A stretch of DNA of 64,000 nucleotides from Erythrobacter sp. AP23 (GTDB lineage: Bacteria > Pseudomonadota > Alphaproteobacteria > Sphingomonadales > Sphingomonadaceae). Of the stretch, positions 1-64,000 are shown one piece after another. The notes below the pieces were generated by a model. That model searched no databases and was not told the DNA's origin. It saw nothing but the letters and a program-made list of their open reading frames with translations. A program made the translations under genes and the position numbers. How positions within the stretch are numbered: position 1 is the stretch's first letter; every line of letters begins with the position of its first letter. The stretch is taken from contig NZ_LNBY01000001.1 of the NCBI RefSeq assembly GCF_001542855.1, positions 558,001-622,000 of the forward strand, read 5' to 3'.

Positions 1-908
1 AGCCGCTCGCGCGCGAGTTCGTCGCGCCCAAGGCCGGGACCGACGAGAAAGGCGGAAATCCGCTCGTCATCGATCCTCTCGGCGAATTCGCCTTGCTCGA
101 CGACCAGATCGGCGGGCGCATCGGGATGCGAATGCTCGCTGAACAGTTTCACGTAGCCCGCCCCCGCCCGCATCGCCGCCTCGGCTGCCAGCAAAGGCGC
201 GCCGGGCATGGCACCCGCCACGATCGCGAGCAGCCCGCGGCGGTACTTGTGCGCGTCGGAAGTAGGCGCGTGAAATTGCGGTCGGCTGGAGAAACGCGCA
301 GAAACATCAGTAAGTTCGAGGCCGATCTCGACAAGCCTTCGGAAACCCATCGAGGCCATGGCGGGCATCAGGAAATGGGCCTGTTTCCACGCGCCGAGGG
401 CAAGCGTCAATTCATAGTGCGGCAAGGGTCCGAGCACCGATCCACTATCGCTCTGCACCGCGCTCGGAACGTCGATTGCTATTTTGTAACAGTCGGTTGC
501 AGAGAGCTCTTCGAGCAATTCGCCAAAAGCACCACAAACCTCGCGATCCAACCCGTAGCCAAAGAGGCAGTCCACGACGACGGGATGCTCGAGTGAACCG
601 CTGCGCAGAACCTCGCCTCTAAATTGCGTCCTTGCATGCTGCGCAGTTTCGCTCTTCGGTTCGACCGGCGCGATCACGGTGACCGGATTGCCCTTCCGAT
701 GGACGGCCTCGGCGATCACGTAGCCGTCGCCGCCATTATTGCCCGGACCGCACAGAACCGTGACGGGCCTGCCCGCCGCAACGCGCATCACCCATTGCGC
801 CGCCCCCTCGCCCGCGCGCTGCATCAGCGCCCATTCGCTGGTCCCGCCAGCCATGGCCGCCTGCTCGGCAGCGCGCATCTGATCGACGGTGAGGACGGCG
901 TCAGTCAT
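1..908 (-). CDS. nnr: Bifunctional NAD(P)H-hydrate epimerase / ADP-dependent NAD(P)H-hydrate dehydratase (3' part missing)
   Basis: This enzyme repairs hydrated NADH and NADPH: the N-terminal YjeF-type domain epimerises R- and S-NAD(P)HX and the C-terminal kinase-like domain dehydrates the S form. The frame is open from an ATG at 908 to the window edge, about 302 codons, so the C-terminus lies outside. The N-terminal domain shows CGPGNNGGDGYV (dinucleotide-binding loop) and an IDVPSAVQSDSG segment matching the family DiPSG motif. The second domain begins near residue 215 with RRGLLAIVAGAMPGAPLLA. The start codon overlaps the stop of the upstream lipoprotein gene by 8 bases, suggesting translational coupling. 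The C-terminal catalytic residues cannot be checked here. Confidence 0.92.
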   Translation of the reverse strand, partial: MTDAVLTVDQMRAAEQAAMAGGTSEWALMQRAGEGAAQWVMRVAAGRPVTVLCGPGNNGGDGYVIAEAVHRKGNPVTVIAPVEPKSETAQHARTQFRGEVLRSGSLEHPVVVDCLFGYGLDREVCGAFGELLEELSATDCYKIAIDVPSAVQSDSGSVLGPLPHYELTLALGAWKQAHFLMPAMASMGFRRLVEIGLELTDVSARFSSRPQFHAPTSDAHKYRRGLLAIVAGAMPGAPLLAAEAAMRAGAGYVKLFSEHSHPDAPADLVVEQGEFAERIDDERISAFLVGPGLGRDELARER

Positions 909-1257
909 CGGCACCCGCCTCCCAGCGATAGCGGTCTTCACCGATCGTCAGCGTGATCCGGTCTCCCTCGCGCGTGCTGGCGGCCTGTTGCGAACCATCG
1001 AACTCGACGAGACCGGCGGGCGTGGCGGCGGGGGCGAGCTTGCGGAAGCCGCCGTCGGGATGGCGCATCATGAAATAGGTAGAGCCGCCCTCGCCCATTT
1101 CGACCAATCGGCATTCGCTGGCGAAATCGCTCGCGCCATTCAGGGCACACGCGACGGGCGTGCCTCCCTCGGACGCGATATCGGGGGCGATCCCACATGC
1201 TCCCAGCGCAAACAAGACCGGGATGGGGACAAAGATAAACGAAAACGCGCGTGCCAT
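901..1257 (-). CDS. Small predicted lipoprotein of unknown function
   Basis: This 118-residue protein begins with a hydrophobic signal segment (residues 5-20) ending in the lipobox LGAC with Cys21, so it is probably a membrane-anchored lipoprotein. The mature part is short, has three further cysteines or fewer, and contains repeated beta-strand-like patches (for example STYFMMRHPDGGFRKL and DRITLTIGEDRYRWEA). I recognise no named domain. It lies 38 bases downstream of ilvD on the same strand and overlaps the NAD(P)HX repair gene by 8 bases, so it is probably co-transcribed with both. Function is unknown. Confidence 0.8.
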   Translation of the reverse strand: MARAFSFIFVPIPVLFALGACGIAPDIASEGGTPVACALNGASDFASECRLVEMGEGGSTYFMMRHPDGGFRKLAPAATPAGLVEFDGSQQAASTREGDRITLTIGEDRYRWEAGADD

Positions 1258-1295
1258 GCTTCGGCGCTGCCACGCACGCAGCGCGGGGGCAAGCC

Positions 1296-3143
1296 TCAGC
1301 GTCGCTTCACTTGGCTGACATCGCGGATTGCGCCGCGCGCGGCCGAGGTCGTCATCGCCGCATAGGCTTCGAGCGCGGGCGACACGCGGCGCTCGCGCGG
1401 GGCGGCGGGGGTAAAGCCCTTTTCTTCTTGCGCCGCACGCCTTTCGGCGAGCACATCGTCCGGCACGGCCAGGTTGATCGTGCGCTCGGGGATGGAGATC
1501 TCGATCAGGTCGCCATCTTCAACCAGCGCGATCGCGCCGCCTTGAGCCGCCTCGGGCGAGACATGGCCGATCGACAGGCCCGAGGTACCGCCCGAAAAGC
1601 GCCCGTCGGTAACCAGCGCGCAGGCCGCGCCCAGCCCCTTCGATTTGAGATAGCTCGTCGGATAGAGCATTTCCTGCATGCCCGGCCCGCCGCGCGGTCC
1701 CTCGTAGCGGATCACCACCACGTCGCCTTCGACAACCTGGCCGGTGAGGATCGCAGTCACCGCATCGTCCTGGCTTTCATAGACCTTGGCGGGGCCCGAA
1801 AAGGTCAGGATGCTCTCGTCGACGCCAGCGGTTTTCACGATGCAGCCGTCACGCGCGATATTGCCGTAGAGCACCGCCAGTCCGCCATCCTGGCTGAAGG
1901 CGTGGCTGGCGCTGCGGATCACGCCTGCCTCGCGATCGAGGTCGAGGCTGTCCCACCGGGCCGACTGGCTGAAGGCGGTTTGCGTTGGCACGCCGCCCGG
2001 CGCGGCCGAGTAGAACTGGCGCACCGCATTGTTCTGCGTGCGACCGATGTCCCAATCGTCGAGCGCATCGCCCATCGTCGGACTGTGCACGGTGGGCAGC
2101 GCGGTGTGGAGGAGCCCCGCTTTCTCCAGCTCACCCAGAATCGCCATGATCCCACCCGCGCGGTGGACGTCCTCCATGTGCACGTCGTCTTTCGCGGGGG
2201 CGACCTTGCTGAGGCATGGAACCTTGCGGCTGAGCCGGTCGATGTCCTGCATGGTGAAATCGACCCCCGCCTCATGCGCGGCGGCGAGCAGGTGGAGCAC
2301 GGTATTGGTCGACCCGCCCATGGCGATATCGAGGCTCATCGCATTCTCGAACGCCGCGAAACTGGCGATCGAGCGCGGCAGCACGCTTTCGTCGTCTTCC
2401 TCGTAATACCGCTTCGCGAGCGTCACCACGAGCCGCCCCGCGCGCTCGAACAGGCTCTTGCGATCGGCATGCGTGGCCAATGTCGAGCCGTTGCCCGGCA
2501 GCGAGAGGCCCAGCGCCTCGGTCAGGCAGTTCATCGAATTGGCGGTGAACATGCCGCTGCAAGAGCCGCAGGTCGGGCAGGCATTCTGCTCGATCGCGGT
2601 GACTTCCTCGTCGGTGTAGCTTTCGTCGGCCGCGGCGACCATGGCATCGACGAGGTCGAGCGCGACCTCCTTGCCCTTCACCACGACCTTGCCCGCTTCC
2701 ATCGGCCCGCCCGAGACGAACACGGCGGGCACGTTCAATCGCATGGCCGCCATCAGCATGCCGGGCGTGATCTTGTCGCAATTGGAGATGCACACCATGG
2801 CATCGGCGCAGTGCGCATTGACCATGTACTCGACGCTGTCGGCGATCAGGTCGCGGCTGGGCAGCGAATAGAGCATGCCGTCATGGCCCATGGCGATGCC
2901 GTCATCGACCGCAATGGTGTTGAATTCCTTGGCCACCCCGCCCGCCGCCTCGATCTGGCGCGCGACCAGCTGGCCGAGGTCCTTCAGATGGACATGGCCC
3001 GGCACGAACTGGGTGAAGCTGTTGACCACGGCAATGATCGGCTTGCCGAAATCGTCGTCCTTCATCCCTGTGGCGCGCCACAGGCCGCGTGCGCCGGCCA
3101 TGTTGCGGCCATGGGTGGTGGTGCGGGAACGATAGGCGGGCAT
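1296..3143 (-). CDS. ilvD: Dihydroxy-acid dehydratase
   Basis: IlvD dehydrates 2,3-dihydroxy-isovalerate and 2,3-dihydroxy-3-methylvalerate to the 2-keto acids, the penultimate step of valine and isoleucine synthesis. The 615-residue length matches the family. Visible motifs include the iron-sulfur ligand contexts NCDKITPGM (Cys122) and [14 protein letters not shown] (Cys192, Cys195), and the C-terminal [10 protein letters not shown] motif. The ATG at 3143 is the obvious start, with a purine-rich stretch upstream that is part of a hairpin (separate entry). It lies downstream of the N-formylglutamate amidohydrolase gene. Confidence 0.98.
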
Positions 3144-3146
3144 GGC

Positions 3147-3190
3147 GGGTCTCTCTTGGCTTCGGGCGAAGCCTAGCAGAGAGAGGTCCC
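3147..3190 (-). promoter_or_regulatory. Long imperfect hairpin abutting the ilvD start codon
   Basis: Read on the minus strand, bases 3190 to 3147 form a long hairpin with an inner perfect stem (GGCTTCG/CGAAGCC) and an outer arm in which CTCTCT pairs with AGAGAG. The AGAGAG that would serve as the ilvD Shine-Dalgarno sequence is inside the stem, only a few bases before the ATG at 3143. It could be a translational control element or an attenuator/terminator between the amidohydrolase gene and ilvD. This is a structural reading only; no named riboswitch class is recognised. Confidence 0.4.
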
Positions 3191-3232
3191 CTCGCTAACG
3201 GAGGATTGGTGCCGGGCGGGTCAAGCTGGGCT

Positions 3233-3961
3233 TTAGACCTCCAGCGCCACGCGCCCCATCACATCGGCCAGCAGCAGCGCCCAGCGCGCCTGCCCTGCCT
3301 CGGTTTCGATCTGATCCTGGCGGATCTCGACGGTGCAATAGGGAATGCCGTTGGCCTCTGCATGCCGGTCCATCGTCGCGTTGAGCTGCTTGCCCGAATA
3401 GGGCTGGTTGTCGCCCACGGTCAGCCCCTGCTCGCCGAACAGGCGGATCGCATGACGGGCGGCGGTATCGTCCTGATTGTAAAGCAGCGCGACTTCCCAC
3501 GGGCGCTCCTCGTCGCTGGTTTCGAGGGCGGGCGTGAAACTGTGTAGCGCGACCAGCATCTTGGGTTTCGCCTGTTCGATCAGATCGGCGAGCGCGTTGT
3601 GATAGGGTCGGTGGAACCGGGCGAGCCGGGCTTCGACATCGGCGCCGATATTGCCCGCGATCAGCCTTCCGTCGCTTTCGGTCGGGACCACGGCGGGCTC
3701 GTCCTCGCGCCGGTGCATATCGCACACCAGGCGGCTTACGCAGGCGATATGCGCGGGCATATTGTGGCGCCGTGCGAGCCGCTCGGCGATGCCTTCAACT
3801 CCGACATCGAGCGCGATGTGCTCCTCGAGCAGCTTGGGATCGATACCGAGTTCGATTTCCTCGGGAACGTAATTGGAAGCATGATCGGCCACGCACAGGA
3901 GCCCTCCCGGACGCAGGTCTTCGGTGCCGACCTGGCGATAGGGGAGGTTGTCGATCATCAT
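3233..3961 (-). CDS. N-formylglutamate amidohydrolase family protein
   Basis: This family hydrolyses N-formyl-glutamate or related N-acyl amino acids. The protein is 242 residues if it starts at the ATG at 3961, which overlaps the ispE stop as ATGA; a longer upstream frame exists but runs inside ispE and lacks family similarity. Family-like segments are CVADHASNYVPEE near the N-terminus, DMHRREDEPAVVP, NIGADVEARLARFHRPYH, LVALHSFTP and TVEIRQDQI, with His and Glu residues expected for a zinc-dependent amidohydrolase. No other histidine-degradation gene is nearby, so the true substrate is uncertain. It is probably co-transcribed with ispE. Confidence 0.88.
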   Translation of the reverse strand: MMIDNLPYRQVGTEDLRPGGLLCVADHASNYVPEEIELGIDPKLLEEHIALDVGVEGIAERLARRHNMPAHIACVSRLVCDMHRREDEPAVVPTESDGRLIAGNIGADVEARLARFHRPYHNALADLIEQAKPKMLVALHSFTPALETSDEERPWEVALLYNQDDTAARHAIRLFGEQGLTVGDNQPYSGKQLNATMDRHAEANGIPYCTVEIRQDQIETEAGQARWALLLADVMGRVALEV

Positions 3962-4764
3962 CGCAGGAACCCTTTCATCTGCCACCAGCCCGGGTGGCGC
4001 TTTTCTATTTGCTGGGCAGCCACGTCGCGAGCGGACGCACTGTCGTAGAGCGCGAAACACGTCGCCCCCGAACCGGACATACGGGCGAGAAAGGGCGAAG
4101 TTCCGCGCAGCGCTTCCAAAACACCCGCAATCTGTGGGCAGAGCGAAATCGCGAGTGCCTCGAGATCGTTGCGTCCTTCAAGCGCGATTGTGCGGGCATC
4201 CCCCTGCGGCAGCACGCCGCGATCCTCGCCGTCCCAATGTTTGAACACCGGTCCCGTGGAGAGCGGGACGCGCGGATTGACGAGCATCACGGGCGTGCCC
4301 GCGAGGCTGTCGTCGGCCGGGTCCAGCTCGGTCCCGGTGCCGCGTCCGATGCAGGTGCGGCTTTCCACGCAGGCCGGGACATCGGCGCCAAGCGCGGTGG
4401 CGCGTACGTGCCAGTCCTCGGGCAGGCCGTAGCGCTGCTTGACGATGCGGAACACGGCGCCCGCGTCGGCCGAACCCCCGCCCAGCCCCGCTGCGACGGG
4501 GAGGTTCTTTTCCAGCGTGATCGCGAGGCCATCGGCGCGCGGCAGCTTGCCCAACGCCCGCGCGACGAGATTGTCGAACGGGTCGTCGAGCCCGCCGGCA
4601 AATTCGCCGAGCACCCGCACGCTATCCTGCGTGGCTGTGCTCGCCGTCAGCACATCGCCCCCATCGACGAATGCGAACAGCGTTTCAAGTTCGTGATAGC
4701 CGTCCTCACGCCGATTGCGGACATGGAGGGCAAGGTTGATCTTGGCATAGGCGGTTTCACGCAT
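3958..4764 (-). CDS. ispE: 4-diphosphocytidyl-2-C-methyl-D-erythritol kinase
   Basis: IspE phosphorylates CDP-methylerythritol in the non-mevalonate (MEP) isoprenoid pathway. The 268-residue protein has the N-terminal AYAKINLALHV motif and the GHMP-kinase ATP loop LPVAAGLGGGSADAGA (residues 88-103). A third GHMP motif, ARMSGSGATCFALYD, is near the C-terminus. The ATG at 4764 begins METAYAKIN-type sequence (here MRETAYAKIN) as usual. Its stop overlaps the amidohydrolase start. The start is only 27 bases from an inverted palindrome that belongs to the adjacent GIY-YIG unit. Confidence 0.97.
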   Translation of the reverse strand: MRETAYAKINLALHVRNRREDGYHELETLFAFVDGGDVLTASTATQDSVRVLGEFAGGLDDPFDNLVARALGKLPRADGLAITLEKNLPVAAGLGGGSADAGAVFRIVKQRYGLPEDWHVRATALGADVPACVESRTCIGRGTGTELDPADDSLAGTPVMLVNPRVPLSTGPVFKHWDGEDRGVLPQGDARTIALEGRNDLEALAISLCPQIAGVLEALRGTSPFLARMSGSGATCFALYDSASARDVAAQQIEKRHPGWWQMKGFLR

Positions 4765-4778
4765 GATAAGCCGGCACT

Positions 4779-4826
4779 CTGTCCTTCATTCGTCATCCCA
4801 GCGAAAGCTGGGATCGCTGTCCTTCA
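4779..4826. repeat. 10-bp direct repeat bracketing the left GIY-YIG palindrome
   Basis: The sequence CTGTCCTTCA occurs at 4779-4788 and again at 4817-4826, immediately around the palindromic repeat at 4791-4817. A direct repeat tightly bracketing a palindrome is what a target-site duplication of an inserted REP-like unit would look like. It could also be local slippage; the right-hand palindrome at 5133 has no such repeat. Confidence 0.55.
4791..4817. repeat. REP-like palindrome, left copy of the GIY-YIG unit
   Basis: A 27-base element with the head CGTCATCCC followed by a hairpin (ATCCCAGC ... GCTGGGAT). The copy at 5133-5159 is its exact reverse complement over all 27 bases, so the GIY-YIG gene lies between perfectly inverted copies. 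Related elements with the same head or stem are at 18801-18825, 18867-18890, 35876-35893 and 37720-37737. Confidence 0.85.
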
Positions 4827-5108
4827 GCCGAATCGCTCGAAGAGGTCGTCCCATTCCGGGTTGGCGCGCTCAACAAGTTCGATCTTCCACGCGCGTTTCC
4901 AGGCCTTCATCGCCTTTTCGCGCGCGATTGCATCGGAGATATCTTCGTACTCCTCGGCATGGATGAGGCGCGTCAGGCCATAGCGACGACAGAATGCAGA
5001 TCCCTTGCCGCTGCGGTGTTGAACCATGCGGGCCGCAAGATCAGCCGTCACGCCAATGTACAGCACACCGTCCCGCCTGTTCGACAATATGTAGACCCAG
5101 CCACCCAA
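4824..5108 (-). CDS. GIY-YIG nuclease family protein
   Basis: This is a 94-residue single-domain GIY-YIG endonuclease-like protein (UPF0213/YhbQ-like size). The motif pair is visible as VYIL near residue 5 and LYIGVT near residue 17. Arg27 (in AARMVQHRSGKGSAF), the following His and a C-terminal Glu region complete a plausible active site. An in-frame TGA lies directly before the TTG at 5108, so TTG is the only upstream start; AAGG lies about 8 bases before it. The gene sits alone between ispE and the ETF oxidoreductase, enclosed by perfectly inverted 27-base palindromes. Its cellular role is unknown; the arrangement suggests a nuclease acting on its flanking repeats, which is inference. Confidence 0.9.
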   Translation of the reverse strand: MGGWVYILSNRRDGVLYIGVTADLAARMVQHRSGKGSAFCRRYGLTRLIHAEEYEDISDAIAREKAMKAWKRAWKIELVERANPEWDDLFERFG

Positions 5109-5132
5109 TCATGGACCTTCCATCATCCGCGA

Positions 5133-5159
5133 GCGATCCCAGCTTTCGCTGGGATGACG
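5133..5159. repeat. REP-like palindrome, right copy of the GIY-YIG unit
   Basis: Exact reverse complement of the 27-base element at 4791-4817. It lies between the GIY-YIG start (5108) and the stop of the ETF-ubiquinone oxidoreductase gene (5188). It could also act as a transcription terminator for the latter, but it has no T-run. Confidence 0.85.
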
Positions 5160-5187
5160 GGAAATTGTGGGGACCCGCGGAACGCAC

Positions 5188-6837
5188 TCACATATTCGGG
5201 TAATTCGGCCCGCCGCCGCCTTCGGGCGTGGTCCACTCGATGTTCTGGTTCGGGTCCTTGATGTCGCAGGTCTTGCAGTGGACGCAGTTCTGCGAGTTGA
5301 TCTGGAACTTCATCTCGCCCGTATCCTCGTCTTCCAGCCACTCGTAGACGCCCGCCGGGCAATAGCGGTTCGACGGGCCGGCATAGATGCCCAGCTCGCT
5401 CGCCTTCTGCAGCTCCATGTCCTGCACCTTGAGGTGGACCGGCTGGTCCTCGGCGTGGTTGGTGTAGCTGAAGCTGACATTGGTCAGCTTGTCGAAGCTC
5501 AGCTTCCCGTCGGGCTTGGGATAGGCGATCGGCTTGAACAGGTCTGCGCGCTGCAGCATCTCGTGATCGCGGTGGTGCTTCATCGTGATCGGCAGACCGA
5601 TCTTGAGCGTCCGCATCCACATGTCGATGCCCGCCAGCACCGTGCCCAGATCCTCGCCATATTTGGCGACGGCAGGCTGCGCGTTCTTCACCTTCTTGAG
5701 TTCGTCGGCGATCCAGCTGCTCCGCACCGCCGCATCGTAATCCATCAGCTCGCTGTGTTCGCTGCCAGCGGCGATCGCATCGGCGATGCTTTCGGCCGCG
5801 AGCATCCCGCTCTTCATCGCGGTATGGCTACCCTTGATGCGCGGCACGTTGACGAAGCCCGCCGCGCAGCCGATCAGCGCGCCGCCCGGGAAGGCGAGCT
5901 TGGGCACGCTCTGCCAGCCGCCTTCGTTGATGACGCGCGCGCCATAGGCCACGCGCTTGCCCCCTTCGAGGATCGCGGCGATCTCGGGATGGTGCTTCCA
6001 GCGCTGGAATTCCTGGTAGGGCGACACATAGGGGTTCGCGTAATCGAGTGCGGTCACGAAGCCTAGCGCGACCTGCCCGTTCGCCTGGTGGTAGAGGAAA
6101 CCGCCGCCCCAGGTGCCGGTTTCCGAAAGCGGCCAGCCCTGCGTGTGGATCACACGGCCGGGCTCGTGCTTGTCGGGGTCGATGTCCCACAATTCCTTGA
6201 CGCCGAGGCCGTAGACTTGCGGCTGGCAATCGGCCTCGAGGTCGTATTTCGCCTTCATCTGCTTGGTCAGATTGCCGCGCGCGCCCTCTGCGAACAGCGT
6301 GTATTTCGCGTGGATTTCCATGCCCGACTGGTAATCGCCCTTCTGCGAGCCATCCTCCGCGATGCCCATGTCCTGCGTCACGACGCCGGTCACCGCGCCG
6401 ACGTCGTCGAACAGCACTTCGGCAGCAGGGAAGCCCGGGAAGACCATCACGCCCAGCCCTTCGGCCTGTTCGCCCAGCCAGCGCGCGAGATTACCCAGCG
6501 AGCCGGTATAGTTGCCGTGATTGCCCATAAAGGGCGGCAGGAGGAATTCGGGCAGGTCGGACTTGCCGCTCTCCGACAGGACCCAATGGTGGTTCTCGGT
6601 GACCGGCGTTTCGGCCATCGGGCAATCCATGTTGCGCCAGTCGGGCAGCAGCTCGTCGAGCGCCTTGGGATCGACCACCGCGCCCGAGAGGATATGAGCG
6701 CCGATTTCGCTGCCCTTTTCGAGCACGACGACCTCGAGTTCCTCGTTGATCTGCTTCAGCCGGATCGCCGCAGCAAGGCCGGCTACGCCTCCGCCGATGA
6801 TGACGACGTCGCAGGGCATCGATTCGCGTTCGCTCAT
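5188..6837 (-). CDS. Electron transfer flavoprotein-ubiquinone oxidoreductase
   Basis: ETF-QO passes electrons from electron transfer flavoprotein to ubiquinone at the inner membrane, linking fatty-acid and amino-acid oxidation to respiration. The 549-residue protein starts at the ATG at 6837; the open frame runs further upstream but only as an antisense shadow of the next gene. The N-terminus has the FAD loop DVVIIGGGVAGLAAAIRL. The C-terminus has the 4Fe-4S binding segment NCVHCKTCDIKDPNQNIEW, preceded by CPAGVYEW. Length and domain order match the family. It is divergent from the uracil-DNA-glycosylase-like gene, with a 79-base shared promoter region. Confidence 0.97.
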   Translation of the reverse strand: MSERESMPCDVVIIGGGVAGLAAAIRLKQINEELEVVVLEKGSEIGAHILSGAVVDPKALDELLPDWRNMDCPMAETPVTENHHWVLSESGKSDLPEFLLPPFMGNHGNYTGSLGNLARWLGEQAEGLGVMVFPGFPAAEVLFDDVGAVTGVVTQDMGIAEDGSQKGDYQSGMEIHAKYTLFAEGARGNLTKQMKAKYDLEADCQPQVYGLGVKELWDIDPDKHEPGRVIHTQGWPLSETGTWGGGFLYHQANGQVALGFVTALDYANPYVSPYQEFQRWKHHPEIAAILEGGKRVAYGARVINEGGWQSVPKLAFPGGALIGCAAGFVNVPRIKGSHTAMKSGMLAAESIADAIAAGSEHSELMDYDAAVRSSWIADELKKVKNAQPAVAKYGEDLGTVLAGIDMWMRTLKIGLPITMKHHRDHEMLQRADLFKPIAYPKPDGKLSFDKLTNVSFSYTNHAEDQPVHLKVQDMELQKASELGIYAGPSNRYCPAGVYEWLEDEDTGEMKFQINSQNCVHCKTCDIKDPNQNIEWTTPEGGGGPNYPNM

Positions 6838-6916
6838 GTCTCTCTCTTTTTGTCGCGTAACTGTTGCGAATGCCTTGATTGGTGGCGCTATAGAGGTCAA
6901 GACCCGGACCCAAGGA

Positions 6917-7702
6917 ATGATGCACGCCGACACCCCGAAAACGCGCGATTTCGCAGCGCTCGAAAGCCTCGAAGGCGCGCTCGACTGGTGGCGCGAGGCG
7001 GGCGTCGACGCGGATTTCGCCGACGAGGCGAGCGGTTGGCTGGCGGAGCCCGAGTCCGAGAATGCCGTAGCGGCTCCTCCGCCGCCCCCGCCGCAGAAGA
7101 TCGAGCGCAAGACCGCGCTCCAGCGTGCGCTCGCCCAGCCTGAAATACCTGCGACCAGGATCGATCCGGCCACGCTGCCCGACAGTCTCGAAAAATTTCG
7201 CGAATGGTGGATGAGCGACCCCTCGCTTGCCGAGGGCGCGCTCGACCGCCGCGTGCCGCCGCGCGGAGTTGCTGGAGCCAAACTGATGCTGCTGGTTTCC
7301 CAGCCGTTCGATGACGATGCCGAAGGCGTATTGACCGGCGGCGCGGGCAAGTTCGTCAATTCCATGCTTAAGGCGATGGGGATCGCCGAGCACGAGGCCT
7401 ATTATGCCAGCGCGCTGCCCGCACCCATGGCGATGCCCGACTGGGCGCAACTGACAGCTTCCGGTCGGGGGGACGTCGTCCGGCATCATATCGCGCTCGC
7501 CGCACCGCAACGCGTCGTACTGTTCGGCCGCGCACAACTGGCGCTGTTCGGCATGACGCCCGAGCAGGCGCGCGAGCCACTGTCGATCGAATGCGACGGC
7601 AATCCCGTCGCGCTGCTCGCTGCGCCCGATCTGCGCAATCTCGCCCGCTCGGCTGCCCGGCGGGAGACTTTCTGGAACCGTTGGCTGGATTGGACCCGAT
7701 GA
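6917..7702 (+). CDS. Uracil-DNA glycosylase superfamily protein, divergent active site
   Basis: This 261-residue protein resembles the family 4/5 uracil-DNA glycosylase fold. The segment LVSQPFDDDAEGVLTGGAGKF aligns with the family GEAPG...EDxxGxPFVGxAG motif, and LRNLARSAARRETFW aligns with the region after the family HPS motif. The usual GEAPG residues and C-terminal HP[AS] histidine are absent (LVSQPF and LLAAPD instead), so base-excision activity is doubtful. The N-terminal 80 residues contain a proline run and are probably a linker. Starts at 6917 or 6920 both follow AAGGA. The stop overlaps the transglycosylase start as ATGA. It might have evolved a non-catalytic or altered role. Confidence 0.75.
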   Translation: MMHADTPKTRDFAALESLEGALDWWREAGVDADFADEASGWLAEPESENAVAAPPPPPPQKIERKTALQRALAQPEIPATRIDPATLPDSLEKFREWWMSDPSLAEGALDRRVPPRGVAGAKLMLLVSQPFDDDAEGVLTGGAGKFVNSMLKAMGIAEHEAYYASALPAPMAMPDWAQLTASGRGDVVRHHIALAAPQRVVLFGRAQLALFGMTPEQAREPLSIECDGNPVALLAAPDLRNLARSAARRETFWNRWLDWTR

Positions 7703-9417
7703 TCCTACGCTCGCTTGCCCTCGCCGCCGTTGCCACCGCCACATTTTCCGCCGAGACGGCGATGGCGCAAAACGGCAGCGTCGACTATTTCACCCGCTCG
7801 CGCGCCGCCGCCCTGCCGCAAATGCTCTCGACCGACGACCGCGCCTATTACGGTTCGCTGTTCGAAGCGATCGATGCGCGCAACTGGGACCGGGTCGAGG
7901 TGATGCTCGCTGGCCGCACCGATGGTCCGCTGCACGGCGCGGCGCTGGCGAGCTATTACCTCCACCCCGAAAGCCCGCGGATCGAACTGCCGCGGATCGA
8001 GGCCTGGCTGGCCCGTTACGCCGACCTTCCCGAGGCGGAGGCGATGGTCCGGCTGGGGCAGACGCGCGGACTCGAAAACCCGCCACGCCTTCGCGCCGAG
8101 CGCAATCTCGTCCGCCAGCCCGGTATGACCAAGCGCATCCGTCCGCGCGCGGTCCAGGACGGGACGATGCCCGAAAGCGTGAAGTCGGCGATCCTCGAGC
8201 GGATAACCAATGACGATCCCGACGGCGCCCGGCTGCTGCTCGACGGGGTCGATGCCACGCTCTCTCCGCAGGCGCGCGCCGAATGGCGCTATCGCGTCGC
8301 CTGGAGCTATTACATCGAGAACCGGGACGCTCAGGCTTGGGCGCTTGCCGACACGGTACGCGACGGCGGCAGCGGCGCCTGGGTGGCGGAAGGTGACTGG
8401 GCCGCCGGGCTCGCCGCCTGGCGACTGGGCGATTGCGAGCGCGCCGCCGAGGCCTTCCAGCGCTCTGCCGCTGGCGCAGTCAATCCCGAACTCGGCGCCG
8501 CCGCGCATTACTGGGCCAGCCGCGCCTTGATCCGCTGCCGCATGCCCGAGCAGGCGGACGAGCAATTGCGCGGAGCGGCGCGCTTCCCCGAAACGCTCTA
8601 CGGCATGCTCGCGCATGAGCAGATGGGGCGCGACCTGCCGCCCACGCATACCGAGCCCGACCTCACCGCCGACGACTGGCGCCGGCTGCAGGACGAACAG
8701 GCAGTCCGCCAGGCGGTCATGCTCGCCGAGATCGGCCAGCGCGAGCAGGCGGAGAACGACATCCTGTGGCTGGTACGCACCGGCGATCCGGACGATTTCG
8801 GCGCGCTCGCCCGCCTTGCCCGCGCACTCGGGCTGACCGGCGCGCAGAATTACATGGCCTACAACGCCCCGCGCGGCGAAGCGGCGCACCCGAGCTTGCG
8901 CTATCCGGTTACCTTCCGCGCACCCGTGGGCGGCTGGCGGGTCGATCCGGCGCTAGCCTTTGCCCACGCTTTGCAGGAATCGAATTTCCGCGAACGCGTA
9001 GTCAGCCCGGCGGGAGCGATCGGCCTGATGCAGATCATGCCGATCACGCGCCGCGAATATGCCGCCTCGATCAACATGAGCGCGGGCGCCGACCTCAAGG
9101 ACCCGGCGGTCAACCTTGCATTCGGTCAGCGCACGCTCGAAGCGCTCGGCAGCGCGAATTACACGCAGGGCAAGCTGCCCAAGGTGATGGCCGCCTACAA
9201 TGCCGGCCCAAGCCCGGTGATGCGCTGGGAAAGCGAGATCCGCGACCAGGACGATCCGTTGTTGTGGATGGAATCGATCCCCTATTGGGAAACCCGCGGC
9301 TATGTCGCGATCGTGATGCGCAATTACTGGATGTACCTGCGCCAGGCCAATGCCCTTGCCCCCAGCCGCACCGACCTTGCCGAAAACGACTGGCCGCTAT
9401 TCCCCCGCGTCCGATAG
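7699..9417 (+). CDS. Soluble lytic murein transglycosylase
   Basis: This 572-residue secreted protein cleaves peptidoglycan glycan strands, releasing anhydro-muropeptides. It begins with a signal peptide (to about residue 23, ending AMAQ). A long helical superhelix domain (residues about 30-400) is followed by the C-terminal goose-lysozyme-like SLT domain. The catalytic Glu is residue 427 in HALQESNF, followed by GAIGLMQIMP and MAAYNAGP motifs. The ATG at 7699 overlaps the preceding stop (ATGA); a longer upstream frame is shadow. It probably forms an operon with the upstream glycosylase-like gene, and moaB follows 12 bases later. Confidence 0.95.
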   Translation: MILRSLALAAVATATFSAETAMAQNGSVDYFTRSRAAALPQMLSTDDRAYYGSLFEAIDARNWDRVEVMLAGRTDGPLHGAALASYYLHPESPRIELPRIEAWLARYADLPEAEAMVRLGQTRGLENPPRLRAERNLVRQPGMTKRIRPRAVQDGTMPESVKSAILERITNDDPDGARLLLDGVDATLSPQARAEWRYRVAWSYYIENRDAQAWALADTVRDGGSGAWVAEGDWAAGLAAWRLGDCERAAEAFQRSAAGAVNPELGAAAHYWASRALIRCRMPEQADEQLRGAARFPETLYGMLAHEQMGRDLPPTHTEPDLTADDWRRLQDEQAVRQAVMLAEIGQREQAENDILWLVRTGDPDDFGALARLARALGLTGAQNYMAYNAPRGEAAHPSLRYPVTFRAPVGGWRVDPALAFAHALQESNFRERVVSPAGAIGLMQIMPITRREYAASINMSAGADLKDPAVNLAFGQRTLEALGSANYTQGKLPKVMAAYNAGPSPVMRWESEIRDQDDPLLWMESIPYWETRGYVAIVMRNYWMYLRQANALAPSRTDLAENDWPLFPRVR

Positions 9418-9429
9418 GAGCCTGCCCCC

Positions 9430-9957
9430 ATGGCGATCGACGAAAGCCTTGCCTTCAAGCCGGTCCGCATCGCGTTGCTGACCGTTTCGGATTCGCGCAC
9501 GCCGGCCGACGATAGCTCGGGCGATATACTCGCCCAGCGGATCGAGGACGCTGGCCACGATTTGGCGACCCGCGAGATCAGCCGCGACGATGTCGGCGAG
9601 CTGACCGCGCACCTGCATCGCTGGATCGACGACGAAAGCATCGATTGCATCATTTGTACCGGCGGTACCGGCCTCACCGGGCGCGATGTGACGCCCGAAG
9701 CACTCCACAAGGTCAAGAGCAAGGACATCCCCGGCTTCGGTGAACTGTTCCGCTGGCTCAGCTACGAGACCATCGGCACCAGCACGATCCAGAGCCGCGC
9801 CTGCGCGGTGCTGGCGCGCGGGACCTATATCTTCGCACTGCCCGGCTCGAACGGCGCGGTGAAGGACGGGTGGGACAAGATCCTCGTCCACCAGCTCGAC
9901 AGCCGCTTTCGCCCCTGCAATTTCGTCGAGCTGATGCCGCGCCTGCGCGAGCGCTGA
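9430..9957 (+). CDS. moaB: Molybdenum cofactor biosynthesis protein B
   Basis: MoaB belongs to the MogA/MoaB molybdopterin-binding fold that adenylates molybdopterin during cofactor assembly, although in many bacteria the B form is dispensable. The 175-residue length fits. Visible motifs are LLTVSDSRT at residues 16-24, ICTGGTGLTGRDVTPEA in the middle, and FALPGSNGAVKDGWDKI near the C-terminus. It has a GGAG-type ribosome site (taggagcctgcccc before ATG). It follows the transglycosylase by 12 bases, with no other molybdenum genes in the window. Confidence 0.94.
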   Translation: MAIDESLAFKPVRIALLTVSDSRTPADDSSGDILAQRIEDAGHDLATREISRDDVGELTAHLHRWIDDESIDCIICTGGTGLTGRDVTPEALHKVKSKDIPGFGELFRWLSYETIGTSTIQSRACAVLARGTYIFALPGSNGAVKDGWDKILVHQLDSRFRPCNFVELMPRLRER

Positions 9958-10012
9958 GGAACCTCCCTCCTTCCCCACGCGTCGTCAGGATAAGCTGCCA
10001 AGGGGACGCGAC

Positions 10013-11047
10013 CTGCCCGACATCGCCCTGCTTTCCACAAGCACGGTCCTGCTACTGTTTGGTGCGACGGCGCTGGTCATCGCGCTCGTCGGCACAAGGA
10101 TGGCAGGGCTGGCGGATACGCTTGCCGATCGCACAGGTTTCGGAGAGGCACTGGTCGGCTCGGTCCTCCTCGGTGCAGGGACCAGCATCGCCGGTATCGT
10201 GACTTCGACCAGCACGGCGGCCAGCGGCGCCCCCGACCTCGCCATATCCAATGCGGTGGGAGGCATCGCGGCACAGACCATGTTCCTGGCCATCGCCGAT
10301 GTCGCTTATCGCCGGGTCAATCTCGAACATGCCGCCGCCAGCCCGGTCAACCTGGGTCAGGCCAGCGTGCTGATCATCCTCCTGATCCTGCCGATAATGG
10401 CCTGGGCCTCACCGCCGATTGCGATCTGGAGCGTCAACCTGCTCACCCCCGTGCTAGTCGCGACCTATCTGGTCGGCCTGCATAACGCCCACCGCATCAA
10501 GCAGGAGCCGATGTGGTTACCGCGCAGCACCAGCGATACGCGCGACGAGGACGAGGATGAGTGCGACGATGACCGGCCGATCTGGCTCTTAGCAGCGCTG
10601 TTCGCGGCCATGGTCGGCGTCGTCGGCCTATGCGGCTGGCTGGTCGGCGCCACCGGACTCGAACTGTCGCAGCGGCTCGGCATCTCGCAAGGCGTCGTCG
10701 GCGCGCTGGGCACGGCGGTGGTCACCTCGCTGCCCGAGCTCGTCACCACCATCGCCGCCGTGCGTCGCGGCGCGCTCCAACTTGCGGTCGGCGGGATCAT
10801 CGGCGGCAACATGTTCGATGCGCTGTTCGTCGCCGCGAGCGATGTCGCCTATCGCGATGGCAGCATTTACAATGCCATCACCGAGCGCACCGTGTTCTGG
10901 ATGGCACTGGCCACCCTGATGACCGCCGTGCTGCTCCTCGGCCTGCTGCGGCGCGAACGGCAGGGCCCTGGCGGGATCGGTTGGGAATCGGTCCTGCTGA
11001 TCGGTCTGTGGTTCGGTGGCGCGGTGCTTCAGGTCAGCTTGGGATAG
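10013..11047 (+). CDS. CaCA-family cation (sodium/calcium-type) antiporter, probable CTG start
   Basis: This is a membrane cation exchanger with two inverted alpha-repeats. The first is GSVLLGAGTSIAGIVTSTST with SNAVGGIAAQT; the second is GTAVVTSLPELVTTIAAVRRG with GGIIGGNMFDALF. An acidic loop (DTRDEDEDECDDD) lies between the halves, as is common for Ca2+-linked members. The first ATG is at 10100, but the same frame upstream encodes a complete hydrophobic helix (ALLSTSTVLLLFGATALVIALV) needed for the fold. No ATG, GTG or TTG is available there; a CTG at 10013 follows AAGGGG by 7 bases. With this start the protein has 344 residues. Ion specificity is not determined. Confidence 0.85.
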   Translation: MPDIALLSTSTVLLLFGATALVIALVGTRMAGLADTLADRTGFGEALVGSVLLGAGTSIAGIVTSTSTAASGAPDLAISNAVGGIAAQTMFLAIADVAYRRVNLEHAAASPVNLGQASVLIILLILPIMAWASPPIAIWSVNLLTPVLVATYLVGLHNAHRIKQEPMWLPRSTSDTRDEDEDECDDDRPIWLLAALFAAMVGVVGLCGWLVGATGLELSQRLGISQGVVGALGTAVVTSLPELVTTIAAVRRGALQLAVGGIIGGNMFDALFVAASDVAYRDGSIYNAITERTVFWMALATLMTAVLLLGLLRRERQGPGGIGWESVLLIGLWFGGAVLQVSLG

Positions 11048-11066
11048 CGTCTCGACCGCGCCTTTT

Positions 11067-11081
11067 GTTCCATGTATGTTC
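11067..11081 (+). promoter_or_regulatory. LexA (SOS) box, GTTC-N7-GTTC
   Basis: GTTCCATGTATGTTC is an exact match to the alphaproteobacterial LexA operator GTTC-N7-GTTC. It lies 6 bases before the ATG at 11088 of the radical SAM gene, and 20 bases after the stop of the antiporter gene. A repressor bound here would occlude the promoter/start region, so the gene is predicted to be DNA-damage inducible. Confidence 0.8.
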
Positions 11082-11087
11082 TCGTAT

Positions 11088-12185
11088 ATGAAACGCCGAC
11101 TCGCCCCTGCCATTGCCGGTCGCGGTGCGCAGGGTGCCGAGGTGCCCACGCGCTTCGGCCTCGCTACGCGCGAGGTGGATGGCGACTGGCGCGACTATGT
11201 AGAGCGGCTGGCCAATCTCGAAGGGGGCCCGCCGGTGAAACTGCGCACGCAGGTGACCGAGGAGCATCCGAAGACGATCCTCAGCTTCAACCAGTCGCCC
11301 GACGTGCCCTTCGACCGGTCGGTCAACGCCTATCGCGGGTGCGAGCATGGCTGCGTCTACTGCTTCGCGCGGCCCACGCATGCCTATCACGACCTGTCGC
11401 CCGGGCTGGATTTCGAGACCAGGCTCTTCGCCAAGCCCAACGCGGCGGAGCTTTTGCGGGCAACGCTGGCCAAGCCGAAGTATCGCCCCAAGCCGATTTC
11501 GATGGGGACCAATACGGATCCCTACCAGCCGATCGAGGCGCGGTATCGGATCACGCGGCAGGTGCTCGAAGTGTGCCTCGACGCTCGCCATCCTGTGACG
11601 GTCACCACGAAGTCGGACCGCGTGCTGGCCGATCTGGATCTTCTGGAGCAGCTCGCCGAGCGCCGATTGGTGGCGGTCGCGATATCGGTGACCACGCTCG
11701 ACCCCAAACTGTCGGGAAAGCTCGAACCGCGCGCAGCTGCTCCCGCCAAGCGCCTGCAGGCCTTACAGAAACTGGTCGAGGCGGGCGTGCCGACGCATTG
11801 CTCTGTCTCGCCGATCATCCCCGCGATCACCGACGAGTTCATGGAGGAGATAGTACAGCGCGTTGCCGCCATCGGCACCGGCAGCGTGGGCTGGATCCCG
11901 CTGCGCCTGCCGCACGAGGTCGCCCCGCTGTTCCGCGAATGGCTCTCGGTCCATTTCCCCGAACGCGGCGACAAGGTGATGAGCATCGTCCGCTCTATCC
12001 GCGGCGGAAAGGACAATGATCCCGACTTCCACACCCGCCTGAAGCCGGAGGGCGTGTGGGCCGACCTGTTCCGCGCGCGGTTCCGTGTGGCTTGCAAGCG
12101 TGCGGGGCTCGGCAAGGCGAAATTCGAACTGGACTGCACGCTGTTCAGGCCGCCAGCGGTGGGCGGGCAGTTGCGGTTGCTATGA
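11088..12185 (+). CDS. PA0069-family radical SAM protein (spore photoproduct lyase-like)
   Basis: This 365-residue protein is a radical S-adenosylmethionine enzyme of the PA0069/Rv2578c family, distantly related to spore photoproduct lyase. The iron-sulfur motif is CEHGCVYC, with Cys85, Cys89 and Cys92 (CxxxCxxC), in the context NAYRGCEHGCVYCFARPTH. Further family features are GTNTDPYQP and VTTKSDRVLADLDLL. The reaction is not established for the family. The ATG at 11088 is chosen because similarity begins there (MKRRLAPAIAGRG) and because it sits directly behind the LexA box. An upstream frame to 11016 overlaps the antiporter gene and is rejected. SOS control supports a role in DNA-damage processing. 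Confidence 0.92.
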   Translation: MKRRLAPAIAGRGAQGAEVPTRFGLATREVDGDWRDYVERLANLEGGPPVKLRTQVTEEHPKTILSFNQSPDVPFDRSVNAYRGCEHGCVYCFARPTHAYHDLSPGLDFETRLFAKPNAAELLRATLAKPKYRPKPISMGTNTDPYQPIEARYRITRQVLEVCLDARHPVTVTTKSDRVLADLDLLEQLAERRLVAVAISVTTLDPKLSGKLEPRAAAPAKRLQALQKLVEAGVPTHCSVSPIIPAITDEFMEEIVQRVAAIGTGSVGWIPLRLPHEVAPLFREWLSVHFPERGDKVMSIVRSIRGGKDNDPDFHTRLKPEGVWADLFRARFRVACKRAGLGKAKFELDCTLFRPPAVGGQLRLL

Positions 12186-12190
12186 AAGGT

Positions 12191-12232
12191 CCGCCCCCAC
12201 AGGGGGAGGGGGAACACGTAGTGGTGGAGGGG
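12191..12232. repeat. Palindromic repeat, left copy around the first DUF559 gene
   Basis: This repeat combines a C-rich/G-rich hairpin (CCCCC ACA GGGGG) with GGGGGAACACGTAGTGGTGG, the latter carrying an ACCAC-TAC-GTGGT-type dyad. The copy at 12621-12663 is its inverted counterpart, matching over about 33 bases with a few differences. It lies just after the radical SAM stop and just before the DUF559 start. Confidence 0.8.
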
Positions 12233-12240
12233 CACATGCT

Positions 12241-12615
12241 ATGATCACCGGATCACGCGAAACGATCAAGCGAGCACGCCAGCTTCGCAGCGAGATGAGC
12301 GTGCCCGAGCGGCTTCTATGGCAGCACCTTCGCAAACGTCCGGGCGGGTTCAAGTTTCGACGCCAGCACCCGGCTGGCATCTATGTGCTCGACTTTTACT
12401 GCGCGCGGCTGCGATTGGCCGTCGAGGTCGATGGATGGGCGCACGACAGCGTTAAGACGATCGCGAGGGACAGACAAAGGTCGGCATTCCTCCGGTCGCA
12501 GGGCATTGCCACGACGCGCATTCCGGCGAAGGCAGTCTTGGACAGTGTTGAAGCCGTGATGGTTCGGCTTGCCGATATTTGCGAAGCGCGGGCGGATGGT
12601 CTCTTGAGCCGGTGA
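12241..12615 (+). CDS. DUF559 (Vsr-like) endonuclease-domain protein
   Basis: This 124-residue protein is a single DUF559 domain, a PD-(D/E)xK-type fold related to very-short-patch repair endonucleases. Family landmarks are SVPERLLWQHLR (Glu early in the domain), GFKFRRQHPAGIYVLDFYC (Asp of the active site) and LAVEVDGWAHD (ExD pair). The ATG at 12241 begins just after a palindromic repeat; a longer frame back to 12085 overlaps the radical SAM gene and is shadow. It may be read through from the LexA-controlled gene upstream. Inverted repeats enclose the gene. A second DUF559 gene with a different repeat is at 60308-60772. Its biological role is unknown. Confidence 0.9.
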   Translation: MITGSRETIKRARQLRSEMSVPERLLWQHLRKRPGGFKFRRQHPAGIYVLDFYCARLRLAVEVDGWAHDSVKTIARDRQRSAFLRSQGIATTRIPAKAVLDSVEAVMVRLADICEARADGLLSR

Positions 12616-12620
12616 GGGTA

Positions 12621-12663
12621 CCCCTCCACCACTACGTGGTCCCCCTCCCCGTTCCGGGGAGGC
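12621..12663. repeat. Palindromic repeat, right copy around the first DUF559 gene
   Basis: Inverted counterpart of 12191-12232: CCCCTCCACC, then the dyad ACCACTACGTGGT, then a second hairpin CCCC-GTTC-CGGGG. It ends exactly at the stop codon (12663-12665) of the convergent DUF1330 gene, so it might also serve as a bidirectional terminator. Confidence 0.8.
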
Positions 12664-13094
12664 TAGAACCCCTCGCCCGCCTCGCCCGGCGCAAACCGCA
12701 TCAGCCTGCTGTCCGCCAGCGCTGCGGTGCGGTTGACGACCGCCTGCTGGTAGTCCGGATCCTTGATCATCTCGAAGAAGGCGCCCGCATTGGGGTATTG
12801 CGCCACGAAGCCATCGTGCCAGCGTTTGTCGTCGGGCCCGGTCACCATCGTCTGGAACGCCCCGCGCCAGAAGATATCGCCGCCCACGCGGCGGAAGATC
12901 GGGCCGCTGGTCTTGCCGTATTCTTCATAGGCGCGGCGTCCGCTCCAGCCGTTGCCGTGATGCTCGTGCCCTTCCGGATATTCCGCCTCGTCGCGGTAGA
13001 GCAGCAGGTTGAGCATGTGGATCGGCTCGTCGCGCGGCAGGTCCTTGAAAGCCCGGAAATTGGCCGGGCTCGGATCGATATAGGTTGCGCTCAT
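12663..13094 (-). CDS. DUF1330-like protein
   Basis: This 143-residue protein resembles the DUF1330 / dimeric alpha-beta barrel group: IHMLNLLLYRDEAEYP, RAYEEYGKTSGPIFRRVGGD and a C-terminal WHDGFVAQYPNAGAFFEMI segment followed by a conserved-looking RLMRFAPG. Such small ferredoxin-like domains have no agreed function. The start at 13094 (MSATYIDPSP) has GGGG upstream; the longer frame to 13157 overlaps the DUF411 gene. It lies 20 bases downstream of the DUF411 gene on the same strand and may share its transcript. Confidence 0.78.
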   Translation of the reverse strand: MSATYIDPSPANFRAFKDLPRDEPIHMLNLLLYRDEAEYPEGHEHHGNGWSGRRAYEEYGKTSGPIFRRVGGDIFWRGAFQTMVTGPDDKRWHDGFVAQYPNAGAFFEMIKDPDYQQAVVNRTAALADSRLMRFAPGEAGEGF

Positions 13095-13114
13095 CGGGTC
13101 TCCCCCTGTGTTGT

Positions 13115-13582
13115 TCAGTGCCGGTGCGCAGGAGCGCCGCCTTCGTAGCGCGCCCATACGCGGTGTTTGCCGTCACGCCCGATCAGCACGACCATATAGG
13201 GGTCCGACCGTCCCGGAACCTCCATCCCCGGCGACCCCGCGACCATACCCGGCACGCTGAGGCCGACCGCATCGGGTCGGCTAGCGAGCAGCCGCCGGAT
13301 GTCGGCGGCTGGGACGTGCCCCTCGATCGTGTAGCCCTCCACCCTGGCCGTGTGGCAGGACCGCAAGGTGTCGGGCACCCCGGCCGCCCGCGCAACCGGG
13401 TCGAGCTTGTCGACATCGCGCGTGGTGACGGTGAAGCCGGCAGCCTCCATCCGCTCGACCCATTCGCTGCAGCACCCGCACCACGGCGTCTTGGTCACGT
13501 CGATCACCGTGGCAGCGGCGGCCTGCGTACAGGCAAGCAGCGCGAGCGGGGCGAGCAGCATCGAAAGCGGACGGCGTTTCAT
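13115..13582 (-). CDS. DUF411 secreted metal-binding protein
   Basis: This 155-residue protein has an N-terminal signal segment (to about residue 22) and the DUF411 cysteine motif TPWCGCCSEW with Cys35, Cys37 and Cys38. A conserved SCHTARVEGYTIEGHVPA segment and a terminal histidine pair follow. Members are found next to copper and other metal-resistance genes and are thought to bind metal in the periplasm. Here no copper-resistance gene is adjacent; the neighbours are a DUF1330 gene and an acyl-CoA synthetase. The ATG at 13582 is the natural start. Confidence 0.88.
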   Translation of the reverse strand: MKRRPLSMLLAPLALLACTQAAAATVIDVTKTPWCGCCSEWVERMEAAGFTVTTRDVDKLDPVARAAGVPDTLRSCHTARVEGYTIEGHVPAADIRRLLASRPDAVGLSVPGMVAGSPGMEVPGRSDPYMVVLIGRDGKHRVWARYEGGAPAHRH

Positions 13583-13627
13583 GTCGTAGAAGTCCCTGGT
13601 TCTTCGGATAGCGCGGAAAGGTGCGGC

Positions 13628-15226
13628 TCAGCCGAGCGTATAGTCGCTGAACCGCTCGCGCAGGTCCTTCTTGCTGATCTTGCCGGTGGCGGTGTGCGGG
13701 ATGTCGTCGACGAATTCGACCGCATCAGGCAGCCACCACTTGGCGACCTTGTCGGCAAGGAAGCTGGTGAGATCCTCGGGGCCGACGTCCTGCCCTTCCT
13801 TGCGGACGACAAACAGCACGGGGCGCTCATCCCATTTGGGGTGCGGCATGCCGATCGCGGCGGCCTCGGCGACGGCGGGATGGCCGACGGCGGCATTTTC
13901 CAGCTCGACCGAGCTGATCCATTCGCCGCCCGACTTTATCACGTCCTTGGTCCGGTCGGTGATCTGCATGGTGCCGTCGGGGTGAAGGATCGCCACGTCG
14001 CCGGTGTTGAACCAGCCATCGGCGTCGATCGCGTCTTCCTCCGCCTTGAAATAGCGTTTCACCACCCACGGCCCGCGGATATGCAGCGCGCCCGAGCTTT
14101 CCCCATCGCGCGGCAGCACCTTGGTCGGATCGTCGAGATCGACCGTGCGCAGTTCGACGCCGAAGATCGGGCGGCCCTGCTTCATGGTCTTCTCGACCTT
14201 CTGGTCGAAGGTCAGTTCGTCCCAGTCGCCGGTTGGTCCGCCGACGGTGCCGATCGGGCTCGTCTCGGTCATGCCCCAGGCATGCTGGACGCGCGTGCCG
14301 TTCTTCATCAGCCGCTCGATCATGAAGCGCGGCGCGGCCGAACCGCCAATCGTCGCCGCGCGCAGCTTGGGCAGGTCGATGCCTTGCGCGTCGCAATACT
14401 GGAAATGCGCCAGCCACACCGTCGGCACGCCGGCGGAATCGGTGACGCCTTCGGTTTTCATCAGCTCGTCGAGCACGGCGGGATCGTTGACCGCGCTGAA
14501 GACGAACTTGATGCCGGCCATCGCGCCTGCATAGGGCAGGCCCCAGCTCGCCGCGTGGAACATCGGCACGACGGGAAGCATCACGCTCGACGCGCTGAAG
14601 TTGAACGCAGCGGGCTGCAAACCGGCGATCGCGTGCAGCATGGTGGAGCGGTGTTCGTACTGGACGCCTTTGGGGTTGCCCGTGGTGCCGCTGGTGTAGC
14701 AGATCATGCAGGGGTCGCGTTCGTCGACCTCGGCCCATTTGTAGTCACCATCCTGCCCGGCGATCCAGTCTTCGAAACTGGGCGCGTGCTCGCCGCTGTC
14801 GAAGCAGATGTAGTGCTCCACGCCCGGCCACTTGTCGCGCATCTTGTCGATGATCGGCTGGAACGCCGCATCGTAGAGCATGACTTTGTCTTCGGCGTGA
14901 TTGACGATGTATTCGAGCTGGTCCTCGAACAGGCGCGGGTTGCAGGTGTGCAGCACGCCGCCCATCCCCGCCACGCCGAACCAGCTGACGAGGTGGCGCG
15001 CGTGGTTCATCGCCAGGCTCGCGACCTTGTCGCCCTTCTTCAGGCCCAGCGCGAGCAGCGCTTGGCTCATCTTGCGCGCATCGCGATGGATGCCCGCCCA
15101 GTCGGTGCGGGTTTCGCTTCCATCGGCCCAGCGGGTGACGATTTCACGGTCGGGGGCTTCCCGGGCAGCGTGGTCGATCACATGCCCAATGCGCATGGTC
15201 CAGTCCTGCATCGCGCCAAGCGACAT
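13628..15226 (-). CDS. Long/medium-chain fatty-acyl-CoA synthetase (AMP-forming)
   Basis: This enzyme activates carboxylic acids to acyl-CoA through an acyl-adenylate. The 532-residue protein has the AMP-binding loop [17 protein letters not shown] (near residue 180), [24 protein letters not shown] and the C-terminal [10 protein letters not shown] and [13 protein letters not shown] (catalytic Lys) motifs. The ATG at 15226 (MSLGAMQDW) is chosen because AGGAGAG lies just upstream; an earlier ATG at 15256 lacks that spacing. It is 34 bases downstream of dnaE. Chain-length specificity cannot be read from sequence. Confidence 0.93.
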
Positions 15227-15260
15227 ACTCTCTCCTCTTACCTGTATCAGGCCCAATGGC

Positions 15261-18200
15261 TCAGGCGACGAGGCGCAAGTTTGCCTTCCCCCGTCGCGCG
15301 GTCAGCTGCACCTTGGCAAGGCCGGGCACGCTTGCCAAGCGTTCGGCGAGGTCGCCGTCGATAGAAAAGCTTCGCCCCAATCGCATCACAGGCGGGGTCG
15401 CATCCCCGGTCAGCAGCGTGGCAATGGCCTCGTCGCCCCCTGCCCCATCCTCGCCGAGCTCAAGCGCGAGCTGGGTCAGCGCATCGACGCTTTCCACCTC
15501 GAGCGTGAGCAGCATGGCCATGGAGCCCTTCACCGCCTCCAGCGGCACCGCACCGCGCACGGTAATCCGCGGCGGTTCGTCGGGGCTCGGGCTGTCGAGT
15601 TCGACATCGAGCTTCACACAGGTCTGGTTTTCGGCCCATTCGAGGATCCTGTCGACCAGCCCCTCTTCGAAACAGGCGGCGCTGAACTGGCCCGACGCGT
15701 CGGAAAAATCGGCGCGGATGAAGGGTTTGCCGCGCTTGGTCGTGCCCTTGCTCGCGCCTTCGACCTGCACCGCCATGACCGCGCCCATGCGCCCGCCGCC
15801 CGGCACACCGCCCGCCATCAGCGAGGCGTGCGAACGGGCGCCCTGCGCGCTGGCGATCTCGCGATAGGCGGCCGTCGCGTGTTCCTTGAAGGAGAAGCCC
15901 AGGTTCTCCTTCTCGCGGCTGCGCGCCTCGCTGAGCGACCAGTCTTCGGCATCCTTCAGCCGCAGCGTATCCTCGACCGCGGCATCCTCTCCGCCGAACA
16001 GCCCCGCCTGCCCGCTCGACCGCTCGCGCTCGGCCGCATCGGCGACTGCTAGCAGCATGTCGGTATTGGCCATCAGCCTGGCGCGGTTGGGCTCGAATTC
16101 GTCCAAGGCGCCTGCGCTGATCAGCGCTTCGAGCTGGCGCGAATTCATCGAGCCCTTGGGGAGGCGTTCGAACAGACCCTTCAGGCTTTCGAACTTGCCC
16201 GCCGCTTCTCGCTCCTCGACGATCGCTTCCATCGCGCGCTCGCCGACATTGCGAATGCCCGCCAGCGCATAGCGCACAGCATAGCCGTCGTCAGTCTGCT
16301 CGACCGTATATTCGGCCTCCGAATGGTTGAGCGAAGGCGGCAGGACCGTGATCCCGCCGCGCCGCGCATCGTCGACGAAGATCGCCAGCTTTTCCGACTG
16401 GTGCATGTCGAAGCACATCGAGGCGGCGTAGAATTCCTCCGGGTAATGCGCCTTGAGCCAGGCGGTCTGGTAGGCGAGCAGCGCATAGGCGGCGGCGTGC
16501 GACTTGTTGAAGCCGTAGCCGGCGAACTTGTCGATCAAGTCGAACAGCGCGTTGGCCTCGTTCTTCTCGATGCCCGAGACTTCCTTGCACCCTTCGACGA
16601 AACGGGTGCGCTGGATGTCCATCTCCGCCTGCACCTTCTTGCCCATCGCACGGCGCAGCAGGTCGGCGTCGCCGAGCGAGTAGCCGGCGAGAATCTGTGC
16701 GGCCTGCATGACCTGTTCCTGGTAGACGAAGATGCCGTAGGTCTCGGCGAGGATGCCTTCGAGTTTGGCGTGCGGATATTCGATTTCGACTTCGCCCGCC
16801 TTGCGCTTGCCGAACAGCGGGATGTTGTCCATCGGGCCCGGGCGATAGAGCGAGACGAGCGCGATGATGTCGCCGAAATTGGTCGGCTTCACCGCAGTCA
16901 GCGTGCGCCGCATGCCTTCGGATTCGAGCTGAAAGACGCCGACCGTGTTGCCCGCCTTCATCAGCTCGTAGACCTTCGGATCGTCGAGCGGCAGCTGCGA
17001 GAGGTCGATATCGATCTCGCGTCGCTTGAGGAGGTCGACCGCCTTCTTGAGCACCGATAGCGTCTTGAGCCCGAGGAAGTCGAACTTGACGAGGCCGGAG
17101 CTCTCGACATTCTTCATGTCGTATTGCGTCACCGGCATGTCCGAGCGCGGATCGCGGTATAGCGGGACGAGCTTGGCGAGCGGGCGATCGCCGATCACCA
17201 CGCCCGCCGCGTGGGTCGAGCTGTTGCGCGGGAAACCTTCTAGCTGCATCGCCAGATCGACGAGGCGTTTCACCTCGTTGTCATTGTCGTATTCGCGCTT
17301 GAAGTCCGCCGCCCCGTTCAATGCACGCGGCAGGGTCCACGGATCGGTCGGATGGTTGGGCACCATCTTACAGAGGCGATCGACATGGCCGTAGCTCATC
17401 TGGAGGATGCGGCCCGTATCGCGCAGCACGGCGCGCGCTTTCAGCTTACCGAAAGTGATGATCTGCGCGACGTGGTCGTGTCCGTATTTCTGCTGGACGT
17501 AGCGGATCACCTCGCCGCGCCGCGTTTCGCAGAAGTCGATGTCGAAGTCGGGCATTGAAACGCGTTCCGGATTGAGGAAGCGTTCAAACAGCAGGCCCAG
17601 CTGGATCGGGTCGAGATCGGTGATGGTCAGCGCCCAGGCGACCAGGCTGCCCGCACCCGAACCACGGCCCGGGCCGACAGGGATGTCATGATCCTTGGCC
17701 CATTTGATAAAGTCGGCAACGATCAGGAAGTAGCCGGGGAAGCCCATCTGGTTGATGATGTCGACTTCGAATTTCAACCGGTCGAAATAGACCTTGCGAT
17801 CTTCGTCGCTCATCTCGCCATAGGGTTCGAGCCGCGCTTCGAGGCCCTTGCGCGCGTCTTCCTCCAGCATGCGCGCCTCGCCTTCGAGATCGCCCGCAAG
17901 GCTTGGCAGAATGGGATCGCGATAGGGCGGTGCGTAAGCGCAGCGTTGAGCGACCACCAGCGTGTTCTCCACCGCTTCGGGCAGATCGTCGAAGGCCTCC
18001 TCCATCATGTGGTAGGTCTTGACGTAGCTTTCGGGATTGGACCGGGCACGCTCCTCCGCATCGATATGCGTCGAGCCGGCGATGCACAGCATGGCGTCGT
18101 GCGCCTTATGCATATGCGGCTCGGCAAAATTGGCCGGATTTGTCGCCACTAGCGGCAGGTCGCGCGCATAGGCGAGCTCGACCAGCGCGGCCTCGGCGCG

Positions 18201-18737
18201 CTCCTCCACATCGTTTCCACGGCGCGCCAGTTCGACATAGAGTCGGTCAGGGAAAAGGCCCTGCAGGCGGTCGAGCAGCGCCTCGGCATGGCTCTGCTGA
18301 CCCTCGGCGAGCAGCTTGGTCAGCGCCCCTTCGCTCGCCCCGGTAAAGGCGATCAGCCCGTCGGTATGGCCGTCGAAATCCGCCATGGCGACATGCGGCT
18401 CGTATTCCAGCGGGCGCTCGAGATGCGCATTTGAGACGAGATGGCAGAGATTGTCGTAACCCGCCTCGTCCTGGGCATAGAGCGGCAGGTAGTCGACCTG
18501 CTTGCCTTCCTTGTCGCGCGCCACGCCAAGCAGGGTCCCGATGATCGGCTGGATGCCTTCTGCCTTACACGCATTGGCGAACATCACCGCGCCATAAAGG
18601 CCGTTGCGGTCGGCAATCGCGATCGCCGGAAAGCCGCGCTCCTTCGCCAGCTTCGCCATCGCCTTGGGATCGATCGCGCCCTCCAGCATCGTATAGGCCG
18701 ACAGAATACGGAACGGGACGAAAGGCTTGAACGACAT
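15261..18737 (-). CDS. dnaE: DNA polymerase III subunit alpha
   Basis: This is the replicative polymerase catalytic subunit. The 1158-residue protein has an N-terminal PHP domain, then the polymerase core with GPGRGSGAGSLVAW, the catalytic MPDFDIDFCE and IITFGKLKARAVLRDTGR, and helix-hairpin-helix and OB-fold regions in the last 250 residues. In the PHP domain the usual metal ligands are replaced (ILSAYTMLEGA where His is common; IADRNGLYG where the family often has TDHNNL), so it should be inactive as an exonuclease. The ATG at 18737 (MSFKPFVPFR) is chosen; the frame continues to 18806 without similarity. Proofreading would need a separate DnaQ. Confidence 0.97.
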   Translation of the reverse strand: MSFKPFVPFRILSAYTMLEGAIDPKAMAKLAKERGFPAIAIADRNGLYGAVMFANACKAEGIQPIIGTLLGVARDKEGKQVDYLPLYAQDEAGYDNLCHLVSNAHLERPLEYEPHVAMADFDGHTDGLIAFTGASEGALTKLLAEGQQSHAEALLDRLQGLFPDRLYVELARRGNDVEERAEAALVELAYARDLPLVATNPANFAEPHMHKAHDAMLCIAGSTHIDAEERARSNPESYVKTYHMMEEAFDDLPEAVENTLVVAQRCAYAPPYRDPILPSLAGDLEGEARMLEEDARKGLEARLEPYGEMSDEDRKVYFDRLKFEVDIINQMGFPGYFLIVADFIKWAKDHDIPVGPGRGSGAGSLVAWALTITDLDPIQLGLLFERFLNPERVSMPDFDIDFCETRRGEVIRYVQQKYGHDHVAQIITFGKLKARAVLRDTGRILQMSYGHVDRLCKMVPNHPTDPWTLPRALNGAADFKREYDNDNEVKRLVDLAMQLEGFPRNSSTHAAGVVIGDRPLAKLVPLYRDPRSDMPVTQYDMKNVESSGLVKFDFLGLKTLSVLKKAVDLLKRREIDIDLSQLPLDDPKVYELMKAGNTVGVFQLESEGMRRTLTAVKPTNFGDIIALVSLYRPGPMDNIPLFGKRKAGEVEIEYPHAKLEGILAETYGIFVYQEQVMQAAQILAGYSLGDADLLRRAMGKKVQAEMDIQRTRFVEGCKEVSGIEKNEANALFDLIDKFAGYGFNKSHAAAYALLAYQTAWLKAHYPEEFYAASMCFDMHQSEKLAIFVDDARRGGITVLPPSLNHSEAEYTVEQTDDGYAVRYALAGIRNVGERAMEAIVEEREAAGKFESLKGLFERLPKGSMNSRQLEALISAGALDEFEPNRARLMANTDMLLAVADAAERERSSGQAGLFGGEDAAVEDTLRLKDAEDWSLSEARSREKENLGFSFKEHATAAYREIASAQGARSHASLMAGGVPGGGRMGAVMAVQVEGASKGTTKRGKPFIRADFSDASGQFSAACFEEGLVDRILEWAENQTCVKLDVELDSPSPDEPPRITVRGAVPLEAVKGSMAMLLTLEVESVDALTQLALELGEDGAGGDEAIATLLTGDATPPVMRLGRSFSIDGDLAERLASVPGLAKVQLTARRGKANLRLVA

Positions 18738-18800
18738 CGGGACAATATGCGGAGGGATGGGGGATTCGCCAAGCCGCCGACCCAGTCCTTTCCTCCACTG

Positions 18801-18890
18801 CGTCATCCCTGCGCGTGCAGGGATCCAGATAACGCCGGCGGGTCGCCAGACGCGAGCCTATCTAGGCCCCTGCCTGCGCAGGGGCGACGG
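18801..18890. repeat. Inverted doublet of REP-like palindromes
   Basis: Two palindromes in opposite orientation are separated by about 41 bases. The first (18801-18825) has the head CGTCATCCCTGC and an 8-base stem ATCCCTGC/GCAGGGAT. The second (18867-18890) is CCCCTGC-CTGC-GCAGGGG followed by CGACGG, the inverted head. The layout resembles a REPIN and shares the CGTCATCCC head with the GIY-YIG repeats. It lies between the dnaE start and the glutathione peroxidase stop. Confidence 0.75.
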
Positions 18891-18904
18891 CCATCGAGCA
18901 GAGA

Positions 18905-19384
18905 CTACAGCAGCTTTTCGATATCCTTGGCGATCGTCTTGGGCGCATCGGCGGGGCCGTAGCGCTTCACCACATTGCCCTCGCGGTCGATGAGGAATTT
19001 GGTGAAGTTCCACTTGATCGCGCGCGAGCCCATCAGGCCCGGCTTTTCCGCCTTCATCCAGTCGAACAGCGGGCTGGCATCCTCGCCATTGACGTTGACC
19101 TTGGCCATCAGCGGAAATGTGAGGCCGAAATTGACCTTGCAGAATTCGGCGATCTCGTCCGCATCGCCCGGTTCCTGATTGCCGAACTGGTTGCAAGGGA
19201 AGGCGAGGACCTCGAAGCCCTTGTCCTTGTAATCCTGAAACAGCTCTTCCAGTCCGTCATACTGCGGGGTGAACCCGCACTTGCTTGCGGTGTTCACCAC
19301 CAGCAGCACCTTGCCGAGCTTTTCCGACAGGTCGAGCTGGTCGCCCGTGTTGGTGTCGACGGTGAAATCGGCGATGGTCGTCAT
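18905..19384 (-). CDS. Glutathione peroxidase family protein
   Basis: This 159-residue cysteine-type peroxidase reduces hydroperoxides using thioredoxin or glutathione. The active-site Cys is residue 36 in VNTASKCGFTPQY. The second family motif is AFPCNQFGNQEPG and the Trp/Asn motif is WNFTKFLIDREG; the length is typical. The ATG at 19384 (MTTIADFTVD) is chosen; the upstream frame to 19492 overlaps the next gene. It ends just after a REP-like doublet and begins 7 bases after the stop of the DUF1579-like gene. Confidence 0.95.
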   Translation of the reverse strand: MTTIADFTVDTNTGDQLDLSEKLGKVLLVVNTASKCGFTPQYDGLEELFQDYKDKGFEVLAFPCNQFGNQEPGDADEIAEFCKVNFGLTFPLMAKVNVNGEDASPLFDWMKAEKPGLMGSRAIKWNFTKFLIDREGNVVKRYGPADAPKTIAKDIEKLL

Positions 19385-19391
19385 GGGCGCG

Positions 19392-19901
19392 CTATTCCTT
19401 GCGGCGGTAGATATAATCGAAAGCGTCGGACCACGTCCGGCCGTGATCCGCGCTTGCCTGCCCGTATTGTCGCACGCTGCCGTCCTCTTCAAGAGTATAG
19501 GTCATCCGCACGAGCATCCGGTCACCCTCCGCATTCCGGCCCCAATAGCCGGTCAGCACCATGCCGCCATCGACCGCCCCGCCATCGAAGAAGACGCGGC
19601 CGGGCGAACCGCCGACCCATAGCTGATGCCAGCCGCCGGTTTGCGGATCATAGGCGCTCAGACTTGAGCCGCCACGCCCTTGAAATGGCATCCAGGTCTC
19701 ACGGATCGCGCAGCCCGCACTGACCTTTTCGATCCTGCTGTTCGCAACCTGCTGGTCCCCGCCATTGGGAAACACATCCCATTCGCCGACCCAGAAATCG
19801 AAGGCTTTGTGGTTCACGCCTTCACAGGCTGGTGGCGGCGTGGGCGCAGCGGCAGGCGCGGTGGCTTGCGCAACGGCAAGCGCGAAAGCGGCGGTCAGCA
19901 T
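19392..19901 (-). CDS. Secreted DUF1579-like hypothetical protein
   Basis: This 169-residue protein has a short signal peptide (to about residue 20, AFALAVAQATAPAAA). The mature beta-rich domain contains HKAFDFWVGEWDVFPNGG, a signature-like opening of DUF1579-type beta-barrel proteins of unknown function, and DGGMVLTGYWGRN later on. Two cysteines flank the first half (CEGVNH and SAGCAIRETW) and may form a disulfide. It is 7 bases upstream of the glutathione peroxidase gene and is likely co-transcribed. No enzymatic role can be assigned. Confidence 0.75.
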   Translation of the reverse strand: MLTAAFALAVAQATAPAAAPTPPPACEGVNHKAFDFWVGEWDVFPNGGDQQVANSRIEKVSAGCAIRETWMPFQGRGGSSLSAYDPQTGGWHQLWVGGSPGRVFFDGGAVDGGMVLTGYWGRNAEGDRMLVRMTYTLEEDGSVRQYGQASADHGRTWSDAFDYIYRRKE

Positions 19902-19983
19902 GGTCGGTTCTCCCCTGATGCCGCCACCTTGCGTCGGTAGGGCGGATCGGGCGACCCGCTATCGACGAAAAAACGACCCCATC

Positions 19984-20262
19984 CTACGAGCGGGGGAAGT
20001 CGTCGCGCTGCGATAGGCTTGCCACCTCGTCGGCGTGATACTCTCGGTCACCGGCCTTTTCGATGTAGTAATCGGCGCGTTCGTGCTCCGGCATCAGCAT
20101 CATGTGCCGGATGAGATCGGCGAACGTGCCGGAGCGCAGCCCTTTGGCGGAATCGAGCACACCATCGCCGTCGTCCTTTCGATGCAGGCTGGCACGGTCG
20201 TCCCACTCTATGCCCTCCTGGTGCGTGTTTTCGCCTCGGTAGGTACTCGGATGATCGGTCAT
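19984..20262 (-). CDS. Small hydrophilic hypothetical protein
   Basis: This 92-residue, highly charged protein has no signal peptide or membrane segment. It contains the segments SGTFADLIRHMMLMPEHERADYYIEKAGDREYHADEV, which look helical. I do not recognise a family. The ATG at 20262 has AAGGAGA close upstream (read on the minus strand), giving good coding support. It lies between lolD and the DUF1579-like gene on the same strand, with gaps of about 50 and 80 bases, so it may be an independent stress-type gene. Function is unknown. Confidence 0.7.
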   Translation of the reverse strand: MTDHPSTYRGENTHQEGIEWDDRASLHRKDDGDGVLDSAKGLRSGTFADLIRHMMLMPEHERADYYIEKAGDREYHADEVASLSQRDDFPRS

Positions 20263-20309
20263 GCAAATCTCCTTCGACCAACCAACGGGCGAGAGCGCAT
20301 CCGGGTCCG

Positions 20310-20996
20310 CTATTCGAGATGGCCTTCGTGCAGCCGCACCACGCGGTCCATCTTTTTTGCCAGGCGCTCGTTATGCGTCGCGATCAGCGCCGCGCTGCCC
20401 TCCCCGCGTACCAGCGCGAGGAACTCCGCGAGCACCCTGTCGGACGTCGCCTCGTCGAGATTGCCGGTGGGTTCGTCGGCCAGCACGAGATCGGGCTTGT
20501 TGGCGAGCCCGCGCGCGACGGCCACGCGCTGCTGCTCGCCGCCCGAAAGCTGGCTCGGCCTATGGTCGAGCCGATGTTCGAGGCCCAGCGCGACGAGCAG
20601 CTGTTCGGCGCGCGCCTCGGCCTCGGCGCGCGGCCTGCCGGCGACGAGTTGCGGCAGGATCACATTCTCGCGCGCGTCGAAATCGGGCAGCAGATGGTGG
20701 AACTGGTAAACGAAGCCCAGATGCTCGCGCCGCAGCACGGTGCGGGCGCGCGAATCCGATTTTTCGGCGGAATGGCCCGCGATGACGATCTCGCCCCCGA
20801 ACCCGCCTTCGAGCAGGCCGACCGCCTGCAACAAGGTCGATTTGCCCGAGCCCGATGGGCCCAGCAGCGCGACGATTTCGCCCGGCTTGATCGCGAGATC
20901 GACGCCGCGCAGCACGTCGATGCGCACGCCGCCCTGCTCGAAGCTGCGGGTGAGGCCCTTGAGCTCGACCACCGGTTCGATGCCCGTGTCACTCAT
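20310..20996 (-). CDS. lolD: Lipoprotein-releasing system ATP-binding protein
   Basis: LolD is the ATPase of the LolCDE complex that extracts lipoproteins from the inner membrane for transfer to LolA. The 228-residue protein has Walker [12 protein letters not shown], the signature [16 protein letters not shown], Walker [14 protein letters not shown] and the switch histidine in [10 protein letters not shown]. MacB-type ATPases are similar, but the adjacent permease is LolC-like. The ATG at 20996 overlaps the lolC stop by 8 bases, so the pair is translationally coupled. Confidence 0.95.
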
Positions 20997-22230
20997 AGCG
21001 CAGCACCTGGACCGGATCGGTGCTCGCCGCCTTCCACGCCGGATACAGTGTCGCGAGGAAACTCAGCACGAGCGCTAGCAGAACGATCAGCGCCACTTCG
21101 ACCGGATCGGTCTTGGACGGCAGCATGGTGAGAAAGCGCACCTGCGGGTCCCATAACTCGACCCCCGTCAGATAGCCGATGCCGGTGACGATCTGCTGGC
21201 GGAAGCCAAGGATCAGGAAGCCCAGCACCAGGCCCGCCACGGTCCCGATGGCCCCGACGGTGAAGCCGGTAGTGACGAAAATCTTCATCAGGCTTGCGCG
21301 GGTCGCCCCCATGGTGCGCATAATCGCGATATCGCGCGTCTTGGCGCGCACCAGCATGACCAAGCTCGAAAGAATATTGAAAGCTGCCACCAAGACCATG
21401 AAACTCAGCGCGAAAGCCATGGCAACGCGTTCGACCTGAAGCGCTTCGAATAGCGTCGAATTGATGGTTTTCCAGTCGGACACGACCGCCCTGCCCTGAA
21501 CCGCGCGTTGCACCGGATCGAGGATTTCGCCGACCTCGTCGGCGTCTTCCACCGTGACCTCGATCATGCCCACCGTATCCCCGATCAGCAGAAGCGTCTG
21601 GGCATCCTGCATCGGCATGACCACGAAGGCCCCGTCGTAATCGTAGACGCCGACCTCGAAGATCGCGGCGACTTCGTAACCGACCTGCCGGGGAACCGTG
21701 CCGAATGGTGTAGAGCGGCCCTGCGGGTTGATGATGGTGATCGTGTCGCCCACCCGCGCGCCGATATTCTCGGCAAGGCGGACGCCGATCGCGACCTTGC
21801 TCGCGCCGGGCTGCAGCGCATCGAAATTGCCGCTGATCGCCTTGGTCGAGAGGTCCTGGAGGTCCTGCGGCGTATTCCCGCGCACCAGGATCGCCTCGAC
21901 CCGGCCGTTGAAGCTCGTCAGCAGCGGTTGCTCTATCAGCGGCGAGGCGCTGACTACGCCCGGCGTTTCCTCGACCCGTGCGAGGACATTTTCCCAATCG
22001 TCGAGCCGGCCGCCATAGGCCTGGACGATCGCATGGCCGTTGAGGCCGACGATCTTGTCGAGCAGTTCGGCGCGAAAGCCGTTCATCACGCTCATCACCA
22101 CGACCAGCATCGCAACCGAGAGCATAACCACGCCGATCGAAATGCTCGCGACCAGCGCAATGAATGCCTCGCCCTTGCCCGGGAGCAAGTAGCGTTTGGC
22201 GATGGTCCATTCGAAGGGAGAGAGGATCAA
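20989..22230 (-). CDS. lolC: Lipoprotein-releasing ABC transporter permease (LolC/LolE family)
   Basis: This is the membrane subunit of the lipoprotein-release transporter. The 413-residue protein has one N-terminal transmembrane helix ([21 protein letters not shown]), a large periplasmic domain and three C-terminal helices ([50 protein letters not shown]). The conserved [14 protein letters not shown] coupling motif is present. The frame extends far upstream but has no similarity there. Translation most likely starts at the TTG at 22230 (L-I-L-S-P-F-E-W), with AAGG about 7 bases upstream. A single permease gene implies a homodimer, as in many alphaproteobacteria. Confidence 0.93.
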
Positions 22231-22404
22231 GACGGCCCTTGTGTCTTTCGGTGCGTTGCGAGGGCGTTTAGGCAGCCGAAGCTTGCCGTGCAATGAAATC
22301 GTGTCATCCAGTCGGGGGGCATCCGTCGCTCTACCCTTGTAATCCGCGCGTAACATCGCCATTGGGGCGCCCATCCCGATCAGTCGCCGCGGACAGGCCA
22401 TTCG

Positions 22405-23829
22405 ATGAACCTCACCCACCCGTTTCTCGACGAGGATGGCGACAAGCTGCGCGAGGAGTGCGGCGTGTTCGGCGCTGTCAATGCAACCGATGCGGCAGCC
22501 GCGACCGCGCTCGGCCTTCACGCGCTGCAGCACCGCGGGCAGGAAGCCGCCGGCATCACCAGCTTCGATGGTACGGAATTCTACACCCGCCGCGGCCTTG
22601 GCCATGTGGCGGAGAATTTCTCCTCGCAAGAGGCTATCGCGGAACTGCCTGGAATGATGGCCGCGGGTCATGTCCGTTACTCGACCACCGGCGGTGCGGG
22701 CCTGCGCAACGTCCAGCCGCTCTATGCCGACCTGGCCAGCGGCGGATTCGCGGTCGCCCATAATGGCAATATCTCGAATGCAGGTATGCTGCGCGACGAT
22801 CTTGTACGACGCGGGTCGATCTTCCAGTCGACCAGCGATACCGAGGTCATCATCCACCTCGTCGCGACCAGCCGCTATCCCACGATCATGGACCGGCTGA
22901 TCGACGCGCTGCGCCTGCTCGAAGGGGCCTATGCGCTGATCGTGATGACGCCCGAGGGCATGATCGCCTGCCGCGATCCGCTGGGCATACGCCCCTTGCA
23001 GATGGGCCGGATCGGCGATGCCACCGTCTTCGCGTCGGAAACCGTGGCCTTCGACGTGGTCGGGGCGCAGTTCGTCCGCCAGGTCGAACCGGGCGAAGTC
23101 ATCAAGGTCGATTTCGACGGCAATGTCGATTCGCTTCATCCTTTTGGCGATCATGCGCCGCGTCCCTGTATCTTCGAACACGTCTATTTCAGCCGCCCGG
23201 ATTCGGTATTCGACGGGCGCAACATCTACGAGGCACGCAAGGCCATCGGCGCCGAGCTGGCCCGCGAAAAGCCGGTCGAAGCCGATCTCGTCATTCCGGT
23301 GCCGGACAGCGGCGTACCCGCTGCGATCGGCTATGCGCAGGAATCGGGCATTCCCTTCGAGCTTGGCATTATCCGCTCACACTATGTCGGGCGCACCTTC
23401 ATTCAGCCTTCGGACGGCGCGCGCCACGCAGGCGTCAAGCGCAAGCACAATGCCAATCGCGCCCTGGTCGAAGGTAAGCGGATCGTGCTGATCGACGATT
23501 CGATCGTGCGCGGCACCACGAGCATGCAAATCGTCGAGATGATGCGCGATGCCGGGGCTACCGAAGTTCATTTCCGGGTGGCAAGCCCGCCTACCGCGCA
23601 TAGCTGTTTCTACGGCGTCGACACGCCAGAGCGCTCCAAGCTGCTCGCCGCGCGCATGGATGTCGAACCGATGCGCGAGTTCATCAGGGCCGACAGCCTC
23701 GCTTTCGTCTCGATCGACGGACTGTACCGGGCAGTTGGCGAAAAGCCGCGCAATTCCGGGTGCCCGCAATTCTGCGACGCCTGTTTCACCGGGGATTATC
23801 CGACCTCGCTGACGGACATGACGCGGTGA
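22405..23829 (+). CDS. purF: Amidophosphoribosyltransferase
   Basis: PurF makes phosphoribosylamine from PRPP and glutamine, the first committed step of purine synthesis. The 474-residue protein carries an 18-residue propeptide before the catalytic Cys19 (EECGVFGAV), which becomes the N-terminal nucleophile after cleavage. The PRPP motif is IVLIDDSIVRGTTS. The cysteines in SGCPQFCDACFTGDYPT together with HSCFYG fit the iron-sulfur-containing B. subtilis type. It has its own promoter region, divergent from lolC with 174 bases between them, and an SDR gene follows 47 bases later. Confidence 0.97.
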   Translation: MNLTHPFLDEDGDKLREECGVFGAVNATDAAAATALGLHALQHRGQEAAGITSFDGTEFYTRRGLGHVAENFSSQEAIAELPGMMAAGHVRYSTTGGAGLRNVQPLYADLASGGFAVAHNGNISNAGMLRDDLVRRGSIFQSTSDTEVIIHLVATSRYPTIMDRLIDALRLLEGAYALIVMTPEGMIACRDPLGIRPLQMGRIGDATVFASETVAFDVVGAQFVRQVEPGEVIKVDFDGNVDSLHPFGDHAPRPCIFEHVYFSRPDSVFDGRNIYEARKAIGAELAREKPVEADLVIPVPDSGVPAAIGYAQESGIPFELGIIRSHYVGRTFIQPSDGARHAGVKRKHNANRALVEGKRIVLIDDSIVRGTTSMQIVEMMRDAGATEVHFRVASPPTAHSCFYGVDTPERSKLLAARMDVEPMREFIRADSLAFVSIDGLYRAVGEKPRNSGCPQFCDACFTGDYPTSLTDMTR

Positions 23830-23876
23830 GAGGACAAGCAACACAAACTCGCATTTCCTTCCGAACAGGTTGCCTG

Positions 23877-24587
23877 ATGACGAAACCGCTCGACAATCGC
23901 CTCGCTCTCGTGACCGGGGCGAGCAAGGGGATCGGTGCCGCTACCGCGCGGGCGCTGGCCGCGGCTGGCGCGCATGTGGTGCTGACGGGGCGCGACGTGC
24001 GTGCACTCGAAACGGTCGAGGATGCCATTCACGACGCCGGCGGCGCATCGACCATCGCGCCGGTCGACCTGGCTGAAAGCGATGGCATCGCGCGCCTTGC
24101 ATCGGCCATCGGCGGGCGTTGGGACAAGCTCGATTTTCTGGTGGTTTCTGGGGCATACCTGCCTGCCCTGACGCCGGTCACGCAGATCGACGGCAAGCAG
24201 TTAAGCCAGGCGTTGACGGTCAATTTCCTTGCCACGCAGGCGCTGCTGGCCAATTTCGATCCGCTGCTGAAGCGTGCCGATGCGGGCCGCGTCATCGGCC
24301 TGACCAGCAGCGTCGGCGCGACACCGCGCGCCTATTGGTCGGCTTATGGCGCCACCAAGGCAGCTTTCGACAACCTGCTGGAAAGCTATGCGCAAGAGGT
24401 CGAAAAAGTCTCCAAGGTCCGCGTCGCGCTGATCGATCCCGGGGCGACCCGCACTGCCATGCGTGCCAAGGCCTATCCCGGTGAAGACCCGACGACAGTA
24501 AAGGAGCCGGAGGCGGTCGCCGATCGCCTTGTCGAGCTTCTGGTTAACGATTTCGAGGGCTTCCACCGCGAGCGCGTCGAAGGCTAG
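23877..24587 (+). CDS. SDR family NAD(P)-dependent oxidoreductase
   Basis: This 236-residue short-chain dehydrogenase has the cofactor motif VTGASKGIGAATA near residue 12. Catalytic Ser (LTSSVG) is followed by Tyr/Lys in YWSAYGATKAAF. The NNAG motif is replaced by VSGAYLP, which is unusual and may reduce confidence in dehydrogenase activity. The ATG at 23877 follows ACAGG; the frame back to 23760 overlaps purF. It sits 47 bases after purF and may be co-transcribed. The substrate is unknown. Confidence 0.88.
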   Translation: MTKPLDNRLALVTGASKGIGAATARALAAAGAHVVLTGRDVRALETVEDAIHDAGGASTIAPVDLAESDGIARLASAIGGRWDKLDFLVVSGAYLPALTPVTQIDGKQLSQALTVNFLATQALLANFDPLLKRADAGRVIGLTSSVGATPRAYWSAYGATKAAFDNLLESYAQEVEKVSKVRVALIDPGATRTAMRAKAYPGEDPTTVKEPEAVADRLVELLVNDFEGFHRERVEG

Positions 24588-24714
24588 GTTAACCACGCGC
24601 GTTCAGCGCTTTTCAACCCTGATCCCGGCAGAAAGTTCAAATCACCTCGAGCGATCGCGGCTCGACCGGTCGCGGGGTGTATTGAGTCGCATCGATCGAG
24701 GAAGGCCGCCTGTC

Positions 24715-25062
24715 ATGATCCATCAATCGAAGGATCGCTACAAACTCGCAGCGCAGGAAGATCGCTGCGCCCCGCGGACCAAGCTGACCATTCCCGGACA
24801 GCTGCGGGCCAGCGGCGGACGCGCGTTCCAAACGGTGGTCCACGACCTTTCCATCTCCGGCTTTTCCGCCGCAGCACTCAACCGGATGCACGAAGGTCAG
24901 CTGTGCTGGCTGACCCTGCCCGGGCTCGAGTCGCTCCAGGCGCAGGTCGTGTGGTGGGAGAACTGCATGGTCGGCTGCGCCTTCAGCGAGCTGCTGAGCC
25001 CGATCGTGCACGACAGCATCCTCGCCCGTTACAGCGGCGAAGGCGCCTACCGCTCCTACTGA
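24715..25062 (+). CDS. PilZ domain protein (c-di-GMP receptor candidate)
   Basis: This 115-residue protein is a single PilZ domain. The c-di-GMP binding elements are a basic stretch (DRCAPRTKL) and the DxSxxG motif VHDLSISGFS about 40 residues later, followed by a beta-barrel ending VVWWENCMVGCAFSE. The first motif differs somewhat from RxxxR, so binding is likely but unproved. The ATG at 24715 follows GAGGAAGG. It is preceded by 127 bases of non-coding sequence. A diguanylate cyclase lies far away at 62.6 kb. Confidence 0.85.
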   Translation: MIHQSKDRYKLAAQEDRCAPRTKLTIPGQLRASGGRAFQTVVHDLSISGFSAAALNRMHEGQLCWLTLPGLESLQAQVVWWENCMVGCAFSELLSPIVHDSILARYSGEGAYRSY

Positions 25063-25078
25063 CGGGGCCGCAGCCCCG
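25063..25078. terminator. Short G+C hairpin between convergent genes
   Basis: CGGGGC-CGCA-GCCCCG lies immediately after the PilZ stop and just before the stop of the convergent serine hydrolase gene. There is no T-tract on either strand, so termination here is only plausible. Confidence 0.4.
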
Positions 25079-25083
25079 CCCGC

Positions 25084-26292
25084 TCAGTCGTCGAGCGCCG
25101 CGGCGATTTTCCCGACCAGCGTGCGGAACCCGGCGCGATGATCGCTGCTGGTCGCGCTCGGCCAGTTGCTGACGATCGCGACGACCAGCTCCTCTTCCGG
25201 GACGATAGTGATTGCCTGGCCGAAAATGCCCTGCGCGCCATAGGTATCGCCGGGATAGGTCCACCACTGGTAGCCATAGCCGAAACCCGGCGCTCGCTCA
25301 CCGAAATCGACCAGTGGCGAACCCGCGTTGGCAAACCAGCCCGCGGGGACAATGCCCTCGCCCCCTTCGAGCGCAAACTGACCCATGCGGGCATAATCGG
25401 CCAGGCGCAGCGACAGGCAGCAGCCGCCGATATTGCCGCCGGTGAGGTCCTGCATCCAAAACATGCCGCCCTCGAAGCCCGCAGGCTCGACGATTTTTTG
25501 CGCCGCATAGGCCGCCAGCAATTGGCCGGTTGCCTGTTCGACGATCAGGCCGAGCAGATTGGTTTCGAGCGTCTTGTAGACCCATTTCTCGCCCGCGGGT
25601 GCCTCGCGTTCCAGCGTGCGGGCATAGGTCACCGCCTGCGATTCGCCCGCCACCGGCGCGATGGCGAGCATTCTGGCGACATCGCTGTTCGGGTCGGTAT
25701 AGTCCTCGTTCCAGGCGACGCCCGAGGTCATGCTCGCGATTTGGCCGACACTGACCCCGTCATAGGCCGTCCCGGCGAGCGCGGGAATGATCTCGGTCAC
25801 CGGCGTATCGACGCTGTCGATCGCGCCGTCCTCGATCGCCGCGCCGAGCAGGGTCGAAGTGAAGCTCTTGGCGACCGAGAAGCTGGTCCAGCGGTCATCC
25901 GCGCCAAATCCGAGGCCGTACTCCTCGAACACCACTTCGCCGTCCTTGAGCGCCATCACGCCCGCTGCCTGTGTTTGCGCCATATAGGCGCGGATTTCGG
26001 CCTGCACATCCGCCGGCAGTGCGCCGGCTGCGCGCGGCAATTCGCGCACCCGATTGGCGGGTGCCACTTCGAGGCCGGGAAACAGCCCCTCCATGTCGCG
26101 AAACGCAGCCGAGCGGCGTTCATCGCTCCAGAACAGGATCGAATCGGACGGATCCATGCTCGCCATTTGTTCGGGCATGGATTGCGTGACCGCAGGCGGC
26201 GCCGCCGCAACCTCGGGAACGGGCGCGGCATCGTAAGCGGTCGCACACCCTGCCAGCGCCAGCGCCGCAGTCGAAATCCAAAACCCCTTCAT
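25084..26292 (-). CDS. Beta-lactamase-related serine hydrolase (class C / esterase type), lipoprotein
   Basis: This 402-residue protein has a lipobox LALAGC with Cys16, so it is predicted to be membrane-anchored. The beta-lactamase/transpeptidase-like domain shows the Ser-x-x-Lys motif SFSVAKSFTS (Ser139, Lys142), a downstream VAWNEDYTDPNS region where the Tyr motif is expected, and the ending FGQAITIVPEEELVVAIVSNW. Such proteins may be esterases, peptidases or penicillin-binding enzymes; activity on antibiotics is not implied. Its ATG overlaps the stop of the cyclopropane synthase gene as ATGA, so the two form an operon. Confidence 0.9.
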   Translation of the reverse strand: MKGFWISTAALALAGCATAYDAAPVPEVAAAPPAVTQSMPEQMASMDPSDSILFWSDERRSAAFRDMEGLFPGLEVAPANRVRELPRAAGALPADVQAEIRAYMAQTQAAGVMALKDGEVVFEEYGLGFGADDRWTSFSVAKSFTSTLLGAAIEDGAIDSVDTPVTEIIPALAGTAYDGVSVGQIASMTSGVAWNEDYTDPNSDVARMLAIAPVAGESQAVTYARTLEREAPAGEKWVYKTLETNLLGLIVEQATGQLLAAYAAQKIVEPAGFEGGMFWMQDLTGGNIGGCCLSLRLADYARMGQFALEGGEGIVPAGWFANAGSPLVDFGERAPGFGYGYQWWTYPGDTYGAQGIFGQAITIVPEEELVVAIVSNWPSATSSDHRAGFRTLVGKIAAALDD

Positions 26293-27536
26293 TCACTCTC
26301 TCCCTGTTTCACCAGCGTGACCTGGTGGACGTCGATCCCGCCCCCGCGGAACCCGCCTTCGCAATACATCAGATAATAGCGCCACAAGTCGCAGAAACGC
26401 CTGTCGAAACCCTGCGGCAGGCGCCCTTCGCGTTCCGCCGCGTCGAAATTCTCGCGCCAGCATTTTAGCGTCTCGGCATAGTCGAGGCCGAAATCGCGCT
26501 GGTCCTGCCAGATTAGCCCGCGCGCTTCGGCCAGACGGCGAAACTCGCTGGTGCGGATCAGCAATCCACCGGGGAAGATATAGGCCTGGATGAAATCCGC
26601 GCTTCTCGCATAGGCTTCGAAGAACTCGTCGCGCATGGAAATGTACTGGATCGCGGCGCGCCCGCCCGGTCTCAGGTTGCGCGCGATGCAGTCCATGAAG
26701 GCGGGCCAGTATTCGCGCCCCAGCGCCTCGACCATCTCGACGCTGACGACGGCATCGTAACGCCCTGCGGTATCGCGATAATCCTGCTTGCGAAAATCGA
26801 CCCCGGGATGGCGTTCGCGCGCCCAGGCGAGTTGCGCGTCGGAAAGGCTGATCGCGGTGACGTCACTGCCGCGTGAGGTCAGCATGGCCGCCAACCCGCC
26901 CCAGCCACAACCGATTTCGAGCACGCTGGCGGGATTGCCGAGCCGCAGTGCCAGCGCATCCCACTTGCGTCGCTGTGCCGCCTCCAACCCGTCTTCGGCG
27001 ACAGCGAGGGCGGAGGAGTAGCTCATCGTCGGATCGAGCCAGGCGGCGTAGAAATCATTGCCCAGATCGTAATGCGCGCTGATATTCTTCTGCGCACCCG
27101 AATGCGTGTTGCGGTTGAGCCAATGCGCAAACCGCGCGGCCCAGCGGAACGGGCCATGCGCGCGACCGGTGTCGCCGAGTTCGCTGCCATTGGCCATGAA
27201 CAGCGCGAACAGCGGCACCGGGTCGGGACTGGCCCACTCGCCCGCCTCCCACGCCTGGTACCAGCCGATCGACCCATTGGTGGCGAGCCGCACAAGCGCA
27301 TTCCAGCTGCGCAGCTCGACCTGGCAGACGAAACCCGGGGCGCGGCCCCCCAGGGTCCGGCGGCTGCCATCGGGCAGGGTCGCATGGATCGCACCCGTAA
27401 CCAGCGCTTCGTCGATCCGGTCGAGGATCTTGCCGAAGCCGGGTGCGAACAGGCGCGCGAGGAGCCCCGGCTTGCGGGCGAAGCTTCTCGCTCCGTCCAG
27501 AAGGTCGCGTCCGCGCTGGCTTGTCCGCATCTCCAT
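26289..27536 (-). CDS. cfa: Cyclopropane-fatty-acyl-phospholipid synthase
   Basis: The enzyme transfers a methylene group from SAM to unsaturated acyl chains in membrane phospholipids, a stationary-phase and acid-stress modification. The protein has about 415 residues from the ATG at 27536. Motifs are HYDLGNDFYAAWLDPTMSYS, the SAM loop VLEIGCGWGGLAA and VSVEMVEALGREYWPAFM, plus the C-terminal KCWRENFDAAERE segment. A TTG at 27572 extends the frame slightly but is a weaker start. It is coupled to the downstream serine hydrolase by an ATGA overlap. Confidence 0.95.
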   Translation of the reverse strand: MEMRTSQRGRDLLDGARSFARKPGLLARLFAPGFGKILDRIDEALVTGAIHATLPDGSRRTLGGRAPGFVCQVELRSWNALVRLATNGSIGWYQAWEAGEWASPDPVPLFALFMANGSELGDTGRAHGPFRWAARFAHWLNRNTHSGAQKNISAHYDLGNDFYAAWLDPTMSYSSALAVAEDGLEAAQRRKWDALALRLGNPASVLEIGCGWGGLAAMLTSRGSDVTAISLSDAQLAWARERHPGVDFRKQDYRDTAGRYDAVVSVEMVEALGREYWPAFMDCIARNLRPGGRAAIQYISMRDEFFEAYARSADFIQAYIFPGGLLIRTSEFRRLAEARGLIWQDQRDFGLDYAETLKCWRENFDAAEREGRLPQGFDRRFCDLWRYYLMYCEGGFRGGGIDVHQVTLVKQGESE

Positions 27537-27577
27537 CCCGCTGCCTATGGCGCGCCGGGAAAGGTGCGACAAGTCCG

Positions 27578-28984
27578 CTACGGTTTGCTGGCCTTGTACG
27601 CGTCAAGCGCCCGTTCGCGCGCTTCCTTGTGCCCGATTATCTTGGCCGGATAGTCGCCACGCTTCTCGTCGGGCGGGTCGTGGATTTCGCTGTCGTCCAG
27701 TTCGGCAAGCTCGGGAATGTATTCGCGGATGTATCCTGCCGCGTCGAACTTCTCACTCTGCGTGAGCGGGGCCATGATGCGGCTGAACATATTGCTGTCG
27801 ACGCCGGTGCCCGAAATCCACTGCCAGTTGACGCCGTTATTGCCATAATCCGCATCGACGAGACAGTCCCAGTACCATTGCTCGCCGAAGCGCCAGTCGA
27901 TCAGCAGGTGCTTCACGAGGAAGCTCGCCGCGATCATCCGCACGCGGTTGTGCATCCAGCCGGTCTGCCACAGCTGGCGCATCCCGGCATCGACGATGGG
28001 GTAGCCGGTCATGCCACGCTGCCAGCATTCGAGGTCTTCGCGGATGAGGTGCCCCGCATTGGGGTTCCGCCACAGCCTGCGTTCGTCATAGTCGCGGTAG
28101 CTCTCGCGCGGATAGTCGGGAAACTGGTCGATCACGTTCTGCGCATAATCGCGCCAGATGATCTCCTTGGCATAGGTCTTCCAGCCGTCGGAGCGCTTGT
28201 CCTTGAGCTTGTGCCAGACCTGCGCGGGGCTGATCTCGCCCCAGTGCAGATGCGGCGACAGGCGCGAGGTGATGTCGTCCGAGGGCAGGTTGCGGCCCTC
28301 GTCATACTCGGCGACCTGGTCGGTCCACCAATCCAGGCGCTCATGCGCCGCCGCCTCGCCGAATTCCCAGAAGTCGCGGATGCCGCTTGCCCAATCGGGT
28401 TTTGTCGGGAGTAGGCCCCAATCTTCGAGCTTATCGCTTTCAGGCCAGCTATCGGGCGAATGGATCGTCCCGGGTTCGGGCAGCGGATCGCGCGGGGGCA
28501 TGACCTCGAGCATCGCCTTCGAAAACGGCGTGTAGATCTTGTAGGGATCGCCCGATCCGGTCGTCACGCTGCCCGGGGGGAGCAGGTAATTGCCGTCGTA
28601 GAGGCACAGCTTGCGGTCCTCGCCCCCCAAACTCGAAAGTGCATCGCGCAGCTCGTCCTCGGCCTCCTTCCACCACGGCTCGTAATGCCGCATCGCGTGG
28701 ATGCAGGAGGCCCCCACCTCGTCGGCGATGGATGCGAGAATCTGCGGGGCATGGCCCTTGCGCAGCACGATCTGCGAGCGGCGGCTGCCCAGCGACTTGC
28801 CGAGGCTTTGGAGCGAATGGTGCAGCCACACCTTCGAGGCGCCGCCATAGGCATGATCGCCCGCGCGCGCGTCGTCGAGCACATAGACCGGAATGACGGG
28901 ACCGGCCTGGGCCGCGGCATGGAGCGCGGGCTGGTCGGCCATGCGCAGATCGCGCCGCAGCCAGACGATTTGGGGTGAAGTCAT
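27578..28984 (-). CDS. phrB: Deoxyribodipyrimidine photolyase
   Basis: This light-driven flavoenzyme splits cyclobutane pyrimidine dimers. The 468-residue protein begins MTSPQIVWLRRDLRMADQPAL, the usual photolyase/cryptochrome opening. The FAD-binding domain shows SRLSPHLHWGEISPAQVW, WRDYAQNVIDQFPDYP, and the C-terminal DRWFGEQWYWDCLVDADYGNN-type segment with WQWISGTGVDSN. Starts at 28984 and 28996 are both possible. A longer frame to 29044 reads into a repeat (giving CPSSEEEG) and is rejected. It lies 41 bases upstream of cfa. Confidence 0.95.
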   Translation of the reverse strand: MTSPQIVWLRRDLRMADQPALHAAAQAGPVIPVYVLDDARAGDHAYGGASKVWLHHSLQSLGKSLGSRRSQIVLRKGHAPQILASIADEVGASCIHAMRHYEPWWKEAEDELRDALSSLGGEDRKLCLYDGNYLLPPGSVTTGSGDPYKIYTPFSKAMLEVMPPRDPLPEPGTIHSPDSWPESDKLEDWGLLPTKPDWASGIRDFWEFGEAAAHERLDWWTDQVAEYDEGRNLPSDDITSRLSPHLHWGEISPAQVWHKLKDKRSDGWKTYAKEIIWRDYAQNVIDQFPDYPRESYRDYDERRLWRNPNAGHLIREDLECWQRGMTGYPIVDAGMRQLWQTGWMHNRVRMIAASFLVKHLLIDWRFGEQWYWDCLVDADYGNNGVNWQWISGTGVDSNMFSRIMAPLTQSEKFDAAGYIREYIPELAELDDSEIHDPPDEKRGDYPAKIIGHKEARERALDAYKASKP

Positions 28985-28996
28985 GACGCTCCTCAT

Positions 28997-29137
28997 CCCC
29001 TCTTCTTCAGAGGAGGGGCAACGAGACTTGGCTTTGCGCAGCAAACCCTAGTCGCAGTGGGGTGGTGAGAGCGGCACGCGCGGCGCTCGCGCGCCGCCAC
29101 CACCCCCAACCCCCTCCTCTGAAGAAGAGGGGGCTTT
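28997..29137. repeat. Inverted doublet of the DUF559-2 palindrome (gene-less, REPIN-like)
   Basis: The left arm (28997-29018) is CCCCTCTTCTTCAG plus AGGAGGGG. The right arm (29098-29137) is inverted and is identical over 40 bases to 60721-60760 beside the second DUF559 gene. Directly before the right arm is a hairpin GCGGCGC-TCGC-GCGCCGC (29080-29097). The same position beside the DUF559 gene has GCGTCTC-TGGC-GAGACGC, so the stem sequence differs but pairing is kept. The 79 bases between the arms hold no gene. Confidence 0.85.
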
Positions 29138-29151
29138 CATGCCGAACCTGC

Positions 29152-30093
29152 CTACTGCGCCGATAGTTCCTCACATTCCACATCCGGCAGCGCAACGGCG
29201 AAACGGTCTCGGGCGCGGGGATCGTAGAATCGCGCATCGCGTAGGATCATCGAGCCGTCGGACGCGCGTTCAGCGAAGGGGGCGCGGGACCAGAAGAGGA
29301 AGGCATCGAGTTCACCATTGTCTTTGCGCAGCCGGTTCATGTCGGGCCATGCGCAACGATCTCGGGTAATGCGCTCCATCTTGAAGGTCTTGGGGTCCTT
29401 GACCCACCAATCGTTCTCGATTCCGACGATTACCTCGCGCTTCCACGAGAGCAGCGGCATGGGACTTGCGATGGCAATCTGTCCCGGCAGATAGGGTGCG
29501 TCGTACCGCGCAGTTCCTGCAAACGACGAAATCACCCCATTCACCCCAATGTACACCAGCGCCACCGCTATCGCCGCACGCGCCGGTCGCTGCCACTCCT
29601 CGCCCCGCTTTTCGCGCCGCAGCGAGAACCAGGTCGCGAAGCCCAGCAGCGCCCACAGCCAGACGTCGATGATGAACAGCGTGTCGCCATAATACCATTG
29701 CGACGAAAAAGGTTCGAGCAGGCGAATGCCGTAGACGTTGAGCCAGTCGAGCGCCGGGTGGGTCAGGCAGGCGATGAAGCTCAGCAAGTAGAGCCACTTG
29801 AGGTCCACCGGCAGCCGTCCAGCTGGCCGCGTGCCACGCTTCGCCTGCCAGCGGTCGAAGCCGTAGAGCAGCCCCGCCAGGACCATCGGCAGAAGCACCC
29901 AGGCGATCGGCCCATGGGTGATCCCGCGGCGGAAACCGAGATGCTCGACCCCCTCCAGCCAGAAGAGGCAGGCGGCGTCGACATCGGGAAGGTTCGCGCC
30001 GATAATCAGCGCGGGCATGGCAAGCCCGGTCTTCCGCTTGAGCCCCGCCTGTCCGATCAGCGCCCCGACGAGGCTGTGTGTCAAATTGTCCAT
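29152..30093 (-). CDS. YdjM-type membrane-bound metal-dependent hydrolase
   Basis: This 313-residue inner-membrane protein has the family opening MDNLTHSLVGALIG and the histidine/aspartate pattern NLPDVDAA, GFRRGITHGPIAW and CLTHPALDWLNVYG. Together these are typical of the YdjM/DUF457 metal-dependent hydrolase group. Several hydrophobic segments follow (WVLLPMVLAGLLYG, WLYLLSFIACL, WLWALLGFATWF). The substrate is unknown for the family. It ends next to the REPIN-like doublet and is not clearly in an operon with the photolyase gene. Confidence 0.88.
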   Translation of the reverse strand: MDNLTHSLVGALIGQAGLKRKTGLAMPALIIGANLPDVDAACLFWLEGVEHLGFRRGITHGPIAWVLLPMVLAGLLYGFDRWQAKRGTRPAGRLPVDLKWLYLLSFIACLTHPALDWLNVYGIRLLEPFSSQWYYGDTLFIIDVWLWALLGFATWFSLRREKRGEEWQRPARAAIAVALVYIGVNGVISSFAGTARYDAPYLPGQIAIASPMPLLSWKREVIVGIENDWWVKDPKTFKMERITRDRCAWPDMNRLRKDNGELDAFLFWSRAPFAERASDGSMILRDARFYDPRARDRFAVALPDVECEELSAQ

Positions 30094-30179
30094 TGGTGCG
30101 CAGCCTTAGTGGCGCACACGCAAATGAAAAGGGCGACGGAGAATGGTCCGTCGCCCGATGGGGTCTCGTGCCGATCCGA

Positions 30180-30788
30180 TCAGAGGTCGAAATTCTCGCC
30201 CCGGCGGGCAGCCGTAAACTCGCGGCGGTCGAGATAGGTATCGCCGTCGAGGTCGTAATAGAAGAAACTGTCGGCGGCCTTGTTGATCGTGTCGGCCTTA
30301 AGCTCGGGTTGGCCCTGGTCGTTGAGCGCCTCGTTTTGCGGATTGAGCGGGATCGCCCAGATCGCATATTCGGCAACCGAGAGCTGGTCGTCGTCGTTCC
30401 GGTCGAGATAACCCCAGGTCATGTTCTCGCGAGCGCGCATGTTGGTGTTAGCCTCGCGCGGCTGCGCGGCGGCCTCTGCCTCTTCGCGATCGGTTTCCGA
30501 CATGTCCGCGTCATCGCCGGCTTCGTTTACCAACCGCACCTGCTCGCTTACGATCTCGTCGCGATAGGTTCGATATTCGCTACGGAAATCGGGTTCGCTG
30601 AATTCGGCGCGACGCTCTGCCGCGTCGTCGGACAGCAGGTAATCCCGCGTCATCGGGTCGTATTCGGCAGTGTCGATCACCTGCTCATCGGCAAGGTCAT
30701 TGTCGACCACGGGTTCTTCGGCCTCGCCGCAAGCGGCAATCGCGAGGGTCAGAGCGGAAGCAAGAGCGGTCGTCTTGAGCTTAGTCAT
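30180..30788 (-). CDS. EF-hand-containing predicted lipoprotein
   Basis: This 202-residue, strongly acidic protein starts at the ATG at 30788 and has a lipoprotein signal (LTLAIAAC). The C-terminal half has two EF-hand-like loops: DRNDDDQLSVAEY and DLDGDTYLDRREF, with Asp/Asn at calcium-ligand positions. The middle is a charged, probably disordered region (TDREEAEAAAQPREAN). It is probably a periplasmic calcium-binding protein. Neighbours give no functional clue. An upstream extension to 30824 is rejected because the signal peptide begins at 30788. Confidence 0.82.
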   Translation of the reverse strand: MTKLKTTALASALTLAIAACGEAEEPVVDNDLADEQVIDTAEYDPMTRDYLLSDDAAERRAEFSEPDFRSEYRTYRDEIVSEQVRLVNEAGDDADMSETDREEAEAAAQPREANTNMRARENMTWGYLDRNDDDQLSVAEYAIWAIPLNPQNEALNDQGQPELKADTINKAADSFFYYDLDGDTYLDRREFTAARRGENFDL

Positions 30789-30901
30789 GTGTTCTCCGTC
30801 ATTGTCTATCCACCCCCCGCACATCGCGAGGGTATCAGACGAATAACGGGCCCGAGCGGCAATCGGTCCGAAAAAGGCCGAATTGTGGCACGGTGGTGCG
30901 T

Positions 30902-31936
<1,035 letters not shown>

Positions 31937-31940
31937 AGCT

Positions 31941-32282
31941 TTACCTCAGCTCGCAAACACGACGGACGATGTCGAAAGTTAGCGCTTCATCAAATTCAAC
32001 ATTAGCGACTTCGAATACAGCTATGTACCCAGCAGAACGCCAAGCCTTCCCTTCATCCTTGCCGCGCTTTCGCATGACTGCAAAGCCATCGCGCCTTAGC
32101 GCTTCAACGACCTTCTGAGCTTTCGAATTTCCTGCCGCATAGCCGGGATCGACATACTTGGTCCCGCCATGGACCCAGTAGTCCCATATGCAGGGCAGTG
32201 ATTTTCCATCAACTTCCGGATGTCGAGGAGCCTCAACCTCAGCAAACCAACTGCCCTGGTTACCTTTTGCCTTAGCTGTCAT
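31941..32282 (-). CDS. Hypothetical protein inserted between korA and korB
   Basis: This protein has about 113 residues from the ATG at 32282 (GTG at 32285 is also possible). The sequence GSWFAEVEAPRHPEVDGKSLPCIWDYWVHGG is followed by a lysine/arginine-rich helix and a C-terminal VANVEFDEALTFDIVRRVCEL. I recognise no domain. It begins directly after the korA stop and ends 4 bases before the korB start, so it is part of the same transcript. Its base composition differs: bases 31981-32040 are 27 G+C of 60 by hand count, against well over 60 percent around it. That points to later acquisition. Confidence 0.72.
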   Translation of the reverse strand: MTAKAKGNQGSWFAEVEAPRHPEVDGKSLPCIWDYWVHGGTKYVDPGYAAGNSKAQKVVEALRRDGFAVMRKRGKDEGKAWRSAGYIAVFEVANVEFDEALTFDIVRRVCELR

Positions 32283-32285
32283 CAC

Positions 32286-34217
32286 TCAGCCCTCCGTGCT
32301 CGGAAGCTGTTGGTCGTTGGCGGGGACCTGCCCGCCTTCGTTGCCGGGGATGTCGTCGAAGAACTTCGCGATGGCCTCTTCGAGTTCAGCGATCTGGAAC
32401 GGCTGGCCGCTGGTCTTGGTCAGCGGCTGCGCGTCGACGAGGAACTGGTCGCGCAGCACGGTCTTGAACTGGCCGGTGTTCATTTCGGGCACGAGCACAT
32501 TGTCGAAGCCGCGCAGCAGCTCGCCGAGGTTCTTCGGCAGCGGCCAGATGTGGCGCACGTGGATGTGGCTGACGTCTAACCCCTTGCGGCGCGCGCGGCT
32601 GACTGCCTGGTGGATCGGGCCGTAGGTACTGCCCCAGCCCACCACGGCAAGCCTGCCGGTCTTTTCGCCGATCTCGACCTTCTGGTCGCTGACTTGCACA
32701 CCGAGAACCTTGTCGCGACGGGAATCGGTCATCGCCTGGTGATTGTCCGGCGAATAGTCGATATTGCCGGTGCCCTGCGCTTTCTCGATGCCGCCGATGC
32801 GGTGCATCAGGCCGGGCGTGCCGGGCTTGATCCAGGGACGCGCGCCGTGTGCATCGCGGGCGTAGGGCAGCAGCGTGCCGTCGGGCCCGTTGGCCTCCGT
32901 GAGAAATTCGGCCGGCATGCGCTCGAAACTTTCCGGATCGGGCACCTTCCAAGGCTCGCTGGCATTGGCGATATAGCCGTCGGTCAGCAGCATGACCGGG
33001 GTCATGTATTGCACCGCGATGCGGCACGCCTCGATCGCACATTCGAAAACGTCGGCGGGGCTGCGCGCGGCGATCACCGGCATGGGCGCATCGCCGTTGC
33101 GGCCGTAGATCGCCTGGTAGAGGTCGCTCTGTTCGGTCTTGGTCGGTAGGCCGGTACTGGGCCCGCCGCGCTGCGAATTGACGATTACCAGCGGCAGTTC
33201 GGTCATGATCGCGAGGCCCATGGCCTCGGTCTTCAAGGCGATGCCCGGGCCCGAGGAGGAGGTCACGCCCAGCTGTCCAGCATAGGAGGCGCCGATCGCG
33301 GCGCAGATCGCGGCGATCTCGTCTTCCGCCTGGAAGGTGGTGACGTTGAATTCCTTCATCCGCGCGAGGTGATGCAGGACCGCGCTCGCCGGAGTGATCG
33401 GATAGCCGCCGAAGAAGATCGGCAGGCGCAGCAGGCGCGCACCCGCGACGAGGCCCAGCGCGACCGCTTCGGCGCCGGTGATCGTGCGATAGAGCCCCGG
33501 CGCGCTGGGCACCGGATCGAGATGCACCTGGCGCAACGGCCCGGCGAGCTCAGCAGTCTCGCCATAGGCATGGCCCGCATCGAGCGCGGCGATATTGGCA
33601 TCGGCGATCTCGGGCTTGGATTTGAACTTCTGGCGCAGCCAGTCGTGGATCGGCTTGCGGGGCCGGCCGAACATCCACAGCGCAAGGCCGAGCGTCCACA
33701 TGTTCTTGGACCGCAGCGCATCCTTGTTGCCGAGACCGAACGGCTTGACCGCCTCGATCGTCTTTTCGCTGATGTCGAAGGCGAGCAGGTCGTATTTGGC
33801 GAGGCTGCCATCCTCGAGCGGGTTGCTCTCGTATTTGGCTTTGTCGAGATTGCGCTTCGTGAAGGCACCGGTGTCGGCAACGATCAGCCCGCCCGGCTTT
33901 ACCGCCGAAAGGTTCACCTTGAGCGCGGCCGGGTTCATCGCCACCAGCACGTCGGGCGCATCGCCCGCAGTGTCGATCTCGCGGCTGCCGAAATTGATCT
34001 GGAAGGCCGAGACGCCGAATAGCGTGCCCTGCGGCGCGCGGATCTCGGCGGGGAAATCGGGGAAGGTGGCGAGATCGTTGCCGGCCAGCGCGGTGGACAG
34101 GGTGAACTGCCCGCCGGTAAGCTGCATCCCGTCGCCGGAATCGCCGGCAAATCGCACGACGATGGCTTCGGGAGCAGCGGTAAGGCCGTCTTTCGGTTGG
34201 GTGGCGGCTGTTGCCAT
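32286..34217 (-). CDS. korA: 2-oxoacid:acceptor oxidoreductase, fused gamma-alpha subunit
   Basis: This is the partner of KorB. The 643-residue protein joins the gamma domain (residues about 18-200, VRFAGDSGDGMQLTGGQF and FPAEIRAPQGT) to the alpha domain (from about residue 210, FFGGYPITPASAVLHHLA, then TSSSGPGIALKTEAMG and NSQRGGPSTGLPTKTEQSDL). The ATG at 34217 follows AAGGAATTCACGG. The frame continues upstream without similarity. This two-subunit form lacks its own ferredoxin subunit. It is divergent from the esterase gene with 174 bases between them, the likely promoter for the whole kor operon. Confidence 0.94.
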   Translation of the reverse strand: MATAATQPKDGLTAAPEAIVVRFAGDSGDGMQLTGGQFTLSTALAGNDLATFPDFPAEIRAPQGTLFGVSAFQINFGSREIDTAGDAPDVLVAMNPAALKVNLSAVKPGGLIVADTGAFTKRNLDKAKYESNPLEDGSLAKYDLLAFDISEKTIEAVKPFGLGNKDALRSKNMWTLGLALWMFGRPRKPIHDWLRQKFKSKPEIADANIAALDAGHAYGETAELAGPLRQVHLDPVPSAPGLYRTITGAEAVALGLVAGARLLRLPIFFGGYPITPASAVLHHLARMKEFNVTTFQAEDEIAAICAAIGASYAGQLGVTSSSGPGIALKTEAMGLAIMTELPLVIVNSQRGGPSTGLPTKTEQSDLYQAIYGRNGDAPMPVIAARSPADVFECAIEACRIAVQYMTPVMLLTDGYIANASEPWKVPDPESFERMPAEFLTEANGPDGTLLPYARDAHGARPWIKPGTPGLMHRIGGIEKAQGTGNIDYSPDNHQAMTDSRRDKVLGVQVSDQKVEIGEKTGRLAVVGWGSTYGPIHQAVSRARRKGLDVSHIHVRHIWPLPKNLGELLRGFDNVLVPEMNTGQFKTVLRDQFLVDAQPLTKTSGQPFQIAELEEAIAKFFDDIPGNEGGQVPANDQQLPSTEG

Positions 34218-34391
34218 CCGTGAATTCCTTGTCTGCACCGTCTGCTGCGGCGCCGTTTTCAGTCCGGGACCGCACCTAGGATGGGCCCCTGCCTCTCGCA
34301 ATGAAGTTTCTCTGCTAGGGGAAAAAAGCGGCGTGGAAAAGCGCTGCGAACAGGCTAAGTCCCGAAAAGAAACGTAAAGGGAGAGAGCGCA

Positions 34392-35342
34392 ATGGCCGAT
34401 ACCGAACACTATGTCCGCGACGATGTGCGCGGCTTCCTCGACATGCTGGAGGCCATGGGCGGCAAGGGCGTGGAAGAGGTCGGCGCCGAAGAAGGTCGCC
34501 AGCAAATGCGCGCGATGGGCGCCATCGCCGAAGCCGAACCGCGCACCATGGCCGTGCAGAAAGACCTCACCTGCCCCGGCCCCGCCGGTCCGATCCCGGT
34601 GCGCTTCTACGACGTGAAGGCCGAACGCGCACCGGGCCCCTGCGTGCTGTTCATCCACGGCGGCGGCTTCGTGATCGGCGACCTTGAGGTTTACAACGCG
34701 CTGTGCACCGAGATTTCGCACCATCTCGACCTGCCGGTCGTCTCGGTCGACTATCGTCTGGCGCCCGAGCATCCCTTCCCCGCCGCGCCCGACGATTGCG
34801 AGGCGGCGGCGCGCTGGATCGCAACCTCGCCGGGCGAGCTCGAGCGCGAGATTACCGGCCTCGTCATCACCGGCGACAGCGCGGGCGGCAACCTCACCAT
34901 CGTCACCACCAACCAGCTGATGAACGATCCGGCGGGCGTCCCGGTAATCGTCCAGGCGCCCATCTATCCGGTCGCCTCGGACGTCAGCGAGCATCACAGC
35001 CTCGCGCTGTTCGCCGAAGGATTCCTGCTGACCGGCGCAGCGATGGCATGGTTCACCGATCAATACGGCGCCGACAGCACGGATCCGCGCAACATGCCGA
35101 TGGTCGGGGATTGCACGAACACGCCGCCCACCGTGCTATGCACCGCAGGGCTCGATCCCTTGCGCGATTCCGGACGGGAATACGCCGCACATCTGGTGCA
35201 ACTCGGCACGGAAGTGGTCTATCTCGAGTTTCCCGGCATCATTCACGGGTTTACGACGCTGCGAAAAGCGATACCGAGCGGCCAGACCGATCTCGAGGCC
35301 TTCCTCGATGCGACGAAACTGATGGTGGAGCGATACAGGTGA
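34392..35342 (+). CDS. Alpha/beta hydrolase, hormone-sensitive-lipase-type esterase
   Basis: This 316-residue esterase has the HSL-family oxyanion motif FIHGGGFVIG, the DYRLAPEHPFPAAPDD segment, and the nucleophile elbow ITGDSAGGN. The charge-relay Asp (GLDPLRDSG) and His (FPGIIHGF) are both visible. It probably acts on short acyl esters in the cytoplasm. The ATG at 34392 follows AAAGGGAGAGAGCGCA, a clear ribosome site. Its stop overlaps the GTG start of rppH (GTGA), so the two genes are coupled. Confidence 0.94.
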   Translation: MADTEHYVRDDVRGFLDMLEAMGGKGVEEVGAEEGRQQMRAMGAIAEAEPRTMAVQKDLTCPGPAGPIPVRFYDVKAERAPGPCVLFIHGGGFVIGDLEVYNALCTEISHHLDLPVVSVDYRLAPEHPFPAAPDDCEAAARWIATSPGELEREITGLVITGDSAGGNLTIVTTNQLMNDPAGVPVIVQAPIYPVASDVSEHHSLALFAEGFLLTGAAMAWFTDQYGADSTDPRNMPMVGDCTNTPPTVLCTAGLDPLRDSGREYAAHLVQLGTEVVYLEFPGIIHGFTTLRKAIPSGQTDLEAFLDATKLMVERYR

Positions 35343-35815
35343 GCGAACCGCTCGGATACCGGCCCTGCGTGGGCGTGATGCTGGTGAACGGCGACGGCAA
35401 GGTCTTCGTCGGGCGCCGGATCGACAACAAGGAAGGCGACTGGTGGCAGATGCCGCAGGGCGGCGTCGACGATGGCGAGGATCTCAAGGAGGCGGCGCTG
35501 CGCGAGCTTGGCGAGGAAACCGGCGCGAGGCCCGAACATGTCACGATCCTCAAGGCGATGGACGAACCGGTGCGCTACGATCTGCCCGAGGAATTGATCG
35601 GCAAGCTGTGGGGCGGCAAGTATCGCGGGCAGGAACAGGTGTGGTATTTCGCGCGCTTTTCCGGCGTGGATGCCGACATCGACCTCGAGGCGCACGACCC
35701 GCCCGAATTCTGCGACTGGAAATGGGTCGAGCCAGAGCAGCTTCCCGAGCTGATCGTGCCGTTCAAGAAACGCGTCTACCGCGCGGTGGTCGAGGCGTTC
35801 CGCGAGCTGGTCTGA
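35339..35815 (+). CDS. rppH: RNA pyrophosphohydrolase (Nudix)
   Basis: RppH removes pyrophosphate from the 5' end of triphosphorylated mRNA to start decay. This protein has 158 residues from the GTG at 35339. It has the RppH opening YRPCVGVMLVNGDGKVFVGRR, the WWQMPQGGVDDGE segment and the Nudix box GGVDDGEDLKEAALRELGEE. It ends with the FKKRVYRAVVEAF segment typical of the family. The start overlaps the esterase stop by four bases. A longer frame reaching back into the esterase gene is shadow. Confidence 0.95.
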   Translation: MSEPLGYRPCVGVMLVNGDGKVFVGRRIDNKEGDWWQMPQGGVDDGEDLKEAALRELGEETGARPEHVTILKAMDEPVRYDLPEELIGKLWGGKYRGQEQVWYFARFSGVDADIDLEAHDPPEFCDWKWVEPEQLPELIVPFKKRVYRAVVEAFRELV

Positions 35816-35875
35816 TCGCGAGCCCCGGCGACGGCAGGGTTTTCAGGCGTATAGAGAACCGCTTGCCGAGCGAAG

Positions 35876-35893
35876 TCCCCGCCTTCGCGGGGA
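35876..35893. repeat. REP-like hairpin between rppH and the TPR gene
   Basis: TCCCCGC-CTTC-GCGGGGA, preceded by GAAG and followed by TGCC. The stem closely resembles that at 37720-37737 and the CGTCATCCC-type repeats. It lies between convergent stops, so a terminator role is also possible. Confidence 0.6.
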
Positions 35894-35900
35894 TGCCCGC

Positions 35901-36410
35901 TCAATTCGTCTGCGCTACCGGCGCATCGGGCAGCACCGCTTCGGCGGTCATCACGCGCGCGGGCGGGCCAGCCGCAATGCGGGCCGAGAGGGTCATCGTT
36001 TCCGGGCAGCTCGCGCCGCACAGCGATTCGAGCCTGGCGAGATTGCCCTTGGCCTTCTCGACCGCGCCCTTTTCCACCAGCGCCTCACCCTCGCCTGCAA
36101 TCGCGGCGAGGTTGCGCGGATCGCGGGTCAGCGCTTCGCGGTAATAGCGGATCGCCTTGCCCTGCAGCCGGTCGGCACGCGCGGCTTCGGCAAGTCGCAG
36201 GAAAATCGGCGTATGGCCCGGGTCGACTGCCAGCGCGGCTTCGAAGGCGTCGATCGCGCCCTGCGTATCGCCCTGCGCCAGCGCGGCCTTGCCCTCGGCG
36301 ATCAGCACGCCCGCGCGCGGCGCGGGTTCGCGGTCGCCGGCCCAGCCCACGCTCGAGGTCACGGCAAAGACAAGAGAAAGGGCTGCGGCAGCAGGGGCAA
36401 AACGCATCAT
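35901..36410 (-). CDS. Secreted tetratricopeptide-repeat protein
   Basis: This protein has about 169 residues from the MM start at 36410. A signal peptide (SLVFAVTSSVGWAGD) is followed by TPR-like helices: EGKAALAQGDTQGAIDAFEAALAVDPG, then LRLAEAARADRLQGKAIRYYREALTRDPR, then EGEALVEKGAVEKAKGNL (each is one repeat unit). A Cys pair (LCGASCPE) is near the C-terminus. Probably a periplasmic scaffold. The gene lies downstream of the rsmB-like gene with 65 bases between, and its frame further upstream has no similarity. Confidence 0.82.
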   Translation of the reverse strand: MMRFAPAAAALSLVFAVTSSVGWAGDREPAPRAGVLIAEGKAALAQGDTQGAIDAFEAALAVDPGHTPIFLRLAEAARADRLQGKAIRYYREALTRDPRNLAAIAGEGEALVEKGAVEKAKGNLARLESLCGASCPETMTLSARIAAGPPARVMTAEAVLPDAPVAQTN

Positions 36411-36475
36411 CGTCTCCAGAAGTGTATTCCGTCCAAGGCTTGGCGTGTCAGCCATAATCAGTAGGGCTACCATGT

Positions 36476-37648
36476 TCACCCTGCACAGGCGATGAAAAAA
36501 CCGTCCGTGCCGTCATGGAACGGTGAAAGCCGCGTTCCTTGTCCACGTTTCCGGCCCAACGGAAGCGCAAGTTCGCGCGCCGCCAGTTGCGGGTGGCGCA
36601 TCAGAAAGGCGTCGATCTGCCCCGCCCCTTCCTCGTCGAGCAGCGAGCAGGTGACATAGACGATCCGTCCGCCCGGCTTGACCAGGCGTGTCGCCACATC
36701 CAGCAGGTGCGCCTGGACTGCGCACAGCCGCGCCAGCTCCTTTTCGTCGAGCCGCCAGCGTGCCTCCGGGTTGCGGCGCCAAGTGCCCGTGCCCGAACAC
36801 GGCGCATCGATCAGCACGGCATCGGCCTGCCCTGCGAATTCGGCGAGCGCATCCAGCTCCTTTTGCGGATCGAGCAGGATGGTCTCGATATTGGCGGCCC
36901 CTGCGCGTTCGGCTCGCGGCGCAAGCCGTGCAAGACGATTGCGGTCGGTATCCGAAGCGATCAACCGCCCCCGATTGTCCATCGCAGCGGCCAGCGCGAG
37001 CGTCTTGCCGCCCCCGCCCGCGCACAGATCGATCACCGTTTCGCCCGGCTGCGCAGCGACGGCGAGGCAGGCGAGCTGGGAACCGGTGTCCTGCACCTCG
37101 ATCTGGCCCTCGCGAAAGGCGGGCCATTGCTCGACCGGCGTTCCAGCTTCGAGGCGCAGGCCGTGGGGCGCATCGGTGAGCGCGAACTCTGCCGGGAGAT
37201 CCAATCTCGCGCGATCCGCTTTGAGCGTGTTGACTCGCAGATCGAGCGGTGCGCGCTCAAGCAGCGCTTCGGCCTCGGGCCCGGCGATGCCCGATCCGGC
37301 AAGCCGCTCTTCGAGCCACACCGGAGCCACGCCGCCCCGTGCCGAGCCCTCGCCCTTGCCGATTGGCGCGGGACCATAGGTCGAACCATCGAACAGCGGG
37401 GCGATGCTCTCGTCCAGCTCGGCGAGGCGGAGCATCGCGGCTCGGCCCGTTTCCGGCACCGGTCCGCAGGCGCGGATTGCGGCATAGACGAGCTCGCGAA
37501 TTGCGCGGCGATCCTTCGATCCGGCGAAGCGGTTGTTGCGGAACCAGTCCGCAAGGATGCGGTCGGCGGGCGCGCCCTTGCCGCGTGCCGCCGCGATGAT
37601 TGCATCAAGCAGTTCGATCGAGGTCTGGACGCGAGCGGCGGGGGTCAT
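36476..37648 (-). CDS. rsmB: RsmB/NOP2-family 16S rRNA (cytosine-5) methyltransferase
   Basis: This enzyme methylates a cytosine in rRNA using SAM. The 390-residue protein has an N-terminal NusB-like helical part (RVQTSIELLDAIIAAARGKG, ADWFRNNRFAGSKDRRAI) and a C-terminal Rossmann methyltransferase. Motif I is VIDLCAGGGGKTLALAAAM. The two catalytic Cys regions are DAPCSGTGTWRRNPE and YVTCSLLDEE. The N-terminal domain is shorter than E. coli RsmB, as common in alphaproteobacteria, so the exact target cytosine is uncertain. Confidence 0.9.
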   Translation of the reverse strand: MTPAARVQTSIELLDAIIAAARGKGAPADRILADWFRNNRFAGSKDRRAIRELVYAAIRACGPVPETGRAAMLRLAELDESIAPLFDGSTYGPAPIGKGEGSARGGVAPVWLEERLAGSGIAGPEAEALLERAPLDLRVNTLKADRARLDLPAEFALTDAPHGLRLEAGTPVEQWPAFREGQIEVQDTGSQLACLAVAAQPGETVIDLCAGGGGKTLALAAAMDNRGRLIASDTDRNRLARLAPRAERAGAANIETILLDPQKELDALAEFAGQADAVLIDAPCSGTGTWRRNPEARWRLDEKELARLCAVQAHLLDVATRLVKPGGRIVYVTCSLLDEEGAGQIDAFLMRHPQLAARELALPLGRKRGQGTRLSPFHDGTDGFFIACAG

Positions 37649-37719
37649 GATTTACTCCTCACCGATCCCGCGGGAAGGCAGAGGTCTCGCGCAGCAGACG
37701 AAGGGAAGCCGGCCCAAGA

Positions 37720-37737
37720 TCCCCGCCTGCGCGGGGA
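37720..37737. repeat. REP-like hairpin between the rsmB-like gene and guaB
   Basis: TCCCCGC-CTGC-GCGGGGA followed by CTCACACGATGACG, an inverted version of the GTCAT head. It lies 23 bases after the guaB stop on the guaB transcript and could double as a terminator. Confidence 0.6.
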
Positions 37738-37760
37738 CTCACACGATGACGTTCGCAATG

Positions 37761-39636
<1,876 letters not shown>

Positions 39637-39642
39637 CGCGCG

Positions 39643-40398
39643 TTATTCCGCCGTCCAGCCGCCGTCTACGCTCCAGTTGGCGCCGTTGACGTTCTGCGCT
39701 TCTTCGCGGCAGAGGAAGGCGGCGAGCGCGCCCACTTCCTCGGGCTGGACGAATTTCTTGGTCGCCTGCTTGACCAGCAGCACGTCGTTGATGACCTGCT
39801 CGCGAGTCATCCCGCGCGCCTTCATCGTGTCGGGGATCTGCCCTTCGATCAGCGGCGTCCAGACATAGCCGGGGCTGATACAATTCGCGGTCACGCCGTG
39901 CTCGGCGAGCTCGAGCGCGATCGTCTTGGTAAAGCCCGCGATGCCGTGCTTCGATGCGTTGTAGGCGCTCTTGAACGGGCTCGCGACCTTCGAATGCGCG
40001 CTGGCAGTGTTGATGATCCGGCCCCAGCCCTTCTTCTTCATGCCCGGCACCGCGAGGCGGGTGGTGTGAAAGGCGGCCGTGAGGTTCAGCGCGATGATGA
40101 GGTTCCACTTGTCGACTGAGAAATCCTCGACCGGGCTGACATGCTGGACCCCGGCATTGTTGACCAGGATGTCGATCTCGCCCGCCTCTTCCATCATCGC
40201 CTCGACCTGTGCCACGTCCGTCAGGTCCGCGCCGCTGTGGCTGGCGCCCAATTCCTTGCACAATTCCGCGATCTCGCCCTCGTCGCCGAAGCCGTTGAGA
40301 ACGACCTCGGCGCCCTCGCCCGCCAGCGCCCGCGCGATGGCGAGGCCGATGCCGCTGGTCGATCCGGTGACAAGTGCGCGCTTTCCTTCGAGAAACAT
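39643..40398 (-). CDS. bdhA: 3-Hydroxybutyrate dehydrogenase
   Basis: This SDR interconverts D-3-hydroxybutyrate and acetoacetate using NAD, linked to polyhydroxybutyrate use. The 251-residue protein has VTGSTSGIGLAIARALA, NNAGVQHVSPVEDF, catalytic Ser (NTASAHSKVASP) and YNASKHGIAGFTK. The C-terminal KKFVQPEEVGALAAFLC and VNGANWSVDGGWTAE segments are characteristic of this enzyme. It is divergent from the zinc metallopeptidase gene. No PHB synthase is in the window. Confidence 0.93.
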   Translation of the reverse strand: MFLEGKRALVTGSTSGIGLAIARALAGEGAEVVLNGFGDEGEIAELCKELGASHSGADLTDVAQVEAMMEEAGEIDILVNNAGVQHVSPVEDFSVDKWNLIIALNLTAAFHTTRLAVPGMKKKGWGRIINTASAHSKVASPFKSAYNASKHGIAGFTKTIALELAEHGVTANCISPGYVWTPLIEGQIPDTMKARGMTREQVINDVLLVKQATKKFVQPEEVGALAAFLCREEAQNVNGANWSVDGGWTAE

Positions 40399-40487
40399 TC
40401 GGGGCTCCAGGCGTTAGGTCAGTAATCAGATACGGCCATCGCGCACATGGAGTGCGCTGTAAAGCGGCCAGAACCATGGGGGAGCGC

Positions 40488-41342
40488 ATGCGGCTCAATC
40501 CGTTCAATACCGGAAATATCAAGGTGCGCTCGAGCGGGGGAGGCTTGCCCGGAGGGAAGGCCGGCGGTCTAGGCTGCGGTACGATCGTGATCGCGGCGCT
40601 GGGCTATTTCGTGTTCGGGCTCGATCCGATGCAGACAGCGGGCATGGTCGAAAGCGTGCAACAAGGGCAGGTCGCATCCGGTCCCGCCAACACCAACGAA
40701 CAGGAAATCTGCACCAGCAGCGAATATGCGCGCGAGGCTTGCAACGGGCTCCAATCGCTCAACCAGACCTGGGCGCGCACCTTTGCGGAACAGGGCCTCG
40801 GCGACCGGTTCCAGCAGCCCACGCTCGACCTCTATGGCGGCGGCGGAGTGCGCACCGCATGCGGCAGCGGCAGTTCCTCCATGGGTCCGTTTTACTGCCC
40901 TGCCGACCAGACGATCTACATCGACACCAGCTTCTACGACACGCTCGAACGACAGCTTGGCGCGGGAGGAGACTTTGCCCGCTATTACGTGCTGGCGCAT
41001 GAATACGGGCACCATATCCAGACGATTACCGGTATTTCCGGTCAGATCCGCAGTGCCCAGCAACAGAACCCGCGCCAGGCCAACCAGCTTAACGTACTGA
41101 TGGAACTGCAGGCCGATTGCTATGCCGGCGTGTGGGCGGGCAAGAACCGCAACCTGATCGAGCCCGGCGATATCGAGGAGGGTATGCGGGCCGCCGCTGC
41201 CATTGGCGACGACCGGCTGACCCGGGGGCGTGTATCGGCTGAGAACTTCACCCACGGCACCAGCCAGCAGCGTAGCGACGCGCTGCGACTAGGCCTACAG
41301 GGCGACGATCGCGCCTGCGACCGGATCACCGCGATCGGCTGA
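40488..41342 (+). CDS. YpfJ-type neutral zinc metallopeptidase
   Basis: This protein has 284 residues from the ATG at 40488 (a second ATG at 40476 is possible). The N-terminal region, rich in glycine (VRSSGGGLPGGKAGGLG), is followed by one transmembrane helix (GTIVIAALGYFVFGL). The large extracytoplasmic part holds the zinc motif LAHEYGHHIQ, a downstream MELQADCYAGVW (third-ligand region), and several cysteines (CTSSEYAREAC, ACGSG, PFYCPAD). It matches the YpfJ/neutral zinc metallopeptidase family by these features. Its substrate is unknown. A strong terminator follows. Confidence 0.92.
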   Translation: MRLNPFNTGNIKVRSSGGGLPGGKAGGLGCGTIVIAALGYFVFGLDPMQTAGMVESVQQGQVASGPANTNEQEICTSSEYAREACNGLQSLNQTWARTFAEQGLGDRFQQPTLDLYGGGGVRTACGSGSSSMGPFYCPADQTIYIDTSFYDTLERQLGAGGDFARYYVLAHEYGHHIQTITGISGQIRSAQQQNPRQANQLNVLMELQADCYAGVWAGKNRNLIEPGDIEEGMRAAAAIGDDRLTRGRVSAENFTHGTSQQRSDALRLGLQGDDRACDRITAIG

Positions 41343-41365
41343 GGGACAATCCGGACAAGCGAGAA

Positions 41366-41397
41366 GAAGGGCGCAGCATTTGGCGGCTGCGCCCTTC
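41366..41397. terminator. Bidirectional terminator-like hairpin
   Basis: A perfect 12-bp stem, GAAGGGCGCAGC with GCTGCGCCCTTC, and an 8-base loop lie between the convergent metallopeptidase and BlaR1-like genes. CTTTC follows on the plus strand. The strength and position support a shared terminator. Confidence 0.75.
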
Positions 41398-41439
41398 CTT
41401 TCGCGCTACGGGGCTCGGCGTACAGGCCCGAGTGTACGA

Positions 41440-43161
41440 TCAGCCGCGTATGCTACGCTTCAGTTCGCGAATTTCGGCATCCAGGTCGCGCATAATCTCG
41501 CGGCGCGTTTCTTCCGACACACGATCGTCGGTTTCGATCCCGCGGCGGGCATTCTTGAGCGCCTTGAGAGCGAGGCGATCACCTGCGGTATCGCAGATAT
41601 ACATTACCGCCTTGTCGTCCTTGTGGATGGTAGTCACCGGGCTGTCGGGATAACGGCAACTTTCGATCACCTCCGGCACATGGTTCATGGCCAGTGCGAC
41701 GCTCTCCTCGATCGCTTCGCCGAGCTCTTCTTCCCACTCACCTGCCGAAGCATAGACAACCGCACGCGCCTTGCTGTGTTCGGCCTCGTTCTTGGCATGC
41801 TGCACGCGGCCATCGGCCCATTGGAGACGTCCATCGGCCCATTGCTGGCGACCGCGTGCGAATTGAATGCGGCCCTCGACCCATTGCTTCCGCTCTTCCG
41901 AATATTCTGCCGAATGGTCTTCGCGCCTAGCGTGGGCCCGCTCGCGCATCCGGTGCGCTTCCTCGCGCAAGGCATGGGCGCGCTCGCGCGCTTCCGCAGC
42001 CTTTTCCCGGCGTTCCTCTACGCGCTCCTGCACCACTTCGGCCATGGCTTCGGTATCGAGAAACGCAAGCTCCGCTCGCCGAGCCACCGGCTGCTCGTCC
42101 TCGTAGCCGACCGGGTGGACCACTTCGGTCATTTCCGGAGCCGCACTGGCAAGCGCCGGGCTTGCGCCGACGTAGCAGATGCTGGCGGTCATCGGCAGCG
42201 CGAGGACGGCAGCGGCAACCGCTCCGCGCGCGGCGAAACGGCGACGGCGTGAATCATCGGTCATCGGCAGGCTGCGCAGCCGGTGGATGATCGACTTGTC
42301 GCCCAGCACCGGACAGGCCATCGGCGCCGCCAGCGCGGGTCGCGGAGCGATTTGCGGGCGGCGGGCGAAATCGGCGATGATCGCGGCATAGGCGGCGCGC
42401 TCGTCACGGCTGCGGCTGGCAACCACGCGGGCATCGCAGGCAGCTTCCTGGTCGCGGCGCATGGCGGTCCAGCCCATCCAGCCCAGCGGATTGAACCAGT
42501 GCACTGCGAACAGCGGCTGGATCAGCACGTTGACGAGGATGTCGTGGCCGCGGTGATGTTCGAGTTCATGCGCGATGGCGAGATCGCGGACCTGGCGTTC
42601 GCGGCTGACCATGAAACCGTCGGGCAAGGCCACGACCTTGTCGATCACGCCGAAAGCCATCGGACCGGATATCGCGGTGGTCTCGACCAGGCGGATATTG
42701 CCGACCTCGCCCACGGGGCGCGCATCCTCGAGCAATTCGCGGCGCAGCTCGCCATAGAGCCAGAAGCGCCGCCCCATGAAGAGGGCCGCACCGAGCAGCC
42801 ACAGGATCACCAGCGGCGTCACAAGGTCGATCGGCGAATCCAGTGTGACCGGCGCGACCGGGGCGACGAATTCGGTATAGGAGAAACCGCTTTCGGCCGC
42901 CGGTGCCAGCGCAAGGTCGGAAACCACGGGTGCCGATGCAGGCGCGCTCTCGAGAAAGCCAGGCCGCATCCATGCGGGCAAGGTGACCGGTGGAAACAGC
43001 AGCCGCGCGAGTGGCAGGAACCAGAGCGCATAGGCCGCACCCGCGCCCAGGTGCTTTGCCACCGGACGGCGCAAGAGCAGCGCGAGACCGAGCAAGGCCC
43101 CGGTCCACACCAGCGTATCGAACAGGAACCAGTCCCAATATTCGCGAATAAGCTCGGTCAT
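41440..43161 (-). CDS. BlaR1/M56-type membrane metallopeptidase (sensor/antirepressor), no penicillin-binding domain
   Basis: This 573-residue protein has N-terminal transmembrane helices (LVWTGALLGLALLL, AGAAYALWFLPLARLL, LVTPLVILWLLGAALFMG) and the cytoplasmic zinc protease motif AIAHELEHHRGHDI, followed by a fourth helix. In BlaR1/MecR1 such a protein cleaves or inactivates the BlaI repressor. The C-terminal sensor here is not penicillin-binding-like. After the helix SICYVGASPALASAA there is a long, charged, coiled-coil stretch rich in Glu, Arg and Ala (residues about 370-500), with repeats of the type QWADGRLQWADGR. It is coupled to the blaI-like gene by an ATGA overlap. Confidence 0.9.
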   Translation of the reverse strand: MTELIREYWDWFLFDTLVWTGALLGLALLLRRPVAKHLGAGAAYALWFLPLARLLFPPVTLPAWMRPGFLESAPASAPVVSDLALAPAAESGFSYTEFVAPVAPVTLDSPIDLVTPLVILWLLGAALFMGRRFWLYGELRRELLEDARPVGEVGNIRLVETTAISGPMAFGVIDKVVALPDGFMVSRERQVRDLAIAHELEHHRGHDILVNVLIQPLFAVHWFNPLGWMGWTAMRRDQEAACDARVVASRSRDERAAYAAIIADFARRPQIAPRPALAAPMACPVLGDKSIIHRLRSLPMTDDSRRRRFAARGAVAAAVLALPMTASICYVGASPALASAAPEMTEVVHPVGYEDEQPVARRAELAFLDTEAMAEVVQERVEERREKAAEARERAHALREEAHRMRERAHARREDHSAEYSEERKQWVEGRIQFARGRQQWADGRLQWADGRVQHAKNEAEHSKARAVVYASAGEWEEELGEAIEESVALAMNHVPEVIESCRYPDSPVTTIHKDDKAVMYICDTAGDRLALKALKNARRGIETDDRVSEETRREIMRDLDAEIRELKRSIRG

Positions 43162-43547
43162 TTGCGCATCTCCCTCAAGAGCGCTTCGATTTCGGCGAGA
43201 TCGTCCTCGGTCAGCGCTTCGCTCTCGGCGAGCTGCGCGAATAACGGCGCGGCGCGGCCGCCGAACAGGCGTTCGACCAGGCGGCGGCTTTCGCCCCCGA
43301 CATAGTCGGCACGCGCGATCAGCGGGCGGTAGAGGAACTTGCGACCGTCGGGCTCGGTGCCGACCACTTCCTTCTGGACCAGACGGCTCAGCAGCGTCTT
43401 CACCGTGGGGATCGACCAGTCACGCTGCGCGCAGACCTGGTCGCAGACCTCGGCAGCGGAAATGGGGTTCTTGTCCCACAGCACTTCCATAACGGCGTGC
43501 TCGGCTTCGCTGATCCGCTCGCCCGGGGCGTTCTTGCGCTTGGCCAT
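43158..43547 (-). CDS. BlaI/MecI/CopY-family transcriptional repressor
   Basis: This 129-residue winged-helix repressor has the family N-terminus (ERISEAEHAVMEVLWDKNP) and the recognition helix PTVKTLLSRLVQKEVVGTE. A C-terminal dimerisation helix region (SEALTEDDLAEIEALLREM) follows. The partner M56 protease overlaps downstream. Candidate operators are in the 137-base gap upstream. It is likely to repress its own operon; other targets may be elsewhere, because no beta-lactamase gene is adjacent. Confidence 0.93.
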   Translation of the reverse strand: MAKRKNAPGERISEAEHAVMEVLWDKNPISAAEVCDQVCAQRDWSIPTVKTLLSRLVQKEVVGTEPDGRKFLYRPLIARADYVGGESRRLVERLFGGRAAPLFAQLAESEALTEDDLAEIEALLREMRK

Positions 43548-43569
43548 TTCCTACTCCTGATCCGACATG

Positions 43570-43614
43570 CGTAATTCTTCGATTACGTCTGTAGCCGAAA
43601 CGACTACGCTTGTA
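43570..43614. promoter_or_regulatory. Candidate BlaI-family operator region
   Basis: Two TAC-N3-TGTA dyads lie at 43584-43593 (TACGTCTGTA) and 43605-43614 (TACGCTTGTA), with 21 bases between starts, two helical turns. They resemble the TACA/TGTA half-sites of BlaI/MecI operators. A separate perfect dyad, CGTAAT-TCTTCG-ATTACG, lies at 43570-43587. All are between the repressor gene and the divergent cyclophilin gene, so either could be regulated. Confidence 0.5.
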
Positions 43615-43684
43615 AATCTGAAGCGTGGATGAATGGGCGGTAAAGGCGCTTGCTTATCGACCAACGACATATCAGTCTGGATGA

Positions 43685-44338
43685 ATGACACGGATCGTCG
43701 CCGCACTGGCCCCGCTCGCCCTGTTCGTCTCGCCCTTGTCGGCGCAGGGGGAATCCCCGGCCAAGGAGCCGACCTTCGATACGCAGCTGGTCGTGATCGA
43801 GACCACAAAGGGCGACATCACCGTTTCGATCGAGACCGAACGCGCCCCGATAACGGCTGCCAATTTCCTGCGCTATGTCGACGAGGACCGCTTCGACGGA
43901 ACCAAATTCTACCGCGCCATGCATCTCGACTGGGGCGAGCCGCCCAACGGGTTGCTGCAAGGCGGTACGCAGATGCATCCCGAACGCGTTCTCGATCCGA
44001 TCGCGCATGAGCCGACCACTGTCACGGGGCTCAGCCATACCGACGGCGCCCTGTCGATGGCGCGGTACGATCCCGGCAGCGCGACGGGCGATTTCTCGAT
44101 CATGATCAAGGACCAGACCGGGCTCGATGCCACGCCGGAATCGCCCGATCCCACTTTGCAATTGGGCTTCGCGGTATTCGGCTACGTGGTCGATGGGATG
44201 GACGTCGTCCACGCAATCCACGCCGCGCCGATCGATCCCGAGAAAGGCGAAGGCTGGATGAAAGGCCAGTTGCTGGCCGATCCGGTTGAGATCGTCGACA
44301 TGCGGCGGATGGACGACCTGCCCGCGCAAAGCGACTAG
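43685..44338 (+). CDS. Peptidyl-prolyl cis-trans isomerase, cyclophilin type, secreted
   Basis: This 217-residue protein has a signal peptide (ALAPLALFVSPLSAQG). The cyclophilin domain runs from ETTKGDITVSIETERAPITAANFLRYV to the end. Bacterial-type motifs include FYRAMHLDWGEPPNGLLQGG and GLSMARYDPGSA-like text (GALSMARYDPGS). It is periplasmic and would catalyse proline isomerisation in protein folding. The ATG at 43685 is used; an ATG at 43681 is out of frame. It is divergent from the BlaI-type repressor, and its stop overlaps the end of the convergent lipoprotein gene. Confidence 0.92.
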   Translation: MTRIVAALAPLALFVSPLSAQGESPAKEPTFDTQLVVIETTKGDITVSIETERAPITAANFLRYVDEDRFDGTKFYRAMHLDWGEPPNGLLQGGTQMHPERVLDPIAHEPTTVTGLSHTDGALSMARYDPGSATGDFSIMIKDQTGLDATPESPDPTLQLGFAVFGYVVDGMDVVHAIHAAPIDPEKGEGWMKGQLLADPVEIVDMRRMDDLPAQSD

Positions 44339-45198
44339 CAGACTTCGGCGGTATTCTCCGGTGGCGGTCCGGGCGGCGTGCGCGCGGGATGCATGTGGAA
44401 GGGATCGGACTTCAGCTCGTGCCGGTCGCCATAGGCCTCCGCCAGCACGGCGTAAAGCTGCGGATCGTAGGCCCGAAGGTCGGTGTGGTTGAGGATCTGC
44501 CGACCGTCGAATGCCTGCAAGCGGTTCGAATTGAACCAGAACTGCGTACCTTCCGCCCAATACTCCTGTACCGTCGTGGTGGTGTATTCCTCGAACCACA
44601 GACTGTTCGCCAGCGCGTTGGCATAGGCGGCCTCGACGCGCGCATAGAGTGCAGGGTCCGCGCCCTCGATCGCGAAGAGCACATTGTGCGCGAATTCGTG
44701 GACGAAGATCGTCTCGCCGAAATAGCGGCTGATCGGCAGGCCGAGCACATCCTCTTCCGACCCGACCATGCGTTCGCCGCCGATGCCGCGCGCGCGTTCG
44801 TCCCAATATTCTCGCGCGGTCTTGGCCCCTATCCGCACGTCGTAATGCTTGATCTCGCAGCGTGTCAGCCGCGGATCGTCGCGCCCGGGCTTCGTCCAAC
44901 CGGCGTTCTCGGGCAGGTCGAGCAGCGCCTCGTCGCGCGCGATCAGAGCGACGCGGTAATCGTTGGCGGCCAGCCATGCAGCGAGATCGGGACGATGCGC
45001 CAGCATCCCGCGCATCATGTCGCGCGCGGCAAACAGCGCCTCGTCGGGCACACGCGAAGAGGAGAGGATCGGGATGCCGTGCGCATCGACATGCTTTTGG
45101 TAGAACGGCGGCGCCCCCAGCCTTTCAGGCGGCGCACCGGCGGTGGTCGCACAGGATGCGAGCAAAGCTGCAAAGGCCATGACTGGAAGAAATCGCAT
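44335..45198 (-). CDS. Predicted zinc metallopeptidase-like lipoprotein
   Basis: This 287-residue protein has a lipoprotein signal (VMAFAALLASCATT). The central motif VHEFAHNVLFAIE is HExxH-like, and YWAEGTQFWFNSN some 45 residues later supplies a Glu, as in gluzincin peptidases. The segment DVRIGAKTAREYWDERARG lies before. I cannot name a family with confidence; it could be a glutamate-ligand metalloprotease acting in the periplasm. It lies downstream of the M20 peptidase gene (9-base gap) and overlaps the cyclophilin gene end to end. Confidence 0.75.
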   Translation of the reverse strand: MRFLPVMAFAALLASCATTAGAPPERLGAPPFYQKHVDAHGIPILSSSRVPDEALFAARDMMRGMLAHRPDLAAWLAANDYRVALIARDEALLDLPENAGWTKPGRDDPRLTRCEIKHYDVRIGAKTAREYWDERARGIGGERMVGSEEDVLGLPISRYFGETIFVHEFAHNVLFAIEGADPALYARVEAAYANALANSLWFEEYTTTTVQEYWAEGTQFWFNSNRLQAFDGRQILNHTDLRAYDPQLYAVLAEAYGDRHELKSDPFHMHPARTPPGPPPENTAEVC

Positions 45199-45206
45199 CG
45201 GGAAAG

Positions 45207-46514
45207 CTAGTTCGCCGATGGCTCTTTCGCCAGGCGGCTTAACAGGATCGCGGTGCGCTGCGCCTGCCGCACAATCGAGCGCAGCTCGATCGTCTCGCCT
45301 TCGGCATGGCTGCCCCTGCCCGCGGGTCCCATCCCCGCCAGCCCGTCGACATAGGGTGCGACGAAGCTGATGTCGGCGGCCCCTCGGCGCGAGGGCGGAT
45401 AGGGCTCCATCACCTCGCGCCCGAGATCGACATTGATAGCGTTCAACCTGTCGAGCAGCGCGCGGTTACCATCGGTCGGCGCCATTGGGGGATAGCGGAA
45501 TTCGATTCTGATTTCGGCATCGGTGCCGGGCAAATTCCGGTCGACGATCGCGCGCATTGTCTCCGCCGCACGCTCATTCTGCTCGGGCGTCAGCGCGCGC
45601 AGATCGCCGCGCGCTACCGCGCTCGACGGGATGATATTGGTCTTCCCGCTGGTGGTGGCGGAAAGCGCGTCTGCGCCCAGTTCTGCCGGGGTACCGCCCG
45701 CCATGAAGCCGACGTTGTAGGTCAGGTTCTCTTCCGGCAGCTCGCGGCGGAAGCTGTCGAGAATGCGGGCCATTTCGTAAATCGCGCCGTAGCCCGCGTG
45801 ATCGGAAAAGATGCCCGAACTGTGCCCGCTTGTCGCGCTGGTGGTCAGCGTCCAGCTGCCCGAGGAACGCCGCGCGATCGCACCCGCATCCTTACCATCG
45901 AGCACCGACAGCCCTTCGAAGCCGAGCGCGACATCGGCCCACTTGCCCGCCTCGACCAGGTCCGCGCGCGCCGCCTCGAGCGGCTCGCCCGCATCTTCCT
46001 CGTCGCCGGTCAGCGCGACCACGATATTCGCGCCATCGAGCGTGCCTGCCTCTTTCATGGCGCGCAGCGCGGCGAGGATCACCACGATGCCGCCCTTGTT
46101 GTCGACCACGCCCGGCCCCACCGCCCTGTCGCCCTCGCGCACGAAACCGGTGAAGGAGGAATCGGGTTCGAACACCGTGTCGAGATGCCCGATCAGCAAC
46201 ATCTTCGTGGTTCCGGGCGTGCCCTCATACCGGGCAAACAGATGCCCCGCCCGTCCGTTCGCCGACTGGTCGATCCACTCGACCGCGAACCCCAGCGTCT
46301 CGAACTCGGGCGCCAGCACATCGGCAACCGCCTTCACGCCCGCATGGTTGTGCGTGCCCGAATTGATGAGCGTAATTTCCTCGAGCAGCGCGACATCGGT
46401 CTCGAACCCGCTCTCCACGGTTTCGACGATGGCCTGCTCGGGCGCGGTGAGCTGGGCGGCAGCGGGGCAAGCGAAGGAGGCTGCAATTGCCAGCACGGGG
46501 AGAATGAAACGCAT
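45207..46514 (-). CDS. M20-family metallopeptidase (carboxypeptidase G2-like), secreted
   Basis: This protein has about 435 residues from the ATG at 46514, with a signal peptide (LPVLAIAASFACPAAAQ). M20 zinc motifs are LLIGHLDTVFEPDSSF, GVVDNKGGIVVILAAL and LTGDEEDAGEPLEAA. The dimerisation domain follows, with NIIPSSAVARGDLRAL. It probably removes C-terminal residues from peptides or acyl amino acids in the periplasm. The frame extends to 46802 over the divergent parD gene and is rejected there. Its promoter shares space with the parDE operator. Confidence 0.92.
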   Translation of the reverse strand: MRFILPVLAIAASFACPAAAQLTAPEQAIVETVESGFETDVALLEEITLINSGTHNHAGVKAVADVLAPEFETLGFAVEWIDQSANGRAGHLFARYEGTPGTTKMLLIGHLDTVFEPDSSFTGFVREGDRAVGPGVVDNKGGIVVILAALRAMKEAGTLDGANIVVALTGDEEDAGEPLEAARADLVEAGKWADVALGFEGLSVLDGKDAGAIARRSSGSWTLTTSATSGHSSGIFSDHAGYGAIYEMARILDSFRRELPEENLTYNVGFMAGGTPAELGADALSATTSGKTNIIPSSAVARGDLRALTPEQNERAAETMRAIVDRNLPGTDAEIRIEFRYPPMAPTDGNRALLDRLNAINVDLGREVMEPYPPSRRGAADISFVAPYVDGLAGMGPAGRGSHAEGETIELRSIVRQAQRTAILLSRLAKEPSAN

Positions 46515-46563
46515 CGCGCGAATTGACGGTTTCGATCCCCGCAAGTCAACGCGTTTGCCGCAA

Positions 46564-46580
46564 ATACTAAATTTTGGTAT
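46564..46580. promoter_or_regulatory. Palindromic operator candidate upstream of parD
   Basis: ATACTAAA-T-TTTGGTAT is a 17-base near-perfect dyad (one mismatch per arm pair) lying 9 bases before the parD ATG. ParD antitoxins of the ribbon-helix-helix class bind such dyads to autoregulate their operon. It could also influence the divergent M20 gene. Confidence 0.65.
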
Positions 46581-46589
46581 CGCTTGCGA

Positions 46590-46832
46590 ATGGCCGCCAA
46601 GAATACCTCTATCGCCTTGGGCGAGCGCTTCGCGGAATACACCCGTAAGAAGGTCGAATCCGGCGAATATGCTTCGACCAGTGAAGTGATCCGCGATGCC
46701 CTGCGCCTGCATGAAGAACGCGCGCAGTTCCGTTCGAGGCTGCTGGAACGAATCGACCAAGGGCTGGCCAGCCCGATCGACGAAGATTTCGACATTGATC
46801 AATGGTTCGAGGGCGAATTCGGCAAGGAATGA
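46590..46832 (+). CDS. parD: ParD-family antitoxin
   Basis: This 80-residue protein has a ribbon-helix-helix N-terminus (NTSIALGERFAEYTRKKVESG, then STSEVIRDALRLHEERAQ) and an acidic C-terminal tail (IDEDFDIDQWFEGEFGKE) that would wrap ParE. The ATG at 46590 is chosen over a TTG at 46584. It is coupled to the toxin gene by an ATGA overlap. The module stabilises its locus or acts in stress; it sits in a small accessory patch. Confidence 0.93.
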   Translation: MAAKNTSIALGERFAEYTRKKVESGEYASTSEVIRDALRLHEERAQFRSRLLERIDQGLASPIDEDFDIDQWFEGEFGKE

Positions 46833-47116
46833 GGAGACTCATTTATCGCACAGCGGCCTCGACCGAGTTGCGCCGTATCGCGCGTTATACGAAACGCGAA
46901 TGGGGTGAGAAACAGGCCCGACGATATACGGAACGACTGCGCCAGCGAATCAAGGCGCTCCGCCGGTATCCGCTACGCTATCCGGAGGTCGCCGAAAGGG
47001 CGGGCATCCGGGAAATGCGCTGCGGCCAGCATCTGGTCTTCTACCGCGTGTCAGACGAGGCAATCGAGATCGTCAATATCGTGCATGTGGCGCGGGATTG
47101 GGAGGCGTTGGTCTAG
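46829..47116 (+). CDS. parE: ParE-family toxin
   Basis: This 95-residue protein of the RelE/ParE fold has YRTAASTELRRIARYTKREWG, RLRQRIKALRRYPLRYPEVAE and the C-terminal FYRVSDEAIEIVNIVHVARDWE. ParE toxins inhibit DNA gyrase, though some members act as mRNA interferases. The ATG at 46829 overlaps the antitoxin stop. The gene's end overlaps by 4 bases the stop of the convergent unknown gene. Confidence 0.93.
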   Translation: MRRLIYRTAASTELRRIARYTKREWGEKQARRYTERLRQRIKALRRYPLRYPEVAERAGIREMRCGQHLVFYRVSDEAIEIVNIVHVARDWEALV

Positions 47117-47607
47117 AGAAACTCTTCTTCCAGCGATTCGATCATAAAATTCAGCGCTTCAATCCGAGTCAAAAGGGCCTTCGCATCGTCGGCTTCAATC
47201 GCATGATCGTGATGAAGCGCCTCATTTAGTGCGTCCTGAAGATCTCGACGCAACACCCTTTTTCCATATGCAATTTCGTCCAAAGTCCGACGTTGACGCA
47301 ACGACAAGTCACCAAAACGCTCTAGCTCGCGAAAATCAAGGCGATCCAGTTCACGCCTTACTTCCCATTCTGCGTCGTTGAAATCGATCAAAACATCCCG
47401 GATATCATCCTGCTCGGATCGACGCCCTTCTGCTAGATTTCTGAGTATCTTTCTGGTGCCGCGAGGGGTGAAATAAATTCTTCGAAGTGACTGAATGACC
47501 GGCTTCAACCGACGCCTATTGTGGCGCGACTCCCTCGCCAGTTCCGCCACGCTCGATGCGAGGCTGATTGCACTGGTCGCGCTCTCAATGGCTCCAGGAA
47601 CTGGCAA
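47113..47607 (-). CDS. Hypothetical helical protein, AT-richer than neighbours
   Basis: This 164-residue, highly charged protein is probably all-helical, with segments such as LAEGRRSEQDDIRDVLIDFND, RELERFGDLSLRQRRTLDEI and ALLTRIEALNFMIESLEEEF. I recognise no domain. Composition is unusual here: bases 47221-47280 are 27 G+C of 60 by hand count. It lies 13 bases past the sdhA stop, where sdhB is expected in this order of bacteria, and next to parDE. It is therefore probably an acquired gene. Start at 47607 is uncertain. Confidence 0.6.
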   Translation of the reverse strand: MPVPGAIESATSAISLASSVAELARESRHNRRRLKPVIQSLRRIYFTPRGTRKILRNLAEGRRSEQDDIRDVLIDFNDAEWEVRRELDRLDFRELERFGDLSLRQRRTLDEIAYGKRVLRRDLQDALNEALHHDHAIEADDAKALLTRIEALNFMIESLEEEFL

Positions 47608-47620
47608 TCACACCCCCATA

Positions 47621-49450
47621 TCAGTAAACCCGCTTCTTCGGCTCGATGTACTTCACATCGTCGGTCAGCGTGTATTCGTGGACCGGGCGGTAGTCGATCT
47701 TCACACCGCCGCCGTTTCCGCCCCAGCCGTCGAACCAGGCGATGGTGTGCTTCATCCAGTTGGCATCGTCGCGATCGGGGAAGTCCTCGTGCGCGTGGGC
47801 GCCGCGGCTTTCCTTGCGGTTCTCGGCCGATGCCATGGTGACATTGGCCTGCGCCATGAGATTGTCGAGTTCGAGCGTCTCGATCAAATCGCTGTTCCAG
47901 ATCAGCGAGCGGTCGTGGACCTTCACGTCCTCCATGCGCTTGTTGATCTGCTTCAGGTTCTCGACACCCTCGGCCATCAGCTTGCTGTCGCGGAACACCG
48001 CCGCGTGGCGGGTCATGGTCTTCTGCATGTCCGCGCGCAGCGCCGCGGTGGGCGTGCCGCCGTCGGCGTGGCGGAAGTGGTCGAGACGGGTAAGCGAAAG
48101 CTCGGCGCTGTCCTTGGGCAGCTCATCATGGCTGGTGCCCGGCTTGATCAGTTCCTTGAGGCGATGGCCGGTCGCGCGACCGAAGACCACGAGGTCGATC
48201 AGCGAGTTCGAGCCGAGGCGGTTCGCACCGTGGACCGAGACGCAGGCCGCCTCGCCCACCGCGAACAGGCCGGGGACGATCTTTTCGGGATCGTTCGCGT
48301 CGCCCGCCATCACTTCGCCGTGATAGTTACAGGGGATGCCGCCCATGTTGTAGTGCACGGTCGGGGTGACCGGGAGCGGTTCGCGGGTCAGGTCGACGCC
48401 GGCGAAAATCTTGCCGCTTTCGGTAATGCCCGGCAGGCGCTGCGCGAGCACGTTGGGGTCGATGTGATCGAGGTGGAGGTAGATGTGGTCCTTCTCGGGG
48501 CCCACACCGCGGCCTTCGCGCATTTCGAGCGCCATCGAACGCGAGACGACGTCGCGGCTGGCGAGGTCCTTAGCGCTGGGCGCATAGCGCTCCATGAAGC
48601 GCTCGCCCTCGGAATTGGTGAGGTACCCTCCCTCGCCGCGCGCACCTTCGGTGATGAGCACGCCCGCGCCGTAGATGCCGGTCGGGTGGAACTGGACGAA
48701 TTCCATGTCCTGCAGCGGCAGGCCTGCGCGCAGAACCATGCCGCCGCCGTCTCCGGTGCAGGTGTGGGCCGAAGTCGCGGTGAAATAGCAGCGGCCATAG
48801 CCGCCGGTCGCCAGAACCACCGCCTTCGAACGGAAGCGATGGATCGTACCGTCATCGAGGCACATGGCGATCACGCCGACGCACTCGCCGTCCTTCATGA
48901 TCAAGTCGAGCGCGAAATATTCGATGAAGAAGTCCGCATCGTATTTCAGGCTCTGCTGGTAGAGCGCGTGCAGCATGGCGTGGCCGGTACGGTCGGCCGC
49001 GGCACAGGTGCGCTGCACCGGCGGGCCTTCGCCCATGTTCTGCATGTGGCCGCCGAAGGGGCGCTGGTAGATCGTGCCGTCGTCGTTGCGGCTGAAGGGC
49101 ACGCCCGCGTGCTCCAGCTCGTAGACCGCCTGCGGGGCTTCGCGCACGAGATATTCGATCGCGTCCTGGTCGCCGAGCCAGTCCGAACCCTTGACGGTAT
49201 CGTACATGTGCCACGACCAGTGGTCGGGCGTGTTGTTGCCGAGGCTGGCGGCGATGCCGCCCTGCGCGGCGACGGTGTGCGAACGCGTGGGGAAGACCTT
49301 AGTGATATTGGCGGTCTTGAGGCCGCTTTCGGCCGCACCCATGGTGGCGCGCAGGCCGCTGCCGCCCGCGCCGACGACGACCACGTCATAAGTGTGGTCG
49401 GTAATCGGGTATTCGCGGCCGTTGATGCTGAAAGTATCGCTGTGGGCCAT
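47621..49450 (-). CDS. sdhA: Succinate dehydrogenase flavoprotein subunit
   Basis: SdhA oxidises succinate with covalently bound FAD as part of complex II at the inner membrane. The 609-residue protein has [29 protein letters not shown] (His for FAD attachment), [21 protein letters not shown] and the C-terminal [18 protein letters not shown]. The ATG at 49450 shares one base with the sdhD stop (TGATG). A longer frame to 49666 lies over sdhD and is shadow. The iron-sulfur subunit sdhB does not follow. Confidence 0.97.
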
Positions 49451-49836
49451 CAGGCGGCTCCTCCAAGCGCGAGGCGGGCGATCGAAACGAGGCCGAAGGC
49501 GCCGCCGCCGATGGTTGCAAGGTTGAGAAGGGCGAGAGTGCCGAACTTGGTTCCGGCGTCGTGGACATAGTCTTCGATCAGCACCTGCAGGCCGAGGCGC
49601 GCATGCCAGAAGACCGAAACGATCAGCAGCGCCAGCGCGGTCGCGGGCAATGTCTGCGAGGCCCAACCGGTGACGGTAGCGAAGGAATAGTTCGGCAGCA
49701 GTGCGAGGCTGATCGCGAGGAAGAGCATCAGCACCAGATTGCCGATGGCGGTGAAGCGCTGCACCAGCCAGTGATGCGCGCCTTCATGCGCCGAGCCGAG
49801 CCCGCGCACGCGTCCGATGGAGGTTCCGTTACCCAT
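49450..49836 (-). CDS. sdhD: Succinate dehydrogenase membrane anchor subunit
   Basis: This 128-residue subunit has three transmembrane helices ([56 protein letters not shown]). A conserved [16 protein letters not shown] start and the heme/quinone-site region [16 protein letters not shown] are present. It anchors SdhAB to the membrane with SdhC. It is between sdhC (12 bases upstream) and sdhA (TGATG overlap). Confidence 0.93.
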
Positions 49837-49847
49837 GTTCAGTCAGC

Positions 49848-50228
49848 TCACTTGAGAAGGACGAGGGCCCAGAAGCCCGCGGTGAGGAGGATGCCGAGCA
49901 GCGGCGAGAGGATCGACCAGGTCTTGTTGGTGTCGAGCTCGTAACCGGCACCGATGTCGAGGACGAAGTGGCGAAGGCCGCTCATCATGTGCGTGAAGAA
50001 GGCCCACGACAGGCCCACCAGCACGACCATGCCCAGCGGCGAGCCCATGACCATTTCGAAGGTCGCGTATGCCGCGGGACCCGCTGCCATCGCGCCCAGC
50101 CACCACAGCAGCACCCCCAGCCCGACGATAGCAAGACCGTCGCCAGTGATGCGGTGGAGGATCGAGACCGCCATGTGCGGTCCCCATTTCCATATCTGAA
50201 GGTGCGGTGCGATCGGGCGGTTGGCCAT
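49848..50228 (-). CDS. sdhC: Succinate dehydrogenase cytochrome b556 subunit
   Basis: This 126-residue subunit has the family motif RPIAPHLQIWKWGPHMAVSILHRITGDGL and the second signature SWAFFTHMMSGLRHFVLDIGAGYE, with the heme-ligand His. There are three transmembrane helices. It is the first gene of the sdhC-sdhD-sdhA cluster; the 108 bases upstream are shared with the divergent SDR gene and should hold the promoter. Confidence 0.94.
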   Translation of the reverse strand: MANRPIAPHLQIWKWGPHMAVSILHRITGDGLAIVGLGVLLWWLGAMAAGPAAYATFEMVMGSPLGMVVLVGLSWAFFTHMMSGLRHFVLDIGAGYELDTNKTWSILSPLLGILLTAGFWALVLLK

Positions 50229-50336
50229 GCGTTTCGTCCGGTAGAAGAGATTGGAACGCCTCCCTTAGCGATATGACAGTGTGTGACAAGGCGCGCGGCC
50301 TCGACAAGCTGCGCAAATTTTTCGAAGGGTGTTTGC

Positions 50337-51047
50337 ATGACATGCATCCTCCTCACCGGCTCCAGTCGCGGAATTGGCGCGGCGGCCAAGACCGCACTTG
50401 AAGCGCGCGGCGCGAAGGTCGTCGGCCAGGCGACCAGGAGCAGCACCATAGACACGGTGCCCGCCGATTTCACCGAACCGGGTGCGCCGCAGGAATTGTG
50501 GCTCGCGGCCCTCGCCCGGTCCGGCGGCGCGATCGATGTGCTGGTCAACAATGCCGGCCTGTTCGATCCCAATCCGATCGAGCGATCGGACATCGAGTGG
50601 CTCGATGCCTGGGAAGACACCATGCGGATAAATCTGACCGCTGCCGCGCAGCTCAGCCGTTTCGCGGTGAAGCACTGGCAGGAACGCGGCGTGCCGGGGC
50701 GCATCGTCCATGTTGCCAGCCGGGCGGGCCATCGCGGCGATTCGCCCGCGCATTGGCACTATGCGGCGAGCAAGGGCGGAATGCTGGCGATGCACAAGAC
50801 CATCGCGCGCCAATATGCCAGCGAGGGCATATTGAGCTTCGCGATCACGCCGGGCTTTACCGACACGTCGATGGCGGGAGACTATCTCGAAAGCCGGGGC
50901 GGCGCAGGGCTGCTCGCCGACATCCCGCTCGGCCGTGTCGCCGAGCCGGAGGAAATCGCCAAGCTCATCACCTTCTGCGCGCTCGATGCACCGCCGAGCA
51001 TGACCGGCGCGACGCTCGATGCCAATGGAGCCAGCTATGTCCGTTAG
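50337..51047 (+). CDS. SDR family oxidoreductase
   Basis: This 236-residue short-chain dehydrogenase has ILLTGSSRGIGAAAK, LVNNAGLFDPN, catalytic Ser (HVASRAGHRGD) and HYAASKGGMLAM. The ATG at 50337 is chosen; the frame back to 50283 shows no similarity. It starts a tightly overlapping operon with a metallo-beta-lactamase, prmA and a TIGR02117 gene. Its substrate is unknown. Confidence 0.9.
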   Translation: MTCILLTGSSRGIGAAAKTALEARGAKVVGQATRSSTIDTVPADFTEPGAPQELWLAALARSGGAIDVLVNNAGLFDPNPIERSDIEWLDAWEDTMRINLTAAAQLSRFAVKHWQERGVPGRIVHVASRAGHRGDSPAHWHYAASKGGMLAMHKTIARQYASEGILSFAITPGFTDTSMAGDYLESRGGAGLLADIPLGRVAEPEEIAKLITFCALDAPPSMTGATLDANGASYVR

Positions 51048-51948
51048 AGTGAATTGCGCGCTGGCTCTGACTGCGCTGCTTACCGCCTGCGCCCCGCCGA
51101 TCCAGCGGCCCGATCCGCTGCCCGAGCCCGAACGCGTCTCGCCGCAGCAATGGGCGGCCGGCTGCACGAAATGGGACGATTGGGAAAAGCCCGCCCCGCC
51201 CTATCGCATACATGGATCGACCTATTACGTCGGCACCTGCGGCATTTCGGCGATCCTTGTCGCAGGCGAGCAGGGCCACGTGCTGATCGATAGCGGGACC
51301 GAGGCAGGCGCCAGAGTCGTTCTCGACAATATCGGCAAGCTCGGCTTCCGTCCCAATAAGGTTGCCAGCCTGCTGCACAGCCACGAACATTTCGATCACA
51401 CCGGCGGACACGCGCTGATCAAACAAGCCAGCGGCGCGCATGTCGTCGCCTCGCGCAGAGCGGTCGAGGTCCTGAGAACGGGCGAATCCGACCCGCAGGA
51501 TCCGCAATTCGGCATGCACGATGCCATGCGCCCGGTCGGTGTCGACGTGGTGGTCGAGAATGGCGACACGGTCCGCACCGAAACCGCCACGCTGACCGCC
51601 CTCGCCACGCCCGGTCATTCGCCCGGTGCGCTGAGCTGGACATGGCAATCCTGCGATGCAGCGGGGGACTGCCTCGATATCGTCTATGCCGACTCGCTGT
51701 CGCCGGTCAGCGGCGATGCCTATCGCTTTTCGGACCATCCCGACTATGTCGCCGCCTATCGCGCCGGGCTGCAAACCTTGCGCGAGGTAGACTGCGACCT
51801 GCTGCTCACGCCGCATCCCTCCGCCAGCAAGATGGTCGAACGCGCGGCCGGGGGATCGCTGGTCGGCGGGATGAGCTGCACGCGCTATGCCGATGCCGTC
51901 GAAGCCCGCCTCGACCAGCGCCTCGCCAAGGAACTCGCCGGTGGGTGA
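51037..51948 (+). CDS. Subclass B3 metallo-beta-lactamase
   Basis: This 303-residue protein has a lipoprotein-like signal ending LLTAC (Cys18). Zinc ligands of B3 enzymes are visible: HSHEHFDHTGGH (His116, His118, Asp120, His121), ATPGHSPGALSW (His196-equivalent) and LLTPHPS (His263-equivalent). B3 enzymes hydrolyse penicillins, cephalosporins and carbapenems, and chromosomal examples are known in Erythrobacter relatives. The ATG at 51037 overlaps the SDR by 11 bases, and prmA begins 8 bases before its stop. The position inside a housekeeping operon suggests an old resident gene, not a recent acquisition. Confidence 0.9.
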   Translation: MSVRVNCALALTALLTACAPPIQRPDPLPEPERVSPQQWAAGCTKWDDWEKPAPPYRIHGSTYYVGTCGISAILVAGEQGHVLIDSGTEAGARVVLDNIGKLGFRPNKVASLLHSHEHFDHTGGHALIKQASGAHVVASRRAVEVLRTGESDPQDPQFGMHDAMRPVGVDVVVENGDTVRTETATLTALATPGHSPGALSWTWQSCDAAGDCLDIVYADSLSPVSGDAYRFSDHPDYVAAYRAGLQTLREVDCDLLLTPHPSASKMVERAAGGSLVGGMSCTRYADAVEARLDQRLAKELAGG

Positions 51949-52846
51949 CGCCTGGAAAATCCATGCCGAGGTATCCAAATCGGTCGCCAGGGCGGCGCTG
52001 GTCGCGCATGAGGATGCGCTCGACTGGCCCGTCGAATGGGTGGTCACCGGCATGGAAGTCGCCGACCATCTGCCCGACGAATGGACTTTCGAAGTCTATC
52101 TCGACCGCAAGCCCAAACCGGCCGATCTCAAGCGCGTGGCCGCGCTGTTCGAAGGCACGCCTCCCGCCCTTTCGGTAGAGAAACTGCCCGACACCGACTG
52201 GGTGACCGAAAGCCAGAAAGGCGTCGATCCGATCCGAGCGGGTCGCTTTCACGTCCGCACGCCAGAGCATGAAGCCGATCCGGCGATGGTCGATTTCGTC
52301 ATTCCGGCGAGCCAGGCGTTCGGCACCGGACAGCACGAGACGACGGCGGGCTGCCTCGCCATACTCGATCTGATGAAGCGCGAGGGCGTGGTCGCGCGCA
52401 ACCACGTCGATATCGGCACGGGAACCGGCCTGCTGGCCTTTGCCGCCATGCACCTCTGGCCGAACGCCACGGCCACCGCATCGGATATCGATCCGGTCTG
52501 CGCGGAGGTGGTGCGCGACAATATGGCGACCAATGCCATTACCGAGGGCGACGGACCGGGCGAACTGACCATGGTGATCGCCGACGGAATGGAGGATCCG
52601 CTTCTCGCGCTGCGCGCCCCATACGATCTGTTCATCGCCAATATCCTTGCCGGGCCGCTGGTGGAGCTTGCGCCTTCCTTCGCCGAATCGATCGCACCGG
52701 GCGGCAACCTGCTGCTTGCCGGCCTGCTCGAAACGCAGGAGAGCCGCGTGCGCCGCGCCTACCGCGCGCTCGGCTTCCGTCTGTCGCGCAAGCTGGTCAA
52801 TGGCGACTGGTCGATCCTGTGGCTGCGCAAGAGCCGCGTACGATGA
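51941..52846 (+). CDS. prmA: Ribosomal protein L11 methyltransferase
   Basis: PrmA trimethylates ribosomal protein L11 using SAM. The protein has 301 residues from the GTG at 51941, which overlaps the lactamase stop by 8 bases (GTGGGTGA). Motifs are IPASQAFGTGQHETTAGCL, VDIGTGTGLLAFAAMHL, ASDIDPVC and YDLFIANILAGPLVELAP. A longer frame to 51887 lies inside the lactamase gene. The next gene's ATG overlaps its stop (ATGA). Confidence 0.96.
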   Translation: MGDAWKIHAEVSKSVARAALVAHEDALDWPVEWVVTGMEVADHLPDEWTFEVYLDRKPKPADLKRVAALFEGTPPALSVEKLPDTDWVTESQKGVDPIRAGRFHVRTPEHEADPAMVDFVIPASQAFGTGQHETTAGCLAILDLMKREGVVARNHVDIGTGTGLLAFAAMHLWPNATATASDIDPVCAEVVRDNMATNAITEGDGPGELTMVIADGMEDPLLALRAPYDLFIANILAGPLVELAPSFAESIAPGGNLLLAGLLETQESRVRRAYRALGFRLSRKLVNGDWSILWLRKSRVR

Positions 52847-53559
52847 GGCACTGGCGGCGCTGGCTCGCAGGGCTGGTCGCCCTCCCCGTCGCCCTCGTGG
52901 CGATCTTCCTCCTGACTGCGTGGATCGGCAGCAGCATACCGCGCAATGCGGGATGGACCGAACCGGAAGAGGGTATCACCATCATGGTGGAGACCAATGG
53001 CGTCCATACCGGGATCGTCATGCCGGTGGTCAGCCCGGTCAAGGATTGGCGGACGACCTTCCCCTCCGCCGGTCAGGCGCGTTTCGACGGGCAGATGCCA
53101 ACGCATGTCGCGATCGGATGGGGCGAGAAGGAGGTATTTCTCAACACGCCGACCTGGGGCGATCTCAAGCTGAGCACTGCGCTGCGGATCGCGCTGTTCG
53201 GCGGAGAGGGACTGATGCGCGTTGGCCATTACGTGCGCCCGGCGACGAGCGAGTACCACCGCCCGCTTACCCTCCGGCGCGAGGAATATGCCCGGCTGGT
53301 CGAGCAGGTCGAGGCGGCATTGCCGCCGCTTGCTGCGGGTGAAACCCGTATCACCTATGACAGCTTCGAGCGCGGCGCGCGCAATTACGATGCACTCGGC
53401 CGCTATACGCTGACGAACACCTGCAACCAGTGGGTCGGCGACGTGCTCGCCCATGCGGGGATCGAGATGGGGCTGTGGACGCCGCTCGCAGGCGGCGTGA
53501 TGCGCTGGATACCCGATACGCGCCCTCGCCTCGATCGCCGGGCAGGAAGCGGTCCGTAA
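52843..53559 (+). CDS. TIGR02117/DUF2459 family protein
   Basis: This 238-residue protein has one N-terminal transmembrane helix (AGLVALPVALVAIFLLTAWIG) and an extracytoplasmic domain with VETNGVHTGIVMPV, HVAIGWGEKEVFLNTPTW and YTLTNTCNQWVGDVLAHAG. Those cysteine/histidine segments resemble a papain-like (NlpC/P60-type) fold, which would make it an amidase, but this is inference. The family was first noted near urease genes; no urease is here. The ATG at 52843 overlaps the prmA stop. Confidence 0.85.
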   Translation: MRHWRRWLAGLVALPVALVAIFLLTAWIGSSIPRNAGWTEPEEGITIMVETNGVHTGIVMPVVSPVKDWRTTFPSAGQARFDGQMPTHVAIGWGEKEVFLNTPTWGDLKLSTALRIALFGGEGLMRVGHYVRPATSEYHRPLTLRREEYARLVEQVEAALPPLAAGETRITYDSFERGARNYDALGRYTLTNTCNQWVGDVLAHAGIEMGLWTPLAGGVMRWIPDTRPRLDRRAGSGP

Positions 53560-53604
53560 GCGGGCACGGTGCTTCGTTCACAACTGCGTGTGGGCGGAAA
53601 TTGG

Positions 53605-54759
53605 CTATGGTTTCGCGCTGCGCGAAGGGGCGGCGGGTCCGGCGACTGAACCGCTCGAGGCCTGATCGCCATATTGCGCCGCATCGTAGCGCGCCACGGC
53701 ACGAACCACTTCCTGCATCATTTCCATCCGCAGCGGAGTGGGCTCGCGCGTGCGGGCAATCATCACTGCGATGGCGTAGCTGCGTCCCTCGGGCGAAGTG
53801 ACCAGTCCGACATCGTTATAGCCCGACTGCTCGCCATCGAAGAACTGGCCGGTGCCGGTCTTGTGGCGCACCAACCAATCCTCGGGAGCTCCCGCCTTGA
53901 GCCTTTGCGGTCCGCTCTTCGTCCGCGATAGCGCGCCGAGCAGCAGGCTGGTCGAGGAATTCGACAGCAAATTGCCCCGGTACAGGCGCGCAAGCGCCTC
54001 GACGATCGCCACCGGAGGCGCACCATCCACCGGATCGGCGAGATAGGTCTCGAACGCCTCGCGCCGCCGCGCATCGGGCACGCGATCGCGTGCCTCGAAG
54101 AAGGCCGGGCCCTGGGCATAGGATTGGCGCCAGTCGAGTCCCGCGATCGCGCTTTGCTTGCTCCGCTCGTCGGTGCCGAAGCGAATGCTCGAAAGGCCGT
54201 GACCATCGAGGAAATCCTGTACCGCCTCTGGTCCGCCGATCCGGCGCAGGATGCGGTCGTTCGCAGTATTGTCGCTTTCGGCGATGGCGCGTTCGATCAG
54301 GTCGGCGTAGTCGGAGGCGAAGCGGCCGTCGCGCCGCACGATATCGCGGATCGGCTGGTAGAAGACCGTGAGGTCGCGAGCGCGGATCTCGACCCGTTCG
54401 GTGAGGTCCAGCCGCTTCTCGTCGACCTCGTCCAGCGCGGTCATCGCCACCCACAGCTTGCTCACACTCTGCTGCGGGAAGGCTTCAAGACCGTTGAAAT
54501 GCAGCGTCCGGCGAGCCTCCATGTCGCGCACTGCAATCCCGGCATGGCCGGCAAATGTGCTTCCGATCCGGCTGAGTTCGCGATCGAGCCGCTGCTGCGC
54601 GGGGCTCAGTTCGGGGCCTTCGGCCTCTTCCACAGCCTGCTCGACCAGCGGATCGCTCCCAGCCGCCGGCTGCAGACGCGGCAGCCACACGACGAGCAGC
54701 GCCAGCAGGAGAACGGGAACGAGGATCAGCAGAAAGCGAAACGACAGGGTCACACCCAA
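53605..54759 (-). CDS. Class A beta-lactamase-like serine hydrolase, membrane-anchored
   Basis: This 384-residue protein has one N-terminal helix (LLILVPVLLLALLVVWL) and a class A-like domain. SVSK (catalytic Ser in FPQQSVSKLWVAM), SDN (AESDNTANDRIL) and KTG (RHKTGTGQFF) motifs are all present. The ExxLN motif of the omega loop, needed for deacylation in true class A enzymes, is not visible; that region reads GPAFFEARDRVPDARRREAF. It may be a low-activity hydrolase or peptidoglycan enzyme. It lies downstream of the lactone oxidase gene on the same strand. Confidence 0.85.
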   Translation of the reverse strand: MGVTLSFRFLLILVPVLLLALLVVWLPRLQPAAGSDPLVEQAVEEAEGPELSPAQQRLDRELSRIGSTFAGHAGIAVRDMEARRTLHFNGLEAFPQQSVSKLWVAMTALDEVDEKRLDLTERVEIRARDLTVFYQPIRDIVRRDGRFASDYADLIERAIAESDNTANDRILRRIGGPEAVQDFLDGHGLSSIRFGTDERSKQSAIAGLDWRQSYAQGPAFFEARDRVPDARRREAFETYLADPVDGAPPVAIVEALARLYRGNLLSNSSTSLLLGALSRTKSGPQRLKAGAPEDWLVRHKTGTGQFFDGEQSGYNDVGLVTSPEGRSYAIAVMIARTREPTPLRMEMMQEVVRAVARYDAAQYGDQASSGSVAGPAAPSRSAKP

Positions 54760-54791
54760 ACAACGCCCTGTTCTGGCGAGGTTCCTCGGCG

Positions 54792-56258
54792 TCAGGCGAG
54801 CCCGGCTGCTGCGACCGATTCACCTGCCAGCGGACGTCCCACATCGAGCATCGCGCGAACACGTTCGGAAAACATCAGATTGCCTTGCGGGAAATGCTTG
54901 CGATGGATTTTCATCAGTTCGTCCAGATGGTGCTGGTCGAGACTGCTGCAGAATTCCGGCCCCAGCGCGCTCTTGCCGAAATGCGGGCGCGTGGCGGGCT
55001 CGTAATGCATCACCAGCCGCTGGAGCCGCTCGAGCCAGGCATAGTCGCGCGGGTCGGCGAACAGGTCGATCGCAGCCATCGACCGGCGCGCATTGGCGGC
55101 GAAATGCGGCCCCGCCTCGCCGGGCAATTCGCGCACCGAGACGATCCCCTTGAGAAAGAACCCCAGATCGCGCAGCGCATCCGCCTCGCGGATGATGTAT
55201 TTCACCACCGCAGGCGCCTTCTCCAGCGGCACGAAGAAGGCGAGGTTGTAACCCGTGTAGGTAGTCGAAAAGAGCCCGCGCGTAATGCTCGGCGCGCGAT
55301 TTTCCTTCAGCCCGGGCTTGGGATCGTAGAGATAGTCGAGGTCGCCAGGATCGGTGATCACGCGCTCGCTCTGCTTGAGATCGAGCCAGTCGATGAACCG
55401 CTGCAGCGGGCGGCGCAGCCACGGCAGGAACTTGTCGAACTTGTAGTAACGCTTGAGAAACCACTTGGCGAACCAGCCGCTGCCGCCCTTGGCTTCCGGA
55501 TGCGCGGGCGGTTCCTGCCCCTTGTCGCACTCGGCCAGCGCGTGGAGCATGATTACCGGATCGTCCTTGTCGGTATAGGGCAGGACCGCCCAGTTCGCGG
55601 CGATCGAGCCTTGTTTGAGCTCGTCCAGTTTCGACAGCCGGCTCATCGAGCTGACCGAGACATAGGGTTCGAGCGGCTTGGTCTCGAGCACCAGCTCGAC
55701 GATCGGCGCGATCGTGCCGAAGGACAGCGCGACATAGGCGAAATCGGGTTCGCCGCGCTTCAGCGTCACCCGTTGGCCCGCGCCGTCGAGGAAAGTCAGC
55801 TCGACGATGCTGTCGGCCATCACCGCGCGCGGGCCAAAACCGTGCGTTCCGGTCGCCAATGCGCCGATGACCGACTGTTCCATGTAATTGCCCGAATTGT
55901 GCAAGCCGCGGCCATGCTCATCGCGCAGATAGAGTTTGAGATCGCGCACCGAGACCGAAGCGCCCACGCGGACGGTTTCGGTTGCCGGGTCGTAGGACAG
56001 CGTCGTCAGCCCGCCCTCGCGCATCATCATCGCGGTGACGCCGGGCACCACCTGCACGCCATTGTAGGAATGCGATTTGCCCACGCAGCTGAACTTCCCC
56101 TCGCGCAACAACTCGGCGAGCCGCGCCTCGTCGGCGGGAACGCGTGCCTCGGTCTCGCAGCGGAAGACGTTGATCCACGAACGGATCCAGCGCTTCCCCT
56201 CGGTCCCTATGGCGCGCGCATCGGCGCGGCGCTCGCTCCTGCTCAGATTGCTCCCGAT
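54792..56258 (-). CDS. FAD-linked sugar-lactone oxidase (D-arabinono-1,4-lactone oxidase family)
   Basis: This protein has about 488 residues from the ATG at 56258. The FAD-binding domain of the VAO type shows GKSHSYNGVQVVPG and HNSGNYMEQSVIGALATGTH. The C-terminal ALO domain ends with HHLDELMKIHRKHFPQGN. These enzymes oxidise aldonolactones with oxygen. The start at 56258 (MIGSNLSRSERR) is uncertain; the frame goes on to 56303. It is divergent from the SDR gene with about 144 bases between them. Confidence 0.88.
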   Translation of the reverse strand: MGSNLSRSERRADARAIGTEGKRWIRSWINVFRCETEARVPADEARLAELLREGKFSCVGKSHSYNGVQVVPGVTAMMMREGGLTTLSYDPATETVRVGASVSVRDLKLYLRDEHGRGLHNSGNYMEQSVIGALATGTHGFGPRAVMADSIVELTFLDGAGQRVTLKRGEPDFAYVALSFGTIAPIVELVLETKPLEPYVSVSSMSRLSKLDELKQGSIAANWAVLPYTDKDDPVIMLHALAECDKGQEPPAHPEAKGGSGWFAKWFLKRYYKFDKFLPWLRRPLQRFIDWLDLKQSERVITDPGDLDYLYDPKPGLKENRAPSITRGLFSTTYTGYNLAFFVPLEKAPAVVKYIIREADALRDLGFFLKGIVSVRELPGEAGPHFAANARRSMAAIDLFADPRDYAWLERLQRLVMHYEPATRPHFGKSALGPEFCSSLDQHHLDELMKIHRKHFPQGNLMFSERVRAMLDVGRPLAGESVAAAGLA

Positions 56259-56402
56259 CATGGCGTACCCCCTGCCAAGCCCCTGTGATCGCACCATAAC
56301 CATCTATACCAGCAGAAGCGAGGATAGGAACGACATGGTGCGAGGCTGGAACCAAGATGCCGCCCCGGCACTGGGAAAGAAACACATCCTACAGGAGATT
56401 GC

Positions 56403-57074
56403 ATGTCGAAGACCCTGCTCATCACCGGCGCTTCGAGCGGGATCGGCGCCGCAACCGCACGCGCCGCCGCGGCGGACGGCTGGAACGTCGCGCTGCTCGC
56501 CCGTTCGAAAGACAAGCTGGAAAAGCTCGCCGGCGAGATCGGCGAGGCCGCGCTGGCTCTGCCCTGCGACATCACCGATCACGACGAATTGAACGCTGCG
56601 ATCGAGAAAGCCGCCGCGCACTTCGGCAGCCTCGACGCGGTTTTTGCCAATGCCGGCACCGGCGTATCGAACCCTGGGATCGAAAAGGGCAATCCCGACG
56701 AATGGCACGCCATGATCCATCTCAACGTGCTCGCGGTGCTCACCACCGCGCATGCCACACTGCCGCATCTGCGCAAGACCAGGGGTCAGTTCGTCGTCAC
56801 CGGCTCGAAGGCCGGACGCGACCATCTGAAAGGCTCGGTCTATGGCGCGACCAAGTGGTTCGTGCAGGGCTTTGCGGGCAACCTCGCCGAGGAGATGCGC
56901 GAATGGGGCGGTCGCTGCACGGTCATCACGCCGGGAATGGTCGACACACCCTTCTTCGACGAGCCCAAGCCCGACAAGATCCAGCCCGAGGATGTCGCGA
57001 ACGCGGTGGTCTTCGCGCTGTCGCAGCCGGGCACGGCGGCGGTGCGCGAAGTGCACATCATGCCCAACGACTGA
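56403..57074 (+). CDS. SDR family oxidoreductase
   Basis: This 223-residue short-chain dehydrogenase has LLITGASSGIGAATARAAA, VFANAGTGVSN (NNAG variant), the Ser region VVTGSKAGRDH and SVYGATKWFVQGF. The short C-terminus ends REVHIMPND, typical of the CsgA/YdfG-like subgroup acting on hydroxy acids. It has ACAGGAGATTGC before the ATG. Convergent with the cinA-like gene (stops adjacent). Confidence 0.92.
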   Translation: MSKTLLITGASSGIGAATARAAAADGWNVALLARSKDKLEKLAGEIGEAALALPCDITDHDELNAAIEKAAAHFGSLDAVFANAGTGVSNPGIEKGNPDEWHAMIHLNVLAVLTTAHATLPHLRKTRGQFVVTGSKAGRDHLKGSVYGATKWFVQGFAGNLAEEMREWGGRCTVITPGMVDTPFFDEPKPDKIQPEDVANAVVFALSQPGTAAVREVHIMPND

Positions 57075-57566
57075 TCAGCGGCTCAGCGCATCCTCGAGCG
57101 TCTGCAAGGCAGCGCGGGTGAATGCCTCCATATTGGCGATCCGGTCGTCGCTGCCGGTCTCGGTCACGCGGGTGAACTCGAAGCCGTCGGGCCCGACCAC
57201 CGCCGCACAACTGCGGCCTGCAGGCGCACCGCTGGGGTGGTTCGACCCGCCGACCGAGCCGCTTTCGGCGAGACCCCAGGCGGCGCCGAAATTGTCGCGG
57301 ATCGCGCGCGCCTGCAGCAGCGCGTAATCCTCGCTCGCACCGCGCATGCCCGCATAGGCTTCGCGCGGGAGGTCGAACAGTACGTCGCGGGCGCGAAAGG
57401 AATAGACCACGCCGCCCCCGACGAAGAAATCGAGCGCGCCGGGCACCGTCAGCAGCGAGGCGGCGATCAGCCCGCCGGTCGCGCCATCGGCCACCGCGAT
57501 CGTCTCGCCGCGGTCGCGCAGCAGCCCTGCGATGCGCGCGGCCTGCTCGTGCGTTTCGGCAATCAT
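57075..57566 (-). CDS. CinA C-terminal domain protein (nicotinamide-nucleotide amidohydrolase type)
   Basis: This 163-residue protein matches the CinA C-terminal/PncC domain in layout: AETHEQAARIAGLLRDRGETIAVADGATGGLIAAS is followed by DFFVGGGVVYSF and the later SGSVGGSNHPSG and VVGPDGFEFTRV segments. PncC deamidates NMN during pyridine recycling. The usual ESCTGG motif is replaced by DGATGG, so the catalytic Ser is missing and activity is uncertain. The ATG at 57566 overlaps the upstream membrane protein stop (ATGA). Confidence 0.82.
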   Translation of the reverse strand: MIAETHEQAARIAGLLRDRGETIAVADGATGGLIAASLLTVPGALDFFVGGGVVYSFRARDVLFDLPREAYAGMRGASEDYALLQARAIRDNFGAAWGLAESGSVGGSNHPSGAPAGRSCAAVVGPDGFEFTRVTETGSDDRIANMEAFTRAALQTLEDALSR

Positions 57567-58096
57567 CCTCTGGTGCCGCGCAGCGTCAGGCCGATACCGA
57601 AGAGGATCTCGACCACCGCTACCTGCAGCGTGACCGATCCGGGCAGCGGCAGGAAATGATAGATCGCGGCGAAACCGAGCAGCGTGATGACGGCGCCAAG
57701 CAGCCAGAAGGCCTTGTCGCCATAGGCCGTCTTGAAGGCGAAATAATGCGTGCCGACCATGATCGCGGCGAGCGGCATGACCAGTTCGGGCGCATGGTCG
57801 AGAAACAGGAAGGCGGCGAACAATCCGGCGATCATTGCGATGGTCGATTCCATGACCAGCGGCCCGCCGGGGTTGCCCTTTTGCTCGCCCGCGCGGCGCA
57901 GCAGTGCACGATTGGCGAACAGCGCGAGCGGATAGATCAGCATTCCGCCGAAGAAGAGCACGGCGAAGCCGGTCGGGATGCCGCTGCGGCTTTCCGCGAA
58001 CCATGCGGCGAGCCAGACCAGGCCCGAAATCAGCACCCCCGGCCCGCCATCGGTATAGGCACGGCGCAGGTCGGCCTGCGCATCGACGATCAACAT
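57563..58096 (-). CDS. Predicted multi-pass membrane protein (DUF7010-like)
   Basis: This 177-residue protein has about five or six hydrophobic segments: VLISGLVWLAAWFAE, FAVLFFGGMLIYPLALF, STIAMIAGLFAAFLFL, LVMPLAAIMVGTHYFAF, FWLLGAVITLLGFAAIYHF and LQVAVVEILFGIGLTL. I assign it only loosely to the DUF7010-type group. It is coupled to the cinA-like gene. Function is unknown. Confidence 0.75.
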   Translation of the reverse strand: MLIVDAQADLRRAYTDGGPGVLISGLVWLAAWFAESRSGIPTGFAVLFFGGMLIYPLALFANRALLRRAGEQKGNPGGPLVMESTIAMIAGLFAAFLFLDHAPELVMPLAAIMVGTHYFAFKTAYGDKAFWLLGAVITLLGFAAIYHFLPLPGSVTLQVAVVEILFGIGLTLRGTRG

Positions 58097-58124
58097 ATCT
58101 GGAAATTCCCCCTGGATTGAGCGA

Positions 58125-60771
<2,647 letters not shown>

Positions 60772-60772
<1 letters not shown>

Positions 60773-62436
60773 CACACCCCCTCCAGCAGCCGGTCGGCCT
60801 GCGCGCGCGCTTCGGGCGTGACCTCGGCGCCGCTCAGCATCCGTGCGATCTCTTCCTGGCGGCCGGCTTCGTCGAGCAGCGCGACGCTGGTCTTGGTCAC
60901 CGTCCCGTCGGAGCTTTTGGCGATCATGTAATGCGTGCGTCCGCGCGCGGCGACCTGCGGGCTGTGGGTGACGGCGAGCAATTGCCCGTCGGCCGAAAGC
61001 CGCGCGAGCCGCTCGCCGATCGCGCTGGCGACCGCGCCGCCGACACCGCGATCGATCTCGTCGAAGATCACCGTCGCCGCCCCGCCCTGTTCGGCCAGCG
61101 CAACCTTCAGCGCGAGGATGAAGCGCGACAATTCGCCCCCGCTCGCAATCTTGGCGAGCGGCGCGAAATCGGCACCCGGATTGGTCGCGATGAGGAATTC
61201 GACCGCGTCCATCCCATGCGCGCCCCACTTGTCCTCGGGCAATTCTGTCACCGCCGTCCTGAATCGCGCGGCATCGAGCTTGAGCGGGGCGAGCTCGCGC
61301 GCGACCGCCTCGTCGAGCCGCAACGCCGCCGCCACCCGCGCGCCATGCAGCGCCTCGGCCTCGGCGCGATAGCGCGCTCCCGCATCCTTCGCCGCCGCCT
61401 CGAGCGCGTCGAGCTGCGCCTCCCCACCCTCGATGCTTTCGAGCGCCGCGCGCATCTCGCGCATCCTGGCGGGCAGTTCGTCGACTTCGCAGCGGTGCTT
61501 GCGGGCCAGCGCGCGCAATTCGAACAGCCGCGTTTCGGCGGCTTCCAGCTCTGCCGGGTCGTGGACCAGCGCCTCGGCTGCCGCCTCTAGCCTGTCCTCC
61601 GCCTCGCCCGCCTCGATCACGGCCCGGTCGAGCGCGGCGAGCGCTTCGGCGAGCAGCGGGTGTTCGGGCGCGATCCGGTCGAGCCGCCGCGCCGCCACGC
61701 GTAAGCTCGCGAGCGGCGAATCCGAGCCTTCCCACAGGTGACGCAATTCCTCCAGATCGCCCGAAAGCTTCTCGCCCTTCTGCATGTCCGCGCGGGTTTC
61801 GGCGAGCCGCGCTTCTTCGCCGGCCTTGGGTTCGAGCGCGGTCAGTTCGGAAAGATGCGCGAGCAGCAGGTCCTGGTCGGCCTTGGCCGTTTCGACCGCC
61901 TCGCGCGCTTCGGCAAGCGCATCCTCGGCCTTGCGCCAGGTGGCCCACGCAGCCGCCAGCCGGGCGGTGTCGGCCCCGGCGAACCGGTCGAGCAGCGCAC
62001 GGTGGCCGCGCGGATTGACGAGCCCGCGGTCGTCGTGCTGGCCATGGAGTTCTACGAGATACCCTGCCATTTCGCGCAGCAGGCCGACGCTAACCGACTG
62101 GTCGTTGACGAAGGCCTTGCTCTTGCCGTCGGCCTTCAATTGCCGCCGCACGATCAGCGGCTCGCCCTCCTCGATCGCGATATCGGCATCGTCGAGCAGA
62201 TCGGCCAGGCCGCGCGGCAAATGGTTGAATTCGAAGGTCGCGGTGACGCTGGCCTTGTCCTCGCCGTTGCGCACCAGCCCGCTGTCGGCACGGTTGCCGA
62301 GGACGAGGCCGAGCGCGTCGAGCAGGATCGACTTGCCCGCACCTGTTTCGCCCGTGAGCACGCCGAGCCCGCGCCCGAAGGCAAGGTCGAGCGCCTCGAT
62401 CAGCACGATGTTGCGGATGGATAGCCGGGTCAGCAT
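60772..62436 (-). CDS. recN: DNA repair protein RecN
   Basis: RecN is an SMC-like ATPase acting at double-strand breaks. The protein has about 554 residues from the ATG at 62436, which follows TAGGAAGCAGCGGC. Walker A is GETGAGKSILLDALGLVLG, with the family N-terminus MLTRLSIRNIVLIEALDL. Coiled-coil regions fill the middle. The signature LSRFILALKVALAEQ and Walker B ATVIFDEIDRGVGGAVASAI are near the C-terminus. No convincing LexA box was found in the 130 bases upstream. It ends at the DUF559 unit. Confidence 0.96.
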
Positions 62437-62566
62437 GCCGCTGCTTCCTAGCCAATGCCGCACCTCAAGTCAGCATGTCGCGAACGGCAATCGACAAGCT
62501 TGGTTGCCGAACAATCTTCTGCGCGCATAAACGTCGAATTAGCATTTGGCGCAATAGGACCGTCAG

Positions 62567-63724
62567 GTGAGCTTGGGACGCACTATCGTCGGCCTGCTTG
62601 GGCCGGACATCCCCGCGCATCTGCGCGAGGATTTCACCATGCTCACGGCGCATCACATGCGCGGCCAGGCGCGGCTGCTGTTCGCCGGTTTCATTCTCAG
62701 CCTGCCGATGGCGGTCTACGGGGCGAGCCCGGGTGCCGGCCCACTGGTCGCCTATGGCCTGCCGCTGGTCATTTTCGCGCTGTGTACGCTCGGCCTCGTC
62801 GTGCTCCACGATCCCGCCCGATACGAAGAAAGCAACGCGGATGCGCGCAAGGCCATCGGTCTGGTGTGGCAATTGTGCCTGGCAACCGCGACCATCGGCA
62901 GCATCTGGTGCATCGCCAGCTGGGCAAGCGCGCCGGTCGAGACGCGCATCTATTATCCCGCGATCATGTCGCTGGGCGCCCTTACGCTGGGCTATTGTCT
63001 GACCGCAGCCCGCGGTGTCGGCCTGTCGGTGCTGCTGGTGACGCTAGGCCCTGCGGCCGTCGTGCTGGCCTCGACCGGCGAGCCGATGAACCTCGTCCTC
63101 GGAATTTCGATGGTGCTGGCGATCGGGTTCCAGGTAACGATGATGAAACGGCATCAGAGCCTCCTGTTGAACCTCGTCGAGGAGCGCTACAATTCCGCTC
63201 GCCTGGCACGCCGCGATCCGCTTACCGGCCTGTCCAATCGCCGCGCGCTGATGGAGCGGTTCGAAGATCTTGCCGCGCGGGAGCGAAGAGTACGCCTGAT
63301 GGTGGTCGACATCGATCGCTTCAAAGCGATCAACGACCGCTACGGCCACGATGTCGGCGACGAAGTGCTGCGCGCCTTTGCCCAACTCGTGCAGATCCAT
63401 GCACGCGGCGGAATCTGTGCCGCAAGACTGGGAGGCGAGGAATTCGCGCTGCTGGCCCCGGTCGAGGCGCTGGATTCGGCGATCGCGCTGCAATTGCTCG
63501 TCGAAATTCGCGGAGCCTACATGCCGCATGGCGAGCCGATCACCGCGAGTATCGGCGTGGCCGAGGGCGACATCGCCGGCGCGGCGGATTGGACCGCGCT
63601 TTACGGCCGTGCGGACCGGGCCCTCTATCGCGCGAAAAACGAAGGACGGAACCGGGTCATGGCGTCAGGCGAAACACAGCAGCCGCCGGAGCAATGCGGC
63701 GAACTGGAGGCCATGCGCGCCTGA
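62567..63724 (+). CDS. Membrane diguanylate cyclase (GGDEF domain)
   Basis: This protein has 385 residues from the GTG at 62567. About six hydrophobic segments (ARLLFAGFILSLPMAVYG, LVAYGLPLVIFALCTLGLVVL, LCLATATIGSIWCIASW, YYPAIMSLGALTLGYCL, GLSVLLVTLGPAAVVLA, LVLGISMVLAIGFQV) precede a GGDEF domain. The active site is RLGGEEFAL, with DPLTGLSNRRALMERF and VDIDRFKAINDRYGHDVGD before it. An RxxD inhibitory site is not seen upstream of GGEEF. It makes cyclic di-GMP and lies between recN and bamD, which are usually adjacent. Confidence 0.92.
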   Translation: MSLGRTIVGLLGPDIPAHLREDFTMLTAHHMRGQARLLFAGFILSLPMAVYGASPGAGPLVAYGLPLVIFALCTLGLVVLHDPARYEESNADARKAIGLVWQLCLATATIGSIWCIASWASAPVETRIYYPAIMSLGALTLGYCLTAARGVGLSVLLVTLGPAAVVLASTGEPMNLVLGISMVLAIGFQVTMMKRHQSLLLNLVEERYNSARLARRDPLTGLSNRRALMERFEDLAARERRVRLMVVDIDRFKAINDRYGHDVGDEVLRAFAQLVQIHARGGICAARLGGEEFALLAPVEALDSAIALQLLVEIRGAYMPHGEPITASIGVAEGDIAGAADWTALYGRADRALYRAKNEGRNRVMASGETQQPPEQCGELEAMRA

Positions 63725-63732
63725 CGCGGCGA

Positions 63733-64000
63733 TCAGCTCGGGCTCACGCCCGCAGCGTGATCCTGCACCAGCTCATACGCCTTGTCGTACCATTCATTGC
63801 CCGGATAGTTCGCGCCGAGCACGGCGGCATATTTCACCGCCTCCTCGGGAATGCCGAGCGCGAGGCTGGTCTCGGTCAGGCGGTAGAGCGCTTCGGGCGC
63901 GTGGCTGGTGGTCTCGTAATTGTCGACCACGTTCTGGAAGCGGATCTGCGCCGCGATCCATTTGCCCGAACGTTCGTAATGGCGGCCGATTTCCATTTCC
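63733..64000 (-). CDS. bamD: Outer membrane protein assembly factor BamD (5' part missing)
   Basis: This is the C-terminal part, about 89 codons, of a TPR-containing lipoprotein of the Bam complex that inserts beta-barrel proteins. Visible is EIGRHYERSGKWIAAQIRFQ, then VVDNYETTSHAPEALYRLTE and VLGANYPGNEWYDKAYELV, which match the last TPR repeats of BamD. The N-terminus with its signal lies beyond the window. The neighbourhood (recN, ligA nearby) supports the assignment. Confidence 0.88.
   Translation of the reverse strand, partial: EMEIGRHYERSGKWIAAQIRFQNVVDNYETTSHAPEALYRLTETSLALGIPEEAVKYAAVLGANYPGNEWYDKAYELVQDHAAGVSPS

Follow-up and report, generated by a model that had tools for sequence, protein, structure and literature searches.

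Repeats of the REP type are common in the intergenic DNA of bacteria, and in the MITEs of bacterial insertion sequences a gene-less copy shares its ends with a gene-carrying copy. The REPINs and RAYTs of Pseudomonas and Escherichia coli have been described as intergenic inverted doublets that form a hairpin in single-stranded DNA, with flanked gene loci and non-autonomous copies (PMC3116915). A 2013 survey reported that CGTC-tagged REPs, commonest in Alphaproteobacteria, are intergenic and mostly head-to-head dimers there, apparently without a dedicated transposase (PMC3733652), and the main text of the 2025 RepRanger paper contains no words beginning with nuclease or transposase (PMC12306157). 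Among the enzymes relevant here, Vsr is described as acting at the T:G mismatch in CCWGG sites, and VsrA of Caulobacter as a DUF559-domain protein and putative mismatch-repair enzyme that leads to an SOS response in cells without a cytosine methylase (PMC12907096). The homing endonuclease I-Bth0305I, deposited as a mobile intron protein, is described as multi-domain (PMC3943268). The Pfam entry of DUF559 still reads 'Protein of unknown function,' and among the papers listed from full-text searches of the open-access literature, no title or start of an abstract links DUF559 to repeats.

In the window, a stretch of 64,000 nucleotides of Erythrobacter sp. AP23, positions 28997-29137 are a gene-less, hairpin-forming relative of the repeat that brackets the DUF559-2 nuclease gene in the same genome. 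The doublet is flanked by a DNA photolyase gene and one of the YdjM family, which are co-directional on the minus strand. Like REPINs, it consists of inverted palindromes with a spacer that fold as a hairpin in single-stranded DNA, it has dispersed copies in one genome (four gene-less doublets here), and gene loci of its family are flanked by related repeats. It differs from REPINs in that the family is linked to a predicted PD-(D/E)XK/Vsr-like nuclease and in that a CTAG hairpin containing a T.T mismatch is part of its arms. The layout of inverted doublet, spacer, and single-stranded hairpin (PMC3116915) would also fit an ordinary REPIN mobilized by a Y1/RAYT transposase. However, this genome has no Y1_Tnp match, and a Y1 gene was found in only one of the 10 genomes tested (G044). 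Mobilization by a RAYT was therefore rejected as very improbable; it is contradicted here unless a diverged Y1 gene was missed.

The doublet also resembles the CGTC REPs in being an intergenic palindrome pair of Alphaproteobacteria, but its sequence is a different one without the CGTC tag, and in the doublets inspected by eye no unpaired GTAG or CGTC tag stood beside the palindrome P1 that forms the arms. The pair around a GIY-YIG unit at 4791-5159 does begin with CGTC. As in MITEs, the gene-less doublet has ends in common with a gene-carrying copy, the DUF559-2 unit, but its left arm is unlike that of the unit, no target duplication was seen, and no transposase was identified.

Architecture and copies of the doublet

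The elements of the doublet follow each other in the order P1, CAACGA, GACTTG-stem-loop-CTAGTC, GCAGT, GGGGTGGTG, spacer, CACCACCCC, CAA, P1, and CTTT (Table 1). As single-stranded DNA it is predicted to fold with -57.2 kcal/mol, compared to -27.3 ± 3.1 kcal/mol for shuffled sequences (z = -9.7). In the predicted fold a 22-bp pairing of the arms (loops counted) closes a junction from which the CTAG hairpin and a GTGGTG/CACCAC hairpin extend. The other three doublets of this genome were predicted to fold on the same plan (-44.8 to -47.6 kcal/mol), so that the outer stem and both hairpins are predicted in all four.

Table 1. Features of the doublet, of its gene-less relatives, and of the DUF559 units (window coordinates unless a contig, C1 or C14, is given)
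Feature	Coordinates	Strand	Remarks
Left (L) arm, palindrome P1, CCCCTCTTCTTCAGAGGAGGGG	28997-29018	+	pairs over 22 bp with right arm
CTAG hairpin, GACTTG-(stem-loop)-CTAGTC	29025-29053	+	T.T mismatch
GGGGTGGTG	29059-29067	+	inner hairpin, 5' side
7-bp stem GCGGCGC/GCGCCGC of the initial annotation	29080-29097	+	copy-specific, not conserved
Right (R) arm: CACCACCCC, linker, P1 (29110-29133), CTTT	29098-29137	+	CACCACCCC is inner hairpin, 3' side
DUF559-2 gene (P0001), between recN and ligA	60308-60772	-	reading frame through both arms
R-type arm of DUF559-2 unit, ligA side	60312-60352	-	
Second 7-bp stem, GCGTCTC/GAGACGC	60703-60720	+	inside DUF559-2 coding sequence
R-type arm of DUF559-2 unit, recN side	60721-60760	+	same 40 bases as 29098-29137
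Second DUF559 unit, gene 12241-12615	12203-12650	+	different repeat; arms 12203-12232 and 12621-12650
Gene-less doublet	C1:185107/185218		
Gene-less doublet under study	C1:586999/587116		28997-29137 of window
Gene-less doublet	C14:10542/10655		
Gene-less doublet	C14:12905/13017		

The initial annotation of the window had pointed out that the R arm, 29098-29137, is identical over 40 bases to 60721-60760 in the DUF559-2 unit, that an inverted partner arm lies at 28997-29018, and that each site has a hairpin of a 7-bp stem and a 4-base loop beside this core; all three observations were confirmed. With the adjoining bases included, 29080-29137 and 60703-60760 align over 58 bp with 91% identity. 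By eye, the doublet at C1:185k also has the exact 40-mer, the third such copy, and contig 14 has one that matches at 39 of 40 bases. In the 3.4-Mb genome the 15-base core of P1 was found exactly at nine places and with one mismatch at one more. These 10 sites make up five inverted pairs, namely the four gene-less doublets, with cores 111 to 117 bp apart, and one DUF559 unit. With 10 sites in five pairs, the repeat is not limited to the two places first noticed.

A chance likeness of two GC-rich stretches is hardly credible in view of these counts. The sequence is GC rich and palindromic, and a reversed control pattern had 10 sites compared to 17 for the core when up to two mismatches were allowed. 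However, the nine exact core sites compare to none for the reversed pattern, every site lies in an inverted pair once the one-mismatch site is counted, and the z value of the fold likewise speaks against chance, which can be regarded as already refuted. The seven further core sites with two mismatches were not paired in such doublets, and an inverted partner within 260 bp was missing for 18 of 51 P1 arms, including two that flank a DUF559 gene.

The 7-bp stem itself had been taken as evidence for a preserved fold, since paired changes seemed to maintain it. This view had to be given up. Only two of eight arms have the perfect stem, those of the 28997-29137 copy and the DUF559-2 R arm, and the folds of the C1:185k and first contig-14 doublets have a stem of only 4 bp, with large internal loops. 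Among six orthologs of the DUF559-2 unit, in which the stem is coding sequence, there was no covariation, and one of the six breaks the stem.

Covariation was instead detected in the CTAG hairpin, a feature that had gone unmentioned. The comparison comprised 24 distinct 24-base hairpins from fetched loci, with the outer six bases fixed by the search pattern and hence uninformative. In these relatives 96.8% of cells pair (80.2% when shuffled), and the covariation score of 0.399 compares to 0.104 ± 0.021 for shuffled sequences and was reached by 0 of 500 shuffles. The score fell to 0.14 or less when the partner was slid by one to three columns. Two of five covariation measures were not above the shuffles; pairs changed on both sides numbered four (reached by 385 of 500 shuffles), and further pair types numbered eight (207 of 500).

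Stems with one free middle position carried a T.T mismatch in 44 of 53 cases beside the P1 palindrome versus 17 of 441 elsewhere in the same loci, a count with a built-in bias, as a T.T-containing pattern had been used to collect most of the loci. Seven T.T variants nevertheless fall outside that pattern, with the second or sixth pair changed and compensated (GACTTA..TTAGTC, one; GCCTTA..TTAGGC, two; GCCTTG..CTAGGC, three; GGCTTG..CTAGCC, one). By eye, three of the nine matches without T.T were the same hairpins on the other strand and six were other palindromes.

The doublet had been proposed to be a non-autonomous derivative of the nuclease unit, and this proposal holds in part. The doublet family is tied by sequence to the DUF559-2 unit through common terminal arms (the 40-base core of the R arm, and P1 in both arms), its members lack the gene, and gains are evident (see below). 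However, the doublet does not have both arms as in the unit or an interior derived from the gene. Both arms of the unit are of the R type and a CTAG hairpin is lacking, whereas a gene-less doublet combines an R arm with an L arm that has the extra GACTTG...CTAGTC hairpin. Matches between the DUF559-2 gene and the interiors of the four doublets extend over 8 to 13 bases only, as expected by chance. Because the left arm differs and the interior matches so little, the doublet is not merely the unit minus its gene, and a simple internal deletion was rejected, no gene remnant having been found.

Relatives of the doublet were also seen on plasmid records, one from Sphingopyxis (NZ_CP076395.1:353386-353514; 72.7% identity over 94%) and one, a 38-base piece, from Novosphingobium (NZ_CP140001.1:425885-425922). 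Half of the four doublets, two, are on contig 14, which is 22 kb long and also has a GIY-YIG gene, with other palindromes near.

Gain and loss among relatives

By its hits in named genomes, the window belongs close to Qipengyuania. The P1 15-mer occurs in 8 of 60 genomes of the genus, and DUF559-2 orthologs (75% identity or more) occur in 7. All 7 genomes with an ortholog have the 15-mer compared to 1 of the 53 without (Fisher, 2e-8), an association that is partly built in, mostly because the arms of the unit itself carry P1. Gene-less P1 doublets were present in two of the seven unit-bearing genomes and in one of the 53 others (Fisher, 0.03), which is the weak independent part. This genome (G000) has four of them; G203 has one exact doublet and a degraded one, together with no DUF559-2 ortholog; and G146 has one. 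In G146 the 15-mer is confined to the gene-less doublet, where one of the two arms has it, since a base is changed in the arms of the G146 unit.

Six orthologous DUF559-2 units were colinear. Identity is 99% in the left arm (100% at third codon positions) and 97% in the right arm (95% at third positions), compared to 79% in the gene (61% at third positions). The same loop change is found in both unit arms of G146, so the arms change together. The DUF559-2 neighbors are a RecN/SMC-type gene and an NAD-dependent DNA ligase gene. The DUF559-2 start codon overlaps the recN stop codon, and the reading frame includes both arms (translated as PSSSEEG and PSSEEEG); orthologs have a similar layout.

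An empty site is seen in G216, where recN-TAAC-ligA places the genes 4 bp apart. Among 24 relatives measured, the recN-ligA gap held the unit in 4, was 12 bp or shorter in 8, and held other sequence of 328 to 1,189 bp in 12. Gene ends were extrapolated from tblastn, and a distance was obtained for 24 of 30 recN-ligA and 29 of 30 photolyase loci. Whole DUF559-2 units come and go at recN-ligA, and DUF559-2 is inherited in place instead of jumping.

The comparison bears on another explanation, according to which the doublets are older repeats that spread by other means and the DUF559 genes are passengers homing into them, like REP-targeting insertion sequences. DUF559 resembles a homing endonuclease, gene-less doublets exceed units by 4 to 1 in this genome, and REPs are described as targets of insertion sequences (PMC1525189). 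However, where the gap is 12 bp or less, in 8 of the 24 relatives, the arms and the gene must both be missing, and arms and gene of DUF559-2 lie in one reading frame, the P1 copies being 420 bp apart in each of the five orthologs compared. Thus, it seems unlikely that the DUF559 genes are such passengers.

Gene-less doublets have come and gone as well. The doublet at C1:185k is absent from both relatives compared, G203 and G219, in which the doublet's place is taken by ∼70 to 110 bp of common native sequence that was replaced rather than cleanly interrupted. One contig-14 doublet is common to G203, and the other is not. No target duplication was visible in the species comparisons, from which the exact insertion points are not readable. 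At the photolyase-side site of 28997-29137, a different palindrome doublet is present in G203, a CGTCATTGCGAG-type pair in G219, and, with the site matched by eye, a CTAG doublet in G158 of another genus; in several relatives the gap is 2 to 48 bp long, and some have unrelated sequence. With differing palindrome doublets in L096, L099, L103, L106, and L030, the gap before the photolyase gene (28985-29152) looks like a preferred landing site.

Given its strong hairpin between two co-directional genes and an R arm that ends in CTTT, the doublet could instead serve the host at the RNA or DNA level (transcript end, mRNA stability, or supercoiling), with the nuclease link being secondary. However, 28900-29250 contained no terminator-like or promoter-like site and had no Rfam match at E 0.1, and an intrinsic terminator and a known RNA family were both rejected on these grounds. 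Five related loci gave only sub-gathering, microRNA-type Rfam matches. The variety of sequences that relatives have at the site also speaks against a host role, which would leave the enrichment near DUF559 genes unexplained, and we consider it quite improbable.

DUF559 genes, palindromic repeats, and the predicted nuclease

Inverted palindromes flank DUF559 genes in 23 of 31 loci, compared to 0 of 124 shifted control window pairs, when 250-bp flanks are compared and an inverted repeat score of 16 or more is required. The sample of 34 loci, 3 of which were too short, consisted of the five DUF559 matches of this genome and the best match of each of 29 other genomes, and was drawn from 135 DUF559 matches in the family genomes. 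The eight loci without a flanking inverted repeat at this threshold include three in this genome. In a second set of named genomes (55 of 62 loci used, with wider flanks; one observed window, L340, holds N), inverted flanks were present at 17 of 18 loci from Sphingomonadales and at 18 of 37 others (36 Bradyrhizobium and 1 Bauldia). Five of 220 control pairs scored high, all five in masked runs of N. By eye, some of the Bradyrhizobium arms share a plan of palindrome, TCGC, variable hairpin, and GCGGGGTGGGG.

Among the CTAG motifs listed from 59 family genomes with 135 DUF559 genes, 7 of 156 lie within 300 bp of a DUF559 gene, ∼50 times the 0.14 expected; these near pairs were counted by eye and number at least seven, as G042 matches were listed in part. 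G044 has CTAG motifs on both sides of one DUF559 gene. CTAG motifs number 49 in G042 and 23 in G001, chance matches included. The co-occurrence of DUF559 with many CTAG copies was dropped as an argument because 53 of the 59 genomes have DUF559 anyway.

The association is also seen when sequence is scanned without a prior search for nucleases. The 424 kb scanned, made up of the window, 20 kb from contig 14, 260 kb from G203, and 80 kb from G219, contained three inverted repeats of at least 40 bits with 200 to 1,000 bp between their arms. All three are in this window, and each encloses a DUF559 or GIY-YIG gene. The same 424 kb had six nuclease matches, of which three, all GIY-YIG and one of them partial, were not enclosed by such repeats. 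In these surveys the link between palindromic repeats and DUF559 is general.

GIY-YIG genes show a comparable arrangement. The gene at 4824-5108 (minus strand) lies between perfect 28-bp inverted repeats that start with CGTC, an arrangement that bears on the transposase reported missing for CGTC REPs. Inverted repeats of various palindromes flank 21 of 29 GIY-YIG loci of the family (29 of 30 loci used) compared to 1 of 116 controls, and CGTC or GACG is within the repeats of 8 of these 21.

DUF559-2 matched PF04480 with 104.9 bits, above the curated cutoff of 20.6. Its structure model (mean pLDDT, 79) resembled NGO0050 of Neisseria (Z = 16.0; 1.6 Å over 94), I-Bth0305I (Z = 11.9), and Vsr (Z = 10.1); with Foldseek alone, the match to Vsr was weak (E, 0.4 to 1). 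With a profile of 25 DUF559 sequences, the only PDB sequences matched at E 0.01 were NGO0050 (6e-37) and, weakly, I-Bth0305I (2.5e-4). D68, E79, and H85 were invariant in the 25 sequences. DUF559-2 is thus modeled as a nuclease of the PD-(D/E)XK/Vsr-like (EDxHD-type) fold, with the conserved acidic and histidine residues, related to I-Bth0305I and Vsr. In contrast to I-Bth0305I, it is a single small domain between palindromic arms.

VsrA shares the DUF559 domain, and it is possible that DUF559 proteins are very-short-patch repair or restriction-type enzymes whose flanks mark only gene exchange by recombination between repeats. The Vsr-like fold of the DUF559-2 model and the SOS response to VsrA in cells without a cytosine methylase (PMC12907096) are consistent with this. 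VsrA differs from DUF559-2 in being described as a putative repair enzyme; the available text of that source makes no mention of repeats flanking VsrA, and the stem 'palindrom' is absent from it. A repair enzyme alone would not explain the arms that change together, the gains of gene-less doublets, or the recurring T.T hairpin, and we therefore regard this explanation as improbable.

Proposed mobilization in trans and its meaning

We propose, with moderate confidence, that the doublet is a non-autonomous element of a DUF559-linked, REP-like family that is mobilized in trans by a Vsr-like nuclease. In this model 28997-29137 would be a REPIN-like element whose two inverted palindromic arms fold in single-stranded DNA to a three-way structure, and it would belong to a repeat family of Sphingomonadales in which gene-carrying members hold DUF559 between the arms. 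The nuclease would recognize the folded arm (P1 together with the T.T-mismatched CTAG hairpin) and would then nick or cut the arm, or cut a target, after which the element may be copied by repair or replication into another intergenic location. For gene-less doublets this copying would take place in trans, through DUF559-2 or a different DUF559 protein of the same cell. The T.T mismatch inside CTTG/CTAG is reminiscent of the T:G mismatch that Vsr recognizes in CCWGG, a likeness that is only suggestive.

The model draws on the arms shared by doublet and unit, the linkage of DUF559 to repeats, the structure and covariation of the arms and their joint change, gain and loss between species, and the nuclease fold; from these we infer recognition, cutting, and copying by DUF559. 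Several findings count against it. The L arm is absent from the DUF559-2 unit, G203 has a doublet and no DUF559-2 ortholog, target duplications were not seen, 8 of 31 DUF559 loci have no such flanks, DUF559-2 stays in place, and VsrA has been proposed to be a repair enzyme. On balance, the results suggest that the DUF559-2 nuclease or a similar one helps such repeats spread through bacterial genomes.

A broader proposal, which we consider possible rather than probable, is that small, free-standing nucleases of the homing type (DUF559, and GIY-YIG in the case of CGTC-type and other palindromes) replace RAYTs as the movers of REPIN-like doublets in Alphaproteobacteria, with the T.T hairpin as the mark of a Vsr-like enzyme. 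If so, these repeats would represent a separate class of bacterial mobile system, and the missing enzyme would be supplied for repeats that were reported without one. A Vsr-like enzyme that recognized a mismatch within a folded hairpin would open a new route to mobility, one that starts from mismatch repair. With doublets tied to two families of homing-type nucleases, the question of the CGTC REP transposase becomes directly testable, and a role is suggested for many members of DUF559.
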